This document shows positions 1 to 64,000 of a stretch of 64,000 nt of DNA, one piece after another (position 1 is the stretch's first letter; each line of letters opens with the position of its first letter). Under the pieces are notes generated by a model. The model did no database searches and was not told the DNA's origin. It saw only the letters and a list, made by a program, of their open reading frames with translations. This DNA is from Clostridiales bacterium (lineage in GTDB: Bacteria; Bacillota; Clostridia; Saccharofermentanales; Saccharofermentanaceae), in NCBI GenBank assembly GCA_017958365.1, contig JAGDCV010000043.1, positions 1 to 64,000 of the forward strand, given 5' to 3'. The translations under genes were made by a program, and so were the position numbers.

Positions 1-1952
1 CTCCCGGGAGAGGGGTGGAGGAAAAAAGAGTCGATGAATTCATAAGCCTTGTGGAAGGCATTAAGGCCATACCCATAATCATCCCTCCCGAGAAACACTC
101 AGTTGCAGACATCACCGCGATACTCGAGGCTCATCCCGAGATCAAATTCGTATCACTGGTTGCGGTAGATCTTGCTGGTAACGATACGGACGAGAAGATA
201 CCGATCTCCGATTTCCACGACAATCTTCAGAATTATCTCGACGGACAGGCTGTTCAAACAGACGGTTCCTCGGTTGTTCTTCCCGGAATCGCCACATTGA
301 ACGACGGTAAAGTAGATCTTGTCCCTGACTCTGACGTTGTATGGTACATCGACTATAACTATGAACACATCGATATGAAGACCGGCCTTCCCGTCGGAAC
401 TTTAAGGATCCCTTCATATCTTTATCATAACGGAGAAGCCGTATGCTCAAGATCCGTTCTCAAAAGATCTGCAGCATACTTCGAAGAGAGAATCACCGAG
501 ATCTTCGAGCAGAACAAGGAATTGTGCGAAGAGTACGGATTCGAGCCCGAGGACCTTAAGAAGATCACTTTGATAATGGCTACAGAGCTTGAGTTCTGGG
601 TAAACTCCCCTGACGAGAAGATCTCAACGGAGCAGCTTTCCATCTCACAGGTACTTAAGGAATCTTACTGGAAGCGCACCAAGGGTGTCGTAAGGACTGC
701 TCTTGAGCAGGTCATTCTCATCCTTGACCAGTACGGCTTCAACCCCGAGATGGGTCATAAGGAAGTCGGCGGTGTCAAGGCCGCAGTCACATCAAGCGGT
801 GATTTCCACTCCATCATGGAGCAGCTTGAAGTTGACTGGAAGTATTCTGATGCACTTCAGGGCGCTGACTACGAGCTTACCGCAAGAATCCTCATCAAAG
901 AGATCTTCAGAATGCACGGCTTAAGTGCAAGATTCGATGCAAAGCCTTTGGCAGGTGTAGCCGGATCCGGTGAGCATACACATGTAAATGCAGTTGCTTT
1001 CCTCAAGGACGGAAGAAGGATCAATCTCTTTGCTCCCCAGGACAGAAAGGCTGATTACTTATCAAGGATCGGATGGGGTTCTTTGATGGGAATCATGAAG
1101 AACTACGATCTCATCAATCCTTTCGTATCTGCAACAACGGATGCATTCATGAGACTTCAGCCCGGATTCGAGGCTCCGACACACGCTGTCGCTTCCCTCG
1201 GTAAGGATGTCCTTACCCCCTCCCGTAACCGTTCTGTCCTTCTCGGACTTGTAAGATCCATGGAGACTGATAAGACAACAAGGTTCGAGCTTCGTTCACC
1301 TAACCCGCACACGAATACATACCTTTGCCTTTCCGCCATCTATCAGTGCATGCTCGACGGAATAAGATACGTACTTGATTCCAATAAGACGACACACGAG
1401 CTCGAGGAGGAATTCAGCAAGCCCTACGGAACACCTTCCGATTATCTTCTTGCTGACAGACTCTACAGATGTGAGGAAGATATCTTCGAGACTATGGATG
1501 AGGATGAAAGAGACAGATTGTTCGGAACGCCTCCCGCTACTGTTTATGATTCACTCAGAAACTTCCTTGAGGCTGACGATGCTACGAAGATCCTTTGTGC
1601 AGGCAACGTATTTAACGATAAGATCCTCTCATCTTATTCTCATGCAATGCTCGACAGATGGCTCTATGAGCTCTCTGACAGGATCATCCCTACTAACCTT
1701 ACGACTTTAAGAAGTTATACAAAGAAGCATACTGATGCCAACCCCGTTGATGACGAGTACTGGTCTGATATCGAGACGGTAAAGATGAACCTTGCCAAGG
1801 ATACGACCGAGAAGACTTCCATCTTCAGCTGCATTAGGAATTCTCTTGAGTCCAAGGATCTTAAGGAGATCTCAAAGCTTCAGCTTCGCATGAACCGCGA
1901 CATGAACGAGGTTGCAGATATCTACAAGAGGTATTCCGATAATCAGATATGA
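1..1952 (+). CDS. Glutamine synthetase family protein, large form (5' partial)
   Basis: ATP-dependent ligation of ammonia to glutamate is the expected reaction. The frame is open to the window edge, so the true start probably lies outside; the first candidate in the window is a GTG at 15. From that GTG it reads 645 residues. The GS beta-grasp is visible (DGSSV near residue 83), then the catalytic barrel with GHKEVGGV, KPLAGVAGSGEHTHVN (near 315-330) and the glutamate/ATP-site region RFELRSPNPHTNTYL (near 425). The GHKEV and GSGEHTHV motifs align with the type I pattern (GSGMHxH). They do not match the GSGKHNNW motif of classical type III GlnN, although the length is closer to type III. A C-terminal extension of about 160 residues follows the barrel. 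The next gene overlaps by four bases (ATGA), so they are probably co-translated. Family membership is secure; subtype and true enzymatic activity are not. Confidence 0.85.
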   Translation, partial: PGRGVEEKRVDEFISLVEGIKAIPIIIPPEKHSVADITAILEAHPEIKFVSLVAVDLAGNDTDEKIPISDFHDNLQNYLDGQAVQTDGSSVVLPGIATLNDGKVDLVPDSDVVWYIDYNYEHIDMKTGLPVGTLRIPSYLYHNGEAVCSRSVLKRSAAYFEERITEIFEQNKELCEEYGFEPEDLKKITLIMATELEFWVNSPDEKISTEQLSISQVLKESYWKRTKGVVRTALEQVILILDQYGFNPEMGHKEVGGVKAAVTSSGDFHSIMEQLEVDWKYSDALQGADYELTARILIKEIFRMHGLSARFDAKPLAGVAGSGEHTHVNAVAFLKDGRRINLFAPQDRKADYLSRIGWGSLMGIMKNYDLINPFVSATTDAFMRLQPGFEAPTHAVASLGKDVLTPSRNRSVLLGLVRSMETDKTTRFELRSPNPHTNTYLCLSAIYQCMLDGIRYVLDSNKTTHELEEEFSKPYGTPSDYLLADRLYRCEEDIFETMDEDERDRLFGTPPATVYDSLRNFLEADDATKILCAGNVFNDKILSSYSHAMLDRWLYELSDRIIPTNLTTLRSYTKKHTDANPVDDEYWSDIETVKMNLAKDTTEKTSIFSCIRNSLESKDLKEISKLQLRMNRDMNEVADIYKRYSDNQI

Positions 1953-2776
1953 GTCTGACACCGTACGATATATGCTGGTTCTTCGTTGTCTATTCGCTTG
2001 CCGGATGGATCATCGAAGTCATATTTCATGCTACTGTTAAAGGAAAGGTCGTAAACAGAGGCTTCCTCAACGGACCCGTATGCCCCGTATACGGATTCGG
2101 AATGATAATGGTCCTTGTCATCTATAACCTCATAGGTATCGACAATGCTTTTGTCATCTTCCTTGAAGGTCTTGTGTTTACCACTCTCATCGAGCTTTTC
2201 GCAGGGTTTATCCTCGATAAGTTCTTCCACGCAAGGTGGTGGGACTACAGCAAGATGCCGCTTAACCTTAACGGCTACATCTGCGCAGGCTTCTCCATCA
2301 TATGGGGACTTGCCGTTGTATTTGTCATAAAGCTCGTTCACGTATTCATCTACAGGATAACGTCTGCCTTTGTCCCTGAGAGGATCGGATGGCCCATACT
2401 CATGGCTCTCTACGTCCTGTTCATCGCGGACACCGTAGTTACCGTCCTTACTGTTATCGGTCTTAACAAGAAACTCGAAGAGCTCGACAGAATATCCGCA
2501 TCTTTAAAGACAATGAGCAACAGGATGAGCGACAGAATAGGAAACAATTCCCTTAAGGCGGTTCAGAAGGCTCAGGAGTCAGCAGTTCAGGCAAAACTCG
2601 GCAAGGCCGAGTTCGAGTCAGAACTTCAGCAAAGATATGACACGCTTAAGGCATCTATCACGGAACACAGGCACTTCGGTGCAGGACGTATCCTGAGGGC
2701 TTTCCCTGACATACAGCACCGCGACTATAAGACTGTAATAGAAGATCTTAAGAAAAGAATAAACGAGAGGAAATGA
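1949..2776 (+). CDS. ABC_trans_CmpB-family multi-pass membrane protein
   Basis: A 275-residue integral membrane protein with about five or six hydrophobic segments in the first 175 residues. A charged, probably helical cytoplasmic tail of about 100 residues follows. The start (YSLAGWIIEV near 15, NRGFLNGPVCPVYGFG near 36-51, DYSKMPLNLNGYIC near 100) is the signature of the family annotated as putative ABC transporter permease (PF06541, formerly DUF1113), common in Clostridia. No ATPase partner lies next to it, and a transport role has not been shown for the family, so the name describes similarity only. Its ATG overlaps the glutamine synthetase stop by four bases (ATGA), implying translational coupling. 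The stop lies inside a terminator-like hairpin. Confidence 0.75.
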   Translation: MSLTPYDICWFFVVYSLAGWIIEVIFHATVKGKVVNRGFLNGPVCPVYGFGMIMVLVIYNLIGIDNAFVIFLEGLVFTTLIELFAGFILDKFFHARWWDYSKMPLNLNGYICAGFSIIWGLAVVFVIKLVHVFIYRITSAFVPERIGWPILMALYVLFIADTVVTVLTVIGLNKKLEELDRISASLKTMSNRMSDRIGNNSLKAVQKAQESAVQAKLGKAEFESELQQRYDTLKASITEHRHFGAGRILRAFPDIQHRDYKTVIEDLKKRINERK

Positions 2777-2790
2777 TCCTCCCGTTTTTT
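2764..2790 (+). terminator. Intrinsic terminator-like hairpin between convergent genes
   Basis: The end of the CmpB-family gene reads ACGAGAGGA-AATGA-TCCTCCCGT followed by a run of six T residues. The arms pair over eight positions with one mismatch. The stop codon lies in the loop. It would end the glutamine synthetase transcript just before the convergent GGDEF/EAL gene. Confidence 0.6.
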
Positions 2791-2791
2791 A

Positions 2792-4528
2792 TTATGCATC
2801 TATCTGATCGATGACCAGCTGTCTTGCCTCCTCAGGAGGAAGCGGGCGGCCCCAGATGAATCCCTGTATCAGATCGCAGCCGATATTCTGCAAAGTCTCA
2901 AGCTGCTCTTCTTCCTCGACACCTTCGGATATGACATCAAAGTGCATGATGTGTCCCAAGGATATGATCGCGGCAACATACTGCACGGATGATTCGCTGG
3001 TATTCATCTTATCGATGAATGACTTATCGATCTTAAGAAGATTCGCCGGGAACTTATTAAGGTAACTTAAGGATGAGTAGCCGGTTCCAAAATCATCGAT
3101 AGCGATCTTTATACCCATGTCCTTCATGGCATTAATGCATTCGATCGCCTTATCAGCTGAATCGATCATTACGGACTCGGTAAGCTCAACTTCCAACTGT
3201 CCCGGAGGAACGCCGTATTCGTCTATGGCTTCTTTAAGTTCTTCAAGGAAGCCCTTCTTCATGAGGTGACGCGCGGACACGTTAACGCTTATAGAGATAT
3301 CCGTTCCCGTCTCTTTGATCAGCGAACCCAGGAACTCGGCGGACTTCTTTAATACACACATATCGATATTATCGATAAGACCGACCTTCTCGGCCACGGG
3401 AATAAAATCACCGGGACTTATGATGCTTCCGTCAGAGTCTTTCATACGGGCAAGAGCCTCGAATCCGCGAAGTCTGTGAGTGATATCAAACTGCGGCTGG
3501 AGATTGTAGAATACAGTATCATTCTCCAGTGCCTCACGAAGCTTGCTTTCCATCTCGATGTTGTATTCGATGTTCCTGATAAAATCAGTCTTAAATCTTA
3601 ATATCTGATTATCTATACTCTTTGTCCGCTTAACTTCATACATAGCTGCATCGGCATAAGAGAAAATCGAATCGGCAGTTCTCTCATCCTCGGGGAACAA
3701 AGCAAAACCGAAGCAGGCATTCAGATGGAAGTCGAAGTTATCGATGGAGATCTTCTCTTCGAGAGATTCCTTATACTGATTGATTGTATTATAAACAGTC
3801 TGTTCATCTGACACACCGCTTATTATGAGCTTGAACTCATCACCGCTGTGACGGGCGATAAAATCATTGGTACCCGTCTTGCCGCTGTCCGCAAGTTCCA
3901 TCCATCTTGCACCGATAAGCTGAAGTACTCTGTTACCGATCTCCTGACCAACGGTATCATTAATGCTCTTAAAATTATTGATATCGATCGACACCTGTGC
4001 AAACGGGATATCATTCTTTATGTTAGCCTTCCTTAACTGGGAACATGCATATGCATTGGGAAGGCCCGTGAGGTTATCCTTGACAGCCTGTTCAACAAGC
4101 TTCTTCTGGAACCTTCGTACCTTTCGGTTATTAACAAACAGGATGGAGATTGCCACCATCATGAGAAGGTTCGAGAAAACACCGGGGATACTCATGTAGC
4201 TGTTACTTTTCACAAGAGTGAGTATCATCATCGGGAACTGCAATGTCATCATTATAAGTGACGTTATGTATCCTAATCTGTCGAAGAACACAACAAGGAA
4301 TATGATGGAGATGTTGGAGATGGCCGAGAACACGCCTGCGAAAACGGAAACAGGTATATGCGCCTGCCCTACAGGTATGATTCCTTCCGAACTTGATGTG
4401 GTCCTTACAAGATATGAGACCACGTAATAGAGGATGATGAGAAGAACATACAGGCTCTTTGATGCCTGCTGCTTCTCAGAGATACGCAGTAGTGTCTCCT
4501 CAATGGTATTTGTGATCTTTTTGTACAT
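2792..4528 (-). CDS. Membrane GGDEF/EAL protein, probable c-di-GMP phosphodiesterase
   Basis: A 578-residue cyclic-di-GMP turnover enzyme. Residues 25-135 contain four or five membrane segments with little room for an external sensor. A GGDEF domain follows (about 145-310); its signature is SGDEF at 228-232, so the first Gly is Ser while the catalytic Asp/Glu remain. The EAL domain (about 325-570) keeps every metal and catalytic residue I can place: E357 of EAL, N416, E448, D478-D479, K499, E535 and Q555. It therefore looks like an active phosphodiesterase. Whether the SGDEF domain makes c-di-GMP, only binds GTP, or regulates the EAL domain cannot be read from sequence. The start has a purine-rich GGTGGGGTG site eight bases upstream. 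It is divergent from the response regulator at 4650 and monocistronic. Confidence 0.88.
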   Translation of the reverse strand: MYKKITNTIEETLLRISEKQQASKSLYVLLIILYYVVSYLVRTTSSSEGIIPVGQAHIPVSVFAGVFSAISNISIIFLVVFFDRLGYITSLIMMTLQFPMMILTLVKSNSYMSIPGVFSNLLMMVAISILFVNNRKVRRFQKKLVEQAVKDNLTGLPNAYACSQLRKANIKNDIPFAQVSIDINNFKSINDTVGQEIGNRVLQLIGARWMELADSGKTGTNDFIARHSGDEFKLIISGVSDEQTVYNTINQYKESLEEKISIDNFDFHLNACFGFALFPEDERTADSIFSYADAAMYEVKRTKSIDNQILRFKTDFIRNIEYNIEMESKLREALENDTVFYNLQPQFDITHRLRGFEALARMKDSDGSIISPGDFIPVAEKVGLIDNIDMCVLKKSAEFLGSLIKETGTDISISVNVSARHLMKKGFLEELKEAIDEYGVPPGQLEVELTESVMIDSADKAIECINAMKDMGIKIAIDDFGTGYSSLSYLNKFPANLLKIDKSFIDKMNTSESSVQYVAAIISLGHIMHFDVISEGVEEEEQLETLQNIGCDLIQGFIWGRPLPPEEARQLVIDQIDA

Positions 4529-4581
4529 AAGTCACCCCACCAACCTTAATACATTGATTTTATATATTTTTATAAGAACTG

Positions 4582-4597
4582 TGGTTAACAATAACCA
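4582..4597. promoter_or_regulatory. Perfect inverted repeat in divergent promoter region
   Basis: TGGTTA-N4-TAACCA, six-base perfect arms with a four-base spacer, in the 121-base gap between the GGDEF/EAL gene and the response regulator. It is a plausible operator for one or both divergent genes. The binding protein is unknown. Confidence 0.45.
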
Positions 4598-4634
4598 TAT
4601 AAAGTTAAAACAAACTGTGTCCATTTCCTCATTG

Positions 4635-4643
4635 TGCTAAAAT
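4635..4643 (+). promoter_or_regulatory. Extended -10 promoter placed for a leaderless response-regulator mRNA
   Basis: TGC-TAAAAT, an extended -10 element, ends six bases before the ATG at 4650. That spacing puts the expected transcription start on or next to the start codon. No Shine-Dalgarno-like purine run exists in the bases before the ATG, which fits a leaderless transcript. No good -35 box is visible, as is usual with extended -10 promoters. Confidence 0.5.
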
Positions 4644-4649
4644 AAATTT

Positions 4650-5330
4650 ATGCATTATAAAACCCTGATAATTGATGACGAGATAGAACTTACAAAGATG
4701 ACCGCCGAATACTTCGAGATGTTCGGTGTGACCTGTGCCGTTGCAAACGATAAGAACACGGCTCTTGAGTTCTTCAGGGAAAACACATGCGACGTCATCC
4801 TGCTTGACGTAAACTTAGGAGATCAAAGCGGTTTTGAGTTATGCAAGATAATCCGTGAGAGTTTTGACACTCCCATACTCTTCATCAGTGCAAGGCAGAG
4901 CGATGACGATGTCCTTATCGCTCTTAACATCGGCGGCGACGATTATATCAAGAAGCCATACACATTAAGCGTGCTTCTTGCAAAGGTCAACGTAATCTTA
5001 AAAAGAACGGCAAATAAGGAATCCAAGCCGGAATCTGTTCCTTCTGACAGCAATAACCCCATTGATAAGGATACGATGAGCTTCGTCCTTGACGGACGCA
5101 AGATACCTCTTAAGGCAAGAGAATTCGCACTTGCGGAATATCTTTACGAGAACAGAAACTCCATCGTCACCAAAGATCAGATCTTCGAAGCCGTATGGGG
5201 AGATTCTTTCTACAGCGACGGAACTCTTAACGTACATATAAGACGACTTCGCGAGAAGATCGAAGACGACCCCAACAACCCCAGGATCATCAAGACCATC
5301 TGGGGTACAGGCTACATGATGGAGATCTGA
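4650..5330 (+). CDS. OmpR/PhoB-family response regulator
   Basis: A 226-residue DNA-binding response regulator. The receiver domain (about 1-120) shows the acidic pocket D9-D10, the phospho-acceptor D53 in LLDVNLG, the switch S80 and K102 in IKKP. A winged-helix output domain fills about 140-226 and ends with the typical WGTGYM. Its partner kinase follows at once, overlapping by one base (TGATG), so the pair is one translation unit. The downstream DUF4097-like and ABC exporter genes are the likely targets, because repeats suited to an OmpR-type protein lie before them. The ATG at 4650 is chosen because the receiver begins at residue 3 and no earlier start fits. The start has no ribosome site and a -10 box six bases upstream. 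Confidence 0.93.
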   Translation: MHYKTLIIDDEIELTKMTAEYFEMFGVTCAVANDKNTALEFFRENTCDVILLDVNLGDQSGFELCKIIRESFDTPILFISARQSDDDVLIALNIGGDDYIKKPYTLSVLLAKVNVILKRTANKESKPESVPSDSNNPIDKDTMSFVLDGRKIPLKAREFALAEYLYENRNSIVTKDQIFEAVWGDSFYSDGTLNVHIRRLREKIEDDPNNPRIIKTIWGTGYMMEI

Positions 5331-6541
5331 TGAAGTTTAGAAATCTGATCATTATATATCTGATCCTGATTGCTGCTTTGTTTGCGGCATTATTCATTCT
5401 CCGCCCCGACAGCGATATCAGCAGAGGCGACATGACTTATTACTACAACCAGGCAAAAGCGGTTTCCGAAGGAGCCGAGCCCCCCGCCGACGCAGTTGTC
5501 ATATACCTTACTGATAATAATTACGAACAGATGCAGGTGTCCTATGTGCGCAACAACGCCCTCATACTTGACATCATCCGTGACGGTCAGATAGTCGGCA
5601 AGATAATGTGGGATGACATAGAGAATATAACCGATGAAACTACGAATACTTTTTTCGGTTTCTCTGTCATTACCGTCGTAATTACCGCTTTTACAGGATT
5701 ACTGCTGTTGATCCTTATTTACACAAGGTATATCCGACCATTCAACAAGCTTCAGACCTTCGCGGGACAGATAGCCAAGGGAAATCTTGATTATCCCCTC
5801 GCCTATCAGAAGAACGCTTACTTCGGTGCTTTCACCGAGAGTTTTGACATTATGAGAGAAGAACTCAAGAAAGCCCGCGAGAGCGAAGCCAGGGCGCAGA
5901 AAGCCAAACAGGAGATGATGGCAGAGCTTTCCCACGATATCAGAACTCCCCTGTCGACCATAAACGCAACCTGCGAAGTGATCGAAGTCAAAAGCCGGGA
6001 TCAGGACATATTGGACAAGACAAAGATCATAAAGAATAAAGCTTCCACCATAGACAGTCTCATCACCAACATGATGAATGCATCACTCGAGGAAGCACTT
6101 GAACTTAAGGTTACGCCCGTCGAAGAGTCTTCCCTTCTTATCAACAAGATGATAGACAACATTAAAGACTTGGGACAGATCACGGTGACAAATGAGATTC
6201 CCGGCTGCCTTCTTTACTATGATCCGTTAAGACTTGAACAGGTAATAGATAATATCATAGGTAATTCCGTCAAATACGCGGGAACTCCCATCACGATCAC
6301 TTACGAAGCCGTAGATAACGGCATAGTAATCAAGATAAGCGATACAGGCCCAGGTGTGGACCCCGATGAGCTTTCCCTGCTTACACAAAAGTTCTACAGA
6401 GGAACCCGGAGCACCGGCAAGCCCGGAAGCGGCCTCGGACTTTACCTCGCGAAATACTTCATGCAGAACATGGATGGCGACATCATGTTCTCAAGTGACA
6501 ACGGATTCACGGCACAGATATACATACGCAGAGTCTCCTGA
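5330..6541 (+). CDS. Sensor histidine kinase
   Basis: A 403-residue membrane histidine kinase, cognate to the regulator before it. TM1 is at about 5-25 and TM2 at about 111-131, flanking a small extracytoplasmic domain of some 85 residues. A HAMP-like linker follows (FNKLQTFAGQIAKGNLDY near 138-155). The dimerisation/phosphorylation helix has SHDIRTP with H202 as the phospho-acceptor. The ATPase domain shows the N box (DNIIGNSVKYA), G1 (DTGPGVD) and G2 (GSGLGLYLAKYF). This is a prototypical HK rather than the intramembrane-sensing BceS type, since it has a real extracellular domain. Its signal is unknown. By position it probably reports envelope stress or a peptide to the ABC exporter downstream. 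Confidence 0.92.
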   Translation: MKFRNLIIIYLILIAALFAALFILRPDSDISRGDMTYYYNQAKAVSEGAEPPADAVVIYLTDNNYEQMQVSYVRNNALILDIIRDGQIVGKIMWDDIENITDETTNTFFGFSVITVVITAFTGLLLLILIYTRYIRPFNKLQTFAGQIAKGNLDYPLAYQKNAYFGAFTESFDIMREELKKARESEARAQKAKQEMMAELSHDIRTPLSTINATCEVIEVKSRDQDILDKTKIIKNKASTIDSLITNMMNASLEEALELKVTPVEESSLLINKMIDNIKDLGQITVTNEIPGCLLYYDPLRLEQVIDNIIGNSVKYAGTPITITYEAVDNGIVIKISDTGPGVDPDELSLLTQKFYRGTRSTGKPGSGLGLYLAKYFMQNMDGDIMFSSDNGFTAQIYIRRVS

Positions 6542-6549
6542 CGACCATG

Positions 6550-6589
6550 TAAGAATCAGTTAAGAAATTGGTAGGTTTGGGGTTAAGAA
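6550..6589 (+). promoter_or_regulatory. Three TAAGAA direct repeats, candidate response-regulator sites
   Basis: TAAGAA occurs at 6550-6555, 6561-6566 and 6584-6589. The first two are exactly 11 bases apart and the third a further 23 bases on, so all lie close to the same helix face. The second and third are inside GTTAAGAA. OmpR/PhoB-family proteins bind 11-base-phased direct repeats, and a TATACT -10 box lies downstream at 6608-6613. Another TAAGAA is found at 4573-4578 before the regulator gene itself. Confidence 0.5.
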
Positions 6590-6593
6590 CCCC
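6579..6593 (+). terminator. Short hairpin after the kinase gene (weak terminator or attenuator)
   Basis: GGGGTT-AAG-AACCCC is a perfect six-base stem followed by TCATTTTG. The U-tract is poor, so partial termination is more likely than full termination. It overlaps the third TAAGAA repeat. Confidence 0.4.
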
Positions 6594-6607
6594 TCATTTT
6601 GTATTGC

Positions 6608-6613
6608 TATACT
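6608..6613 (+). promoter_or_regulatory. Candidate -10 box for the DUF4097-like/ABC exporter operon
   Basis: TATACT lies 30 bases before the ATG at 6644. No convincing -35 hexamer is seen at 17 bases; that position is occupied by the third TAAGAA repeat. This is the arrangement expected for an activator-dependent promoter. Confidence 0.4.
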
Positions 6614-6643
6614 CGAATCATAAAACAAAAGGAGGCAATACAA

Positions 6644-7108
6644 ATGAAAGACTTTGATATTCATGTTAAGGGAGCAACAAAGGTAACATTATTCGGAACG
6701 GACAATGACACTATCTGTGTTCCGTCATTCGCAAAGATCGATACAGACAGAAGCAAGGGTGACATCGACATTAACGTCGAAGGAGAGGTCTGCCTGGGAA
6801 TCCCGTCAGACTCAGAACATATCGAGCTCGGCGTAAAGGATGCAAAGATCATCCTTACAAACCTTCACTTCGAGAATCTCGAGATCGATGCCAAGGGTTC
6901 GGTTACCATCGATGCAGATGACATAAGCGGAAAGCTCGATATCAATCTTGCAGACAGCGTAGCCGATCTTAATCTCCCCTCTGACTTCTCATTCAGAACA
7001 AAGACCGAGGGAAAGAACAACAGATTGAACAACGACCGCACCGAAGACCAGGCATCCGCTAACATCATCGAGTTTAACGGAAAGAACAGTGTCCTCAACA
7101 TCAGATAA
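6644..7108 (+). CDS. Small DUF4097-like beta-repeat protein, function unknown
   Basis: A 154-residue soluble protein without signal peptide or membrane segment. It is made of short beta-strand-like repeats rich in Asp, Ile and Val (for example KGDIDINVEG, EIDAKGSVTIDAD, GKLDINLADS), which recall the right-handed beta-repeat of DUF4097/adhesin-like proteins. The start is placed at the ATG at 6644, which has AAAGGAGG seven bases upstream; an in-frame upstream ATG at 6599 lacks such a site. It stands between the two-component genes and the ABC exporter and likely belongs to the exporter operon. DUF4097 proteins often accompany envelope-stress operons, but no molecular role can be assigned. The reading frame is certain; the family link is moderate. 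Confidence 0.65.
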   Translation: MKDFDIHVKGATKVTLFGTDNDTICVPSFAKIDTDRSKGDIDINVEGEVCLGIPSDSEHIELGVKDAKIILTNLHFENLEIDAKGSVTIDADDISGKLDINLADSVADLNLPSDFSFRTKTEGKNNRLNNDRTEDQASANIIEFNGKNSVLNIR

Positions 7109-7124
7109 GGAATGGGTGAAAGAA

Positions 7125-7880
7125 ATGGGAAAGAAAGTATTATTGGAAGCAAAAGACCTGTGCAAGACTTACTCTAACGAGAGTGTTCAGCAGCACGTTA
7201 TCAAGAACCTGAACCTCAAGATCTACGAGGGAGACTTCACGGTCATCATGGGTAACTCCGGTTCCGGAAAGAGCACACTACTCTATTCTCTTTCCGGAAT
7301 GGATAAACCAACATTGGGAAGCATAACTTACGGCAACGAGGATATCTCCAATTACAACAACGACAAGCTTGCCGTATTCAGACGTAATCACTGTGGTTTT
7401 GTGTTCCAGCAAAACTACTTAAACGATACGATGAGCGCCCTTGATAACGTTATGGTAAGCGGACTTCTTGTCACACGTGACAGAAAGGATCTCGCAAGGC
7501 GAGCAAGAGAACTTCTTCATAAGGTCGAGATAGAAGATCGTGACATGAGAAAGTTCCCTTCACAGCTATCAGGTGGACAGCAGCAGAGAGTCGCAGTAGT
7601 AAGAGGCGTCATCAACAAGCCTGAACTGCTTTTCGCAGATGAACCCACGGGCGCATTGAACTCACAGAACACGGAGAATGTTCTTGACATCCTGACGGAA
7701 CTTAATAACGAGGGGCAAAGCATAGTAATGGTAACGCACTCGATCAAGGCAGCAGAGCGCGGAAACCGTGTTATCTATCTTGCCGACGGCATCGTAAAGG
7801 ACGAGATCGACCTTACTGATACGAAGCCGCAGGAAAGACATGCAAAGCTTAAGGATTTCCTTGCAAAGATGGGGTGGTAA
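7125..7880 (+). CDS. ABC transporter ATP-binding protein (MacB/LolD/BceA type)
   Basis: A 251-residue ATPase of the MacB/LolD/BceA class that works with FtsX-like permeases. Walker A is GNSGSGKST, the Q-loop is FVFQQNYL, the signature is LSGGQQQRVAVVRG, Walker B runs into LLFADEPTGALN, and the switch His is in MVTHSIKAAERG. The PTGALN D-loop and the LSGGQQQR signature are typical of this mechanotransmitter family rather than of importers. I place the start at the ATG at 7125, just before the conserved LEAKDLCKTY strand; an upstream in-frame codon at 7089 would overlap the previous gene by 20 bases. The permease start overlaps nothing and follows two bases after the stop. Expected role: export of, or resistance to, a peptide or lipid, under the neighbouring two-component system. 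Confidence 0.93.
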   Translation: MGKKVLLEAKDLCKTYSNESVQQHVIKNLNLKIYEGDFTVIMGNSGSGKSTLLYSLSGMDKPTLGSITYGNEDISNYNNDKLAVFRRNHCGFVFQQNYLNDTMSALDNVMVSGLLVTRDRKDLARRARELLHKVEIEDRDMRKFPSQLSGGQQQRVAVVRGVINKPELLFADEPTGALNSQNTENVLDILTELNNEGQSIVMVTHSIKAAERGNRVIYLADGIVKDEIDLTDTKPQERHAKLKDFLAKMGW

Positions 7881-7882
7881 TA

Positions 7883-10228
7883 ATGAGATCGCTACTTTTT
7901 ATAGCAATTAACAATATGAAGAAGAAAAAGGGTGATATCATCACTCTCTCGGTTCTTAGCATTCTGGCATCATTCATGCTCTTTACGGGTGCATCCGTTA
8001 TGTCAGGTTTAAGCCGGGTAATGGATACAGCCTTCGATAACTACAACGGTGCTCATGTCTACTATCAGGTACCGGCGGAAGGCGCTGATGACATCGAACA
8101 GATCATCCTTGAGAATGACAACATATCGCAGTTTGAAAGAACTGAGACTGACATTGCAACTGTTGATTACAGAAGGTCGGATCACGAGGAATGGTCGAAT
8201 TACATGTTCATGCTCGGTTCCTTCAACGAAGCAAGAACGATCAATACCCTGGGAATCGATCCCTCCACTCTTGGCGATGATGATATCCTTATCCCCTACT
8301 ATATTAAGAGCCAGTTCCCTTTGGGATCCACATGGCAGTTTAAGATCGGTGACACAGTCTACGACTACACAGTTGCAGGATACGTTGAGGATGCAATCTT
8401 CGCTTCAAGCATCAACATATCCACCTATAACGTCTACGTAAGTGACTCAGCTCTTGAGACTTTAAAGAATGATAATCCTACTATTCTAATTCCTGGATAC
8501 AGTCTTAAGATAAGGTTCAATGATCCCTCGACCATAATGGAAAACCGTAACGAGATCTGGGACAGATACATCGAGTGGGCAGGAAATGATCCCGCACACA
8601 TGTCCTTGAACGTTCTTGAGGTAAACTGGCTCGACATGAAGGGCGGCGGATCTTTCATGACACAGATCGTCATGGCCATCATCATGCTTTTCGCAGTGCT
8701 CATCCTGTTCATAGCAGTTATCGTCATCAACTTCAGCATCAAAAACTTCATCGAGAAGAACATGAAGAACACGGGTATCCTGGAAGCCTCCGGCTACACC
8801 ACGAAGCAGCTAATAGCAGCAACCGTACTCGAGAACATGCTGGTCGCGCTCATTGCATCTGCAGCCGGAGTAGGACTTGCGGTAGCAGGCAAGGATGTCA
8901 TTGGTGATGTCGTAAGTATGGTTATGGGACTTTCATGGAACCAGCCCACAAACATCGTGATTGCTGCACTTACTGTTATAGCCATGACCATGATAATCTC
9001 GCTGGTAAGTCTTCTTTCTTCCTCCAGATATAAGAAGATCACTGTTCTCGAATGCTTAAGGGGCGGTGTTACAAACCATAATTTCAAGAGAAACCCTCTT
9101 CCCTTTGATCAGGCATCTCTCCCCCTTCCCCTGCAGTTGTCACTCAAGGATATTCTCGGAGACAAGGGCCGTAATGTGATCCTGGTCATCATCACGATCA
9201 TCCTTGCGGTATCAACCAATGTCGGATTTGCACTGCTCGAGAACTTCGCAAATGACATTGATGCTCTTCTTACAGTCGCGGGTCTTGAGGCCGGAACAGT
9301 ATCGGTTACTGATTCAAGAGATATTTATGATGAAATCAATAACCTTGATTCTGTTGATCACGTTCTTATGGTTTATGCGTTAAATCCTGACATATCATTC
9401 GGCGATACAAAGATTAACCTGGACTTTGACGTATATGACGACCCCGCTCTTCTCGAGCATGACATGATCGTTGAAGGAAGATTACCGGAAGCGGATAACG
9501 AGATCATGATCACAGAGATCATAGCTGAAGAATTAGGCGTAACCTTAGGCGATGTCGTTTACCTGGAATTTGGAGGAACACGTCTCGAGTATGTTGTTAC
9601 GGGCTTTGACCAGAAGATCAATCACCTTGGTAGAAAAGGCATCATTACCGATGAAGGAGCTCAGAGACTTGCAGGTGTCATGGACACGGTATCCTTCTAT
9701 ATCTACGGCAAAGAGGGAGAAGATTATGATTCTTTGTCAGCTGACCTTGCTCCCATAACCGGTTCCGCTGTTGAAGACACATACAAACTGGTTAATGAGA
9801 CCATCTCAACTGTTGCCAACAGCATGAAGATCATCTGTCTTGTAATAGTGGTAGTTACGGTTTTGGTAGTAATCTTCGTAGAGATGCTCCTCATCAGGTC
9901 CAAGATGATCCGCGAATACAGAAACTACGGCATCAACAAAGCCTTGGGATTTACATCGTGGCAGCTCATGATCCAGATAATGATCCTTAACATTCCGACA
10001 ATCGTCGCAGGAGTCATTCTCGGAACGGTACTGTCGCTCCCTGCAACATCATTCCTCATGAACATATCGCTCGTATTGTTCGGAATGAGAGGCATCGACG
10101 TGGTAGTACACCCGGAATGGATGGTAGTTACATTCATGGGCATCATAGTAACAGCAATGATCACATCACTACTGTGTTCATTGTCCGTAAGAAAGATGGA
10201 ACCCGTAAATCTTCTTGCTGAAGAGTGA
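7883..10228 (+). CDS. FtsX-like ABC transporter permease
   Basis: A permease of about 781 residues with duplicated FtsX/MacB halves. TM1 is near 13-35. A large extracytoplasmic domain of some 210 residues follows, then three segments near 255-400, a second half beginning with a TM near 435-455, a second external domain, and three TMs near 650-780. This gives eight segments in a 1+3+1+3 layout. The ATG at 7883 has GGGGTGG just before it and is preferred over the in-frame GTG at 7874, which lies inside the ATPase stop region. It partners the preceding ATPase. The substrate cannot be deduced; a long double-domain permease next to a two-component system usually points to antimicrobial peptide or envelope-stress response. 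Its stop abuts the stop of the convergent gene directly (TGATCA). Confidence 0.9.
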   Translation: MRSLLFIAINNMKKKKGDIITLSVLSILASFMLFTGASVMSGLSRVMDTAFDNYNGAHVYYQVPAEGADDIEQIILENDNISQFERTETDIATVDYRRSDHEEWSNYMFMLGSFNEARTINTLGIDPSTLGDDDILIPYYIKSQFPLGSTWQFKIGDTVYDYTVAGYVEDAIFASSINISTYNVYVSDSALETLKNDNPTILIPGYSLKIRFNDPSTIMENRNEIWDRYIEWAGNDPAHMSLNVLEVNWLDMKGGGSFMTQIVMAIIMLFAVLILFIAVIVINFSIKNFIEKNMKNTGILEASGYTTKQLIAATVLENMLVALIASAAGVGLAVAGKDVIGDVVSMVMGLSWNQPTNIVIAALTVIAMTMIISLVSLLSSSRYKKITVLECLRGGVTNHNFKRNPLPFDQASLPLPLQLSLKDILGDKGRNVILVIITIILAVSTNVGFALLENFANDIDALLTVAGLEAGTVSVTDSRDIYDEINNLDSVDHVLMVYALNPDISFGDTKINLDFDVYDDPALLEHDMIVEGRLPEADNEIMITEIIAEELGVTLGDVVYLEFGGTRLEYVVTGFDQKINHLGRKGIITDEGAQRLAGVMDTVSFYIYGKEGEDYDSLSADLAPITGSAVEDTYKLVNETISTVANSMKIICLVIVVVTVLVVIFVEMLLIRSKMIREYRNYGINKALGFTSWQLMIQIMILNIPTIVAGVILGTVLSLPATSFLMNISLVLFGMRGIDVVVHPEWMVVTFMGIIVTAMITSLLCSLSVRKMEPVNLLAEE

Positions 10229-10747
10229 TCAGCTTACGACCTTACCGCCGCACTGTTCACATATGGTAACCGTACCTTTACGGATCTTCAAAGGTGCTCC
10301 GCAGTTAGGACAGTTCTTACCGATAAACCTGGTTTTATAATCACTCATACCGCGTACTCGATCTGACAACTCGAATACGCGGTTTTTATTATCATAAGTT
10401 AAATGCTGGAAATAGTTTTTCCTTACGGCTCTCATTACTCTGCCTTCAAAGAAAGCTCCCCTGGTCTTTACGAGCTCGTCCAAACTGACAGATCCGTCAG
10501 CATCATTACAGAAAATGGACTCAAGCTGCGTAAGCGTCCCGTGAAAAACGAGATTTCTTACACCAAGGACTATCAATCCAACGCCGATAAGCATGAAAAT
10601 AAGAAAAGCGATGATAAACCCAAGCTCGCCATCATAAATTACAGCCAGCATAAACAGAAAATTCAAAATAGCCATTATCGAGCCTATGACAGTGACGATA
10701 ATCCCCTTAACGAGAAGACTTGTAGCTTTACTCTTATCAAGATACAT
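10229..10747 (-). CDS. Membrane protein with C-terminal zinc ribbon (paralogue 2)
   Basis: A 172-residue protein with two hydrophobic segments near 12-60. A cytoplasmic, winged-helix-like stretch follows (GSVSLDELVKTRG...FEGRVMRAVRKNYFQHL), and the protein ends in a zinc ribbon with CPNC and CEQC pairs. The layout matches the adjacent upstream gene: two TMs, the motif DADGSVSL/DHDGSISL, a helical stretch with arginines, then a C-terminal ribbon. The two are probably tandem duplicates. It is the last gene of the PadR operon and is separated from its paralogue by two bases. Function is unknown; the ribbon and wing suggest protein or nucleic-acid contact at the membrane. Confidence 0.7.
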   Translation of the reverse strand: MYLDKSKATSLLVKGIIVTVIGSIMAILNFLFMLAVIYDGELGFIIAFLIFMLIGVGLIVLGVRNLVFHGTLTQLESIFCNDADGSVSLDELVKTRGAFFEGRVMRAVRKNYFQHLTYDNKNRVFELSDRVRGMSDYKTRFIGKNCPNCGAPLKIRKGTVTICEQCGGKVVS

Positions 10748-10749
10748 AC

Positions 10750-11259
10750 TTATCTCCTTCGTAAGTAGGAACCGCAGTGCTCACACTTATCGGCACTGCC
10801 CCGTCTTAATCTGTTGGATGCTCCGCAGGTAGGACAGATAACATCAGTAAAATCATCAGAGGCAGAATCGGAACCGAGAATGACATAGTCACCCTCAATC
10901 TTTGTGTTACTGAATATGTTCTGCCTGATCCCTCTTGTAATGTCAGAACGGACAGTATGAACAGGATAACCCGTCATCTCACTTATCCTTGTAAGAGATA
11001 TGCTTCCGTCGTGATCTTCATTTAAGATATTCCCGTACTTCGGATATCTGTTATATGAGATAACTATGTAAATGAAGAAACCTGCCTCGATTCCCAGAAT
11101 TGACATAAGAACAGAAACTATGACAACCGTATGAGGCTCGTCATAGCATGCGATCAACAAAATAAGCATGATAAGAAAGAGAAACGCAAGAACCGCTGCT
11201 ATTCCCTTCATGCCCTTCTTGTTTGACTCTATATACTTGTAATCAAAGTAATCGTTAAT
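10750..11259 (-). CDS. Membrane protein with C-terminal zinc ribbon (paralogue 1); possible ATT start
   Basis: A small membrane protein (about 169 residues from the start used here) with two TMs near 20-70, the motif DHDGSISLTRISEMTGYPVHTV, and a C-terminal ribbon with CPTC and CEHC pairs. It is a paralogue of the next gene. The start is unusual. An AGGGAG site at 11267-11272 sits seven bases before an ATT codon (11257-11259), which overlaps the TAA of the HD-GYP gene by one base. Starting there gives an N-terminus that aligns with its paralogue. Alternatives are an ATG at 11301, which overlaps the upstream gene by 47 bases, and an ATG at 11211, which removes the aligned N-terminus and has a poorly spaced ribosome site. 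Gene confidence is good; start choice is tentative. Confidence 0.65.
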   Translation of the reverse strand: MNDYFDYKYIESNKKGMKGIAAVLAFLFLIMLILLIACYDEPHTVVIVSVLMSILGIEAGFFIYIVISYNRYPKYGNILNEDHDGSISLTRISEMTGYPVHTVRSDITRGIRQNIFSNTKIEGDYVILGSDSASDDFTDVICPTCGASNRLRRGSADKCEHCGSYLRRR

Positions 11260-12970
11260 TGTTCTTCTCCCTATAATAAGCCTCAAGACGCGGCCTTGCA
11301 TTCTCGTAAGCTGATCTGAGTTTGGAATCGAACTGCGTTCCCATCCCCTCCATTATTATACAGTTTGCTTTCTCAAAGTCGAATGCATCTTTATAAACTC
11401 TTTTGCTTACAAGAGCATCATATACATCAGCTATCGCCATTATTCTTGATTCCAAGGGTATGTCATCGCCTTTAAGACCGTCCGGATAACCGGATCCGTC
11501 GACACGCTCATGATGATAATGAGCTACATTCTCAGCGATGATCTTGAAGTCTTCATCATCGGTATCGCGCAGTATCTCATGAATGACCCTCGCACCTTCC
11601 GCAGCATGCTGCTTCATCTTGGCATACTCTTCGTCAGTAAATCTACCGGGCTTACGTAACACAGCATCATCAACTGCGATCTTTCCCAAGTCATGCATCG
11701 GAGCAGCTTTGATGACATTGGCACAAAACTGAGGTGTCAGATCAAGCTTCCCCTCTTTTAAGATCTCGTCTATCAGGATGCGGACACCCTCCGATGTTCT
11801 CTTGATGTGACCGCCGGTGGAATTGTCACGGCTTTCAACCATCACGGCAAGACTCATGATCAGGTTGTCATGCATCTGTACTATGTGCTGAGTCTTCTGT
11901 TCGACTTCTCTCTTAAGATCCTCATTATATGTATCGAGAAGCTTGATGTATTTACGGTTCTCCGTATCATCGTTGAATGTAATGATATATCCTCTTTTTC
12001 TGTGACCGTCATAAAGATAGTTAACGTTTACCGTGTAGTATCTGTCATTATCATGGTCCTGCTCATCATGTAATGTCAGAAGTCCGGTATTATCAGACGG
12101 ATCTTTCTTAAAGGCTTCGATAAAATGCCTTATCTTACGCTCAGAAGGCTTATAGCCGAACGGATCGTCGACTGCAACATCATTTAACTCAGGAACGATC
12201 CTCCTCGCGACCTCATTACTTCCGAGATAACGTGTCTGGAAGTCAAAGGAAATATATCCGAACTCCTCTTCCTGAACCATCGAATCGATTACTGTATCAC
12301 CGACATCATACATATTGACACGGTACGCGATCAGAAGGTAGATTGCTTCAGCAAGGCAATAAGCCAGAGGGAGAATGTCGAAGTTATAATCAAATATCTT
12401 CAGAACAAAGACATAACAACTGACACAGATAACATCAGGTATAACTAGCAGGAGAAGTATCCGTCTCGGAACATCCTTCTTTCTGAACCATGAATAGATG
12501 ATCGCTATGATTCCGGACAGAAACAGCACACATGTCAACACATAAAAGATCGTGTGCATATATCCGTATTCTCTTGTCAGAACCGGCACTCCGTCATGGA
12601 TCTTAAGGGTTACTGTCTTATAGAACTTATCAGACCTGCCAATGCCAAGCACCGACCAATAAATAAGTGCACATACCATGAAGACGGCTGTACGAAGCCA
12701 ATGTGGAAGGTTGATCTTACACAGGTTAAAGATGGAAAGAGCGATAAACAGCTGCAGGAAGCACCCGCCTATGTAGATTACCTTCTGGGCTGTTAAAGCC
12801 CCCTCAAGAGTGGTGGCAAAAGCAGACAGACAGTAGCCAAGGCAGGCGACGGGCACAAGCGTGAATATCAATGTAAAATTCACATCAAAGTGCTTGTGCC
12901 AGATGAACACATAGCCTGCCGCAAACAGCAGCGATAAGAATAGTGTTATCTCATAGTAAACAGCTACCAC
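11255..12970 (-). CDS. 7TM-PAS-HD-GYP protein, probable c-di-GMP phosphodiesterase
   Basis: A 571-residue membrane protein. Residues 5-218 have seven hydrophobic segments, as in the HisKA_7TM sensor module. A PAS-like region follows (about 235-340), then a short coiled coil and the HD-GYP domain (about 365-555). The key residues are present: HDLGK at 426-430, HHERVDGSGYPDGLKG with GYP at 494-496, and ADVYDAL near 518. HD-GYP enzymes hydrolyse cyclic-di-GMP to pGpG or GMP. The start is a GTG at 12970 with GAGGTCAGG upstream. It lies 20 bases after the DUF4097 gene, so it belongs to the PadR-headed operon, an uncommon context for this enzyme class. Substrate may be another cyclic dinucleotide; the domain call is firm. 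Confidence 0.9.
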   Translation of the reverse strand: MVAVYYEITLFLSLLFAAGYVFIWHKHFDVNFTLIFTLVPVACLGYCLSAFATTLEGALTAQKVIYIGGCFLQLFIALSIFNLCKINLPHWLRTAVFMVCALIYWSVLGIGRSDKFYKTVTLKIHDGVPVLTREYGYMHTIFYVLTCVLFLSGIIAIIYSWFRKKDVPRRILLLLVIPDVICVSCYVFVLKIFDYNFDILPLAYCLAEAIYLLIAYRVNMYDVGDTVIDSMVQEEEFGYISFDFQTRYLGSNEVARRIVPELNDVAVDDPFGYKPSERKIRHFIEAFKKDPSDNTGLLTLHDEQDHDNDRYYTVNVNYLYDGHRKRGYIITFNDDTENRKYIKLLDTYNEDLKREVEQKTQHIVQMHDNLIMSLAVMVESRDNSTGGHIKRTSEGVRILIDEILKEGKLDLTPQFCANVIKAAPMHDLGKIAVDDAVLRKPGRFTDEEYAKMKQHAAEGARVIHEILRDTDDEDFKIIAENVAHYHHERVDGSGYPDGLKGDDIPLESRIMAIADVYDALVSKRVYKDAFDFEKANCIIMEGMGTQFDSKLRSAYENARPRLEAYYREKNN

Positions 12971-12990
12971 GCCTGCCTGACCTCTATCTG

Positions 12991-13845
12991 TTATTCAGCA
13001 ATCGCTATATCTACGTCGCCTGTTGTGACTTCGACTCTGCATGTTCCGCCTTCACCGGACCTGGGATAATCAGAATCACCTGTCAATACGTCCACATCAA
13101 AATTCTTGTCTGAAAGCAATATCAAAGAGACATCACCGGTTACGGCATCAATATAGATCTCGGATGCGTCGCATCTGTCAAAATTGATATCTCCGGTAGT
13201 TACATTAATTGTCATAGCACCATTTGCAACAGTATTTACACAATTGATATCGCCTGTAGTTCCATTATAAACCAACTGATCACACTCAACATCTGTAAGA
13301 TCAATGTCACCTGTGGTTATATCAAGATTAAGTTTATCAAGAATGTTAATGGAAGCCATGTTTACATCGCCGGTCGTTATATCAAGATTGATATTGCCAA
13401 ACGTAAAGCCTTCATCAAATACAATATCTCCGGTATCCATCTCAAGCGACAGATCGTATTCATCTCCCGTAAGATATACGATGATCCGGGGAGCCTGATT
13501 ACTGAATATCTCAAAGTTCATAAAGAAATAGGTGTTATCCACAGCCTCTGAAGTTACATAGAGTGTATCACCTTCAACATATGCATCGTGCTCGATCTCT
13601 TCATGATCAACGCACACTACACTGCACTTTCCATCAGTTGACCTTCTGATCTGGACATCATCTGCAAAAGCATTGATGCTGATGTTCGAGAAATCATCCT
13701 CTATCTCAAATTCACTAGTTACATATTTACTGTCTGAAGAGTCAACACCCTTCTTTGCCAAAGCTACAATGGCAATACCGAATATGACAGCTCCTACAAC
13801 CAAAGCTATAACAGCACCGATCAAAACCTTCACAACTTTACTCAT
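12991..13845 (-). CDS. DUF4097 membrane-anchored beta-repeat protein
   Basis: A 284-residue protein with an N-terminal membrane anchor (about 6-28). A DUF4097 region follows, built of short repeats: the motif TGD-(I/V/S) occurs eight times at intervals of about 18-22 residues (such as DITTGDVNM, DITTGDIDL, NVTTGDINF). This pattern is typical of a beta-solenoid facing outside the membrane. The ATG at 13845 is chosen because GGAGG precedes it by about six bases; an upstream codon at 13884 would overlap DUF1700. It is separated from the DUF1700 stop by one base. DUF1700-DUF4097 pairs under a PadR regulator are frequent in Firmicutes and are linked by context to envelope stress, without proven function. 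Confidence 0.85.
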   Translation of the reverse strand: MSKVVKVLIGAVIALVVGAVIFGIAIVALAKKGVDSSDSKYVTSEFEIEDDFSNISINAFADDVQIRRSTDGKCSVVCVDHEEIEHDAYVEGDTLYVTSEAVDNTYFFMNFEIFSNQAPRIIVYLTGDEYDLSLEMDTGDIVFDEGFTFGNINLDITTGDVNMASINILDKLNLDITTGDIDLTDVECDQLVYNGTTGDINCVNTVANGAMTINVTTGDINFDRCDASEIYIDAVTGDVSLILLSDKNFDVDVLTGDSDYPRSGEGGTCRVEVTTGDVDIAIAE

Positions 13846-13846
13846 C

Positions 13847-14443
13847 TTAATCCTCCTTACCAATAAACAACGACTTGATGCCAAGAAGCATCTTACGAGT
13901 TACATAAACAACACCCTTAACCATGTAGTTACATCCGAAGAACAGCAGAACTGCCAGCGCACCAAGAACAAGGCTGCCCCCTAATGCTGCAACCGCAAAG
14001 AGGAACTCACCCTTAATCAAAGCAAAGAATATTGCAACCAGACATGCGATTGATGCTAACGCGAATGAAAAATCCACTATGTAGAACGTAATAACAATAA
14101 TCCATACTGTCAGATACAAAGAGAAGATAACCGACAGGAATGAGATGATTATGGGGAACCATACAGGGAATCCGATCACAAGCAGAACGATAGCCCACAC
14201 AGGCATCTCCTTCTTGGTGTTTACCTTCTGCTTAACCAGCTTGGACAGAGGAATCTCAGACATAATGGTATCCACTACCTGATCGACTGATCCGATCTGA
14301 GCTATAGCATCTTCTTCCGTCATTCCATCCTCTACGCGATCATCGATCATCTCTGAGTAAAAAGATACTCTTTCCTCGATATCACTCTGCGGCAATCCGG
14401 AAAGCTTCTTTCTAAGCTCGTCTAAAAACACTTCCTTATTCAT
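13847..14443 (-). CDS. DUF1700 (HAAS domain) membrane protein
   Basis: A 198-residue protein. The first 75 residues form the HAAS/DUF1700 helical domain, visible as MNKEVFLDELRKKLSGL, EERVSFYSEMIDDR and EEDAIAQIGS. Three or four hydrophobic segments follow (about 90-180). Proteins of this family are thought to relay between PadR-type regulators and the membrane. It overlaps the PadR gene by eight bases and is followed after one base by the DUF4097 gene, so all three are translationally linked. The ribosome site of DUF4097 (GGAGG) lies inside its last codons. Confidence 0.88.
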   Translation of the reverse strand: MNKEVFLDELRKKLSGLPQSDIEERVSFYSEMIDDRVEDGMTEEDAIAQIGSVDQVVDTIMSEIPLSKLVKQKVNTKKEMPVWAIVLLVIGFPVWFPIIISFLSVIFSLYLTVWIIVITFYIVDFSFALASIACLVAIFFALIKGEFLFAVAALGGSLVLGALAVLLFFGCNYMVKGVVYVTRKMLLGIKSLFIGKED

Positions 14444-14756
14444 TAGAACCGTCCTCCCTGGTTATGAAACGATAGATCGACTCGATATCTTTCCAGTCTT
14501 CCCTGAATTCTTCGATACGATCTATTCCTTGCTGCGTAATGTGATAATACTTCCTTAATCTGCCCTGGTGCTCGACCATGCGGACGGTTAACATCTGTCC
14601 CGCCTCAAGGCGCTTAAGGATGGTATAAAGTGTTGACTCGGACAACTCCAGATACGGCTTCATATCCTTAATGATCTGATATCCGTATGAATCTTCATTC
14701 TTAATAGCGGCCAGTACACAAACATCTAGAAGACCGCGCTTTAACTGAATATCCAT
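14436..14756 (-). CDS. PadR-family transcriptional regulator
   Basis: A 106-residue winged-helix repressor, the normal size of short PadR proteins (subfamily without the long C-terminal domain). Diagnostic features are the N-terminal QLKRGLLDVCVLAAI, the LSESTLYTILKRLE recognition helix (near 37-50), and the wing GRLRKYYHITQQG (near 64-76). It heads a six-gene operon with its own strong promoter and probably represses it, as is usual for PadR-DUF1700-DUF4097 modules. The start ATG has a GGGAGG-like site. Confidence 0.93.
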   Translation of the reverse strand: MDIQLKRGLLDVCVLAAIKNEDSYGYQIIKDMKPYLELSESTLYTILKRLEAGQMLTVRMVEHQGRLRKYYHITQQGIDRIEEFREDWKDIESIYRFITREDGSNE

Positions 14757-14797
14757 GCCATACCTCCCTTCGCGTTATACTCCTTGTTATGCAATAC

Positions 14798-14826
14798 ATC
14801 GTATCACGAGGTATATCACATGTCAA
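14798..14826 (-). promoter_or_regulatory. Promoter of the PadR operon
   Basis: On the minus strand TTGACA (14821-14826), a 17-base spacer and TACGAT (14798-14803) form a near-consensus sigma-A promoter. The spacer and -10 contain two GTGATA copies (complement of TATCAC), a candidate PadR site. About 35-40 bases separate the start point from the PadR ATG. Confidence 0.7.
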
Positions 14827-14846
14827 GCAAACTTGTCTGTTTACTG

Positions 14847-14852
14847 TATAAT
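14847..14852 (+). promoter_or_regulatory. -10 box for the membrane protein at 14884
   Basis: A perfect TATAAT 31 bases before the ATG; the ribosome site GGGAG lies between. The -35 is not clear, and this promoter overlaps the upstream flank of the divergent PadR promoter. Confidence 0.5.
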
Positions 14853-14883
14853 GAGATGGACATGTTTTTAAGGGAGATATAAG

Positions 14884-15750
14884 ATGAACCACAAAGCACA
14901 AGAAAACACGGCAGCCACAGTCCTCAGAGTCATATTTGCCATTATCGCAACATTTGTATTTTTGGTATTAACCAATAGCCTGCTTCTTAAAGCATCAATA
15001 TTCAGAAGCAACTACTGGACTGATCTTCTTACCTCAGATGAAACCATGGAGCTTTTGAAAGAAGAGATCTCTCATGACTTTAATGATGAATTCGACTTCG
15101 AGGGATTTGACCCCGGTATGTCCGATCAGATGTCAGATGATTTCTTCGAGCTCGTAATTCAGGACATCGTAGACGGCATGGTAACAGGTGATACCACCAT
15201 AGACAAAGATGAGTACATGGATTTTCTCGACGAATATGAAGATATTATCTTTGCTGACTTAAACATCCCTTCAAGTGAGATAGATAATGCGAAAGAAGAA
15301 TACATCGATGAGTTCAGCGATGCATTTGACAGGATGTTCTCAGACATGGAGGACGAAGACGGTCTTGAAGTCTTTGAACAGATAAAAGATGCGGGAAAGA
15401 TCAATGACAAGATCATCATCGTCTGTACTTTTGCACTCGTCCTCATGTTAATAATCCTATTGGTCATTCACAGAAACAAGTTCCGTCCCATACGCGCAAT
15501 GGGTATAGCCATGATAGTAGCAGAATCCATAAACGTTCTTATCTGGGGATTGATCTTACTTATTGTCTACTACTTCAACGAGATGGCTCAGGAAGAGGAT
15601 GCGATCATTCAGGTATTCGTTAATTACTTCAGCAAGGGCACATATATTCTGGCATTTACAGTGCTCCTGTCTTTGATCGCGGCGATCGTTATTACGGTTA
15701 TCGGATCGACCGGAGCAAGCAGGATAGACGAACAGCTGATGGAAGAATAA
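14884..15750 (+). CDS. Four-TM membrane protein with acidic external domain, unknown function
   Basis: A 288-residue protein I do not recognise. One membrane segment at about 15-38 is followed by an acidic, helical extracytoplasmic region of some 135 residues (rich in Asp and Glu; SHDFNDEFDFEGFD, DEYEDIIFADLN). Three segments near 178-198, 207-232 and 245-272 follow. The start ATG has AAGGGAG eight bases upstream. It is divergent from the PadR operon and might share its control. The strongly acidic domain could bind divalent metal, but nothing in the sequence proves this. Confidence 0.75.
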   Translation: MNHKAQENTAATVLRVIFAIIATFVFLVLTNSLLLKASIFRSNYWTDLLTSDETMELLKEEISHDFNDEFDFEGFDPGMSDQMSDDFFELVIQDIVDGMVTGDTTIDKDEYMDFLDEYEDIIFADLNIPSSEIDNAKEEYIDEFSDAFDRMFSDMEDEDGLEVFEQIKDAGKINDKIIIVCTFALVLMLIILLVIHRNKFRPIRAMGIAMIVAESINVLIWGLILLIVYYFNEMAQEEDAIIQVFVNYFSKGTYILAFTVLLSLIAAIVITVIGSTGASRIDEQLMEE

Positions 15751-15790
15751 TTTTTAACTTATAATTCATCAGGTGATATCCGCATCATTG

Positions 15791-15796
15791 TATAAT
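15791..15796 (+). promoter_or_regulatory. -10 box upstream of the 15827 gene
   Basis: Perfect TATAAT 30 bases before the ATG, with GGAGG at the expected place in between. No clear -35 is seen. Confidence 0.5.
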
Positions 15797-15826
15797 TAGT
15801 TCATACTTCAATCTACGGAGGTATTT

Positions 15827-16345
15827 ATGGCTAAGAAAGAAAGACTGGTCGGGATCATAATGGCTGTCATCATGTCTGCCGCAATGGGCATCATAATGGC
15901 TTTGATCGTCAGAATGACTTCCGATGCGAATGCTTTGGCATCTATGCCGCCGGCACCTGTAATGGTTATCACAAGTGTCCTTGAATCAATAGTCGTAGGA
16001 GTAATTATCGTGCTTATCTTCCCGCTTGGTAAGATGGGAAGAGTTTTGGCAGCAAAGGCAGGGGCCACACCTCCGGGAATCAGGTTCACTCTTCTTAACA
16101 GCATACCGTTTGCTCTCATAAACGCCTTAGGATGCAGCATCATAGTATGCTTCATCAATGTTGCTGTCGCTCACTCGCATATACCGGCTGACGTTGCACC
16201 GCCGCTCATGGTAATGTTCTTAAAGCAGTGGGCAAGCACACTGGTTCCTTCTATCATCTTAGGTTACGTTTTATCAGTCATTATCTCACCCTTAGTGGTG
16301 CGTGCAGTAGGATTAGGCGGTCCTCCTTCCGGAAGACCTGAATAA
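15827..16345 (+). CDS. Four-TM membrane protein, unknown function
   Basis: A 172-residue highly hydrophobic protein with four predicted membrane segments (about 8-30, 45-67, 85-108 and 128-155), rich in Met, Ile and Val. The first segment (IIMAVIMSAAMGIIMAL) resembles DUF2798-type membrane proteins, but I cannot confirm that. It has its own promoter and ribosome site. The alcohol dehydrogenase follows after 26 bases with its own GAGGAGG site and may be co-transcribed. Confidence 0.7.
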   Translation: MAKKERLVGIIMAVIMSAAMGIIMALIVRMTSDANALASMPPAPVMVITSVLESIVVGVIIVLIFPLGKMGRVLAAKAGATPPGIRFTLLNSIPFALINALGCSIIVCFINVAVAHSHIPADVAPPLMVMFLKQWASTLVPSIILGYVLSVIISPLVVRAVGLGGPPSGRPE

Positions 16346-16371
16346 TACATCATATTTTAGAGGAGGCTTTC

Positions 16372-17547
16372 ATGGAAAACTTTACCTTCTATTCCCCTAC
16401 ATTTTTCGCATTCGGCAAAGGTTCCGAATCAGATGCCGGAAAGTATGTTAAGCGCTTTGGCGGCAGCAAGGTCCTCATCCACTACGGTGGCGGCAGTGTC
16501 GTAAGATCGGGACTTCTCGACAGAGTTAAGGCTTCACTTGACGGTGAAGGTATCCCTTATGTTGAATTGGGCGGAGTTAAGCCCAACCCGAGAAGCGGAC
16601 TTGTTTATGAAGGAATAAAACTGGGACGTGATGAGGGCATAGACTTCATCCTCGCAGTAGGTGGCGGAAGCGTTATCGACTCCTCTAAGGCGATCGCCAT
16701 GGGTATCCCGTATGACGGCGACTTCTGGGATTTCTACCAGGGAAAACAGATCACCGAAGCTCTTCCCGTCGGAACTGTTCTTACGATAGCTGCAGCAGGA
16801 AGCGAAGGCAGTGGTGATTCCGTTATCACAAAGGAAGAAGGAATGTTTAAGCGTGGTGCGGGAAGTGATCTTATCAGACCTAAGTTCAGCATCTTAAATC
16901 CCGAGCTGACACAGACGCTTCCTCCTTTCCAGACTGCTGCCGGAGCTACCGATATCATGGCTCATCTTTATGAGAGATATCTTACGAACTCGACTGACGT
17001 TGAAGTTACCGACAGACTTATTGAAGCCCTGCTTCTTACGATGAAGCACGAGGCTCCCCGCGTAATCGCAGACCCGAACAATTACGAAGCTAGAGCTAAC
17101 ATAATGTGGGCCGGCATGGTTGCGCACAACAATACTTGCGGTGTCGGAAGAAGCCAGGACTGGAACAGCCATGCAATCGAGCACGAACTGTCTGCCCTTT
17201 ATGACTGTGCTCACGGAGCCGGCCTTGCAGTTACCATGCCTGCGGTCTTCAAGTACGTAATGAAACATAATGTAATGAGATTCGCTCAGGTAGCGGTAAG
17301 AGTCTGGGGCTGTCAGATGGACTTTGAGCATCCGGAAGTTACCGCCCTTGAAGGAATCAATGCCCTGCAAAACTTCCTGTGCTCAATAGGCATGCCGAGA
17401 AACTTCAAGGAGTTAGGCGCCAAAGAGGAAGATATTCCCAAGCTCGTGGATGTACTCTGCCACGGCGACGGAAGAGGCGGATCAATATCAGGATTCGTAA
17501 CGCTTAATGAAGAGGATTGTACAAAGATCTATCAGATGATGGTCTGA
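16372..17547 (+). CDS. Iron-containing alcohol dehydrogenase (BDH/YqhD-like)
   Basis: A 391-residue NAD(P)H-dependent alcohol/aldehyde oxidoreductase. The nucleotide-binding GGGSVIDSSK loop is at about 97-106. Metal ligands expected for the Fe-ADH family are D194, H198 (GATDIMAHLYERY), H267 (NSHAIEHEL) and H281 (AHGAGLA). The opening FYSPTFFAFGKGSE and the length match the butanol-dehydrogenase/YqhD branch, which reduces aldehydes with NADPH. It probably recycles reduced cofactor during fermentation or detoxifies aldehydes; the substrate is not defined by sequence. The GAGGAGG ribosome site is strong. It converges on the EAL gene with only three bases between stops. Confidence 0.93.
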   Translation: MENFTFYSPTFFAFGKGSESDAGKYVKRFGGSKVLIHYGGGSVVRSGLLDRVKASLDGEGIPYVELGGVKPNPRSGLVYEGIKLGRDEGIDFILAVGGGSVIDSSKAIAMGIPYDGDFWDFYQGKQITEALPVGTVLTIAAAGSEGSGDSVITKEEGMFKRGAGSDLIRPKFSILNPELTQTLPPFQTAAGATDIMAHLYERYLTNSTDVEVTDRLIEALLLTMKHEAPRVIADPNNYEARANIMWAGMVAHNNTCGVGRSQDWNSHAIEHELSALYDCAHGAGLAVTMPAVFKYVMKHNVMRFAQVAVRVWGCQMDFEHPEVTALEGINALQNFLCSIGMPRNFKELGAKEEDIPKLVDVLCHGDGRGGSISGFVTLNEEDCTKIYQMMV

Positions 17548-17550
17548 TGA

Positions 17551-19479
17551 TCACTTAGGATTGTACTTATCAACGATCTCAAGAAACTTATCCTTGGGGA
17601 CGGGCTTAGAGAAGTAGAAACCTTGCAGATAATCCACACCGAGTTTCTTAAGAAGCTCTATCTGTGACAAGGTCTCAACGCCCTCCACAAGGATATCTTT
17701 TTGTATCTGACGGATCATCCTTACTATGTTATCGAGGATTATCGCACCAAGTTCACTCTTCTCTGCTTCCCATAAAATGCTCTTATCGATCTTGATACAA
17801 TCAAGGTTCATGGATGCAAGAGCCTTCATATTCGAGTAACCTGTGCCGTAGTCATCCATCGAGAACAGGAAACCCTCTTTTTTCAGGTCATCTATCCTTG
17901 TACTTAACAGTTCATAACTTGATGCCGATACGGATTCGGTAACCTCGAAGTTAATGAGTTTCTTATCAATTCCCACCTGTTCGACGATACCGTTGATATG
18001 CTCAACGAAGCCGGTCTTCATAAGCTGCAAGACAGATAGATTAACGTTAATGCAGTCGATGGATCTTGATTCCAATCCCTCGTCCCTTATCATCTTACAA
18101 ACATCCATGAGAACAAAGTCATCTATGGCATCGATGAGACCGTTCTGCTCGGCAACAGGAATGAATTCATCCGGGAACAGCATTCCCATCTCATCATCAT
18201 GAAGTCTTACAAGCGCTTCAGCGCCATGCAACGTCTTCGCGTCGCCCCTGAAAGTCGCCTGATAGTAAACCTCGAATTTACCTTCGGCAAGGCCTCTTGA
18301 TATCGCTTTCTCGACAGCAGAGTTACGCAGGATCGAATTGATGTCATCTCCTGCAAGTATCTTCTTATCAGCCTTGGCTGCTTTGGAATTATCGAACATG
18401 TATATCGCATCATTGACGCGGTCGATCTGTTCGGGAACCTTGGCTATGATGATCGACGCAGACAAAAGGACAAATGTATCAGCAACCTTCCAGGGCCTTT
18501 CAAATCTGCTGATGATCTCCTCAGCGATCTTATATACTTCCTCATCGCTCTTGGAGAAATGGATCATGGCAAAGGTCCTGCGGCCAAGCCTGTAGATATT
18601 GTATTTCTTCTGAATGGTCTCAAGATACATGGAGACTTCCTTCTCAATGATCTCTCGTGTGTCAGCACCGCTGTTCCTTGATATGATCTCCGGAGTAACC
18701 ACACGGATGCACATGGAGTGGAAATTAACTCTATTGATCATGTAACTGTTAAAGTCAGTAATGAACGCCTGCCTGTTATAAAGACCCGTAAGCTGATCTA
18801 ATTTATCGTCCTCATTCTCAACTACCATCATTACTCCGGTAAGTCCGATGGCCTCTGCAAACAGTTCGACCTTAAGATCTTTGATAAACAACTGAATAAG
18901 AATTCCCAGGACCGTTATTGATGCAAACATCAAGATACCGACCCTGCGCTTAGGGTTAAGCACCTGCCATGTAGTTGTCAGGTGCGCCAGAGCGAAGATA
19001 AAGTAGTAAGCTGCAGCAAGATAGATAACAACCTCACCCCAGTTTCTTACAAAATCTCTTCCTGCATTAGGATAGTAGACCCAGTGCGTAAGAGGATTGG
19101 TAAGGGCAAGCACCTCGGTTATCAGGAAGACAGCATAGTTAAAGTACTTCTTCGCGGAAAATGACTTGAATACAACGCCGCACGCATACGAGACATAAAA
19201 GTAAAACAGCGGTGCAAGACATGTATGAATGGCAAAGTAAGTGTATCTCGATACTTCGGATATGAGCATCGCCGTATCGGATTCCGTCCTCATGGGAGTA
19301 TAGTACGCCGTGATGGCGTTACTTACACTATTTAATGCAACCGTAAGCAACAGCAGTACAAAGAGTCTGTTCTGCCTCTTCCCCATTCTGCCCTGAACTC
19401 TTACGAAGAACAGATTCGAAATGCATATGACAAAAGCGGTAACGGCAAATGCGAATGAAAGATTAAAGAACTCGAGCAT
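17551..19479 (-). CDS. Membrane protein with degenerate GGDEF and intact EAL domain
   Basis: A 642-residue cyclic-di-GMP phosphodiesterase candidate. Seven or eight hydrophobic segments occupy about 5-205, a 7TM-like sensor region. The GGDEF domain (about 225-375) has lost its active site: the signature position reads RLGRRTF at 297-303. The EAL domain (about 390-635) keeps EAL at 421-423, the Asn of NVNLS, the Glu of VTES, DDYGTGYS, the Lys of KIDKS, EGVE and QGF. It should therefore hydrolyse c-di-GMP, with the degenerate GGDEF perhaps sensing GTP. The gene begins three bases after the ABC permease stop, so it is the last gene of an ABC-transporter operon. Confidence 0.9.
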   Translation of the reverse strand: MLEFFNLSFAFAVTAFVICISNLFFVRVQGRMGKRQNRLFVLLLLTVALNSVSNAITAYYTPMRTESDTAMLISEVSRYTYFAIHTCLAPLFYFYVSYACGVVFKSFSAKKYFNYAVFLITEVLALTNPLTHWVYYPNAGRDFVRNWGEVVIYLAAAYYFIFALAHLTTTWQVLNPKRRVGILMFASITVLGILIQLFIKDLKVELFAEAIGLTGVMMVVENEDDKLDQLTGLYNRQAFITDFNSYMINRVNFHSMCIRVVTPEIISRNSGADTREIIEKEVSMYLETIQKKYNIYRLGRRTFAMIHFSKSDEEVYKIAEEIISRFERPWKVADTFVLLSASIIIAKVPEQIDRVNDAIYMFDNSKAAKADKKILAGDDINSILRNSAVEKAISRGLAEGKFEVYYQATFRGDAKTLHGAEALVRLHDDEMGMLFPDEFIPVAEQNGLIDAIDDFVLMDVCKMIRDEGLESRSIDCINVNLSVLQLMKTGFVEHINGIVEQVGIDKKLINFEVTESVSASSYELLSTRIDDLKKEGFLFSMDDYGTGYSNMKALASMNLDCIKIDKSILWEAEKSELGAIILDNIVRMIRQIQKDILVEGVETLSQIELLKKLGVDYLQGFYFSKPVPKDKFLEIVDKYNPK

Positions 19480-19482
19480 ATG

Positions 19483-20457
19483 TCACCGTTTATCCTTATC
19501 TATGAATTCAAGTACAATTACAGCCGCACCGGCATAAAAGAGTATCGAACCTGAAAGCAACACCCAACAAACAATAATATTATCTTCGTTTAAGACATAA
19601 TCTTCCCTGAAATTAGCCTTAGCGGTCTCAACACGGATAACTTCATCATATCCTTCGTTTTCTATCATCATGATGGATTCGGCAACCTGAGGATCCGCAG
19701 ACTCCGAATCAGCGATCTTCTTAAGCAAAGTCCATCCGCTCGTACTGGGAAGATTGTTGTAATCTGCCTGAATGCATAAGCAGGTCAGTCCCTGATTGGA
19801 TATCATCAGGCTTGATAGACCATCCAAAGAAGGGGGCAGTGAGAATATTCCTCCCGAGAAGATCAACTGGACCATAAGCATCAGAGGCATAACCGTCATG
19901 GCCATGGTAGTATCCTTAACAACACTTGATATAAACAAAGACAACATATCAGCTGCATAAGTTATGAGAAATACCGTTATCGCTATATCAACAAGGATCC
20001 CGCCTGTGATAATACCGTTCATTACGGGAAACTCGATCCTTACAAAGACAAAAACGCCTATTGTTGTTACTGTCTGAAGAATACAAAGGAACATTTGATA
20101 GATCATGTGAGCGATCATGTATGATGATATATGAAGTCCTGATCTGTGCTCACGTTTTACTATGCCTCTTTCACGGCAAACAACCTGAATCGAGTTGAAG
20201 CACCCGTTCCACAAAGCAACACACATCAGTGCAAGCGTGCCCTTAAATGTGCCCTCCATAGTTATGAATATACCTTCTCTCGTTACATAAGCTACGAGCA
20301 ACGCCATGATTGCAGCCATCGGAATGACAGTCCAGTCATTCATATAGACGAACATGCGGAAAAACTTACCAAGATAGATCGGAATCTGCGCAAGCCTGCC
20401 TCTGTGTTTTGTGCTGAAGTTAGTATAGACCGGAGCATTCACATTATTATCAGACAT
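19483..20457 (-). CDS. ABC-2/ABCG-type transporter permease
   Basis: A 324-residue permease with six probable membrane segments (about 40-60, 75-95, 120-145, 155-180, 190-215 and 295-318). The last two flank an extracytoplasmic region of some 85 residues. The layout and the segment MTVMPLMLMVQLIFSGGIFSLP resemble the ABC2_membrane domain of ABCG exporters. The start is placed at the ATG at 20457 because GGAGGT lies six bases upstream; an ATG at 20472 is possible. It overlaps the ATPase gene by eight bases, which indicates a dedicated pair. Substrate unknown. Confidence 0.8.
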   Translation of the reverse strand: MSDNNVNAPVYTNFSTKHRGRLAQIPIYLGKFFRMFVYMNDWTVIPMAAIMALLVAYVTREGIFITMEGTFKGTLALMCVALWNGCFNSIQVVCRERGIVKREHRSGLHISSYMIAHMIYQMFLCILQTVTTIGVFVFVRIEFPVMNGIITGGILVDIAITVFLITYAADMLSLFISSVVKDTTMAMTVMPLMLMVQLIFSGGIFSLPPSLDGLSSLMISNQGLTCLCIQADYNNLPSTSGWTLLKKIADSESADPQVAESIMMIENEGYDEVIRVETAKANFREDYVLNEDNIIVCWVLLSGSILFYAGAAVIVLEFIDKDKR

Positions 20458-21799
20458 GACATACCTCCGCATACTTCTCTATGAACATATCAGCAAAGCC
20501 CTCGCCGCCTTCTTCTTCTCTGTTTATACGAAGAACTATCTTCTCCATGGAGTCAGTGTTGAAGAAATCAAGTGCCTTCTCTATGCTGCCGTAGTAAGCA
20601 AGTCTGCCCGTGAGCTTTGAGTCCTTGGCAAGAACTATGACATCATCAAAAAGATCAGCGACTCTGTCAGGAGAATGCGTAATGACAATGACTATCTTCC
20701 CCTGATCAGCAACTTTACGAAGCCCCTGCATCAGTTCTCTTGCCATTACACCGTCAAGGCCGGAATCCGGCTCATCAAGAATAAACAGATCAGGATTTGA
20801 GATATACTCCATCGCGATGGAAAGTCTCTTACGCTGTCCGCCGGACAATTTGGAACAAAGGCTCTTCTTAACCGGCATTAGACCGAAGAAGGACAGGACC
20901 TCATCTATCCTCTCCTCTCTTTGCTTAGCGTTCATGAAAGTCGGAAGACGAAGCTTTGCTGCGTCTTCAACCGTAAGTTCAACACTGTCCTTTACTCTCA
21001 TAAGATCCATCTGCGGAACAAATCCGATGTTGTACTTCATCTTGGCATATTCTTCATACAGGTCGATCCCATTAAGAGTGATCTTTGCATCAGCCTTCTC
21101 ATATCCGTTAACGGCATTCAGGAATGTGGTCTTACCTGCACCGGATCCGCCAAGTAAAAGAACCATTCGGCCGGGTTCGATATTAAGATGGATATCACGA
21201 AGAAGCTGGCGTTTCTTAAAGAATTCCGATACGGTTCTCTCTTCGATATTAACAGTAAGACCGCTCTCGAGGGTCTCTGCCTCCATTCCGGACAGCTTGG
21301 CACCTTCACCATTCGTATTCTCTAAGTAAATGAATTTGGGAGATGCATTACCAAATCCCAATATCCAAAGCATGACTTCTCTTCCGAACAGGAAATAAAA
21401 CCAAAGATACTTCTTACTGTAACCGAACAAATCGCAAAGGCCGGCAAAGATCCTTATCGTATAAACAAATTCACCTACTGCTGCAAACATGACTAACATA
21501 AGAAAAAAGGCTGTAACTACGGAAATAGTCTTGACTTCACCGGATCCATCCTTTGCGGAATTAATTATAAGATACAACTCTGAAACAAGGCTTAAAATAC
21601 ATAAAACAAAGAATACCCTTCCTTCGTGCTCACGGTCACAGCATCTGGAAAGATGATATTCGCGGAAACCGGGGATCAATGCCCAATATGGATTTACCTG
21701 GCATCTTTTTAAAACCACGAATAAACCGATGATATAAAGCACTTGGGTAACTGCAATGCCATACCCCGGCCAATAAGCATTAACAAAGAAGAAAAGCAT
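20450..21799 (-). CDS. ABCG-like ATPase with fused N-terminal membrane domain
   Basis: A 449-residue protein. The first 160 residues carry about four hydrophobic segments (near 5-28, 60-80, 95-118 and 135-158), with PYWALIPGFREYHL near 38-51. That resembles small DUF5684-type membrane domains. The ATPase domain (about 180-410) has Walker A GGSGAGKTT, the Q-loop VPQMDL, the signature LSGGQRKRLSIAMEY, Walker B LFILDEPDSGLDG and switch His VITHSP. The EPDSGLDG loop and the RKRLSIA signature are ABCG-like (subfamily G, drug or lipid export). A membrane domain on the N-terminal side of the ATPase is unlike the usual eukaryotic half-transporter, which has it C-terminal, and a separate permease is also present. 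The start has GGGG about eight bases upstream. Confidence 0.85.
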   Translation of the reverse strand: MLFFFVNAYWPGYGIAVTQVLYIIGLFVVLKRCQVNPYWALIPGFREYHLSRCCDREHEGRVFFVLCILSLVSELYLIINSAKDGSGEVKTISVVTAFFLMLVMFAAVGEFVYTIRIFAGLCDLFGYSKKYLWFYFLFGREVMLWILGFGNASPKFIYLENTNGEGAKLSGMEAETLESGLTVNIEERTVSEFFKKRQLLRDIHLNIEPGRMVLLLGGSGAGKTTFLNAVNGYEKADAKITLNGIDLYEEYAKMKYNIGFVPQMDLMRVKDSVELTVEDAAKLRLPTFMNAKQREERIDEVLSFFGLMPVKKSLCSKLSGGQRKRLSIAMEYISNPDLFILDEPDSGLDGVMARELMQGLRKVADQGKIVIVITHSPDRVADLFDDVIVLAKDSKLTGRLAYYGSIEKALDFFNTDSMEKIVLRINREEEGGEGFADMFIEKYAEVCHV

Positions 21800-21825
21800 A
21801 TTTAAACCCCACTACTACTATATTC

Positions 21826-21855
21826 AAAAAACAAAGGTGCGTCAATTAAACGCAC
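21826..21855 (-). terminator. Intrinsic terminator after the GT-C-like gene
   Basis: On the minus strand GTGCGT-TTAATTG-ACGCAC is followed by CTTTGTTTTTT. The stem overlaps the stop codon of the upstream membrane protein. It separates that gene from the ABC transporter operon. Confidence 0.7.
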
Positions 21856-24121
21856 GTTTATTTTTAATATAATAAATGGTCAAAACCACCATGAAGCAGA
21901 GGCTGACCGCATAAGACATTTTCCAGCACCATGGGGTTATGAACCTGACGTCAACACTTCCGTCTGTTGCAGCGGGCAGATTAAGGCTGACACGGTTATT
22001 CGATCCTCTCATGACATCAATGACCTCCCTGCCTTCATAAGATGAAACGACAGCCTTGTAATGCCTGTAGGAGAACAAAGGAAGTTCAACATATGTTTCC
22101 TGATCAGAACTGTACAGGAAAGTGATCCTGTCAGCTCTTTGCTCCATATCTGCTATCCTGATACCCGGGATATCACTAAGACATGCCTCCAGAGAAGGTA
22201 TATCGTGAGGATCTGTTCCTGCAATCAGATACTCATCGCCGCTTATCCAATCGGAATGTATATTGGCTTCGGTATCATAAGTAACTCTGTCTACGGGAGT
22301 CATGCGTCTAACGCTGTAGACAAAGCCTCCGATAATGAAGAATAGCATCAGGGCGGCAATGATCATCACCGTACTCCTGGTCTTTCTATCATTTTCCGAG
22401 TATCGAAGCCGCAGATACTCGATCAGCATGAGGACAGACAGGATATCTGATATCTGAAGGAACCTTAACGGGAACTGAAATGCGTAAATACTCTTCCCTA
22501 TCACCGGGATAGTTGCAAGAAGATCCCACGGGAACAACAGAGTACACATCAAAAGACTAAGTAAAGTCAGGATCGTCAAAGCGATGAGTCTATAGTAACG
22601 CTTTATGCTGCCGGATCCTCCTGCCGATGACGCACGTATTATTCGTATCACAATAAACACGGCTGCAAATACCAGAATGACACGTATGGTAAGGTTTAAC
22701 GGATCATCAGTAAAGAACCCTACTGTATCAGCACCTTTGTTCTGAATAGGATCAAGATTACTGCCCGAAGACAATACGGCAATATCGTCTGATGACATGT
22801 CAAGAAAAGGAACTATAAAGTGCAGATTGGAAATAAAGACCGCACCTGCTGCGATCATCAGGGTATACAAAGACCTTTTATTGAAGACACGCTTAAAGGC
22901 AATAAGGCTTGTAAGCACGAGGAAACCTGCCGTCATCAGAGTCGTTAATATATGTGAATTGATAAGTCCGGTAAAACCTACCATGAACATCATTACTGAA
23001 GGGACACGCTTACCGTAGATAAGCAGATAGAATGCATATGCAATGAACGGTAAGAATGCCGTTGCAAAGAATTCACCCGTAGTAGCTTCATACATAGTGA
23101 CAAATCTGAAGAACATGCCGGTATAGGCGACTGCACCGCAGACAGCTATCAAGGAAGATGTATTGGATCTGACCTTAAACTCATCCGAAGATGATGAAAG
23201 TTCGGTTATCCCCTTAAAGCAGAAGTAAGACGAGAATATAGTCAGGAGCTGAACGAAGAACAGGACAAATTTATAAGAGGCAGATACGGAAAACCCTACA
23301 ATGCTTAACAACGCAGGAATATAAAGCAACAGGTCTCCGTAGAAAGCTCCTACTATGTAACCGTATCCTCCGTACCATGGAGTCTGGAGCTTAACGGGCA
23401 GTTGTCCGCCCAACAGACCGTCCCTGATACCGTAAATCCTCATAATATGAAAGGCAAGATCATTACCGTTATAAAGACCATCCCTCATCAGAGGAATCGT
23501 GAAGATAAAAGCAACCATAAACAGGAACATATAGATCGCTATATTCCTGCTGTCGTTAAGACATCGGTAAAGAAGGATGTCGAACAGGGAAAAGAACAGC
23601 ACGAGAAGAGCAAAAGCTGACAGCACGCGCGAAAGCATATCGGGTTGCACGGGCGAAGCACCGGGATTGACCGTTATCTTTAAATCTCTGATCACAAAAT
23701 CATCATCTTCAGCATTGACTGCTGCTATGCTGATATCATCAGCTGCACTTTCCAACGTAAAGCCTATGACGATCGAATTATCCGATGCTACCGTATTCTG
23801 CCAGCGCTCATTAAGATAACTAAGGCTGTCGATGGTTTCAGATACTATGGATATAAAGTTGTTGTTATTGGTACATGAATAATCAACTTCGAGAAGATAG
23901 TTACCTTCTTCAAGTGAGAATTCATGACTCCTCGCGGATTGTCCCTTCTCTATTTTCCCTATTATTCCGGATTCTTCAAATACATTTCTGCCGATATCAA
24001 TGCACATTGCATTAGCAGACGGGAGCGGAATGAATCCTGAAACTGCACTTACAACAACACTGATAAGAAGTTGAGTTACTAACAGATATCTGAACAGTGA
24101 CTTTAGCTTATCAGCCTTCAT
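21842..24121 (-). CDS. Large GT-C/YfhO-like polytopic membrane protein
   Basis: A 759-residue membrane protein. After one N-terminal segment (about 10-35) an extracytoplasmic beta-rich domain of about 130 residues occurs, followed by at least ten further segments (about 170-600). A second external domain lies near 610-735, and a last TM is near 738-755. The loop GNDLAFHIMRIYGIRDGLLGGQLPVKL (near 222-248), with an Asp and a His after the second TM, resembles the first loop of GT-C glycosyltransferases and of the PTPS_related membrane family. It would use a polyprenyl-linked sugar and act outside. That assignment rests on topology and this loop only. It overlaps the preceding gene by 11 bases and ends in a terminator. 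Confidence 0.65.
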   Translation of the reverse strand: MKADKLKSLFRYLLVTQLLISVVVSAVSGFIPLPSANAMCIDIGRNVFEESGIIGKIEKGQSARSHEFSLEEGNYLLEVDYSCTNNNNFISIVSETIDSLSYLNERWQNTVASDNSIVIGFTLESAADDISIAAVNAEDDDFVIRDLKITVNPGASPVQPDMLSRVLSAFALLVLFFSLFDILLYRCLNDSRNIAIYMFLFMVAFIFTIPLMRDGLYNGNDLAFHIMRIYGIRDGLLGGQLPVKLQTPWYGGYGYIVGAFYGDLLLYIPALLSIVGFSVSASYKFVLFFVQLLTIFSSYFCFKGITELSSSSDEFKVRSNTSSLIAVCGAVAYTGMFFRFVTMYEATTGEFFATAFLPFIAYAFYLLIYGKRVPSVMMFMVGFTGLINSHILTTLMTAGFLVLTSLIAFKRVFNKRSLYTLMIAAGAVFISNLHFIVPFLDMSSDDIAVLSSGSNLDPIQNKGADTVGFFTDDPLNLTIRVILVFAAVFIVIRIIRASSAGGSGSIKRYYRLIALTILTLLSLLMCTLLFPWDLLATIPVIGKSIYAFQFPLRFLQISDILSVLMLIEYLRLRYSENDRKTRSTVMIIAALMLFFIIGGFVYSVRRMTPVDRVTYDTEANIHSDWISGDEYLIAGTDPHDIPSLEACLSDIPGIRIADMEQRADRITFLYSSDQETYVELPLFSYRHYKAVVSSYEGREVIDVMRGSNNRVSLNLPAATDGSVDVRFITPWCWKMSYAVSLCFMVVLTIYYIKNKRAFN

Positions 24122-25367
24122 AAGCTCCGTGGTTTCCTATGTAAACATATTCATCCGGATCAATTAAGATAAACGTATCCTTATACTGAGCCCCGCTATC
24201 AAGATATTCCTCATCTATGGTGTAAAGAATATAGATGCTGTCACCTTCTTCATACTGATCAGTGGAAGGTATGCGGACACCTCTCATTCCGGGATCTTCA
24301 AAGCGCAGAATAATGTTGCTGTCCGAAGTCTCTATACTGTCGATCGTCATTGTCTCGATATACCATTCCCTGCCGTCAATATCTGATGCATACATTTCTT
24401 CGATCATCTCGTCATTAACACTGACGGGGCCGGATACTACCTGGGATCCTGACCCGGTTTCAATGGTATAGTTTCCGCTAAGACCGAAGTATGCAACAAG
24501 AATAGTTGCCGCAGCTGCAAATAAACCGAAGATAACATAAACTATCGAATTGATCTTTGTAGCCTTCGGCGAATATATATCCTCAGGATGTCTCGGATTT
24601 ATCCTGATAGACTCATAAGTACCCAGTTCAACATCAGAAGAATCCGTTACGACAAAATCATCATACAAAGCTTCTATATGCTGACCGTTATAGTTATATT
24701 CGAACACAGGCGATGTCATGATATAAAGGAACCGTCTGTTTACATTCATGGTGCTGCTCTCAACACTGTCTGAACTTACCAGACGTACATACCCGATACA
24801 CTTGGCATCTATTATTTCTCTGTACAAAAAGACCTTTGCAAATATATCTATAAACGCGAACAGTATAAGCCATAAAGCAGCCGCACCAAACAGAAAAATG
24901 AACAGGACAATATAAATCATTGCGCCATCAAACTTATCTTTGTTAAGTTCTAAGGCGATTATCGCTGCGGATACGACGGTTATGATAAATCCCCTGAGCC
25001 TCATCTTAAACCGCTCTTTGGAAGTATTCTGATGTTTACCGATCAAAGATTTTCCCAGAAGAGTCATTACCCCCGCCAGAAGGAAAATACCGGCAAAGGA
25101 AATAAGGACACCATCAATGTTCTTCATCAAGGCAAAAGCAATGACAGAAGCCATGCCCAAAATCATTATTGCAGCAAGGATTATTCCGGATAATTTACTT
25201 CCCTCTTGATCATAACCATACATGGCCTTATTGACGGCCCTGTAATCGTCATGAAGCAATCTTCTTGTGAGGCTGTCATAATCACTCTTAAGTTCGGTTG
25301 CTGTTCCCTGATCAATGAACTGATCGGTACTGAATTTGAACCTCTCGAAACTCTTGTCATACAACAT
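24111..25367 (-). CDS. Membrane protein, possibly DUF3592-like, unknown function
   Basis: A 418-residue protein with six probable membrane segments (about 58-80, 85-107, 126-143, 148-178 and 275-295, with one weaker). A beta-rich domain lies near 205-260 (PVFEYNYNGQHIEALYDD), reminiscent of DUF3592, and a soluble, probably external C-terminal domain fills about 300-418. GGAGGG precedes the start and a TATAAT box lies 40 bases upstream. It forms a two-gene operon with the GT-C-like protein, overlapping it by 11 bases, so it may support the same envelope process. The function is not known to me. Confidence 0.65.
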   Translation of the reverse strand: MLYDKSFERFKFSTDQFIDQGTATELKSDYDSLTRRLLHDDYRAVNKAMYGYDQEGSKLSGIILAAIMILGMASVIAFALMKNIDGVLISFAGIFLLAGVMTLLGKSLIGKHQNTSKERFKMRLRGFIITVVSAAIIALELNKDKFDGAMIYIVLFIFLFGAAALWLILFAFIDIFAKVFLYREIIDAKCIGYVRLVSSDSVESSTMNVNRRFLYIMTSPVFEYNYNGQHIEALYDDFVVTDSSDVELGTYESIRINPRHPEDIYSPKATKINSIVYVIFGLFAAAATILVAYFGLSGNYTIETGSGSQVVSGPVSVNDEMIEEMYASDIDGREWYIETMTIDSIETSDSNIILRFEDPGMRGVRIPSTDQYEEGDSIYILYTIDEEYLDSGAQYKDTFILIDPDEYVYIGNHGAYEG

Positions 25368-25406
25368 AGATGTTCCCTCCTATCCCTTAAAAAGAACTCC
25401 ATGCGT

Positions 25407-25412
25407 ATTATA
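25407..25412 (-). promoter_or_regulatory. -10 box for the 24111-25367 operon
   Basis: TATAAT on the minus strand in the 49-base gap after surE, 40 bases before the ATG. The -35 region lies within the surE 3' end and is weak. Confidence 0.45.
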
Positions 25413-25416
25413 ACAT

Positions 25417-26139
25417 TTATTTGATATTCGTAACGTTTCCTACTGAAATATAATTATTGATGACAGCATAAAGATCAGTCCCTTCGGAAGCTTCCCACTG
25501 CCTGTCCTGCTGCACCTTAAGAATATACTTTCCGTTCTCAAACTTCTTATGATAATTATCCTGATAGAACGCATCCATCGAGATCTTGCAGTCACTCATC
25601 ACACCCCTGCACTCTTCGAGCGTGCAAAGCGGGAAATTAACGTTCCACGCCTGATTCGGATCAAGTTTCTTACCTATAAGTTCTCCCAGAATCTCATCAA
25701 GATACTTATCGACCAAAGGCATGTTATCCACTTCTCCTGCACCCCTCGAGAATGCTATCGCATGAATCCCCTGAAACGAAGCCTCAAGTACGGCTCCCAC
25801 AGTTGCTGAATACTGGATGTCTGAAGATATGTTATAACCAAGATTAATGCCCGCAAGAACATAATCCGGCTTACGCGGCAGAAGACCTAATGCACCTATG
25901 CGGACACAATCACATGGTGTTCCGTCAGATGAGTAAGCAACAACACCATCTACACCGATATCGTGTTCTAAGGCCGTGATCTCAGTCTTATACGTAAAAC
26001 TGTGGGACATGCCCGATCTCTCGCCGTCAGGAGCAACGACATAAACATCGCCGTACTTCTTCGCGGCAATGGCAAGCCTCTTAAGTCCGGGAGAATCTAT
26101 CCCGTCATCATTTGTGATAAGGATTAATCTCTCGGCCAT
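25417..26139 (-). CDS. surE: 5'/3'-nucleotidase SurE
   Basis: A 240-residue metal-dependent nucleotidase that removes phosphate from nucleoside monophosphates. The N-terminal ILITNDDGIDSPG (with metal-binding DD at 11-12), VVAPDGERSGMSHS (near 32-45), SDGTPCDCV and SGINLGYN-like AGINLGYNIS motifs are diagnostic. The start is the ATG at 26139, which overlaps the hom stop by one base (TAATG); an upstream in-frame codon at 26160 would overlap hom more. It is the last gene of the argS-to-surE series. Confidence 0.94.
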   Translation of the reverse strand: MAERLILITNDDGIDSPGLKRLAIAAKKYGDVYVVAPDGERSGMSHSFTYKTEITALEHDIGVDGVVAYSSDGTPCDCVRIGALGLLPRKPDYVLAGINLGYNISSDIQYSATVGAVLEASFQGIHAIAFSRGAGEVDNMPLVDKYLDEILGELIGKKLDPNQAWNVNFPLCTLEECRGVMSDCKISMDAFYQDNYHKKFENGKYILKVQQDRQWEASEGTDLYAVINNYISVGNVTNIK

Positions 26140-27362
26140 TACTCGTACATGTGCATCCACTTGGCGCCGTTGATGCCGGCAACAAGCGAATCGATCTCTC
26201 CGTTCTTAATGCCTCTTACGATGATCGCCTTCTGATCTTCGTCATCCAACGCAGTCTCAGTCTCATAAGAAGCGAAAACTTTCTTAATCTCATCCACACC
26301 TGCTTCAGAAGACCTTACGACGATCTTAACCAGGGCCTCCTCATAAGGAAGCGTTACACGCTCGCCTTCGGAAGGTACGACCCAGTTATGAGCATAAGCA
26401 ATTGCCTCAACAGGCATGACAGCCTCAAGGATGTCACCGACAACGGCTGATGCCGTAGGAAGCTTACCGGCACCCTTTCCGTAGAACATAGCCTCACCTA
26501 ATGCATTTCCTTCGACTACGACAGCATTGAATACACCCTCGACCGGGAAAAGCACGGAAGAGCTTCTTACAAAGTGAGGTGCAACAAAGGAGTAAGCCTT
26601 GCCTTCAGACTGGTTATCCAAAACTGCAAGGAGCTTAACCTTGCAGCCGATCTTGCCTGCAAAATCAATGTCATCGAGAGAAAGACCTGAGATACCCTCA
26701 GTGTGGATCTCTGAAGGAGCAACATAGGCGCCGTCCAAAGCGATGGAAGACAGAATGGAAAGCTTTCTTTGTGCATCGATTCCGTCAACATCAGCTGTAG
26801 GATTCTGCTCTGCATATCCGTTAGCCTGAGCCTGCTTCAAAGCATCCTCATATGTCTCACCGTTATCTCTCATGTTGGTAAGGATATAGTTTGTCGTTCC
26901 GTTTACGATACCTGCGATACGTACGACCTTGTTTGCAGCAAGACATCTGTGAAGAGGTCTTATGATCGGGATACCGCCTCCGACTGCCGCTTCATAGAGG
27001 TAGATGCAGTTATTGGCCTTTGCAAGTTCCATTAACTCGGGTCCGTGTGTTGCAACCAGTTCCTTATTGGAAGTAACAACACTCTTACCAGAAGAAAGAG
27101 CTCTCTTCGTATACTCATATGCTATCCTTGCGCCTCCGATGGTCTCTACAACCACGGATACATCAGGATCATTAAAAACCTGATCGGCATCATGCGTTAC
27201 AAGAGATTCAAAAGGACTTCCGGGGAAATCGCGAAGGTCAAGAATGTACTTAACGCGGACCTTGCATCCAACGTGATTCTCGATCTTGTCCTCGTTCATG
27301 GCAAGGACTTCCGCAACGCCCGAACCTACAACTCCGAAACCCAATATTGCAATACTCTTCAT
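26139..27362 (-). CDS. hom: Homoserine dehydrogenase
   Basis: A 407-residue enzyme reducing aspartate semialdehyde to homoserine with NAD(P)H, in the pathway to threonine and methionine. The Rossmann motif GFGVVGSG is at about 8-15, the substrate site TSNKELVA near 100, GGGIPIIRPL near 130, the signature GIVNGTTNYILT near 152, and the catalytic region NPTADVDGIDAQRKLSIL near 190-207. The C-terminal 80 residues form an ACT domain, expected to give threonine feedback control. The ATG at 27362 has AGAGGTG about six bases upstream and is preferred over an in-frame GTG at 27371. It follows the ACT-domain protein, a common clostridial pair. Confidence 0.95.
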   Translation of the reverse strand: MKSIAILGFGVVGSGVAEVLAMNEDKIENHVGCKVRVKYILDLRDFPGSPFESLVTHDADQVFNDPDVSVVVETIGGARIAYEYTKRALSSGKSVVTSNKELVATHGPELMELAKANNCIYLYEAAVGGGIPIIRPLHRCLAANKVVRIAGIVNGTTNYILTNMRDNGETYEDALKQAQANGYAEQNPTADVDGIDAQRKLSILSSIALDGAYVAPSEIHTEGISGLSLDDIDFAGKIGCKVKLLAVLDNQSEGKAYSFVAPHFVRSSSVLFPVEGVFNAVVVEGNALGEAMFYGKGAGKLPTASAVVGDILEAVMPVEAIAYAHNWVVPSEGERVTLPYEEALVKIVVRSSEAGVDEIKKVFASYETETALDDEDQKAIIVRGIKNGEIDSLVAGINGAKWMHMYE

Positions 27363-27377
27363 TCGATTCACCTCTTA

Positions 27378-27821
27378 TTATTCTCTGCTTAACACCGTGC
27401 ACTTACGTACACCGGCGATCTTGTTAATGTCATTCATGATATCCTCCACCGAGCCGAACATCGATGCCGTATCCAATGATATGGATATATCGGCAAGACC
27501 GTTTATGGGGATATTCTGGTTAATGGTAAGGATACTCGCCTTGGTAGCCGATATTACGCTTATTATGGAAGACAGGATACCCTGGAAGTTCTCTACAGTT
27601 ATAAGGAGAGTGACTTTCTTGCCGTTGGTAGCCTCGAAGAAAGGCAATACGGAGTCTTTATACTTATAGTAAGCGCTTCTCGACAGACCTGTCTTACGGA
27701 CAGCCTCATTAACGGAGGAAGACTCCCCGGTATTAAGACGCTGCTTAACCTCCATTACCTTGATGAAAACTTCAGGAAGGACCTTCTTGTCCACCAGATA
27801 GTACTCGACTGCGTCAGCCAT
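27378..27821 (-). CDS. ACT-domain protein of the PheB/UPF0735 family
   Basis: A 147-residue protein. A helix-turn-helix-like N-terminal part (VNEAVRKTGLSRSAYYKYKDSVLPF near 38-62) is followed by an ACT domain (about 70-145). This is the UPF0735/PheB family, frequently encoded next to hom or thr genes; its ligand is presumably an amino acid. The ATG at 27821 has AAGGGGAG six bases upstream; an in-frame GTG at 27824 would be too close. An inverted repeat lies in the 60 bases upstream. Confidence 0.88.
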   Translation of the reverse strand: MADAVEYYLVDKKVLPEVFIKVMEVKQRLNTGESSSVNEAVRKTGLSRSAYYKYKDSVLPFFEATNGKKVTLLITVENFQGILSSIISVISATKASILTINQNIPINGLADISISLDTASMFGSVEDIMNDINKIAGVRKCTVLSRE

Positions 27822-27841
27822 CACAAACTCCCCTTAAAACA

Positions 27842-27858
27842 GTCCACGTACGGTGGAC
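27842..27858. promoter_or_regulatory. Inverted repeat between rdgB and the ACT gene
   Basis: GTCCAC-N5-GTGGAC, perfect six-base arms. On the minus strand it is followed by TGTTTTAAGG, a poor U-tract, so it could be a weak terminator after rdgB or an operator for the ACT-hom-surE genes. Confidence 0.4.
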
Positions 27859-27881
27859 ATTTGTTTTCGTGCCTACGGATA

Positions 27882-28472
27882 TTAGCACGATTTAAGGATA
27901 AGTTCAACGGCTTTTCGCAAGGCTTTACCGCGGTGGCTCATGCTGTTTTTAAGTTCAGGGCTCATCTGCGCGGATGTCATGCCGTACTCGGGCACGTAGA
28001 AGATAGGATCGTAGCCGAAGCCGTTCTCACCGCAAGGAGTCTCATGGAGCACGCCCTCAAAGGTCTCCTCCACGGTAAAACTTGTCTTATCGGGCTTAAC
28101 GACGGCGATGGCACAGGTAAAATGCGCGGTACGCTCTTCCTCGGGAACATCCTTTAGCATCTCGAATATCTTCTTAAACTTCTGCTCATAAGTGGAGTCC
28201 TCTCCGCAGAACCTTGCAGAGTAGATGCCGGGAGCACCGTCTAATGCATCAATGCAAAGACCGGAGTCATCTGCAAGCACATAATCGTCGGTATACTTAG
28301 CTACTTCCGTAGCTTTGATAAGGGCATTCCCCCTGAATGAATCGGCATCCTCGATAATATCGCAGGATATGCCCGCCTCCTTCATGGAGACTGCTTCAAA
28401 GTCCGTCCCTTCGAGAAGCTCGTTCATCTCTCTTACCTTATCCTTGTTTCCTGTTGCTATTACTATCCTCAT
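27882..28472 (-). CDS. rdgB: RdgB/HAM1 non-canonical purine NTP pyrophosphatase
   Basis: A 196-residue house-cleaning enzyme that hydrolyses dITP, ITP and XTP to monophosphates. Diagnostic motifs are IVIATGNKDKVREM at the N-terminus, VLADDSGLCIDALDGAPGIYSAR near 65-87, and the C-terminal GFGYDPIFYVPEYG...MSHRGKAL. The ATG at 28472 overlaps the methyltransferase stop (ATGA) and has GGAGG five bases upstream; an in-frame ATG at 28484 is less suitable because it contains that site. Confidence 0.95.
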   Translation of the reverse strand: MRIVIATGNKDKVREMNELLEGTDFEAVSMKEAGISCDIIEDADSFRGNALIKATEVAKYTDDYVLADDSGLCIDALDGAPGIYSARFCGEDSTYEQKFKKIFEMLKDVPEEERTAHFTCAIAVVKPDKTSFTVEETFEGVLHETPCGENGFGYDPIFYVPEYGMTSAQMSPELKNSMSHRGKALRKAVELILKSC

Positions 28473-29896
28473 AAAAGCCTCCATGCCTTGGGATACAAAT
28501 TTTTTATCATGCCGTCAGCGCTTCTTTTGCCGAAGCCTAACGGGAATCCTTCCACCATTATCACGACAGTACCCTTGGAACCGGGCTCAGCCGTTAACGT
28601 CTCGCCTTTAAGGTATCTTTGAACCAGCGGATCATCAATGCAAAACTCGAGACACGAATCAGGTCTTACCATGTCCTTATTAAGAGTAAGAGCAAGAGAA
28701 TGTGAAGGCACGAGGGTCAATTCCTTGCCCGCAGCCTTAAGTTCCCCTAAGTACAATCCGTTCTTTACTGACTTAAGACCCTTTATGCACCTGTCATCCA
28801 CGGAAGGTATCGAAGCATGCGTGCCCTTGATAAGAAGACCTTCCTCAACCGTTGACCTGAACTTCCTGAAGCATTCGTCATTAAGAATACCCGACATGAA
28901 CTTCAATACGGCTTCTTTCTCACGAATAAGCTTTCCGGGTTTTGTCCTGAAAGAACTTAATTCCACCTGTTCCTCATCCGACGTACCGTTCTTCTTAAGG
29001 TGAACGCAGAAATGCCCGTCTCCTTCGCTTATGTGAGGCCATATCCTCATGCTTCCGGGTAATCTCGAACCTTCCTTTGCATGTGTGACACCTTTGATCT
29101 CAGGGTGAGGAATGACTTCATAGCGCGGATGCCTGCTTATGAAATCCAGGATCTGCTCTTCGTCCTCGGACTGACCGTAAGTACATGTCGAATAGACAAG
29201 TTCACCGCCGTCTTTAAGCAGGATATCGGCACTTTCAAGTATGGATGCCTGAAGTATGACGCATTCAGAAGGACCATACTTCTCCCATGACTTAACGGCA
29301 GACGGATCTCTTCTGAACATTCCTTCACCGGAACACGGCGCATCGACGATTATCTTGTCTGCCGCGCCCGCAAGGACACTTCTCATGTTTATGGGGTCTT
29401 CGTTAAGAACAACGACATTGGAGATGCCCATTCTTTCTATGTTGCGAAGAAGGGCCTTACACCTGTTCTCGGATATCTCATTAGCTATGAGGACGCCTTC
29501 ACCTTTAAGGTCTTCAGCAATCCTGCACGCCTTTCCTCCCGGGGCTGCACATAGATCGATGACAACGTCTCCCGGAACAGCACCTAAGACCTGTGCGGGC
29601 AGCATCGCGGAAGGCTCCTGGGGATAGATGACCCCTGCATGATAATAAGGTGAATTACCGGATAATTCAGCCTTCGTATAAAAGCCGCTGTCACACCAGC
29701 TGACCTTATCATGTTCACCGTCAGGATCGATGTCATTAAGAACCTTATCAAACCCGTCAGGCCCGACCTTACTTTGGTTTATCCTTATTCCCTTCAATCC
29801 TTCCGAATCGAAACTTTCAAAGAAACCGTCCTCCGTGATTCCGGAGGACAGCAGTTCTTTCTTCATTCTTTCGGTAAATTCTTCAGGAAGCCTCAT
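28469..29896 (-). CDS. RsmF-like 16S rRNA (cytosine-C5) methyltransferase
   Basis: A 475-residue SAM-dependent rRNA methyltransferase of the NOL1/NOP2/Sun group. The SAM site DLCAAPGGKACRIAE is near 113-127. The motif IV proline-cysteine is in VDAPCSGEGMFRRD and the catalytic cysteine in VYSTCTYGQSEDE. A C-terminal domain (about 320-475) with PUA-like features matches the RsmF/YebU and RumF type, which modifies 16S rRNA. The exact target base (C1407 in E. coli) is not certain here. The start overlaps the stop of the M3 peptidase (ATGA). Confidence 0.88.
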   Translation of the reverse strand: MRLPEEFTERMKKELLSSGITEDGFFESFDSEGLKGIRINQSKVGPDGFDKVLNDIDPDGEHDKVSWCDSGFYTKAELSGNSPYYHAGVIYPQEPSAMLPAQVLGAVPGDVVIDLCAAPGGKACRIAEDLKGEGVLIANEISENRCKALLRNIERMGISNVVVLNEDPINMRSVLAGAADKIIVDAPCSGEGMFRRDPSAVKSWEKYGPSECVILQASILESADILLKDGGELVYSTCTYGQSEDEEQILDFISRHPRYEVIPHPEIKGVTHAKEGSRLPGSMRIWPHISEGDGHFCVHLKKNGTSDEEQVELSSFRTKPGKLIREKEAVLKFMSGILNDECFRKFRSTVEEGLLIKGTHASIPSVDDRCIKGLKSVKNGLYLGELKAAGKELTLVPSHSLALTLNKDMVRPDSCLEFCIDDPLVQRYLKGETLTAEPGSKGTVVIMVEGFPLGFGKRSADGMIKNLYPKAWRLL

Positions 29897-31587
29897 AGAT
29901 CAAGGAACTCACTGCAGGCAAAAGCGATGCGCTTTATGACGTCAACATTAAACGGACTCTCGAGATCCGACTTATAAAGAAGGTTCAGGAACGTATCTGT
30001 TCCGCCCAGAGAACAAAGCTTGTTGTACTTGTTAAGAGCCTCTTTCATATCCTCTCTCGACAGATCCCAAAGCTGCAAAGCACAGATATGCGCAAGACAG
30101 TAATCGATATAGTAGAAAGGAGACGTAAATATGTGATCCTTCTTCATCCATGCGCCACCCATGGCATGGAAAGGATGATCCTCGTCATACTTTATGAAAG
30201 GCTGGTACTTGCTCTCGAGTTCCTTCCATACACCGTGACGCTCATCCGGCGTCATGTCGGGATTATCGTAAATGATATGCTGGAACTCATCGACCATGCA
30301 TCCGTAAGGCAGGAACAGCAAAGCCTGCGTCATGTGAAGTTCCCTGTACTGCTCAGCTTTATCGCCATAGAACATCTCCATGAAAGGATATGAGAGAAAC
30401 TCCATTGAAGTCGAGTGGATCTCGCATGCTTCAAGCGTCGGAGAAAGGCACTCGGTAAAAGGCGAGACATCAGCACTCGTAACCGCAGCATAAGCATGTC
30501 CGCCCTCGTGAACGATAGTTGCAACATCATCGGCAGTGCCGTTACCGTTCATGAACACAAACGGTATCGAATAACCGTCAAGATACATGCAGTAACCGCC
30601 CGTGGACTTATTCTTTCTCGACAGAAGATCCGTGAATCCGTGCTCAGACAAAACCTCGAAGAAACTCGGACGGCTGTCAAATATCTTCGCGAAAAACTCT
30701 CCCGCAACATTCTCATAACTTATGCCGGGAACATTGGGAACGGGATTTCCGTTCTTAAACAAAGTGGGAAGATCGTAGAACATGAGATCTTCGACTTCGA
30801 GTCTTTCCTGCTGGAGATTTCTTATCTGGACCGTGAGAGGAACGATGTATCTTAAGATCGCATCCCTGAACTTTGCTACATCCTCGGGATTGTAATCATA
30901 ACGCTCCATGAGCTTATAACCGAGCTTGGTATAAGAGTCGTAGCCGAGCTTACCTGCGATCTTCGTTCTTATCTTTACAAGATCGTCGTAGATCTTATCG
31001 AATGTCTCTTTCTTGCCCTGATAGTATTCATCGAGAGCCTTATGGGCATCCTTTCTCGTCTGTCGCCTTGTGGATTCAAGGTAAGGCGCAAGAAGACTCA
31101 AGTTCAACTCCTTATCCTCGAACATGATCTGCGCCTCCGACTGGATCTGCGCATAATCATTCTGCAAGGAAGACTCCTCAGCATAATCATCAATTACCTC
31201 GGGAGATATCGTCTCCTTAAGGTTAACCGCCTTACGGAAGATCATGTCACCGTACTTATGCTTAAGGCCTTCAGCACAGGGACAGTTGACCATAACGGTA
31301 AGCATGGCTGCGGAAAGTTCGCTTAACTCTGCAAAAGCGCTGTCGAAGAACTCGAGCTCTTCAGTGTAGAAATCATCCGAAGTATCAAGGTCATGAAGGA
31401 TATTGCAAAGCTCATACTGTGTATTAAAGTCGATTATGAGCTTCTCATACTCCATCAGTATGTCCGATGCCTGATTGATATCCTGGGCTGTCATGAGCTT
31501 AAGTCTTAAGTCTTTGACGCTGACCGTGATAGTATCAATGTCGGGACGTGTATACTTTATATCCTTAAAATCAGGCATCTTCTCCAT
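29893..31587 (-). CDS. M3-family oligoendopeptidase (PepF-like)
   Basis: A 564-residue zinc metallopeptidase that degrades short peptides in the cytosol. The zinc motif HEGGH is at 360-364 and the third ligand is probably E389 in EACEIHS. The C-terminal FTSPFYYIDYCLAHICALQ is typical of the M3B group. The N-terminal 200 residues are the helical lid. No signal peptide is present. The gene lies between argS (three-base gap) and the methyltransferase (ATGA overlap). Confidence 0.92.
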   Translation of the reverse strand: MEKMPDFKDIKYTRPDIDTITVSVKDLRLKLMTAQDINQASDILMEYEKLIIDFNTQYELCNILHDLDTSDDFYTEELEFFDSAFAELSELSAAMLTVMVNCPCAEGLKHKYGDMIFRKAVNLKETISPEVIDDYAEESSLQNDYAQIQSEAQIMFEDKELNLSLLAPYLESTRRQTRKDAHKALDEYYQGKKETFDKIYDDLVKIRTKIAGKLGYDSYTKLGYKLMERYDYNPEDVAKFRDAILRYIVPLTVQIRNLQQERLEVEDLMFYDLPTLFKNGNPVPNVPGISYENVAGEFFAKIFDSRPSFFEVLSEHGFTDLLSRKNKSTGGYCMYLDGYSIPFVFMNGNGTADDVATIVHEGGHAYAAVTSADVSPFTECLSPTLEACEIHSTSMEFLSYPFMEMFYGDKAEQYRELHMTQALLFLPYGCMVDEFQHIIYDNPDMTPDERHGVWKELESKYQPFIKYDEDHPFHAMGGAWMKKDHIFTSPFYYIDYCLAHICALQLWDLSREDMKEALNKYNKLCSLGGTDTFLNLLYKSDLESPFNVDVIKRIAFACSEFLDL

Positions 31588-31590
31588 GGA

Positions 31591-33324
31591 TTACATCCTC
31601 TCTACCGTCTCTATTCCGAGAAGTCCGAGACCGGACTTCAATACATTGCCTACAGCATCGCAAAGAGCAAGGCGCGCCTCTGAATCCTCTTTGCTTATGT
31701 CATCGCCCAATATCCTTGTGTTGTTGTAGAAGGAGTTAAAGGCTGATGCCGTCTCGAACAGACTTCTTGAGATAACGAAAGGCTCATATATCTGGGCAGC
31801 CTTCTTTACAGCATCCTCAAATCCTGCAAGAGCACTTATGACCTCATAAGCATCATCGCCCGTAAGCGTTCCCAGGACATTCCTGTCCTTACTTGCTGCA
31901 AGGCCTGCTTCCTTAGCTTTTCGAGCGATGGAGCGGATCCTTGCGTATGTATACATGAGGTAGGGCGCTGAGTTTCCGTTGAAGTTGAGCATCTCCTCCC
32001 ATGAGAATACGATATCCTTCTCACGGCCTGCCTTAACGTAGGTGTAGATAACGGCACCGATACCGACTTTCTCTGCAATATCGGAGATCTCCTCCTCGCT
32101 CATATCCTGGCCTCTTGCCTTTGCATTCTCCTCAATAACCTCGCGCGTCTTACTAACGGCAGCGTCGAGAAGGTCCTCAAGAAGAACGATGTTACCTTCA
32201 CGAGTGGAGAAGACCATATCCTTGAACTTAACGAGACCGAAGCCTACGTGAACGCAGTCATCGGCACACTCATATCCTGCTTTCTTAAGCACGGAGAACA
32301 CCTGCTTAAAGTGCAGAGCCTGCGGAGTACCTACTACGTAGATATTCTTGTCAAAGTGATAAGTCTCGTCGCGGTACAGGACTGCTGCGAGATCTCTTGA
32401 AGCATAGATGGTAGTTCCGTCGCTCTTTAAGATGATGCAAGGAGGAAGATTGTACTCGTCGAGCATTACGACCTGAGCTCCCTCACTTTCCTCAAGGAGG
32501 TTCTTGCTCCTTAACATGTCAACAACGGCGGGGATCCTGTCGCTGTAGAAGGACTCGCCGTTATAGTTATCGAAAGATACTCCCATTCTGTCGTAAAGCT
32601 TGTTAAACACAACAAGAGACATATCCCTGAACTTCTGCCAGAGTTCCTTCTCCTCGGGGCAGCCCTCCTCGAGCTTACGGAAGTTCTCACGAGCCTTGTC
32701 TTCGAGGGATTCATCCTTCTTCGCTTCTTCATGGAACTTAACATAGATGCGCAAAAGCTCGGTGATGGGATCCTTATCGAGAGCCTCCTGATCGCCCCAC
32801 AGCCTGTAAGCCGTGATAAGCTTACCGAACTGCGTTCCGTAGTCACCTAAGTGATTCATCCTGATGACGTTATATCCTAACTTGGAGTAGATCCTCGACA
32901 ATGAGTTACCGAGAACTGTAGTAAACGCATGGCCTACATGGAAAGGCTTGGCAATATTGGGCGAAGAGAACTCGATGATGACGTTCTGTCCGTTACCAAG
33001 ATCAGAAGCCCCGTAGTTATCACCTGCATCATTAATGCCCGATACAACATCCGATGCATACTTGGATCTGTCCACGTAGAAATTAAGGTAAGGACCTGCA
33101 TTCTTAACGGTAAAGATACCGTCAGCAGTTAATGATGCGTCGGATGCAAGATCCTGAGATATCATCTGAGGAGCTTTATGAAGGCTCTTGGCCAGTATGA
33201 AACAAGGAAAAGCAAAATCTCCCAGATCTTTCTGGGGAGGGATCTCAATGAGTTTAAAGATCTGATCTTCGGTAAGACCTGATATCTTCGACAAATTCTG
33301 CGCTATAACGGACTTATAATCCAT
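31591..33324 (-). CDS. argS: Arginyl-tRNA synthetase
   Basis: A 577-residue class I synthetase charging tRNA-Arg. The N-terminal tRNA D-loop recognition domain (about 1-95) precedes the HIGH-equivalent HVGH in NIAKPFHVGHAFTT near 125. No KMSK is visible; the position is replaced by FSTREGNIV, as in many ArgRS enzymes. The anticodon-binding DALR domain fills the last 120 residues. A GGGGGC ribosome site lies five bases before the ATG. It heads the series argS-pepF-rsmF-rdgB-ACT-hom-surE and is divergent from the MraY-like gene. Confidence 0.96.
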   Translation of the reverse strand: MDYKSVIAQNLSKISGLTEDQIFKLIEIPPQKDLGDFAFPCFILAKSLHKAPQMISQDLASDASLTADGIFTVKNAGPYLNFYVDRSKYASDVVSGINDAGDNYGASDLGNGQNVIIEFSSPNIAKPFHVGHAFTTVLGNSLSRIYSKLGYNVIRMNHLGDYGTQFGKLITAYRLWGDQEALDKDPITELLRIYVKFHEEAKKDESLEDKARENFRKLEEGCPEEKELWQKFRDMSLVVFNKLYDRMGVSFDNYNGESFYSDRIPAVVDMLRSKNLLEESEGAQVVMLDEYNLPPCIILKSDGTTIYASRDLAAVLYRDETYHFDKNIYVVGTPQALHFKQVFSVLKKAGYECADDCVHVGFGLVKFKDMVFSTREGNIVLLEDLLDAAVSKTREVIEENAKARGQDMSEEEISDIAEKVGIGAVIYTYVKAGREKDIVFSWEEMLNFNGNSAPYLMYTYARIRSIARKAKEAGLAASKDRNVLGTLTGDDAYEVISALAGFEDAVKKAAQIYEPFVISRSLFETASAFNSFYNNTRILGDDISKEDSEARLALCDAVGNVLKSGLGLLGIETVERM

Positions 33325-33356
33325 AATATGCCCCCAAATCTTTTAAATAGATAGAA

Positions 33357-33380
33357 ATTATAACAGATTAACAGTATAAT
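33357..33380. promoter_or_regulatory. Back-to-back -10 boxes of argS and the MraY-like gene
   Basis: TATAAT on the minus strand at 33357-33362 (for argS, 33 bases before its ATG) and TATAAT on the plus strand at 33375-33380 (for the gene at 33412). Both -35 regions are weak and each overlaps the other unit's early region, so the promoters may interfere. Confidence 0.5.
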
Positions 33381-33411
33381 TACACGATTAAATGGGTTAT
33401 TGAGGTGGGCG

Positions 33412-34380
33412 ATGTCAGAATTAACCAGATTGATATGTTCTTGCGCTGCGGGAGGCGTTCTCACATTCCTAGCGATGCTGTTCCTTCCCTTCGGCAAGTC
33501 TTTGTTAGGCCACGACCGCGGCCGTAAATATGTTGAGGGTTCCGAGGTCAACATCGGCAAGCCTACGGGCGTCGGAATCTATTTCTCGCTTATCTTCGTA
33601 CTTGTATGTGCAGGCTTCGGTCTTCACAACAGGGGTATGTATCTCATACTTATCCTCATATTCCTTATGTCGTTCATCGGATTTCTTGATGACAGGTCAA
33701 AGAATGCCTGGGGCGAGGTGTCCAAGGGAATCCTAGACATAGTCGTAGCTTTCATAGGAAGCCTCATATTCATGGGTTTCTTCGGAACGGAAGTAATGCT
33801 TTCCTTCTCCACCCGCACATTCTACATTCACCCTGTCATATTCGTTATTCTTGGCACTATCCTGTTTATCGTTTCCATCAATGCAACCAATGCAACTGAC
33901 GGTGTTGACGGATTGTCGGGAACGATCAGCATACTTACCATAGCAACTTTGATGCTGTCCTCAAGTTTTCACGGAACACTCGATCTGACAAGTGCCCTTC
34001 CCGGTGCGGTAATGATCGTCGTGCTTTTGGCATATCTTTGCTTTAATCATTACCCTTCAAAGGTCCTGATGGGAGACGCGGGATCAAGGTCGGTCGGTTT
34101 CTTCATCGCATTCTACTTCATGTATCTGAAACTGCCGTTCGCATATCTCATAATATGCCTTCCCTTCCTTATCGACGGCGGTCTTTCCATCCTCAAGATA
34201 ACCATAGGAAGACTTACTCATAAGAAGATAATCATCCTGCCGAAGCTCATCACTCCGGTTCACGACCACCTTAAGAAGAAACTCGGGTTCTCGGCCCCCA
34301 AGACGATGATGCTCATATCATTGTTCGCGATGATAATAGACGTTATCTATATAATTGCCGTAATGATCATCACAAGGTGA
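33412..34380 (+). CDS. MraY-like glycosyl-1-phosphate transferase
   Basis: A 322-residue membrane enzyme with ten probable segments, of the family that moves a sugar-1-phosphate onto undecaprenyl phosphate. Active-site motifs are FLDDRSK (near 85), NATNATDGVDGLSG (near 155-168), MGDAGSRSVG (near 220) and PVHDHLKKK (near 285). The last matches the PVHxHL pattern of MraY better than the HIHHL of WecA/TagO. However, the gene is outside any mur/dcw cluster and GDAGS replaces GDTGS, so it may be a second MraY-like enzyme for another cell-wall polymer. The ATG at 33412 follows GAGGTGGG; a TTG at 33400 is an unlikely alternative. Confidence 0.85.
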   Translation: MSELTRLICSCAAGGVLTFLAMLFLPFGKSLLGHDRGRKYVEGSEVNIGKPTGVGIYFSLIFVLVCAGFGLHNRGMYLILILIFLMSFIGFLDDRSKNAWGEVSKGILDIVVAFIGSLIFMGFFGTEVMLSFSTRTFYIHPVIFVILGTILFIVSINATNATDGVDGLSGTISILTIATLMLSSSFHGTLDLTSALPGAVMIVVLLAYLCFNHYPSKVLMGDAGSRSVGFFIAFYFMYLKLPFAYLIICLPFLIDGGLSILKITIGRLTHKKIIILPKLITPVHDHLKKKLGFSAPKTMMLISLFAMIIDVIYIIAVMIITR

Positions 34381-34386
34381 TCATTA
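34361..34386. terminator. Perfect inverted repeat spanning two convergent stops
   Basis: TAATGATCA-N8-TGATCATTA has nine-base perfect arms. Its right arm contains the TGA of the MraY-like gene and the TAA (complement) of the coiled-coil gene. No strong T-run follows on either side, so it may work as a bidirectional pause or RNA-end-protecting hairpin rather than a classical terminator. Confidence 0.45.
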
Positions 34387-35223
34387 AAGGAACTCGGAGA
34401 AATCATCCAGAGTATCGGAATCAGAAGCTATAGCAGACTTGGAGTCATCCTCGGACTTTGTGTCCTCAGGCTTTGTCTCCTTCTTTGCTTCGTCCTTCTT
34501 TGACTCATCTTTCTTTGAATCATCCTTTGAAGCGGCATTCTCTTCGGCTTCCTTACGCTTAGCCTCAACCCATGCCTTATATTCTTCGTCGCGCTCTTTC
34601 TTAGCCTGTGCGTCTCTCTTGGCATTCTCCTCAGCATTCTGCTTACGGATCTTCTCATTCTCTGCCTTACGCTTCTCGGCTTCTTCCTTCTTGCGATTTT
34701 CCTCTTCTTCTTCGAGCTTCTTTCTTGCCTCTTCCTCTGAAGCAGCCTTCTTAGCCAAAGTCTCCTCGAGTGCTTTCTGCTGGGCAAGTCTTCTTTCTTC
34801 TCTTGCCTGACGCTTAGCATCTTCTTCGGCCTTCTTAGCTTCCTTCTCGGCCTTCTCCTTCTCGATGACTTCACGCTTCTCATCGCTCATTGCCATGGAA
34901 GCAGCAGTCTTCTGCAAAGTCTCGATGGATTCAGGTGCCATAACCTGCTTCTTGATCTCTTCCATCTTCTTACGTGATTCTTCAGCAACACGCATCTCTT
35001 CGACAGCAACTTCCTGTCCGAGATTCTGAAGCTTGCTGATCTCTTCATTCGAGATCTGCATTCTCTCCGCTTCAGGCGCCAATGTCTTCTTGAAGTCGCC
35101 GCCCTTAATATAGACAGATTCAACGCCCGGATTGGTAAAATCCGATGCTGCATTAACTATATCCTTGATATCAGGCGTCTTGGTACCGGGTAATATCTCG
35201 TACTTTTTTTCTTCTCTGCCCAT
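34384..35223 (-). CDS. Charged coiled-coil protein of the TerY-P-type cluster
   Basis: A 279-residue cytoplasmic protein. Residues 1-55 are a mixed N-terminal segment (EILPGTKTPDIKDIV, NPGVESVYIKGGDF). Residues about 56-225 are nearly continuous coiled coil of Lys, Glu, Ala and Arg. Residues 226-265 are a Lys/Asp/Ser-rich flexible stretch, and the protein ends in DTLDDFSEFL. That end matches the C-terminus of the vWA protein two genes upstream (DMDDFMKFMEE). It begins six bases after the PP2C gene and is the last gene of the operon. The composition defeats simple homology assignment. By context it may be a scaffold or substrate of the kinase/phosphatase pair; this is inference. Confidence 0.75.
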   Translation of the reverse strand: MGREEKKYEILPGTKTPDIKDIVNAASDFTNPGVESVYIKGGDFKKTLAPEAERMQISNEEISKLQNLGQEVAVEEMRVAEESRKKMEEIKKQVMAPESIETLQKTAASMAMSDEKREVIEKEKAEKEAKKAEEDAKRQAREERRLAQQKALEETLAKKAASEEEARKKLEEEEENRKKEEAEKRKAENEKIRKQNAEENAKRDAQAKKERDEEYKAWVEAKRKEAEENAASKDDSKKDESKKDEAKKETKPEDTKSEDDSKSAIASDSDTLDDFSEFL

Positions 35224-35229
35224 ATTCGT

Positions 35230-36369
35230 TTATCCCTTTATAATAAATATTTTAATCAATAAGAGTATTATTGCAACAAGTTCAGCGAGTGCAATCACCT
35301 TAAGAAGCATAGGCGTATTGCTCTTCTTTGAAGGAGCAGGTGTCTCCGGCTTCTTCTGTTCAGCAGCTGCTTTAGGCTTCTCACCGGTAAAGACCGCAGG
35401 TGCCGGAGCTTTGGGAACTGCCTTAAGAGATTCTTCACCCTCAGGCAATTCATCACCGACGGCAACGGGTTCTGCCGGAGGATTCGAAGCGCATGCCTCC
35501 ATGACAGCCTTCGCCTTCTTAACCTCAGGGAACATCGCTGCCTGAAGCTCCTTAAAAGTCTCATTAGCTCTCGGGAAAGCTTCCGCTTCCTTGGGAAGAG
35601 CATTCGAATCAGGAGCACTCGTCCCATCGAAATACACGATACCGAACGAAGCATCATCACTGTTGTTTGACGAACCTACGATATACTTGGAAAGGATCGA
35701 CTCGATCTCACTCTCGCTTTGTTCCCTGCCCTTAGAAGCGGATTCAACCATACGTGCAACAACAGGCTTAACAAGACCCGTGTTCTCATCATATACATTA
35801 TCCTGAACGCCGTCGGTCATAAGGGCAACACCGTGATAATCGTCGATAGTCGTCTTTACGATCCTCAAGTAATCTGCAGCATGCGGAACGGTTACGAAGA
35901 AAGTCGTTCCGTCCTTCTCATTCTGAGGCATGGTAACGGGATGTACGCCTGAGTGTGATACTCCAGCAATGAGTCCGTCTCCCAGATGACCTATGAGCAT
36001 TCTTCTGTCCTTAACTGCACAGAACAGGAGAGTACATGATAGTCTCTCGAGCTTATCGAGTTTATACTGCTCCATAAGGTTCGCAAAACCGACATGTATC
36101 GCTGCAATTACCATGGCACGTACGGCGGCTTCCCTGTTCTCGTTATAAAGCGCATCAAAATGATCGATAACAAGATCTGAAACCGTCTTACAGGCTGACT
36201 TGGAACCGAATCTCGCGTGAGTATACTGCTTTGATCCTGCACCGTCGCATACGACTACGCAGGATACCCCGTCTCTTTGTACGGCCAAAGATGAATCTTC
36301 ACACGGAACACCACGGTTGTGGTGCTTCTGGCCCATTAATGTAACTGCTGATACTGTGATCCCTGACAT
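35230..36369 (-). CDS. PP2C-type protein phosphatase with C-terminal membrane anchor
   Basis: A 379-residue metal-dependent Ser/Thr phosphatase. The PP2C domain (about 1-245) shows the metal residues ED at 24-25, CDGAGS with D42-G43, the central GHLGDG with D131, and MTDGVQDN with D186 and D190. A Pro/Ala/Glu-rich linker of about 100 residues follows, and a single hydrophobic segment near 352-375 ends the protein. The catalytic domain should therefore be tail-anchored on the cytoplasmic face. The N-terminus (MGQKHHNRGVPCEDSS) is that of the PP2C subgroup found with vWA and kinase genes. It lies three bases after the vWA gene and should oppose the kinase encoded first in the operon. Confidence 0.9.
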   Translation of the reverse strand: MSGITVSAVTLMGQKHHNRGVPCEDSSLAVQRDGVSCVVVCDGAGSKQYTHARFGSKSACKTVSDLVIDHFDALYNENREAAVRAMVIAAIHVGFANLMEQYKLDKLERLSCTLLFCAVKDRRMLIGHLGDGLIAGVSHSGVHPVTMPQNEKDGTTFFVTVPHAADYLRIVKTTIDDYHGVALMTDGVQDNVYDENTGLVKPVVARMVESASKGREQSESEIESILSKYIVGSSNNSDDASFGIVYFDGTSAPDSNALPKEAEAFPRANETFKELQAAMFPEVKKAKAVMEACASNPPAEPVAVGDELPEGEESLKAVPKAPAPAVFTGEKPKAAAEQKKPETPAPSKKSNTPMLLKVIALAELVAIILLLIKIFIIKG

Positions 36370-36372
36370 CTG

Positions 36373-37101
36373 TTACTCTTCCATAAATTTCATAAAGTCA
36401 TCCATATCGACCGATTCGCCTTCAGGCTCGGTTGATATGTTGTAAAGTGCATCATCACTCATGCCGGAAGATACGACAGAGGAACTTGATGAGCCAAGGA
36501 ATTCAAAGAGTTTGCCGAAGTCTCCTGATGTAACGGAAATAGGCTCTTCTCTCTTTACCGAGACTTTCTTCAATATATCAAAGTCAACGCTGTTACCTAC
36601 ACCGATGTTGAAGATAACGAGCTTATCGTCCTTCTCAAGCTCATTACAAGCCTTGATGGCAAGTTCCATGTTGGCCATGGCATTAGGACCCTGAGGAGCA
36701 CCGTCCGTAATGACGACGAGCCAGGGCTGATAGTACTTGATACCCTGCTCCTTATATCCTTCCTTACGTGCATTGAGAAGCTCGAGTGCGGTAAGGATTC
36801 CTTCACCGATAGGAGTCATTGTTGTGGATGCCTTGATCTCGGGAAGACCTTCCTCGGAGATCTTACCGAAGGGCATTACGATCTCAACAGAAGAACCGAA
36901 AGTAACGATTGCTATGTCAGTAGCTGATCTCGTATCATCATTTGCCTTAATGGATGCGATAAAGTTTGTAAGACCCTGATTAAGCTGCTGGATCGGTGCA
37001 CCCATCATCGAACCGGATGTATCAAGACAAAAACAGATAGGAAGTCTTCTCTTAGTACTGCTTCCAAAATCCGATGCATTAATGTTGTTGTTCTCAGCCA
37101 T
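36373..37101 (-). CDS. vWA-domain protein, TerY-like
   Basis: A 242-residue cytoplasmic von Willebrand A protein without signal peptide. The MIDAS residues are complete: D27, S29 and S31 in CLDTSGSM, T96 in TTMTPIGEG and D133 in VITDGAPQG. The domain spans about 18-205, close in length and motif to the TerY proteins of tellurite-type stress clusters. A flexible acidic tail follows, ending DMDDFMKFMEE, similar to the end of the coiled-coil protein. In TerY-P triads such a protein sits with a PP2C and a kinase, exactly as here. It probably displays metal-dependent protein binding. Five bases separate it from the kinase gene. Confidence 0.9.
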   Translation of the reverse strand: MAENNNINASDFGSSTKRRLPICFCLDTSGSMMGAPIQQLNQGLTNFIASIKANDDTRSATDIAIVTFGSSVEIVMPFGKISEEGLPEIKASTTMTPIGEGILTALELLNARKEGYKEQGIKYYQPWLVVITDGAPQGPNAMANMELAIKACNELEKDDKLVIFNIGVGNSVDFDILKKVSVKREEPISVTSGDFGKLFEFLGSSSSSVVSSGMSDDALYNISTEPEGESVDMDDFMKFMEE

Positions 37102-37106
37102 AACAA

Positions 37107-38795
37107 TTATCTCCTGTTCTTGAACAGACCTCTAAGTCCGCCATCATTCTTACCACCCTGATCGTCCTTCTTCTTATCTGCCGGCTTAGGTACCGGATCT
37201 GTGTTGATATAGAACTTATTGTACGAACCTGGTGTAGACTTTTGGAACGTGGGGCCCGCCGTGGGCGAAGGCTTAGGTGCGAACGGAGAATCCGTTGCCG
37301 TCTTGGCAGGAGGAGTGAACCTCGGCTTAGCGATCGGATCCGGATCAGTCGCTACATAATCCATCTTAGGGAAAGCCTTGTAGGACTCGGGATCCGTGTA
37401 CTCTTCAGCCGAGAGAGCTTCCTTATAATTAAGGACAGCCTCATACCACTTTAAAGCCTCAAAAGAAGTACCGTCATGGAATGTGGCATAGAGCATTGAT
37501 CTCAATTCATCAGGAAGGTACTCCCATATATGGTTATAACCGCCCTTCGGAATATGTTCATCCGAAGAGTTTTCAAGATCGTAAGGGAAATTCTTCGAAA
37601 GGATCTCCTCGCGCAAGGTCTCGGCACCGTTTCTTGTTGCATAAGGATGCAGACCGCAGAACAGCAATGAGAAAACAAGCATGGCGATAGAATAATCCTC
37701 GTCCTCCAGCCGTCTTAAGAACGAAGCAAAATCCGTACCCCAGAGTCTCGGGTCCGTGAATTCCTCTGTTCCGACGGGACAAGGGAGATTATCAACCTGC
37801 ACGCTGTCCATGTCTATAAGATAGATTGCATTTGATGAATAGATGAGAGCATTCTTCATCTGGATATCGCCTGCGATGATTCCGTTCATGTGAAGATAGA
37901 TGTACTTCTCAAGAAGGTCGGCAAGAGTGCTGACGATATCCAGTCTCTTCCAGTTAGGGAACGAATTAAGAAGTGCATCGGGACCGTCAAAGACGTTACC
38001 TAATGTTCTTCCCTTACCCATGATCATCGTGTAGCCGACAGGAACGCCTCTGTAGTACAGAAGGTCCTTGGGCCAGCAAAGACCAACGGCATTGATACCC
38101 ATCTCGACCTGAGTCTGGAGTTTCTTCCATCTTAACGGAGTGATGATTCCCTTGTGGTAGATCTTCGCAACTATCTTGGGATCATTAGTCGTAAAGACCA
38201 TACCCTCGGCACCTGAACTGATTCTCTTCTCAAGCGTTATCTTCCTGCTGGTACCGGTGATAACGGTATCACCGACATTACAGTAGACGGGCACATCAAG
38301 GTACTTATCTACAGTTGCAAGAGGACTTAACTTCGGTGCGGGCATCTCTGCGAGTAACTGGGAGATACCGTGATAGTAGTTGATCTCTCCCTCGGGGCTT
38401 ATGACGCAGATATCTCCAATATAAACGGGAAGCTTCTCGCGGATCCTGCTTATGAATACACCCGTAGAAGCCGTGACTATACATGCATCAGATATCATTG
38501 AGGCCTTCTCGAAGAAGTCCTCTGTATTGATCACCTGAACTGAATGTAAAAGATTATCCGGAAGCAGCATGGCTGCAAATTCACGCATAGCATTAGAAAC
38601 CGGAACAGAATTATCATCTGCCTGATGGATAACGCAGTAATGCAGTAATTTGAAGGCTTTGCTTACATAAACATCTTTGTGACCTTTTGTCACAATATCA
38701 AGAAATTCGGTAAGAAGCATGGTTGAACCGAATTCCTTGATAAAAGAGTAATCAACAATCAAAGCCCCGTAATTGTCCAATTGCTCTAATGCCAT
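37107..38795 (-). CDS. PIN-like domain fused to an atypical Ser/Thr protein kinase
   Basis: A 562-residue cytoplasmic fusion. Residues about 8-150 look like a PIN/NYN-type fold: LIVDYSFI with D15, VYVSKAF, and SDACIVTASTG with D103. Residues about 185-440 are a divergent protein kinase: a glycine-rich loop SSGAEGMVF, K211 in VAKIY, a catalytic loop GIIAGDIQMKN with D310 and N315, and the metal Asp D328 in IDMDS. The activation segment PVGTEEFTDPRLWG resembles that of kinases in vWA/PP2C triads. The tail (about 470-562) is Pro/Thr-rich with many SP/TP sites and ends in basic GLRGLFKNRR. Active-site residues are intact, so kinase activity is likely. Nuclease activity of the PIN-like part is uncertain, since only two acidic residues are convincing. 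It opens the operon and appears to be translated from a leaderless mRNA. Confidence 0.85.
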   Translation of the reverse strand: MALEQLDNYGALIVDYSFIKEFGSTMLLTEFLDIVTKGHKDVYVSKAFKLLHYCVIHQADDNSVPVSNAMREFAAMLLPDNLLHSVQVINTEDFFEKASMISDACIVTASTGVFISRIREKLPVYIGDICVISPEGEINYYHGISQLLAEMPAPKLSPLATVDKYLDVPVYCNVGDTVITGTSRKITLEKRISSGAEGMVFTTNDPKIVAKIYHKGIITPLRWKKLQTQVEMGINAVGLCWPKDLLYYRGVPVGYTMIMGKGRTLGNVFDGPDALLNSFPNWKRLDIVSTLADLLEKYIYLHMNGIIAGDIQMKNALIYSSNAIYLIDMDSVQVDNLPCPVGTEEFTDPRLWGTDFASFLRRLEDEDYSIAMLVFSLLFCGLHPYATRNGAETLREEILSKNFPYDLENSSDEHIPKGGYNHIWEYLPDELRSMLYATFHDGTSFEALKWYEAVLNYKEALSAEEYTDPESYKAFPKMDYVATDPDPIAKPRFTPPAKTATDSPFAPKPSPTAGPTFQKSTPGSYNKFYINTDPVPKPADKKKDDQGGKNDGGLRGLFKNRR

Positions 38796-38801
38796 GGCTT
38801 T

Positions 38802-38830
38802 ATTCTATATTTTTTAAAATATAAAAGCAA
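38802..38830 (-). promoter_or_regulatory. Promoter of the kinase/vWA/PP2C operon, leaderless geometry
   Basis: On the minus strand TTGCTT (38825-38830), a 17-base A/T-rich spacer and TAGAAT (38802-38807) end six bases before the ATG of the kinase gene. Transcription would start at or within two bases of the start codon. No Shine-Dalgarno run exists before the ATG. Confidence 0.6.
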
Positions 38831-38859
38831 CGATTTTTGGGGCAAATATGAAGAAAATG

Positions 38860-38874
38860 TTAATAAAATATTAA
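38860..38874. repeat. AT-rich inverted repeat after the MutS-like gene
   Basis: TTAATA-AAA-TATTAA immediately follows the MutS-like stop and precedes the kinase promoter. It may be a weak terminator or operator; AT content makes chance occurrence quite possible. Confidence 0.3.
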
Positions 38875-40656
38875 TTACTTTATTCCTACCAGTCTCATAA
38901 GGAATTTGGCATTGGATTCATGAGACAGACCGTCTCTTAATTTGTAATCGAATATGATGTTATCTCCATCGTATTTCTCGCTGAAATGACAGAAGATTAT
39001 CCCCTCGTATTTCTCATCAACGATACGGTCACAAAGAGCATAGTCGTGAGTAGTCATAAAGCCCGAGATATAAGGCTTTGACAGGTTCTTAAGCACAGTC
39101 TCGGCACCGTCGGTCCTGTCCTGTGAATTGGTTCCGCGGAATATCTCATCGATAAGGAACAGCATGGGAGTTTCATCCTCTGCCGCTTTTACTATGGACC
39201 CGATACGAACAAGTTCAGCCTTAAAAGTACTCATGCTCTCCTCAAGACTGTCTGCGATCCTCATTGAAGTCATTATCCTCATGACCGACAGATCAACGGA
39301 TGACGCAGGGACCATTGCACCGATGTACGACAGAACACACATTACACCGACTGTTCTTATGAGAGTAGTCTTACCGCTCATGTTAGAACCCGTTATGAGA
39401 GCAACCTGCGAATCTATCGTAACCGAATTTGATACCGCCGAGGAAGGATCAAGCAGCGGATGGACCATGTCCTTACCGTTAAAGTAAGCTTTCTTATCCT
39501 CATTGACAGTCGGGAAAGATGCTTCTTTTGACACAAGACCGGGAACGGACGCACACATAAGACTCTCTATCTGCCCTAATGAACCGATGGTACCAAGGAA
39601 AGACTCGCCGTATTCACAAGCCCAATCAATAAGCTTATCTGCACACATGAGGTCATATGGCATGAAAGTATTAAGCAGCAAAGCCGATATGGGCTGCTCC
39701 CTTAAAGAACAAATGCTGCAGGCCTTGATAAGTGTCTGAGCTTCTTTCAAAGACTGCTCGCTTAAGTAATCGGGAACAAACAACTTCTTCCTGCTCTCAT
39801 CGGAGAAGATGAGCTCGATCCGCTCTTTTACCGCGACTGCCTGCTTGGAGATAAGGCCGGCTTTAAAGATGTCCGTAAACTCCATGCGCGTCATGGCAAA
39901 CCAGATAACGATATTGACAAGAATGACGAGCAAAGCAGCGATACGGGCGTATGCTTCCATGCCGGCTATGAGAAGCCCCAACGGGACAAGCCATAACAAA
40001 GGTTCGAATCGGTAAAGAGCCTTATAAGACGAAGGAACCTTCTTACTCTTTGAACAAAGCTTTATCAAAGCTTCAGGCACCTTAGATATCGGGTTTATGA
40101 TCCCGGAAGCCTCGTAATCAAGAAGAAATTCAGGATCGTCAGACAGGTTCTTTACGATCCTTTGTCTGTCAAGGACAGTCTTCCTGTCAACAGACGCGAT
40201 ATCCTTTCCCGACAGCCTGTCGGCAAACGCCTTCCTTCCCCACACTGAATGTGATATGTTGTAAAGCTCATAGATCGAATGAGAACCGAACAAATCAAGG
40301 TCAGATGAGTACGAATGAGAGTGGTTGATAAACTCCTCCCCTTCATCTTCAAACTTCGTAAAATCGCCGTCGATCCTCGCAAGATATCTGTCATTGGATT
40401 TAATCTTCGCTTCAACAAAAGACGCCTGTCTTTTTGACTTGCCGTGCAAGAAGCAAAGCACTATGAACACAGCCACAGACACGGCACTTACGCCAAACAA
40501 GATGATGTTATAATGCTTAACAAATCCTGCAATGAGACACCCTGCGAAAAGCACAAAAAAAACGAGCCGCAGTGCGCTGAATCTGCGGTTCTTACTATCC
40601 AATTCCTGCTGTTGTGCCTGAAGTACCGGAACTTCTTTTTCAAAAAAGTCTGTCAT
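38875..40656 (-). CDS. Membrane-anchored MutS-family ATPase
   Basis: A 593-residue protein. After a short helical N-terminus, two hydrophobic segments (about 28-47 and 52-70) anchor it. A helical region related to the MutS core follows, and the C-terminal ATPase (about 385-590) has Walker A TGSNMSGKTT, the MVPASSVDLSVM strand, Walker B LFLIDEIFRGTNSQDR and MTTHDYAL. The mismatch-recognition domain I and connector of canonical MutS are absent. This matches the clostridial MutS-family proteins with transmembrane segments, whose role is unknown and is unlikely to be classical mismatch repair. It overlaps the sirtuin gene by four bases (ATGA). Confidence 0.88.
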   Translation of the reverse strand: MTDFFEKEVPVLQAQQQELDSKNRRFSALRLVFFVLFAGCLIAGFVKHYNIILFGVSAVSVAVFIVLCFLHGKSKRQASFVEAKIKSNDRYLARIDGDFTKFEDEGEEFINHSHSYSSDLDLFGSHSIYELYNISHSVWGRKAFADRLSGKDIASVDRKTVLDRQRIVKNLSDDPEFLLDYEASGIINPISKVPEALIKLCSKSKKVPSSYKALYRFEPLLWLVPLGLLIAGMEAYARIAALLVILVNIVIWFAMTRMEFTDIFKAGLISKQAVAVKERIELIFSDESRKKLFVPDYLSEQSLKEAQTLIKACSICSLREQPISALLLNTFMPYDLMCADKLIDWACEYGESFLGTIGSLGQIESLMCASVPGLVSKEASFPTVNEDKKAYFNGKDMVHPLLDPSSAVSNSVTIDSQVALITGSNMSGKTTLIRTVGVMCVLSYIGAMVPASSVDLSVMRIMTSMRIADSLEESMSTFKAELVRIGSIVKAAEDETPMLFLIDEIFRGTNSQDRTDGAETVLKNLSKPYISGFMTTHDYALCDRIVDEKYEGIIFCHFSEKYDGDNIIFDYKLRDGLSHESNAKFLMRLVGIK

Positions 40657-41507
40657 TTCTTCTTAGTTTCCGTCTTCTTTGAAGTTGACTTGTTAGCCGT
40701 TGTCTTCTTCCTCTTCTTACCTGCATCAGATCTCTTCTTACGCTTAGGTATCGCGGAATCCAATACGTCACCGATGCTGTCATGTATCGTAAGCTGAGCT
40801 GACAGATCAAGGTAAGTCGAAGACTTATTGATGATTACCATGTTATTGTGCTTGATAAACTGCGAGAAAGTAGCTGCAGGATAAACCGTAAGTGATGTGC
40901 CGCCGATAATGAGAAGATCGCACTTCTTTAATGCCTTAATGGCAGCATCAACCTTATCATGCTCAAGATTCTCCTCATAAAGTGTGATATCGGGACGGAT
41001 CATGCCGCCGCATCTGTCGCAGTGAGGAACGCCTGTTGTTCCGAGTATGTAATCGAGACGGAACTTCTTTCCGCATTCCATGCAGTGATTTCTGAATACG
41101 GATCCGTGTAGCTCAATGGTACACTTGGAACCCGCATCCTGATGGAGCTTATCGATATTCTGAGTGATTATCGCCATAAGTTTTCCCTGACGCTCGAGCC
41201 TTACCAAAGCCTTGTGGGCCTTGTTGGGTTTTGCATCGGGATAAAGGAGCTTTCTTCTGTAGAAGTCGTAGAACTCCTCCGGGTGCTCCACGAAGAATGA
41301 GTGCGAGATGATATCGACAGGTCTGTAATTAAGGCCGCTCTCCTGGTTATAGATACCGTCACCGCTTCGAAAATCCGGGATTCCGGACTCGGTGGACACA
41401 CCGGCACCGCCCAAGAATACAATCTTCTTGGACTTGTCGATAAGCTCTCTTAACTGAGCTATCTTAGCCTCTCTGGCCCCCTCATATCTGTCTAGTCTCG
41501 TCTCCAC
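40653..41507 (-). CDS. Sirtuin-type NAD-dependent protein deacylase with basic tail
   Basis: A 284-residue Sir2 enzyme removing acyl groups from lysines with NAD. Motifs: GAGVSTESGIPDFRS near 35-49, TQNIDKLH near 114-121, catalytic His in IELHGS, zinc pairs CMEC and CDRC, and GTSLTVYPA. The family core ends near residue 250. The last 32 residues (from IPKRKKRSD) are about half Lys/Arg, an unusual extension that could contact nucleic acid or anchor to acidic surfaces. The start is a GTG at 41507 with AGG seven bases upstream. It is between the PH-domain gene and the MutS-like gene in one operon. Confidence 0.92.
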   Translation of the reverse strand: METRLDRYEGAREAKIAQLRELIDKSKKIVFLGGAGVSTESGIPDFRSGDGIYNQESGLNYRPVDIISHSFFVEHPEEFYDFYRRKLLYPDAKPNKAHKALVRLERQGKLMAIITQNIDKLHQDAGSKCTIELHGSVFRNHCMECGKKFRLDYILGTTGVPHCDRCGGMIRPDITLYEENLEHDKVDAAIKALKKCDLLIIGGTSLTVYPAATFSQFIKHNNMVIINKSSTYLDLSAQLTIHDSIGDVLDSAIPKRKKRSDAGKKRKKTTANKSTSKKTETKKK

Positions 41508-41524
41508 TTATTACCTGCTGATGA

Positions 41525-41974
41525 TCAATAAAGGTCTGTGTCAATGTGATCTGCCACACCGTCACCGTCAAGATCGACATCATGATGTCCGGCAGCACCG
41601 AACATCTCCTTGCCGAGAACTCTCTTCTCGTTTCTCTCGTTCTCAACGATATTGCTTAAAGCAGTCCTTACTCTTTCAGAGTCCTTAACGCTCTTGATCT
41701 CGAGCAAAGGAGTAGTCTGGTCGGCTGTCTTAAGAACGATGGTTCCGACGCCGAATATCTTCTGCCAGAAGCTTCTCAAAAGCCTTACATCAAGAACTCT
41801 GTAAAGGAGGATCTCGTCTGAACTCGTGTTCAAAAGGCCCTTCTTAAGATAGAACTTATCTTTATCAAAACTATATCTTGTAAATGAGATTGGAAGACCA
41901 AAGTAACGTCTTCTGTCGTGCCATAGTATCGGCTGTTCGTTAACATATTCTGACAATCTGTCGGTTTTTGCCAT
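41525..41974 (-). CDS. Bacterial PH-domain protein with C-terminal DxDxDG motif
   Basis: A 149-residue soluble protein. Residues about 12-105 look like a bacterial PH domain (bPH2/YdbT-like): ILWHDRRRYFGLPISFTRY, RYSFDKDKFYLKKGLL, LYRVLDVRLLRSFWQKIFGVGTIVL. A helical stretch follows. The last residues, DVDLDGDGVADHIDTDLY, form an acidic repeat like thrombospondin-3 or dockerin calcium loops, unusual in a protein without secretion signal. GGAGGG precedes the ATG. It is first in an operon with the sirtuin and MutS-like genes. Confidence 0.78.
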   Translation of the reverse strand: MAKTDRLSEYVNEQPILWHDRRRYFGLPISFTRYSFDKDKFYLKKGLLNTSSDEILLYRVLDVRLLRSFWQKIFGVGTIVLKTADQTTPLLEIKSVKDSERVRTALSNIVENERNEKRVLGKEMFGAAGHHDVDLDGDGVADHIDTDLY

Positions 41975-42001
41975 GATATTCCCTCCAGAGCAATATACCT
42001 A

Positions 42002-42007
42002 ATTATA
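42002..42007 (-). promoter_or_regulatory. -10 box for the PH-sirtuin-MutS operon
   Basis: TATAAT on the minus strand 27 bases before the ATG, next to a run of nine A residues. The -35 position (TGGTGT) is weak. Confidence 0.4.
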
Positions 42008-42048
42008 TATTTTTTTTTAATTTTACACCACAGTTAACAGAAAAATAC

Positions 42049-43956
42049 TCAGACGGGTTCGAGGTCTTCCGACTCATCATCATTGTTCACCGCATAGACA
42101 TACGAATCGAGGATCAAAGTGACATCGAACAATCTCGAATAATCATTAGAAGAAAGCGTCGATTCGCTTATCGGCGTCCTGTCGTAGTATAGATAATTAT
42201 CTCCGTAGATGTGATAAGGATTGTAGCCCATTCCAAAGAATATCCTGAAACCGTTCTCCTTAAGATACTGCGCCCTCGGATCTGTTCCGTATATGTAATT
42301 ACCGCCCGGATAAACGATGATGTGAACATCACCTATCAAAGTCTCGATCTGATCCATCCACTTCTGCGTATCCGCAACTATGGTATCCATATCGGCTTCA
42401 AATGCATTGATGTTGCCGTATGTTGAAGAAGCAAGCTTCCAACCAGTATCCTGAAGAACACTCATGATCTCGGATACGGTCTGCCTGTTGGCAGCGATCT
42501 CATTCTCCGTAAAGGTAACGTTCGGTCGTCCTACATTGGCAAGAGCTTCCGACCTGTCATCAGCCTCGTCTTCACTTATGACGTATCCAAAGACGGATTC
42601 ATATCCGCATATCGAGATAACACCTTTCGCGCCGTCGAAGGAGAAATCGGGATGAGCTTCAACGAATGCATCAAGGATACCTATCGCCTCAAGTTCCCTT
42701 CCCGAGACCAGGGTTCCGTCAGGAGCAACATACTGTCCGACCACATTTCCCTGCTCGTCGAGCGCGAGCTGCGTACAAAGGCCGTAGTTATATGTGCTTC
42801 CTGCATTATAGTCAAACGTATCAAGCACGAGGATCAGAGGCTTCTTTCCAACAGGAACCGTCAGGTTCACCTCAGTCATGAATGTCTCCTCACTCATGTC
42901 AGCCATGGTCTCGGCATCAACAAGGACATAGTCATTTGCGTAAAGCTGCTCGAGCATTCTCGTGAATTCTTCCGTGGTAAGGTAAAGACCGGTGTTTGAA
43001 GCACCGCGCGAAGGATCCGCAATAAGCTGTCTTACGCTTAACACCTCCACCGTTCCCGTATATTCGGTAACCTCCGTAGTATGACTCGTTGCCTCAAGAA
43101 GATCGGCATTTATTCTGTTGTCATCAGGGAAAATAACGGCAAGATCAGATAACAGCGCCTCTGCCGAGAAATACCTGTAACGCTCAAGCATGTGCTCACC
43201 TTCGGCAAGCATCGGCTCATACATGGTATCCCTTATCAAAGTCAGCCTGTTAACTGCAAAGTTATAAACAAAGCCATCATAGGTCTGACTTACAAGTTCA
43301 TACCCCTGAACAGAGGTAACATAATCGCCGGCATCAAAAGCAGCCTCGGCCGCCTGAACTTCTCCCCTTGCCATCTCGATCGTTTCTATCTCGTGAAGCA
43401 ACGGCGTCGTGGTAGCTGAGACATTACCAACCTGGCTCATCTGCTCGAAAATAAACACAAGATCGGGCTTCTCTATGGAACCCAATAAAAACTCGGTGCT
43501 AAGATCATTAAGCCAGATTGAGATCTGTGAAGAAGTAAGCTCTCCCATCTCGTTCATGAAACGAAGATCTACAGTAGAAGGAATATATCGTGATGATCTC
43601 ATCTGGTCCTCGATGGACAACAGACGATCATTAACAATCTGCTCCATCTGATCCATTTGGGCACGCTGCATCTGGAGAGCCGAGTCTTCATCAAGTCCCG
43701 AATCATCTGATGCAACAACTATATCGTGAACATTACGGTAGATATCAAGAGCGTCCGCATAACGGCCTTCATCCATCGCAGCCTGGAAGTCGGGAACGAC
43801 GCCCGACTCGATCTGCAAAGTCGAGTTGATCCACAAAACGACACCTATAAGTGCAACTATTGTCACGCCGCATACTATCGCCGCCGCGATATGCCCGGCA
43901 CCTTTCCGAGATTTTCTCTCGTAATTATCGAAGATATTATCTTCAGTGCGTTTCAC
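42049..43956 (-). CDS. Single-pass surface protein with divergent polysaccharide-deacetylase-like domain
   Basis: A 635-residue type II membrane protein: a basic cytoplasmic N-terminus, one TM near 24-45, then an external helical/TPR-like region (about 55-320). A C-terminal domain (about 330-620) is reminiscent of NodB-type carbohydrate esterases (EFTRMLEQLYANDYVLVD, GKKPLILVLDTFDYN, HPDFSFDGAKGVISICGYE, GWKLASSTYGN, HIIVYPGG). The usual metal-binding HxxxH and first DD pair of NodB are not evident, so the domain may be inactive or only binding. The start is a GTG directly after the parC stop, giving translational coupling to the topoisomerase genes. Confidence 0.7.
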   Translation of the reverse strand: MKRTEDNIFDNYERKSRKGAGHIAAAIVCGVTIVALIGVVLWINSTLQIESGVVPDFQAAMDEGRYADALDIYRNVHDIVVASDDSGLDEDSALQMQRAQMDQMEQIVNDRLLSIEDQMRSSRYIPSTVDLRFMNEMGELTSSQISIWLNDLSTEFLLGSIEKPDLVFIFEQMSQVGNVSATTTPLLHEIETIEMARGEVQAAEAAFDAGDYVTSVQGYELVSQTYDGFVYNFAVNRLTLIRDTMYEPMLAEGEHMLERYRYFSAEALLSDLAVIFPDDNRINADLLEATSHTTEVTEYTGTVEVLSVRQLIADPSRGASNTGLYLTTEEFTRMLEQLYANDYVLVDAETMADMSEETFMTEVNLTVPVGKKPLILVLDTFDYNAGSTYNYGLCTQLALDEQGNVVGQYVAPDGTLVSGRELEAIGILDAFVEAHPDFSFDGAKGVISICGYESVFGYVISEDEADDRSEALANVGRPNVTFTENEIAANRQTVSEIMSVLQDTGWKLASSTYGNINAFEADMDTIVADTQKWMDQIETLIGDVHIIVYPGGNYIYGTDPRAQYLKENGFRIFFGMGYNPYHIYGDNYLYYDRTPISESTLSSNDYSRLFDVTLILDSYVYAVNNDDESEDLEPV

Positions 43957-46218
43957 TTAAATGTCTTCTATTCCGATCTGTTTGTTCTCGAACGATTCTG
44001 ACTTCAAATAATAACCTATCGCAGGAATGTTCCTGATCCTATAATACTCCGGATCGTTAAGACCTGCCTCCGAGAGCGTGATGATCTCGGACAGACTCGA
44101 ACCCTTCTTACTGATAAGAAGCTGTACGCCCTGTGTGGATCTTGTAGTCTTCAAAGATACCATCGAAGCCTTGAACACAGCCGCCTTATCCCTGTCTGAC
44201 CTTGCGAACAGATCGGGGTCCTCTCCTTCCGGTATGAACACAAAGGAAACAGCAGGTGACTTATCAGAGAAAGCATTTATGAGCTTCTTTCTGTTCTGCT
44301 TCGTCTCATAAGCCTCCACAGGGAAATGAGCCGCCTTACCGTTCTTGAATCCGATCATGATTCTTCCCTTGTAATCTGTCGTTACAAGCATCCAGATGAT
44401 CTTCTCATCATCCTCAAGTCCCAGAGCATTCGTAAGGAACGAACCGAAGTCGGATACCTTATTGTCCGGGAATTCATATGTCTTACTCTTATAGACATTG
44501 CACTTATCCGAGAAGAACAGGATATCGCTCTTGTTCATCGCGTCAACGCTCATGAATATCTCATCATCATCCTTGATCTTGATCTCATCGGATCTCTTCA
44601 GGGCATTAGATGTGAACTTCTTAAGATATCCGTGTCTTGTGAGCATAAGATGAACCTGATAATCAGGGATATTCTGATCTGGTACATATACCTCAACCTG
44701 CTCAGCCATTACAAGCTCGGTCTTTCTGTCCTTACCGTACTTATCGGAAACTTCCTTAAGCTTCTTGGAGATGAGTGTGTTAATACGGTTGGGCTTACCC
44801 AATATATCCTCGATCTCGGCAATATCCTTCTGCAGATTCTCCTTATCGGCGATTCTGTTGATGATGTACTGCTTGTTTATGTTACGGAGCTTGATCTCGG
44901 CTACGTACTCTGCCTGTATCTTATCGATACCAAAGCCCTTCATGAGGTTGGGGATAACATCCTCTTCAAGCTCTGTGTTCCTGATGATCTTGATAGCTTT
45001 ATCGATATCAAGGAGTATCTTCTCCAAGCCTTCGAGAAGGTGTAGCTTATCCTTCTTCTTGCCAAGTTCATAAGCAAGTTCACGGGAAACGCACTGTCTT
45101 CTCCAGTTAAGCCACTCGCTTATGATGTCTCTTACTCCCATAACACGGGGAGAGCCGTTGATAAGAAGATTGAAGTTGCATGAGAAAGTATCCTGAAGCT
45201 TCGTAAAACGGAAGAGCTTCTTCATGAGCTCCTCATGATTCGTTCCCCTTTTACAATCGATGGTTATCTTCAGACCGTCGAGGTCTGTCTCATCTCTTAC
45301 GTCATTGATCTCCTTGACCTTACCGGACTTAACAAGATCGGCTATACCGTCAATGATCGCCTCTGATGAAGTTGAGTAAGGTATCTCGGTAATCTCGATG
45401 AGATTATTCTTCGTATCTACCTTGTATTTACTTCTTAAAGTGATGGAACCCTTACCGGTCTCATAGATCTCGGCCATCTGCTCCCTGTTATAAAGGATCT
45501 GTCCGCCGCCCGAGAAATCAGGCGCAGGCATGATCTCAAGAAGGTCGACATTCTTATCCTTAAGATAAGCCATCGTCGCCTCACAAACTTCCCTTAAGTT
45601 AAATGAGCTTATGTTGGAAGCCATACCTACGGCAATACCCTGGTTACTGTTAACAAGAAGACTCGGGAAAGTCGCAGGAAGAAGTACGGGCTCCTTTAAG
45701 GTTCCGTCATAGTTATCAACCATGTCGACGGCATCCTTATCGATACCGGCGAAAAGCTCCTCGCATATCTTCTCAAGCTTGACCTCAGTATATCGGGGTG
45801 CAGCATAAGCCATGTCACGGGAATACTGCTTACCGAAGTTACCCTTTGAATCCACATAAGGATGCAAAAGCGATGCATTACCGCGGGTCATTCTTACCAT
45901 GGTCTCGTAGATAGCGGCATCACCGTGAGGATTAAGCTTCATCGTCTGTCCGACAACATTAGCGGACTTGGTCCTGTTGCCGTTCAAAAGTCCCATCTTA
46001 TACATGGTATAAAGGAGCTTTCTGTGTGAAGGCTTAAAGCCGTCGATCTCCGGGATTGCACGCGATACGATAACCGACATCGCGTACGGCATATAGTTGA
46101 TCTCAAGCATTTCCGTGATCGGCTGATCTACGGGCGGCATATCGGGCTTACTCTCGTCTGTAAGCCTTGCCTTCAATGAATCACTGTTATCTTTAATCTC
46201 TTTTTTCTTTCTTGGCAT
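43957..46218 (-). CDS. parC: Type IIA DNA topoisomerase subunit A (ParC type)
   Basis: A 753-residue DNA-cleaving subunit. The winged-helix region and the catalytic tyrosine Y143 in AAPRYTEVKLE are clear. The tower and coiled coil follow and the C-terminal part has the beta-propeller-like repeats of topoisomerase IV rather than the GyrA-box QRRGGKG, which I do not see. In the quinolone-determining region the residue matching GyrA Ser83 is Ala101 (PHGDAAIYE) and Asp87 is Glu105. It lies nine bases after parE. Assignment to ParC rather than a second gyrase is by pairing, the Glu and the missing GyrA box. Confidence 0.87.
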   Translation of the reverse strand: MPRKKKEIKDNSDSLKARLTDESKPDMPPVDQPITEMLEINYMPYAMSVIVSRAIPEIDGFKPSHRKLLYTMYKMGLLNGNRTKSANVVGQTMKLNPHGDAAIYETMVRMTRGNASLLHPYVDSKGNFGKQYSRDMAYAAPRYTEVKLEKICEELFAGIDKDAVDMVDNYDGTLKEPVLLPATFPSLLVNSNQGIAVGMASNISSFNLREVCEATMAYLKDKNVDLLEIMPAPDFSGGGQILYNREQMAEIYETGKGSITLRSKYKVDTKNNLIEITEIPYSTSSEAIIDGIADLVKSGKVKEINDVRDETDLDGLKITIDCKRGTNHEELMKKLFRFTKLQDTFSCNFNLLINGSPRVMGVRDIISEWLNWRRQCVSRELAYELGKKKDKLHLLEGLEKILLDIDKAIKIIRNTELEEDVIPNLMKGFGIDKIQAEYVAEIKLRNINKQYIINRIADKENLQKDIAEIEDILGKPNRINTLISKKLKEVSDKYGKDRKTELVMAEQVEVYVPDQNIPDYQVHLMLTRHGYLKKFTSNALKRSDEIKIKDDDEIFMSVDAMNKSDILFFSDKCNVYKSKTYEFPDNKVSDFGSFLTNALGLEDDEKIIWMLVTTDYKGRIMIGFKNGKAAHFPVEAYETKQNRKKLINAFSDKSPAVSFVFIPEGEDPDLFARSDRDKAAVFKASMVSLKTTRSTQGVQLLISKKGSSLSEIITLSEAGLNDPEYYRIRNIPAIGYYLKSESFENKQIGIEDI

Positions 46219-46227
46219 AGTCTTCTC

Positions 46228-48228
46228 TTATCCTACATCGAGCATATCAAGGTACAGATGACCGTCCTGCTCGATATGCTGTTTTCTTCCTGCAAGGTTG
46301 TCACCAAGGAGCAGCTCGAATATCTCAGCCGTTTTCCTCGCATCTTCGGGACAAACTTTGATAAGACGTCTTGTCTTGGGATTCATCGTTGTCTCCCACA
46401 TCATCTCAGGCTCATTCTCACCAAGACCCTTGGATCTTTGGATATTGATCGATGCCTTATCGTCTTCAAACTTTGACAGGATCTCCGTCTTCTCCTTCTC
46501 ATTAAATGCGAAGTATGTTTCTTCCTTGGCATTCTTGCCCTTGGTCCTTACCGTTATCTCGAACAAAGGAGACTCTGCGATATATACAAAGCCCTTCTCG
46601 ATCAGTGTCGGACACAGGCGGTAGATCATCGCAAGGATGAGAGTTCTTATCTGGAAACCGTCGACATCGGCATCGGTACAGACGATGATCTTATTCCAGC
46701 GCAGCTGATCGATGTTGAATGCACTCATGTCCTTGCTGTGCTTATTGCTTATCTCAACGCCGCAGCCTAAGACCTTGATAAGATCGGTGATGATCTCACT
46801 TTTGAAGATAGTCGCATAATCAGCCTTAAGGCAGTTTAATATCTTACCTCTTACCGGCATGATCCCCTGGAACTCGGCATCTCTTCCGAGCTTAACGGAG
46901 CCCAAAGCGGAATCACCCTCAACGATGTACAGTTCTCTTTTGTCTGTATCCTTGGACCTGCAGTCAACAAACTTCTTGATCCTGTTGTTGATATCGACCT
47001 TACCTGTGAGCTGCTTCTTTATATTGATCCTCGTCTTCTCGGCATTCTCTCTTGAACGCTTGTTGATGAGAACCTGGTCTACTACCTTATCACCCTGCTG
47101 CTTATTCTCGATAAACCAGACTTCAAGATTCTTCTTGATGAGATCAGTCATGAAGTCCTGAATGAACTTATTATTGATAGCCTTCTTGGTCTGATTCTCA
47201 TAAGAAGTCAGTGTCGAGAAAGTAGATGTGATTATGATAAGCGAATCCTGAATATCTTCGAACTTTATCTTGCTCTCGTTCGCCTTATACTTATCGCGCG
47301 CCTTTATCTCCTTATCAACGGCATAAAGGAAAGCATTCTTTACGGCACGGTCGGGAGATCCTCCGTGCTCGAGGAAGCTCGAGTTATGGAAGTACTGCAT
47401 CTCATTGACTTCGTTATTGAAACAGAATGCGATCTCAGCCTTGCACTTATATACAGGCCTGTCATCAGCATCACGTCCCTTACCCTCACCGTCAAAACGG
47501 TAAACCTCGGTAAACTGCTTCATCTGCGAAAGCTCTTCACAGAAACCCGCGATACCGTCAGGACAGATAAACGACTCTTCCGAACCTAAAGCCTCATCGA
47601 TAAGCTTAAACTCGATACCGCCGTTAACAACTGACTGCTTCTTAACAATATCCCTTAATCTGTCGTACGGGATAACGGTATCCGTGAATACTTCAGGGTC
47701 AGGCTTCCATCTTTGGATGGTTCCCGTCCTTTTAAACCTGTACGGTTCCTGCTGAAGCTCACCGACAACTTCACCCTTCTTAAAAGAGAGACTGTACCTG
47801 GTCTTATCCCTGAATACGGTTACTTCAAAGAATTCAGACGAATACTGTGTAGCACATGCGCCAAGTCCGTTAAGACCCAATGAGTACTCGTAATCACCTA
47901 GCGCATTATTATCATACTTCGCACCGGCATAAAGCTCGCAATAAACGAGCTCCCAGTTATATCTGTTCTCCTTGGGGTTGAAATCAAGAGGAATTCCTCG
48001 GCCGAAGTCCTCGACCTGAAGTGAACCGTCTTTAAACCTTGTAATTATGATCTGTTTACCGTGGCCTTCTCTGGCCTCATCAATAGAATTCGAGAGAATC
48101 TCAAAGAATGAATGTATGCAACCTTCCAGATCATCCGATCCGAAGATAACCGCAGGACGCTTTCTAACTCTGTCGGCGCCCTTGAGCATAGTAATACTGT
48201 CGTTACCGTAATCTGACTTACGAGCCAT
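46228..48228 (-). CDS. parE: Type IIA DNA topoisomerase subunit B (ParE type)
   Basis: A 666-residue ATPase subunit that drives strand passage with ParC. The GHKL ATPase has NSIDEAREG and VEDFGRGIP near 48-80 and a lid region GLNGLGACATQYSS. The transducer follows, and the TOPRIM domain shows VEGDSALGSVK and DADVDGFQIRTLIL. The C-terminal PKTRRLIKVCPED is related to the family's usual NPxxRxLxxV. The ATG at 48228 has GGGGG five bases upstream and is preferred to the ATG at 48240, which would hold that site. It has its own promoter (CTGACA-16-TATAAT). Confidence 0.88.
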   Translation of the reverse strand: MARKSDYGNDSITMLKGADRVRKRPAVIFGSDDLEGCIHSFFEILSNSIDEAREGHGKQIIITRFKDGSLQVEDFGRGIPLDFNPKENRYNWELVYCELYAGAKYDNNALGDYEYSLGLNGLGACATQYSSEFFEVTVFRDKTRYSLSFKKGEVVGELQQEPYRFKRTGTIQRWKPDPEVFTDTVIPYDRLRDIVKKQSVVNGGIEFKLIDEALGSEESFICPDGIAGFCEELSQMKQFTEVYRFDGEGKGRDADDRPVYKCKAEIAFCFNNEVNEMQYFHNSSFLEHGGSPDRAVKNAFLYAVDKEIKARDKYKANESKIKFEDIQDSLIIITSTFSTLTSYENQTKKAINNKFIQDFMTDLIKKNLEVWFIENKQQGDKVVDQVLINKRSRENAEKTRINIKKQLTGKVDINNRIKKFVDCRSKDTDKRELYIVEGDSALGSVKLGRDAEFQGIMPVRGKILNCLKADYATIFKSEIITDLIKVLGCGVEISNKHSKDMSAFNIDQLRWNKIIVCTDADVDGFQIRTLILAMIYRLCPTLIEKGFVYIAESPLFEITVRTKGKNAKEETYFAFNEKEKTEILSKFEDDKASINIQRSKGLGENEPEMMWETTMNPKTRRLIKVCPEDARKTAEIFELLLGDNLAGRKQHIEQDGHLYLDMLDVG

Positions 48229-48256
48229 GCTTACCCCCATATTTTCAATTCAAACA

Positions 48257-48284
48257 ATTATATCATAACAATATATAGTGTCAG
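48257..48284 (-). promoter_or_regulatory. Promoter of the parE-parC operon
   Basis: CTGACA (48279-48284), 16-base spacer, TATAAT (48257-48262) on the minus strand, about 29 bases before the ATG. Confidence 0.6.
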
Positions 48285-48333
48285 CACAATAAAATGGACT
48301 GTCCGGAGACCATCTCATACACGCTTCCACAAA

Positions 48334-48364
48334 CAAAAAACGGGACTGCAATCTGCAGCCCCGT
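48334..48364 (-). terminator. Intrinsic terminator of rpsO
   Basis: On the minus strand ACGGGGCTGCA-GAT-TGCAGTCCCGT forms an 11-base stem with one G-T wobble, followed by TTTTTTG. It lies 22 bases after the rpsO stop. Confidence 0.85.
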
Positions 48365-48385
48365 CCGAACTAATTTGCCCTGTTA

Positions 48386-48649
48386 TTACTTTCTCAAACC
48401 AAGCTTAGCAACGATAGCTCTGTATCTCTCGATGTCGATCTTCTGAAGATACTCGAGAAGGCCTCTTCTCTTACCAACCATCATGAGAAGTCCTCTTCTT
48501 GAGTGGTGGTCACCCTTGTGGATCTTGAGGTGCTCTGTAAGAAGTGCGATTCTTGCAGAAAGGATAGCGATCTGAACCTCCGGGGATCCTGTGTCACCAT
48601 CGTGAGTAGCATACTCCTTGATGATTGCAGCCTTGTCAATCTGTGCCAT
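48386..48649 (-). CDS. rpsO: 30S ribosomal protein S15
   Basis: An 87-residue ribosomal protein binding the central domain of 16S rRNA. The motif [19 protein letters not shown] is near 15-33 and [21 protein letters not shown] near 40-60. The ATG at 48649 has GGAGGA six bases upstream and gives the family length; an in-frame ATG at 48664 lies before that site. It has its own promoter in the ftsY 3' end and a strong terminator, so it is monocistronic. The leader is about 80 bases long, which leaves room for S15 autoregulation, but I cannot fold a convincing binding site by eye. Confidence 0.96.
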
Positions 48650-48737
48650 AATACTGTCCTCCATAAATATTTACTATTCACCTGTGACTGCGGAAAAGGC
48701 GGACAAGCCCTGTTTCTGCGTCACGGCAAGCTTTGCA

Positions 48738-48766
48738 ATAGTATCACACACTTTCACCGGTGTCAA
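48738..48766 (-). promoter_or_regulatory. rpsO promoter inside the end of ftsY
   Basis: TTGACA (48761-48766), 17-base spacer, TACTAT (48738-48743) on the minus strand, about 90 bases before the rpsO ATG. The -35 is within the last ftsY codons. Confidence 0.75.
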
Positions 48767-49667
48767 TCAAAGCATCGGCAAAAGCTTCAGGATCAAATTC
48801 ACTTAAGTCTTCAACGCCTTCTCCTAATCCCGCAAGAACAATGGGAACCTTGGCAAGATAGGAAACGGCAATCGCTACTCCGCCCTTCGCGGAACCGTCA
48901 AGTTTGGTGATTCCGAGATAATCAAGATGAACGGCTTCCGAGAAAGCCTCAGTCTGCAAAACGGCGTTCTGGCCGGTTGTTGCATCGATTATGAGTATCG
49001 ACTTCTTATTCGCATCAGGAGCCTCGCGGTCAATGATACGGTTGATCTTGGACAATTCGTCCATGAGATTCTTCTTGTTGTGAAGTCTTCCTGCTGTATC
49101 AACGATCAGTACATCACTCTTACGCGCCTTGGCTGCTGCCACTGCATCATAGACTACGGACGCGGGATCCGATCCTTCCTCGTGAGCGATTACCGCAGTG
49201 GAGGTTCTTTCACCCCACTCCTTTAACTGCTGGACGGCTGCAGCCCTGAATGTATCAGCTGCAGCAAGGATGACCTTCTTGCCTTCGTTCTTGTACTTAA
49301 GTGCAAGCTTACCTGCAGTAGTCGTCTTACCCGTACCGTTAACGCCAACCATGAGGATGACATTAAGTTTGCCCGGGATAATATCTATCGTCTGCTTCTC
49401 GCCCAAGATCTCTACTATATGTGTCTTAACGGCTTTCATGACGCCCTCGTGGGAATCGTCACCCGTCTTCCTTATATAGTCTTTAATATGTTCAATGACG
49501 TCTTCGCTCGCCTGGACGCCGCAGTCGGACCTTACCATGATCTCCTCGAAGTCCTCGAGCATCTCCTCATCAAACTTTCCGTGAGAAGCTGTGGTCTTGA
49601 CCCACTCGCTCGCCCAGAAGTCACGAGTCTTGGTAAGACCCCTCTTAAAAGATTCAAATATACCCAT
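48744..49667 (-). CDS. ftsY: Signal recognition particle receptor FtsY
   Basis: A 307-residue SRP GTPase that docks SRP-ribosome complexes at the membrane. The N domain (about 1-90) is followed by the G domain: G1 GVNGTGKTT, DTFRAAAVQQLKEW (insertion-box region), DTAGRLHNKKNLM (G3), TKLDGSAKGG (G4) and GLGEGVEDLSEF. The acidic A domain of E. coli FtsY is absent, normal for Firmicutes. It starts one base after the smc stop. Confidence 0.96.
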   Translation of the reverse strand: MGIFESFKRGLTKTRDFWASEWVKTTASHGKFDEEMLEDFEEIMVRSDCGVQASEDVIEHIKDYIRKTGDDSHEGVMKAVKTHIVEILGEKQTIDIIPGKLNVILMVGVNGTGKTTTAGKLALKYKNEGKKVILAAADTFRAAAVQQLKEWGERTSTAVIAHEEGSDPASVVYDAVAAAKARKSDVLIVDTAGRLHNKKNLMDELSKINRIIDREAPDANKKSILIIDATTGQNAVLQTEAFSEAVHLDYLGITKLDGSAKGGVAIAVSYLAKVPIVLAGLGEGVEDLSEFDPEAFADALIDTGESV

Positions 49668-49668
49668 C

Positions 49669-52600
49669 TTAGTCTCCGATCCTCATTGAAAGTATCTTCG
49701 AGATACCGCGCTCTGCCATGGTGACACCGTACATCCTGTCACATGCCTCCATCGTTCCCTTACGGTGCGTTACGAGAATGAACTGCGACCTTGCGGTATA
49801 ACGTCTTACAAAGTCCGTGAAACGGGAAACGTTAACATCATCGAGTGCAGCCTCTACCTCATCGAGGATAACGAACGGTGACGGTCTCAACTGAAGTATC
49901 GCGAAAAGAAGTGCAATAGCCGTAAGGCATCGCTCACCACCGGAAAGCAATGTCAGACTCTGGAGTTTCTTTCCCGGAGGCTGGGCCTTGATCTCGATGG
50001 CACAGTTAAGGATATCGTCCTCATCACTTAAGAGGATCTCCGCACTTCCGCCGTTGAACAGATCCGTAAATACTGTCCTGAAGTTCTCGTTTATGGTCGT
50101 GAAGTTATTAAGGAACTGCTCCTTCATCTCCGCGATCAAATCTGCAATTACCTTCTCAAGGTCTGTCTTCGCATTGAAGATGTCATTACGCTGAGCCGTG
50201 ATGAACTCATACTTCTCGGCAACCTCACGGTACTCCTCGATGGAGTTAAGGTTAACGGGACCTAAAGCCTTGATCTTATTCTTAAGGCTCGAGATAGTCT
50301 TCACGGACTCGTTGATATTTGCCGTGGGAGGATACTCGTCCTTAACGTTATCGTAAGTAACCTCATAGTCTTCCCACAGACGGTTCTTGGAGAAATCGAT
50401 GTCGTTAATGTGCTTCTCGTTCTTGGAGACGATGTTGTTCTCCTTTTCGCGCAGGCGTGTGAGAATGTCGTTGACCTCAGAGCTTTTCTCGAAGAAGCCC
50501 TTGAGTTTCTCGTCGATCTCCTCTTTCTCGTCAGAGATCTTCTTTATCTCAGCAGACATGGAAGTAAACTGTTCCTGCTGCTTGCCGCGCAGAGCCTTCT
50601 TATCTTCAATGCCCTTGCGGATGGCGCTCAAAGTTGCCGAATCAGACTTTCTTGTTCCTGCCGACTCCTCGAGGCTCTTCCTTCTCATGTTAAGCTCTTC
50701 TTTGATGTGAGTAGCAAGTTCGATCACACCGTTACGCTCAGCAAGGATCCTCTCGGATGCTGCCTTGCCTTCGCTTATCTTCTCTCTTATCTTATCGAGC
50801 TTCTCGTTGAATTCCTTCGCGGCATTATCGCTCTTATCGATGTCGTCGCGGTAATCGCTTAACTCGTTCTCGATCTCCTTGATGATCTGTCCGTATTCGG
50901 CGATGTCATCCTCGAGCCTTAACTTATCTACGGATATCTGGTGCAGCTGCTTCTCGCTTTCTGCAACGGACTCTGAAAGTTCCGTTCTCTTCTCGCCTAA
51001 GTTCTTGTACTCGTACTCGGCCTTTGCACGCTCTACGCTGAAGTACTTAAGCTGCTCATCAAGCTGGGCAAGTTCCTTCTCGATGTCACCGATGTCAGAA
51101 TCGATATCCTGTCTTTGTGCTTCGATAACGCCGAGCTCCTGCTCCTTCTTAACAAGCTTTGCCTCGAGATCCTTGATCTCTCCTGCTCTGCCTAAGATGC
51201 CCGAGGCATCCTTACGAACGGATCCGCCCGTAAGCGAACCGCCGGCATTAATGGAGTCACCTTCCAAAGTGATGATCTTAGCCGAGTGGCTTATCGACTT
51301 CGCGATGCTTCTTGCGCTGTCCATGTCATCGCAGATGATTATCTTGCCAAGAAGGTTCTTAACGATATCAGTAAGGCTCTTATCAGCCTTTACAAGATCG
51401 GATGCAATACCTATGTATCCCTTCTTACCGGAAGCATCGTCAAGAGTCTTCTTCTCAAGAGACCTTGCCTTAATGTTCTCGATGGGAAGGAAAGTTACGC
51501 GGCCGAGCCTGTTTTCCTTAAGCACATTGATAAGATCAGCCGCATCCTGCTCGCTATTTGTAACGACATTATGGATGGCATTACCCAAAGCTATCTCTAT
51601 CGCGGTGTTGTACTTCTTCTCGGTAGAGATGAGGTCACCTAACACGCCGACGCACTTCTTCTTAACCGAAGCATTCGTATCGGCATAGTTCATGAGTCTT
51701 CTTACGGACTCCTGATAACCTTCCTTGCGGCTCTCAAGGTCCTTCAAAGTCTTAAGTTTTGATTTATCAGAGAGGAACGATCTTGTCAGGTCTTCGTGCT
51801 TCTCAAGAAGCTCGCCTTCCTTCTTCTTGATCTCGGCAAGCTTATCGTTACGCGTCTGGATATCGGAGGTTACTTCGCCCTCCTTCTCCATCATCTCTTT
51901 CCAGGCCTTCTCAGCCTCGGTTATCTTCCCTTCGAGCTCCTCTTTGATCTTCCTTGAGGACTCGCGGCTTTCTGTTAATTCCTTGATTCTTTCGACGAAG
52001 ATGGTGATCTGACCGTTAGCGGTATTGATCTTACCCTGGGCTTCGTTGATCTCCTTTGTCTTATCCTCGATAGCCTTACGAAGTTCACCGAGGCTCTTCT
52101 CAGAATCCTTAAAGCCGCCGATCAATTCTTCTCTTTGAGCTACGAGACCTTCAGTCTTCTTCTGCTCCTCGTTAGCCTTATCAAGAAGCTCATCGGCCTT
52201 GGCCATTCTTCCCTTATAGTCATTCTCGAGTCTTGCGATGTCCTCGTTGATATCGTTCTCGGCCTTAGCCGTTTCCTCGATCTTGGAAGTAAGCGAAGAT
52301 ACTTTTTCCTCGTCAACCTTGATATCGGCCGACAGGTCATGCATCTCCTCTGTAAGGTCAGATAACTCCTGCCTTTTCTCTTCTATCTCGAGCTCGAGCT
52401 TTTCCGACTTATCGTTCAGATCGCTGTTTGAATTACGAAGATCAAGATATCTGTCTTCCTGCTCCTTGATCTCGTCGCGGACCTTCTGCAGGACATCAAC
52501 AAAATCACCCATCGCCTCGTTCGCATCATTGATACGCCTTACAAGCAATGAGATATCCGTCGTCTTAAGAAGTTCATAAGCCTTGTGGTATTCCTGAGCC

Positions 52601-53232
52601 TTCTCGGCCTGCTCCTTAAGAGGGCCCACGCGCTCGGTAAGTTCGTTAAGCCTGTCGTCGATACGAAGGAGATTCTGCTCTGTTGAGGCAAGCTTCCTCT
52701 CAGCTTCTTCCTTCCTCGACTTAAACTTGGTGATACCGGCAGCCTCTTCGATAACACGCCTTCTGTCCTCGGACTTGGGCGATAAGATGTCATCAACTCG
52801 GCCCTGTCCTACGATGGAGTAACCGTCCTTACCAAGACCCGTGTCGAAGAAAAGATTAACGATATCCTTAAGTCTGCAGTTGACTTTATTAAGCTGATAT
52901 TCTGACTCACCTGATCTGTAAAGTCGTCTTGTAACCTCAATCTCAGTGTAATCGGAATCGATGTTTCTGTCGGAATTATCGAGTGTCATCGTGACTTCGG
53001 CATAATTCATGGCTTTCTTAACGGACGTACCGTTAAAGATAACGTCTTCCATCTTGCCGCCGCGCAAGGATTTTACGCTCTGCTCACCAAGGACCCATCT
53101 TACGGCGTCAGTAACGTTAGACTTACCGCTTCCGTTAGGTCCTACAATGGCGGTCATGCCGCGGTCAAACTCGATAAGAGTATAGTCAGGGAACGATTTG
53201 AAGCCCTGAAGTTCTATCTTCTTTAAATACAT
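49669..53232 (-). CDS. smc: Chromosome segregation protein SMC
   Basis: A 1187-residue condensin ATPase that extrudes DNA loops with ScpA/ScpB. Head halves: Walker A GPNGSGKSN near 33-41 and the C-terminal signature LLSGGERCLTA with Walker B FVILDEVEAALDD. Two long coiled coils (about 170-500 and 680-1000) flank a hinge (about 515-660) with GSLTGGSVRKD at its end. The length is standard. It follows rnc with nine bases between and precedes ftsY, the conserved Firmicutes order. Confidence 0.97.
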   Translation of the reverse strand: MYLKKIELQGFKSFPDYTLIEFDRGMTAIVGPNGSGKSNVTDAVRWVLGEQSVKSLRGGKMEDVIFNGTSVKKAMNYAEVTMTLDNSDRNIDSDYTEIEVTRRLYRSGESEYQLNKVNCRLKDIVNLFFDTGLGKDGYSIVGQGRVDDILSPKSEDRRRVIEEAAGITKFKSRKEEAERKLASTEQNLLRIDDRLNELTERVGPLKEQAEKAQEYHKAYELLKTTDISLLVRRINDANEAMGDFVDVLQKVRDEIKEQEDRYLDLRNSNSDLNDKSEKLELEIEEKRQELSDLTEEMHDLSADIKVDEEKVSSLTSKIEETAKAENDINEDIARLENDYKGRMAKADELLDKANEEQKKTEGLVAQREELIGGFKDSEKSLGELRKAIEDKTKEINEAQGKINTANGQITIFVERIKELTESRESSRKIKEELEGKITEAEKAWKEMMEKEGEVTSDIQTRNDKLAEIKKKEGELLEKHEDLTRSFLSDKSKLKTLKDLESRKEGYQESVRRLMNYADTNASVKKKCVGVLGDLISTEKKYNTAIEIALGNAIHNVVTNSEQDAADLINVLKENRLGRVTFLPIENIKARSLEKKTLDDASGKKGYIGIASDLVKADKSLTDIVKNLLGKIIICDDMDSARSIAKSISHSAKIITLEGDSINAGGSLTGGSVRKDASGILGRAGEIKDLEAKLVKKEQELGVIEAQRQDIDSDIGDIEKELAQLDEQLKYFSVERAKAEYEYKNLGEKRTELSESVAESEKQLHQISVDKLRLEDDIAEYGQIIKEIENELSDYRDDIDKSDNAAKEFNEKLDKIREKISEGKAASERILAERNGVIELATHIKEELNMRRKSLEESAGTRKSDSATLSAIRKGIEDKKALRGKQQEQFTSMSAEIKKISDEKEEIDEKLKGFFEKSSEVNDILTRLREKENNIVSKNEKHINDIDFSKNRLWEDYEVTYDNVKDEYPPTANINESVKTISSLKNKIKALGPVNLNSIEEYREVAEKYEFITAQRNDIFNAKTDLEKVIADLIAEMKEQFLNNFTTINENFRTVFTDLFNGGSAEILLSDEDDILNCAIEIKAQPPGKKLQSLTLLSGGERCLTAIALLFAILQLRPSPFVILDEVEAALDDVNVSRFTDFVRRYTARSQFILVTHRKGTMEACDRMYGVTMAERGISKILSMRIGD

Positions 53233-53241
53233 CGCGTGAGA

Positions 53242-53943
53242 TTATACCATAAATCTGGACTCGTACACAGAAATAGCCGCTTTGGCGCACTTCTGCTCAG
53301 CGTCCTTCTTGGAACGGCCCGTTGCCTTAGCCAGGAATTCATCGTCAGCATAGACCTCAACATCGAATTCTCTTGCGTGCTGGGGGCCTCTCTCGTCGAT
53401 TACCTCGAATCTTATGGTGTGCTGGTTATTCTTGGTCTGAGCTATCTCAAGAAGACGGCTCTTATAGTCAAGGAAGATCTTTCCGTCAACGGCAAGCTTG
53501 ATGGTCTCCTTGAGGTTGTTAAGGACGACCCTTTCCACCGTCTCGAAGTCGGAATCAAAGTAAACTGCCGCGATAAGAGCCTCGAAGGCATCGGCCAAAG
53601 TGGAATCCTTATCCCTTCCGCCTGTCTGCTCCTCGCCTTTTCCCATGAGAAGCAGGTCTCCGACACCAAGTCTTCTTGAGACTCCCGCGAAGGACTCCTC
53701 ACAAACTATTATCGATCTGATCTTAGAAAGATAGCCTTCGTCCGCTTCCGGTTTTAATTCGTAAAGCTTTCGTCCTATTACCAAATCCATTACGGCATCG
53801 CCTATATACTCAAGTCGCTGATTTGAAAGGTAATGCCCCTGATTGTGTTCAAATACGTAGGTAGTGTGCGTCAGGGCAAGTTCGAGGAGAGATTTATCCT
53901 TGAAGACATACCCGAGCTGCTGTTCAAATTCGCCGTAGTCCAT
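53242..53943 (-). CDS. rnc: Ribonuclease III
   Basis: A 233-residue double-strand-specific endoribonuclease for rRNA and mRNA processing. The signature LEYIGDAVMDLVI (near 43-55) and the second catalytic acidic cluster LADAFEALIAAVYFD (near 115-130) are intact. The dsRNA-binding domain fills about 155-230 and ends in AEQKCAKAAISVYE. The start has GTGAGGA upstream. Confidence 0.96.
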   Translation of the reverse strand: MDYGEFEQQLGYVFKDKSLLELALTHTTYVFEHNQGHYLSNQRLEYIGDAVMDLVIGRKLYELKPEADEGYLSKIRSIIVCEESFAGVSRRLGVGDLLLMGKGEEQTGGRDKDSTLADAFEALIAAVYFDSDFETVERVVLNNLKETIKLAVDGKIFLDYKSRLLEIAQTKNNQHTIRFEVIDERGPQHAREFDVEVYADDEFLAKATGRSKKDAEQKCAKAAISVYESRFMV

Positions 53944-53954
53944 ATATCCTCACA

Positions 53955-53991
53955 AAATAATAAGGCTGAATGTACAGATGCACATCCAGCC
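53955..53991 (-). terminator. Terminator-like hairpin after acpP
   Basis: On the minus strand GGCTGGATGT pairs with ACATTCAGCC (one G-T wobble) across an eight-base loop, followed by TTATTATTTTG. It likely reduces read-through from acpP into rnc-smc-ftsY, keeping acyl carrier protein mRNA more abundant. Confidence 0.65.
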
Positions 53992-54013
53992 GAATTATCT
54001 ATATCAAAACCGA

Positions 54014-54256
54014 TCAGCCGATAGCGTTCTTGATGAACTCTACAGCGTCGCCTACAGTTCCGACCTTCTCAGCTACCTCATCAGGTACAGAGATGTCGAA
54101 TTCCTGCTCCATAGCCATAACGAGCTCAACCATATCAAGTGAATCAGCATTAAGGTCATCAACGAAGCTGGACTCCAATGAGATAGAATCAGCCTCAACT
54201 CCAAGCTGATCAACGATCATGCCCTTAAGCTTCTCAAAAAGTTCTTCATTACTCAT
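54014..54256 (-). CDS. acpP: Acyl carrier protein
   Basis: An 80-residue acidic four-helix carrier of fatty-acid intermediates. The phosphopantetheine serine is S39 in the DSL motif of [14 protein letters not shown]. The ATG at 54256 has GGAGG eight bases upstream; an in-frame ATG at 54289 lies before this site and would add 11 atypical residues. It has its own promoter and terminator. Confidence 0.96.
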
Positions 54257-54301
54257 TTTAACAATACCTCCATTAATGATTGCTCTCACAATCTACAAAT
54301 A

Positions 54302-54330
54302 CTTTTAATGTAACTTAATTCAAATGTCAA
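54302..54330 (-). promoter_or_regulatory. acpP promoter
   Basis: On the minus strand TTGACA (54325-54330), 17-base spacer, TAAAAG (54302-54307). The -35 is perfect, the -10 is moderate. About 45 bases separate the -10 from the ATG. No FapR-type palindrome was recognised. Confidence 0.5.
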
Positions 54331-54348
54331 TATATATTTTGAATCCTA

Positions 54349-54972
54349 TTAATCCGATTCTTTGAAATACTTAAGATTGTGCGTAAGATAGTCAATTCCC
54401 GAGATGATCGTCATGATGACGCATATTCCAAAGAGGATATCTCCTACGGTCATGATCCACGGTATGTCATGTACTGAAGCCGCCCCGGGTGTCTTAACGA
54501 GCTTAAAGATGGTGGGCTCGAACATGATGTAGATGATGGCTATCATCTGAGTCACCGTCTTGATCTTACCGATCATCTGGGCAGCCATAACAACGCCTTC
54601 CTTGGATGCAAGAAGCCTGATTCCGGTTACCATAAACTCGCGAAGAACGATTATTGCAAGAAGCCAGGGTGATATCCTTCCGATAGCAACTAACGCTATG
54701 AGAACAGCGATAACGAGCATCTTATCGGCAAGAGAATCAAGGAACTTACCGAGATTGGTTATCATGTTGTATCTTCTTGCTATCTGACCGTCGAGGAAGT
54801 CAGTAATTGAAGCGATGATAAATACGATGGCCGCGATGAGCATTCCGTTCCGAGCGATGAATTCAGTCCAGCCTGAAGGCTCCCAACCGAACAGGGATAC
54901 AGGCAACATAAAGAACATCGTCACAGGGATCAGAATGATCCTTAACATAGACAATTTATTGGGTAGGTTCAT
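54349..54972 (-). CDS. pgsA: CDP-diacylglycerol-glycerol-3-phosphate 3-phosphatidyltransferase
   Basis: A 207-residue membrane enzyme for phosphatidylglycerol synthesis. It starts with NLPNKLSMLRIILIPV and has the CDP-alcohol phosphotransferase motif DFLDGQIARRYNMITNLGKFLDSLADK, split as D-G-x2-A-R-x8-G-x3-D-x3-D (near 63-90). Five or six membrane segments. Its ATG overlaps the rimO stop (ATGA). Confidence 0.95.
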   Translation of the reverse strand: MNLPNKLSMLRIILIPVTMFFMLPVSLFGWEPSGWTEFIARNGMLIAAIVFIIASITDFLDGQIARRYNMITNLGKFLDSLADKMLVIAVLIALVAIGRISPWLLAIIVLREFMVTGIRLLASKEGVVMAAQMIGKIKTVTQMIAIIYIMFEPTIFKLVKTPGAASVHDIPWIMTVGDILFGICVIMTIISGIDYLTHNLKYFKESD

Positions 54973-56333
54973 ATCGTCACTCCAGTCATATCAAAAGAAT
55001 CACGGCTCTCTACAAGTCTGACCTTGTATCGGCTACCTATCTGAAGTTCCCCGTCCGAAGCAGCCACATAAATGACTGGGTCGTCATCGGGAGCTTCGGC
55101 GTAACTTCTGCCGACATAGAATATACCGTCATCGGCAACAGAATCAATGGTAACTTCAACTTCTTCACCTACGCGGGCCTCGGAAGACGCCATAGAAATA
55201 GGATACTGTGTCTCATAAACGAGCTTAACTCTTTGAGCCTTAGTCTCCTCATCAACCTGATCGGGCATGTCAAAAGCAGGCGTATCCTCTTCAGGCGAAT
55301 ATGCAAAGCATCCGAGCCTGTCAAACTTCCACTTCTTAAGGTTATCGAGAAGCTCATTAAAGTCTTCTTCAGTCTCACCCGGGAAACCCACAAGAACAGT
55401 AGATCTTATGGTGATATCCGGAATGATCTTTCTGATCATCTCAAGTTTATTCGTAATGACATCGACTGTATCGTGACGTCTCATGGCTTTCAGTATCCTG
55501 TCGCAGCCGTGCTGTATCGGGATATCGAGATAATGCGCTACCTTTGGATTATCCTTTATTGTGTTAAGAAGTTCCTCGTCAATTCCATCCATGTAACCGT
55601 ACAGGACTCTTATGACTTCAATGCCTTCGATCTTCGATATCTTATCAAGAAGTTCCGGCAGCATTCTCTTCTTATATAATTCAATACCATAATTGGTCGT
55701 ATCCTGAGCCGTGAGAACGATCTCCTTATATCCCTTTGCTGCGATGGCCTTAGCCTCAGCAAGGATATCCTCCATGGGTCTTGATACAAAGGATCCGCGG
55801 ATCAGAGGAATTGCGCAGAAAGAACATCTGTGAAGACAACCTTCTCCGATCTTAAGCCAGGCAAATCCTGAAGTTGAAACATCTCTGTCGGACATGAGAT
55901 GCTCCATGCCGCCTGCCTTGCATTCATACTTCTTCCTAAAGTCGATCTTACCCTCATATAAAGAATCAACGGCATCGACAATGTTGCCGTAATCAGACGT
56001 TCCGAGAACGATGTCGACCTCAGGCATCTGCTTCAAGATGTCATCAGGATATCTTTGTGAAAGGCAGCCGGTTACGATGATATGTTCGACCTTCTTAGAC
56101 CCGTTAAACCCGTACTTAAGATCTCCGGCCTTAAGGATGGCATCGATCGCCTCCTTCTTGGCAGCCTCTATGAAACCGCAGGTATTTATGATGACCACCT
56201 GACTGTTGTCGCTTGAGTCAGCTATGGTGTAACCTGCTTCGCGAAGCTTCGTGGACATGCATTCGGCATCTACGAGATTCTTCGAACAACCGAGTGCAAC
56301 CACCGATACGCTTATATCACTTCTTTGTATCAT
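54969..56333 (-). CDS. rimO: Ribosomal protein S12 methylthiotransferase RimO
   Basis: A 454-residue radical-SAM enzyme that adds a methylthio group to an aspartate of S12. The N-terminal UPF0004 domain starts VSVVALGCSKNLVDAE; the radical-SAM cluster cysteines are in GEGCLHRCSFCAIP (CxxxCxxC). RGSFVSRPMEDI and GCFAYSPEEDTPAF are typical of RimO rather than MiaB. A TRAM domain ends the protein. The ATG at 56333 has GGAAGG upstream and overlaps recX by 17 bases; an ATG at 56387 would overlap recX by 71. Confidence 0.95.
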   Translation of the reverse strand: MIQRSDISVSVVALGCSKNLVDAECMSTKLREAGYTIADSSDNSQVVIINTCGFIEAAKKEAIDAILKAGDLKYGFNGSKKVEHIIVTGCLSQRYPDDILKQMPEVDIVLGTSDYGNIVDAVDSLYEGKIDFRKKYECKAGGMEHLMSDRDVSTSGFAWLKIGEGCLHRCSFCAIPLIRGSFVSRPMEDILAEAKAIAAKGYKEIVLTAQDTTNYGIELYKKRMLPELLDKISKIEGIEVIRVLYGYMDGIDEELLNTIKDNPKVAHYLDIPIQHGCDRILKAMRRHDTVDVITNKLEMIRKIIPDITIRSTVLVGFPGETEEDFNELLDNLKKWKFDRLGCFAYSPEEDTPAFDMPDQVDEETKAQRVKLVYETQYPISMASSEARVGEEVEVTIDSVADDGIFYVGRSYAEAPDDDPVIYVAASDGELQIGSRYKVRLVESRDSFDMTGVTI

Positions 56334-56820
56334 CAGTAACCTTCCTGAACCATCTGTTATAAGCATTCTGTGAGGTCTCGTATCCAAAACCCCTCTTCCT
56401 TGCCGTCTTCAGAAGTTCATCACTATAAGCTTCAGCCTCTTCATAATCAGATACAAAAGGGGCAAGGTTCAAGTAAAGATTAAAACATAATTCGATGTCT
56501 TCTTCCACCTCAGACAAAAGAATATCCGAAGCTTCCTGGCTTACACCCGCAGCATATAGTCTTTGCCGTAAGTAAGAGCGGCTTTCCTGCTTTTTACCGG
56601 AGCGCGAGAGCAGGACTTTACGCCCTGCTCTCTCGTCGTTGATATATTCTCTTTTTACCAGGCTTATGACAGCTTCATTAACTGCTTCGCAAGAGAAACC
56701 TTTCTTCAAAAGATACTCGCGGATCTTACCCGAGGAATAGATACCTATCCCGATATGTCTGATGCCGCATGTCTGGGCATCCTTTGAAGAATTAAGGTCA
56801 TAGGAAGGAGTCTTAGCCAT
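56317..56820 (-). CDS. recX: RecX-family regulator of RecA
   Basis: A 167-residue helical protein that modulates RecA filaments. Three-helix repeats characteristic of RecX are visible: YSSGKIREYLLKKGFS followed by YINDERAGR, SRSYLRQRLYAAGVS, and RGFGYETSQNAYNRW. It follows recA with a one-base overlap (TAATG), so the two are co-expressed under LexA control. Confidence 0.88.
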   Translation of the reverse strand: MAKTPSYDLNSSKDAQTCGIRHIGIGIYSSGKIREYLLKKGFSCEAVNEAVISLVKREYINDERAGRKVLLSRSGKKQESRSYLRQRLYAAGVSQEASDILLSEVEEDIELCFNLYLNLAPFVSDYEEAEAYSDELLKTARKRGFGYETSQNAYNRWFRKVTDDTKK

Positions 56821-57944
56821 TACATGTCGATTCCCAGGATATCGTCATCGCCGTCCGGATCGAAGTCCTGATCGTCTGTCTGATCATCAACAAATGCTTC
56901 AGGATCTGCAGGCATGTAAGACTCCCTGATAAGCTGCTCGATCTCATTACAGATCTCGGGATTATCAATGAGATACTGACGTGCATTCTCCTTACCCTGA
57001 CCGATCTTCTGGCCCTTATAAGCAAACCATGCACCGCTCTTATCGATGATGTTATTCTCGACGGCCATGTCGATGATGCCGCCTTCCTTCGAGATTCCCT
57101 GACCATAGAGGATATCGAATTCAGCTTCCTTGAACGGGGGAGCAACCTTATTCTTAACGATCTTTACTCTTACATGATTACCGATAACATCAGTACCGTT
57201 CTTCAAAGTCTCTGTCTTTCTGACATCGAGTCTTACGGAAGAGTAGAACTTCAAAGCGCGTCCGCCGGTAGTTGTCTCGGGGTTACCAAACATAACACCG
57301 ATCTTCTCACGAAGCTGGTTGATGAAGATGCAGACTGTACCGGACTTTGCAATGATACCTGTAAGCTTTCTTAATCCCTGGCTCATGAGTCTTGCCTGAA
57401 GACCTACATGGGAATCTCCCATCTCGCCCTCGATCTCGGCTCTGGGTACCAGAGCGGCAACAGAGTCAATAACGATAACGTCGATACATCCGGATCTTAC
57501 GAGTGTCTCGGTGATATCAAGAGCCTGCTCACCTGTGTCAGGCTGTGACAAAAGAAGATTATCAACATCGACACCGATGATGGATGCATAGTTGGGATCA
57601 AGTGCATGCTCGGCATCGATAAATGCGCATGTTCCGCCCATCTTCTGTGCTTCGGCAACGCAGTGCAGGGCAACAGTTGTCTTACCTGAAGATTCAGGTC
57701 CGTAGATCTCGATGATCCTTCCCCTGGGAAGACCGCCTACGCCCAAAGCGATGTCAAGACTGATGGCTCCTGTGGGGATAGACTCGATCTCCTGAGTCTC
57801 GTGATCTCCGAGTCTCATGACCGAACCCTTACCGAACTGCTTCTCAATCTGAGACATGGCAGCTTCCAATGCTTTCTTACGTGCTTCCTGATCTTCTGAT
57901 GATATTGACTGTACTTGAGGTTTGGATGTCTTATTCTTAGCCAT
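56820..57944 (-). CDS. recA: Recombinase RecA
   Basis: A 374-residue strand-exchange ATPase. Walker [10 protein letters not shown] near 79-87, Walker [11 protein letters not shown] near 155, the L2-like [13 protein letters not shown], and a C-terminal acidic tail ([16 protein letters not shown]) that normally tempers DNA binding. The ATG has GGAGGG nine bases upstream. It has a strong promoter with a LexA box in the untranslated leader. Confidence 0.98.
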
Positions 57945-57970
57945 TACTAATAGCCCTCCGATGTAAATTT

Positions 57971-57982
57971 GAACATTTGTTC
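57971..57982. promoter_or_regulatory. LexA/DinR box of recA
   Basis: GAACATTTGTTC matches the Gram-positive SOS core GAAC-N4-GTTC exactly. It lies just downstream of the recA -10, so LexA would block elongation or open-complex escape. Confidence 0.85.
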
Positions 57983-57997
57983 AGTTATTTCGAAAAC

Positions 57998-58026
57998 ATT
58001 CTACGAATAAAATACACCAAAGTCAA
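57998..58026 (-). promoter_or_regulatory. recA promoter
   Basis: On the minus strand TTGACT (58021-58026), 17-base spacer, TAGAAT (57998-58003). The LexA box follows about 16 bases later. Confidence 0.75.
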
Positions 58027-58038
58027 CGGCTTGTTATC

Positions 58039-58075
58039 GACAAATGGACAAAAAAAACGACAAAAAACGACAAAA
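58039..58075. repeat. Phased GACA-A-tract repeats upstream of recA
   Basis: Four copies of GACAAA-type units start at 58039, 58047, 58059 and 58069 with A-runs of 3, 8, 6 and 4. They directly precede the recA -35 and end near the murJ stop. Spacing near one helical turn suggests bent DNA or an UP-like element; the T-run on the minus strand could also help end murJ transcripts. Confidence 0.5.
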
Positions 58076-58081
58076 GGGCTA

Positions 58082-59665
58082 TTATTTGGACTTAGCGAAC
58101 TTGGAACGTATAATCCTAAGCCATTCGTCCGCCTCGGGCATACGGAGGAACAGAGCGCCTACAAAGTATATCGTAAGGCAGGCAGCTATCTTTGTTCCGA
58201 GTGCCAAAAGCTCATACATCTTACCTGTTACTTCAATATATCTGAAGTTCAAAAGCCACAGGAATACGAACATAAGGAACATGATGATCAGTTCTTTCAT
58301 GAAGAACGTGAAGAATCCGTGAGGCCGTAACTCCTTGTTCCTTGCATAGACATAACACAGTATCAGCATCTGAAGGATACTCGTAAACGAATAAGCAAGT
58401 GTAAGCGCGATGGCTCCGAAGAAAGGAATGAACAGATAGCAAATGAGAGGATTTGTAACAAGTCCCACACAACCTGCGATGAGCGGGATCTTGGTGTTTC
58501 CTATCGCATAGAAAGCCTGGTTCATGATAAATACGATAGTGTGCGTGATTATGGCAATCGAATAACCTGCAAGCAGGATACCTGCCCTTCTCGCATCATC
58601 ATCCGTATAAGATTCATTCCACTGGAACATCGCTTTGATGACTTCGGTATTAAGAACAAGCATGAGACCGGCAGAAGGAACTGTAAGGAACAAAGCTTTT
58701 CTTAATCTGTTTCCGAGAAGCTCTGAGGCACCCGCATAGTCTTTCTTACCGTAAAGTTCGGCAAGGGACGGAAGCATGACATTACCGATGGCGACGGCAA
58801 AGATACCGTAAGGCAGCTGCCATGTGGTGGAAGCATTTCGAAGGGCGAATACGTTACCGACACCCGGCAGGGATAAACTGAATGCATTGAGGATAAATAC
58901 ATTGATCTGAACTACGGATGCAGAGAAAAGTATCGGAAGAGCTCTTCTGACAAGAGCGTGGAAGTCCTTGTCGCGGGGAGCCCAGATGAACCTGAACTTA
59001 CGAAGCTTATCCCTTCCTACGACATACTGGAACAGGAAATAGATAAGTGCCGCACACATGATACCGAATGTGGTCTTTACAAGATTACTCTCGCTGTTCC
59101 CTGCAAAAACAATAATGGATGCCAGCACAAAGAAATTGTAGATGGTAGGGCCGAATGCCGTCGATCCGAATCTCTTGTATGCGTTAAGGATACCGATAGA
59201 CAAAGCGGCAAGCATCATGAAGACTATCTGAACGAACAACCACTTACACGCCATACCTGAAAGGTAAACAGTCTGCTCGTTCTCACCTGTGCCGAAGAAA
59301 AATCTATAGATTGGAACCGAGAATATGGAGGCCAGCGCACAGGTTATGATCAGCAACACCGCCATAAAGGATATGAATGTGCTTACGGCCTTGATTCCCC
59401 TCTCCTCTTCGCCTGAAGCGATGGAAGCAGATAACGAAGGAGTGATGGCCGCCTGTATCGAACCGCCGATAAGAAGGTTATATACAAGATCCGGAATGGT
59501 AAAAGCCAAAGTAAAACTGTCACGATATATTGGCTCGCTGAATTTGATACCTACGAAGATATCTCTTAAAAAGCCTGAGGCCTTAGAGAAAACAAGCCCG
59601 ATCATTACAAGAACGGTGGCAAATGTTATGCTCTTGGCCGATACAACTCTACGATTAGTACTCAT
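58082..59665 (-). CDS. murJ: Lipid II flippase MurJ/MviN
   Basis: A 527-residue MOP-superfamily protein with about fourteen membrane segments that moves lipid II across the membrane for wall synthesis. The N-terminal KASGFLRDIFVG, the loop PDLVYNLLIGGSIQAAITPSLS and the later RNASTTWQLPYGIFAVAIGNVMLPSLAE are MurJ hallmarks. It overlaps the CinA-type gene by four bases (ATGA). Firmicutes can also use Amj; only MurJ is seen here. Confidence 0.93.
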   Translation of the reverse strand: MSTNRRVVSAKSITFATVLVMIGLVFSKASGFLRDIFVGIKFSEPIYRDSFTLAFTIPDLVYNLLIGGSIQAAITPSLSASIASGEEERGIKAVSTFISFMAVLLIITCALASIFSVPIYRFFFGTGENEQTVYLSGMACKWLFVQIVFMMLAALSIGILNAYKRFGSTAFGPTIYNFFVLASIIVFAGNSESNLVKTTFGIMCAALIYFLFQYVVGRDKLRKFRFIWAPRDKDFHALVRRALPILFSASVVQINVFILNAFSLSLPGVGNVFALRNASTTWQLPYGIFAVAIGNVMLPSLAELYGKKDYAGASELLGNRLRKALFLTVPSAGLMLVLNTEVIKAMFQWNESYTDDDARRAGILLAGYSIAIITHTIVFIMNQAFYAIGNTKIPLIAGCVGLVTNPLICYLFIPFFGAIALTLAYSFTSILQMLILCYVYARNKELRPHGFFTFFMKELIIMFLMFVFLWLLNFRYIEVTGKMYELLALGTKIAACLTIYFVGALFLRMPEADEWLRIIRSKFAKSK

Positions 59666-60147
59666 AAATCAGCCGACCTATTATACACAAGCTCGTAAGA
59701 AAAAGATTGGGTATATTTGCGGACTTCTTCCCTCGACCCTTCGAAAAGCTTCTTAACAAAGCCCGTACCGTTCTTATCGGCATATCCAATATATACCGTT
59801 CCGCACGGTGTTCCGTCCTCTCCGTCACCCGGGCCGGCATATCCCGTCACGGAAACGGCGATATCCGCTCCCGACAGTCTCAGGGCACCCTTTGCCATCG
59901 CGAGTGCACACTCGGAAGATACGGCTGTCTTTTCCCTGATGACATCCTCGGGTACGCCCAATACGTCTATCTTGAATCTGTCCGAATAAGAAACAATGCT
60001 GCCGTCAAATACATCGGACGCTCCGGGTACGTCAACGATGCCGCAGGCGATCATACCGCCTGTAAGGCTCTCTGCAAACGAACACTTAAGTCCTCTGGAA
60101 CGTAAAAGATCTATCAGTTGTTCCGCAGTAACGGACACTTTATTCAC
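59662..60147 (-). CDS. CinA C-terminal-type nicotinamide-nucleotide amidase (PncC)
   Basis: A 161-residue stand-alone CinA C-terminal domain that deamidates NMN to NaMN in the pyridine nucleotide cycle. Motifs are FAESLTGGMIACGIVDVPGAS (catalytic Ser in ESLTGG), GSIVSYSD, and TGYAGPGDGEDGTPCGTVYIG. The N-terminal MoCF-like domain of full-length CinA is absent, so the gene is a short natural form rather than a truncation: its start is coupled to ftsK by an eight-base overlap. Confidence 0.92.
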   Translation of the reverse strand: MNKVSVTAEQLIDLLRSRGLKCSFAESLTGGMIACGIVDVPGASDVFDGSIVSYSDRFKIDVLGVPEDVIREKTAVSSECALAMAKGALRLSGADIAVSVTGYAGPGDGEDGTPCGTVYIGYADKNGTGFVKKLFEGSREEVRKYTQSFSYELVYNRSADL

Positions 60148-63031
60148 CGCCCTTGGCTTTGATCTCCAGCCAGTCAGTCTCGGTTATGAGGACTCTTCTG
60201 GGCTTACTTCCCTCGAACGGTCCTATATAACCCTTCTGCTCCATGACATCGATAAGTCTGGCCGCTCTCGGGTAACCGACACCAAGACGCCTTTGAAGTA
60301 TGGATACACTCGCATTCTTGGCCTGTATAACAGTCTCGACCGCCGCAGACAACAGATCGTCTCCGTCGCTGTCGGATGAGGAAGAATCGGAAACACCTTC
60401 CGTCTTGCCGCTTCCCTCTCCTCGTGCGATCTTCTCGATCTGATCGTTGATATCCTGATCGTAAAGGGCTCCGTAGCGCTGCTTTAAGTAGCTTACTGCC
60501 TCTTCAACCTCACCGTCAGATACGAATGCCCCCTGGCCTCTGACAGGCTTAGGTGCAGACAGAGGACTATAGAGCATGTCACCTCTACCGAGAAGTTTCT
60601 CGGCACCGTATGAATCAAGGATCGTTCTGCTGTCTACACCGGATGCAACGGCAAAAGCAATTCTTGAAGGTACATTACTCTTGATGACGCCCGTAATTAC
60701 GTCGACTGAAGGTCTCTGTGTCGCGATTATCATATGCATTCCGGCAGCTCTTGCCATCGCGGCAAGACGTCCGATCTGAACTTCAACTTCATTCTTGGCA
60801 ACAGCCATGAGATCGGCTAACTCATCGATAATGATGAGCATCAAAGGAAGTGCATCCTCGTCTTCATCAAGGCACTGGTTGTAACCGTTCATGTCTCTTA
60901 CACCCTTCTCTGCGAAGAGCTTATATCTTCTCTCCATCTCGGCAACAGCCCACTTTAATGCGCCTGTTGCGACCTTCATGTCCGTAACTACAGGCATGAG
61001 AAGATGCGGAATTCCGTTATATACGGAAAGCTCAACAACCTTGGGGTCGATAAGTATCATCTTAACGTCCTTAGGCGATGCCTTACATAGAATGCTCATA
61101 AGGATTGAATTAACACAGACTGACTTACCGGAACCAGTCGCACCTGCGATGAGAAGGTGCGGCATCTTAGCGATATCGCAGTAGATGGGCTTACCCGGAA
61201 TGTCTTTGCCAAGGCCAACCGTAAGAGGAGACGATCCTCTGAACTCTCTTGTCTCAAGAATGCTTCTTAAGTAAACGGCCGATGTCTTCTCATTAGGTAT
61301 CTCGATACCGATCGCTCTTTTGCCGGGGATAGGAGCCTCGATACGGACTGCCGTGGCAGCCATGGCAAGAGCGATGTCATCTTCAAGAGCCTTAACCTTT
61401 GATACCTTGACACCTGCACCGATCGTTACCTCAAATCTTGTTATGGCAGGTCCGTGTGTGATGTTTGTAACCTTGGCATCGGTAATGCCGAATGTTCTTA
61501 ATGTATTCTGCAAGGCTTCAGCCTTTTCGCGCAGCTTATCACTGCTCTCGGTGGATTTCTGGTTCTTGTTGGGGTCAGAAGCAAGAATGCTTAGGGGAAC
61601 CGGCTTATAGTTCTTAAAGCCGTTTGCCTTGATGCGTCTGCCTTCGCTTGCTGCAGAGGATGAAGCTACCTCAACACCCGAGCCGCTTGCCTTACGTGAA
61701 GCAGATGTATCTACTATCCTGCCTTCCATTGCAGAATAACCTTCCGTGTCATCGCTTCTGTTATCGATCGCTATCGGAGGGACATCAGGTGTTATGGCAT
61801 TGTCCGTAACTGCTGCGGGAACGTCTTTAATCTTGGGGGCTCTTACCTTCGGCTTATCGGCAAAGTAGTATGAATCGTCATCTACTTCATAAGGCATGTC
61901 ATCCTCGGGAGTATAGTATCCGCCGGCACCGGGCTTCGCAGAGTAGTCATCAGTAAATGTATCTCCTTCGGCATAGACCGCGCCCGACAGATCAAAGAAA
62001 TCCTGCTGAACGTTTCTCTTAAGAAAATCTGGTTCATCTATCTTCTTTCCGGGAGCTCTCAAGTTAGCGGTCCTGGGCATGGAATCATAAGAGAAATCCG
62101 CCTCGGGGGCATTCTGCATGCCCTCAGTTGAAACCTTTCTCTCACCGTATGTAAGATATCCGTCCTCGCCCTTTGTATCAGCAGCAAAAGCGGGGTCTGA
62201 CATATCTGCAAAACCGGACTTGCTGTCTACGGGCAATGAACGGTTGAAAGGATCATGAACGTTATAAGTCTTATCGAAGAACGGCTGAGGGCCGATGCTC
62301 GTAGGCGCATTGACAAAAGGAGATGCACCCTGCCTGCCCTGCGGTACCGGATTGCGCCTTACGGGCTGCTGAGGAACCTGCTGTACCGGACGGCGCTGGG
62401 GCATTGAAGCCCTTCTCTCACTGGTCCTTCTTACTGCATTTCCAACCGCCTTGGCCGTCTTCTTTGCAGCGGACTTCAAGGAGATGTGGAATACGAGAAT
62501 GACCTGTGAAGCGATAAGTCCTATTAGGACAACGATAGTGATTATCTTGCCGCATATCATGTGAAGTGAAGTTGCAAGAAGACCTCCCAAAAGACCTCCG
62601 GGCAACACTCTCTGGTTAGGTGCAGATTCAATAAGCGTTGAATCAGCGCCTGACTTCCAAAGAAGAGCTATGGCACTTGATGCATGGTATGCGCTTCCGT
62701 CTTCAGTCTTGCAAAGAAGCTTGAAGTGATCAAAGTCCGTAGTGATTACCGCGAACAAAGCGGAAAGGCAGATAAGGAATATGATCACCGAGCGTACTCG
62801 GATCGGTGATACGCCCTCTCTTTTCTCAAGAAAGAAGTCGATGGATGCATAAAGCAGAAAAAGAGGAATGGCAAAAGCGGCGGAGCCTATAAGACCTCCG
62901 CCAACGGTTCTTACGAAACTACCTAAGACTCCCGTTACTTCGGAAGGAAGATAGTACAGCAAAGTTACTGCGATCGCGCAGAAGAAAAGAATTACTCCTG
63001 TAACTTCTTTTTTGCTCTCAAAACTGTTCAA
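60140..63031 (-). CDS. ftsK: DNA translocase FtsK/SpoIIIE
   Basis: A hexameric DNA pump for chromosome segregation at division or sporulation. Four membrane segments lie in about 15-185. A low-complexity linker (about 190-490) rich in Pro, Arg and Asp follows. The alpha/beta motor (about 500-870) has IAGATGSGKSVCVNS (Walker A) and MLIIIDELADLM (Walker B). The gamma winged helix at the C-terminus shows SVSILQRRLGVGYPRAARLIDVME. I prefer a TTG start at 63031 that overlaps the Nudix stop (TTGA) with AAGGAG nine bases upstream, giving 963 residues. The ATG at 63064 has no such site. FtsK and SpoIIIE cannot be separated by sequence here. Confidence 0.95.
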   Translation of the reverse strand: MNSFESKKEVTGVILFFCAIAVTLLYYLPSEVTGVLGSFVRTVGGGLIGSAAFAIPLFLLYASIDFFLEKREGVSPIRVRSVIIFLICLSALFAVITTDFDHFKLLCKTEDGSAYHASSAIALLWKSGADSTLIESAPNQRVLPGGLLGGLLATSLHMICGKIITIVVLIGLIASQVILVFHISLKSAAKKTAKAVGNAVRRTSERRASMPQRRPVQQVPQQPVRRNPVPQGRQGASPFVNAPTSIGPQPFFDKTYNVHDPFNRSLPVDSKSGFADMSDPAFAADTKGEDGYLTYGERKVSTEGMQNAPEADFSYDSMPRTANLRAPGKKIDEPDFLKRNVQQDFFDLSGAVYAEGDTFTDDYSAKPGAGGYYTPEDDMPYEVDDDSYYFADKPKVRAPKIKDVPAAVTDNAITPDVPPIAIDNRSDDTEGYSAMEGRIVDTSASRKASGSGVEVASSSAASEGRRIKANGFKNYKPVPLSILASDPNKNQKSTESSDKLREKAEALQNTLRTFGITDAKVTNITHGPAITRFEVTIGAGVKVSKVKALEDDIALAMAATAVRIEAPIPGKRAIGIEIPNEKTSAVYLRSILETREFRGSSPLTVGLGKDIPGKPIYCDIAKMPHLLIAGATGSGKSVCVNSILMSILCKASPKDVKMILIDPKVVELSVYNGIPHLLMPVVTDMKVATGALKWAVAEMERRYKLFAEKGVRDMNGYNQCLDEDEDALPLMLIIIDELADLMAVAKNEVEVQIGRLAAMARAAGMHMIIATQRPSVDVITGVIKSNVPSRIAFAVASGVDSRTILDSYGAEKLLGRGDMLYSPLSAPKPVRGQGAFVSDGEVEEAVSYLKQRYGALYDQDINDQIEKIARGEGSGKTEGVSDSSSSDSDGDDLLSAAVETVIQAKNASVSILQRRLGVGYPRAARLIDVMEQKGYIGPFEGSKPRRVLITETDWLEIKAKGGE

Positions 63032-63579
63032 ATACCAAGTCTCCTTGCAGCCTTGTAGATACAAAGCTGTGTCTTACTGTCAATGATCTCCCCTTTCTCC
63101 GCCATTTCAAGAAGCGTAGCCAAAGGGATCTTCTCGACGTTAAGGAACTCCCCCTCGTCAAGTCTTTGTCCTATCTGCTTAAGCCCTCTTGCCATATACA
63201 GATAGACGATCTCGCTGTCGTACCCCGGAGACACACTCATGCCTCCGAATTCGATCAATTCGGAAGCCTCAAACCCTGTCTCCTCATGAAGCTCCCTTAT
63301 CGCACATACGCGGGGATCCTCACCTTTCTCGATCTTTCCTGCAGGCACCTCAAGGAGAATCTTCTCGAAGGGGCTTCTGAACTGTCTTACCATGTAGCAG
63401 TTAAGATCATCGTCTACAGGCAAAACACAGGCACCGCCGTTATGAACGACGATCTCCCTTCTAGCCTCCCTGCCATCCGCAAGTCTGACCTTCTTAACAA
63501 TTGTATCAAAAACTCTTCCGTGGAAAATTACATCAGACTCTTCTGTTGTTTCAATTAAGTTACGATATTTGTCTTCCAT
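63028..63579 (-). CDS. Nudix ADP-ribose pyrophosphatase
   Basis: A 183-residue NUDF-type hydrolase splitting ADP-ribose to AMP and ribose phosphate. The Nudix box GKIEKGEDPRVCAIRELHEETGF follows GX5EX7REUXEEXGU fully. The preceding MVRQFRSPFEKILLEVPAGK is typical of the ADP-ribose subgroup. It overlaps rnhA by one base (TGATG). Confidence 0.92.
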   Translation of the reverse strand: MEDKYRNLIETTEESDVIFHGRVFDTIVKKVRLADGREARREIVVHNGGACVLPVDDDLNCYMVRQFRSPFEKILLEVPAGKIEKGEDPRVCAIRELHEETGFEASELIEFGGMSVSPGYDSEIVYLYMARGLKQIGQRLDEGEFLNVEKIPLATLLEMAEKGEIIDSKTQLCIYKAARRLGI

Positions 63580-64000
63580 CAGGATTCCTTCGCATATTTT
63601 CTGGACTGCGCTACCGCAAGCTCGTCACACCTGTTGTTAAACTCGTTATCGGCATGGCCTTTGACCTTGATAAACGTCACCTTATGGGTATTGCAAAGCT
63701 CGATGAGCTGCATCCACAGATCCTTATTGGCAACCTCATTCTTCGCACTGTTGACCCAGCCTTTCTTCTGCCAGCCCTCTATCCAGTGCTGGTTAAAGGC
63801 ATTTACCACATAAGCACTGTCGGAATAAAGATCAACTTCGCACGGACGCGTCAAAAGCTCGAGGCTCTTAATGACCGCCATCAGTTCCATTCTGTTATTT
63901 GTGGTATGTGCTTCCCCGCCTGATATCTCACGGCTGACACCTGATGCGGAAAGGATCGCTCCCCATCCGCCGGGACCCGGATTGCCCGAGCATGCACCGT
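63579..64000 (-). CDS. rnhA: Ribonuclease HI (5' end outside the window)
   Basis: Cuts the RNA strand of RNA-DNA hybrids. The frame is open to the window edge and the extra 36 codons read GACSGNPGPGGWG... and GGEAHTTNNRMELMAV, continuous with the RNase HI fold, so the first in-frame ATG at 63890 is internal. Catalytic Glu is in MELMAV, the second Asp in YSDSAYVV and the last Asp in NNRCDELA; the first Asp (of TDGAC) is just beyond the edge. The lysine/tryptophan handle region (HWIEGWQKKGW) is present, as in E. coli RNase HI. Confidence 0.95.
   Translation of the reverse strand, partial: GACSGNPGPGGWGAILSASGVSREISGGEAHTTNNRMELMAVIKSLELLTRPCEVDLYSDSAYVVNAFNQHWIEGWQKKGWVNSAKNEVANKDLWMQLIELCNTHKVTFIKVKGHADNEFNNRCDELAVAQSRKYAKES

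Follow-up and report, generated by a model that had tools for sequence, protein, structure and literature searches.

The window analysed here is a stretch of 64,000 nucleotides from a Clostridiales bacterium, and it carries four minus-strand open reading frames arranged head to tail between positions 38795 and 34384. The first three encode a kinase, a vWA protein and a PP2C phosphatase, and the fourth a charged protein with a short conserved N-terminal motif. The coordinates of all genes and features are collected in Table 1. The intergenic gaps measure 5 and 3 bases between kinase, vWA and PP2C, matching the three to six bases of the original prediction, and a further 6 bases precede the fourth gene.

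Table 1 Genes and features of the four-gene locus (positions in the window)
Feature	Position	Strand	Description
Kinase gene	37107..38795	(-)	562 aa; PIN-like domain, YegI/TerY-P-type Ser/Thr kinase, disordered basic tail
PIN-like N-terminal domain	38346..38795	(-)	Residues 1-150; D15, F48 and K49 nearly invariant
Kinase domain	37386..38264	(-)	~residues 178-470; K211, D310, N315, D328, D330
Kinase C-terminal tail	37110..37385	(-)	Ends GGLRGLFKNRR; no cysteines
TerY/YegL-type vWA gene	36373..37101	(-)	242 aa; full MIDAS D27, S29, S31, T96, D133
Further features of the vWA protein			FLGSSSSS segment; DDFMKF tail
PP2C phosphatase gene	35230..36369	(-)	379 aa; C-terminal TM helix, tail-anchored (predicted)
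PP2C C-terminal TM helix (predicted)	35233..35313	(-)	~residues 353-379; hydropathy 2.92 at residue 359
Fourth gene	34384..35223	(-)	279 aa; short N-terminal motif, charged helix, C-terminal DDFSEFL
N-terminal motif KKYEILPGxxxPDIKxIxxAASDFxxPG	35125..35205	(-)	From an alignment of 18 and a listing of 106 loci
E/K/R/A-rich helix	34549..35049	(-)	Single-alpha-helix-like charge pairing, no heptad signal
C-terminal motif DTLDDFSEFL	34387..34416	(-)	Present in most orthologues from the window's genus

The phosphatase and the vWA protein are readily recognized by their Pfam profiles (PP2C_2 PF13672, E 7.6e-33; vWA PF00092, E 6.5e-16). The kinase matches Pkinase (PF00069) weakly in the window (E 0.01), and of two relatives one passes the Pfam cut-off (L052, 1.3e-9) and one falls below it (L054, 8.9e-6). 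Compared with the PDB, residues 170-471 of the kinase model, which have low pLDDT, matched protein kinases with VIA Z scores of ~10-11 and an rmsd of ~5. The catalytic or MIDAS residues of all three proteins had been noted as intact, and they are invariant among relatives: those of the kinase in 115/115 sequences of the family alignment, the MIDAS of the vWA protein in 113/113, and E24, D25, D42, G43, D131 and D186 of PP2C in 112/112.

TerY-P triads are known from comparative genomics, and the presence of the three families with their sites intact supports the proposed assignment of this set as TerY-P-like. As defined together with the CoCoNuTs, a TerY-P triad consists of a TerY-like vWA, a PP2C and an STK-zinc ribbon protein (PMC11090510). 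The zinc ribbon that defines the type is missing here: at least four Cys after residue 470 are found in 0/112 kinases, and the window kinase has no Cys after residue 480. The unit was also proposed to stand alone, and indeed the assembly, at 80% completeness, contains neither TerB, TerC nor TerD. Further differences from the defined triad are the extra fourth gene and the lack of linkage to Ter or restriction genes. PADLOC gave only weak kinase-core matches at the locus; the similarity to the STK-OB defence kinase is weak and confined to core residues 288-338 (E 0.0043).

A fold search with the full-length kinase returned kinases only, and for this reason the N-terminal part (res. 1-155) was modelled alone, with 14 sequences. 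The resulting model has a pLDDT of 88. PIN domains or PIN-fold proteins fill its top six VIA rows, with Z 8.0-8.4 and an rmsd of 3.2-3.8 over 114-119 residues; SMG6, a T. thermophilus domain (3ix7), AF0591 and an M. jannaschii domain lead the PDB matches. Utp24 and VapC follow at Z 6.8-7.5, and then Rossmann-like methyltransferases at ~6; the best Foldseek E-value is 2e-3. Comparisons of its sequence profile with those of intact PINs place the domain in the expected register at values below significance (HMM E 0.11-0.14, hhalign E 0.02-0.05). A PDB sequence search with the N-terminal profile found nothing, and a Pfam profile search with the window kinase gave no PIN match. The predicted structure agrees with the PIN-like domain that had been proposed ahead of the kinase, with structural matches of moderate strength.

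The kinase is present in 108/115 genomes of the window's GTDB family, which comprises MAGs named Saccharofermentans, Clostridiales or Ruminococcaceae, and in 62/62 of the good assemblies. A culturable relative, Ruminococcaceae strain KHP2, also has the locus. Every one of the seven family genomes without it is less than 90% complete, and real losses may be among them. Elsewhere in the order, 1/73 genomes has a kinase match, a weak one to the kinase core. Outside the family, the kinase N-terminal domain was not found among 341 genomes sampled from the class, and the N-terminal motif of the fourth gene gave noise-level matches only (291 class genomes). The four-gene unit is core in its family and absent from the remainder of the order.

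To assess linkage, we fetched 100 loci from distinct family genomes, three of which stop at a contig edge before the fourth gene. The fourth gene lies beside PP2C in all 97 readable genomes and in the window (98/98). The order kinase-vWA-PP2C-fourth gene is likewise kept in 98/98, with a single insertion between vWA and PP2C, so the arrangement is not due to chance. The link of the fourth gene to the other three, as first proposed, is therefore upheld, and no relatives with an unlinked copy were seen. The insertion is a block that includes a response regulator together with a probable sensor kinase, a two-component system, found at L117 and L196 (both G051, contig C1), and PP2C and the fourth gene still adjoin beyond it; an apparent loss of PP2C in L117 was rejected on these grounds. 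Apparent absences of the fourth gene in L057, L073, L076, L092 and L113 were also rejected as start, frame or stop artefacts of ORF calling. The L113 copy has an in-frame stop after 36 codons (near base 4293), which is either a sequencing error or the mark of a decayed copy.

The surroundings of the locus are conserved across five genera, with SIR2, MutS-like and sometimes LysA genes upstream, and MraY-like, ArgS and PepF genes downstream. The locus is a fixed chromosomal site among housekeeping genes, not an island. Where the LysA gene (diaminopimelate decarboxylase-like) is present, as in L037, L039, L047-L054 and others, it separates the MutS-like gene from the kinase; sister genera and some members of the window's genus have it at this place, the window does not.

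The four proteins differ in their degree of conservation. Compared with the window copy, vWA has a mean identity of 80%; the kinase and PP2C average 52-53%, and the fourth protein averages 38%. The identity of vWA exceeds that of ArgS in 14/15 comparable loci, some of which are duplicates of one genome. By this measure, conservation of the vWA protein equals or exceeds that of arginyl-tRNA synthetase. It is the highest among the four, which suggests that the protein has several binding partners.

The closest relatives of the unit are sporadic TerY-P triads whose kinases carry both a PIN domain and a zinc ribbon. These occur in Clostridia, Lysinibacillus, Fusobacterium and Paenarthrobacter (L174, L178-L180, L188 on Lysinibacillus capsici pFN9B, L189 in Paenarthrobacter and L190 in Fusobacterium), in ~6/397 genomes of the phylum or on plasmids. 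Several of their kinases combine a PF13638 PIN domain at or above cut-off with Pkinase and a treble-clef zinc ribbon. They share with the window unit the order kinase-vWA(-vWA)-PP2C and the N-terminal PIN, but their PIN is intact, a C-terminal zinc ribbon is present, and their spread is patchy or plasmid-borne. No homologue of the fourth gene was found in them; the fourth gene of the Lysinibacillus plasmid triad was considered as a relative and rejected, as it encodes a DnaJ-like protein. In a midpoint-drawn tree of kinase domains, which has some long branches, the family kinases form one clade (100/100) that joins the PIN-kinases (99/93), with exact branching inside supported at 85/75; YegI and the HHH-type kinases stand apart. 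Since the family clade joins the sporadic PIN-kinases, the PIN-kinase fusion is probably ancestral, and the family has probably lost the zinc ribbon and the PIN catalytic residues. The fusion had been described as an addition of this system, which is not supported, as sporadic TerY-P triads elsewhere carry it.

Several of the sporadic loci have features of their own. The gene just upstream of the PIN-kinase in L174:3529-4518, L182:590-1453 and L190:4403-5311 combines an N-terminal helix-turn-helix with another PIN-like domain, which is degenerate (E 5e-24 to 5e-19 against the PIN profile), and is perhaps a regulator. The PIN-kinase L182:1471-3234, from outside the family, has no zinc ribbon and a TM helix at its end, and may be a parallel to the window type. 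One genome has tandemly duplicated, adjoining PIN-kinases followed by two vWA genes (L178:162-3852 and L185). L175:5211-13778 contains a vWA-PP2C-kinase triad in which the kinase has TM and repeats. After the triad come a large coiled-coil-like protein and two small ones of ~95 aa with a WXG100-like appearance.

The E. coli YegL-PphC-YegI system is also related, with 35% identity for the vWA protein, 27% for the kinase and a related PP2C, and YegL starts with an SDF motif. It differs in its order (vWA-PP2C-kinase), in the HHH domain after the kinase, and in having neither a PIN domain nor a fourth gene. PphC dephosphorylates YegI in E. coli, the nearest tested precedent, as cited in PMC13232886.

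These comparisons bear on whether the locus could be a regular TerY-P module for stress or against phage, of the kind represented by the tellurite, CoCoNuT and STK-OB systems, that happens to be common in the family. We regard this as unlikely. Sporadic plasmid-borne PIN-kinase triads do have the same three components in the same order, and a connection of TerY-P with restriction and defence is documented (PMC11090510). However, both the zinc ribbon and TerB/C/D are missing. In every good genome of the family, the unit occupies a fixed place surrounded by housekeeping genes, without patchy spread, and the constraint on its vWA gene is stronger than that on ArgS, unlike what is seen for fast-evolving defence genes. 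A limited literature look-up found no report of a TerY-P triad as a universal housekeeping locus.

The fourth protein is defined by a 30-residue N-terminal core, KKYxxxPGxxxPDIxxIxxAASDF, common to all orthologues. In the window's genus, this motif is followed by a long E/K/R/A helix. The protein has a hypervariable middle and conserved ends. The original prediction of a charged coiled-coil protein stands as to charge and linkage, and is not supported as to the coiled coil. Specifically, the heptad pattern scores z 0.2 against shuffles, and near 0 in most orthologues of the genus, whereas opposite-charge pairing at i/i+4 in the helix reaches z 5.8. Strong pairing of this type is typical of single alpha helices, and the segment looks like a charged single helix. 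Such a helix could serve as a passive rod or membrane spacer that sets the distance between the membrane-bound enzymes and vWA, the protein being neither substrate nor regulator. The charge pattern and the variable middle fit this idea, but in three sister genera the protein has only 114-135 aa and keeps the motif without the helix. Spacing cannot therefore be the common function, and we consider a purely passive role improbable.

The C-terminal DDFSEFL of the fourth protein resembles the vWA tail (DDFMKF; DDFFKFMEE), a weak resemblance with shuffle p ~0.001-0.02 in many related rows and non-significant values in others. The broader idea that the fourth protein copies both terminal motifs of vWA (ASDF and DDFxxF) is retained as no more than a lead: it is suggestive in the window's genus, and weak or absent in sister genera.

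As for the PIN-like domain, the family has L/F/M and R/K/S where the PIN catalytic site has its E and D. D15 is the sole PIN acid retained, and the domain is probably not a nuclease. That it acts as a PIN ribonuclease switched on by the kinase and phosphatase, with RNA cleavage as output, is very improbable given these substitutions, despite the PIN-like fold, the D15 kept in 111/113 readable rows and the intact PIN of related triads.

Two features point to the membrane, where the kinase and phosphatase had been placed. The predicted TM helix of PP2C has a hydropathy above 1.8 in 98% of 112 orthologues. The kinase tail ends in a TM helix in 17/28 sister-genus orthologues, and nearly all other tails carry a basic/aromatic motif (KKKFFGLF, GFGRFF, GLFKNRR), including 79/84 in the window's genus. 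We infer that the short GLF-type tails bind the membrane.

Our analysis suggests, with moderate confidence, that the locus is passed on vertically within the family and encodes a core phospho-switch, one that goes back to a PIN-kinase/vWA/PP2C (TerY-P-like) triad and has a housekeeping role rather than one in defence. Sets of this kind occasionally travel on mobile elements, but here the set is fixed and always present in one family of gut bacteria. It therefore probably serves as a basic control circuit of the cell surface, and not as a defence cluster. In such a circuit, the kinase and phosphatase would sit together at the cytoplasmic face of the membrane. The PIN-like domain would have given up RNA cutting for docking or sensing, and the Mg-binding vWA protein would act as a hub that joins the substrate to the enzymes. 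Docking of the fourth protein would rely on its N-terminal motif; in the window's genus, its rigid charged helix would present the DDFxxFL tail. This tail may compete with or copy the vWA tail, or the fourth protein may itself be the phosphorylated output. The housekeeping role of the circuit would concern the state of growth or of the envelope.

More tentatively, the circuit may have arisen from a mobile conflict module of TerY-P type, taken up a single time by the ancestor of the family, that became an indispensable kinase/phosphatase circuit at the membrane. Under this scenario, the RNase domain would have turned into a sensing or docking domain, membrane-targeting tails would have replaced the zinc ribbon, and a new motif-bearing partner would have joined as adaptor or output, with vWA as the hub.

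What is new is a domesticated, zinc-ribbon-less form of the triad with a degenerate PIN and membrane-directed kinase tails, together with a highly conserved vWA and a fourth protein whose defining feature is a short N-terminal motif. The real surprise is not the PIN fusion, but a TerY-P-like triad as a core housekeeping locus of a whole family. A core, single-copy and strongly constrained triad offers a stable background for studying the function of the vWA/PP2C/kinase trio. It shows how an enzyme of conflict systems, a PIN nuclease, may turn into a non-catalytic signalling domain, and the defined fourth partner could be the missing substrate or adaptor.
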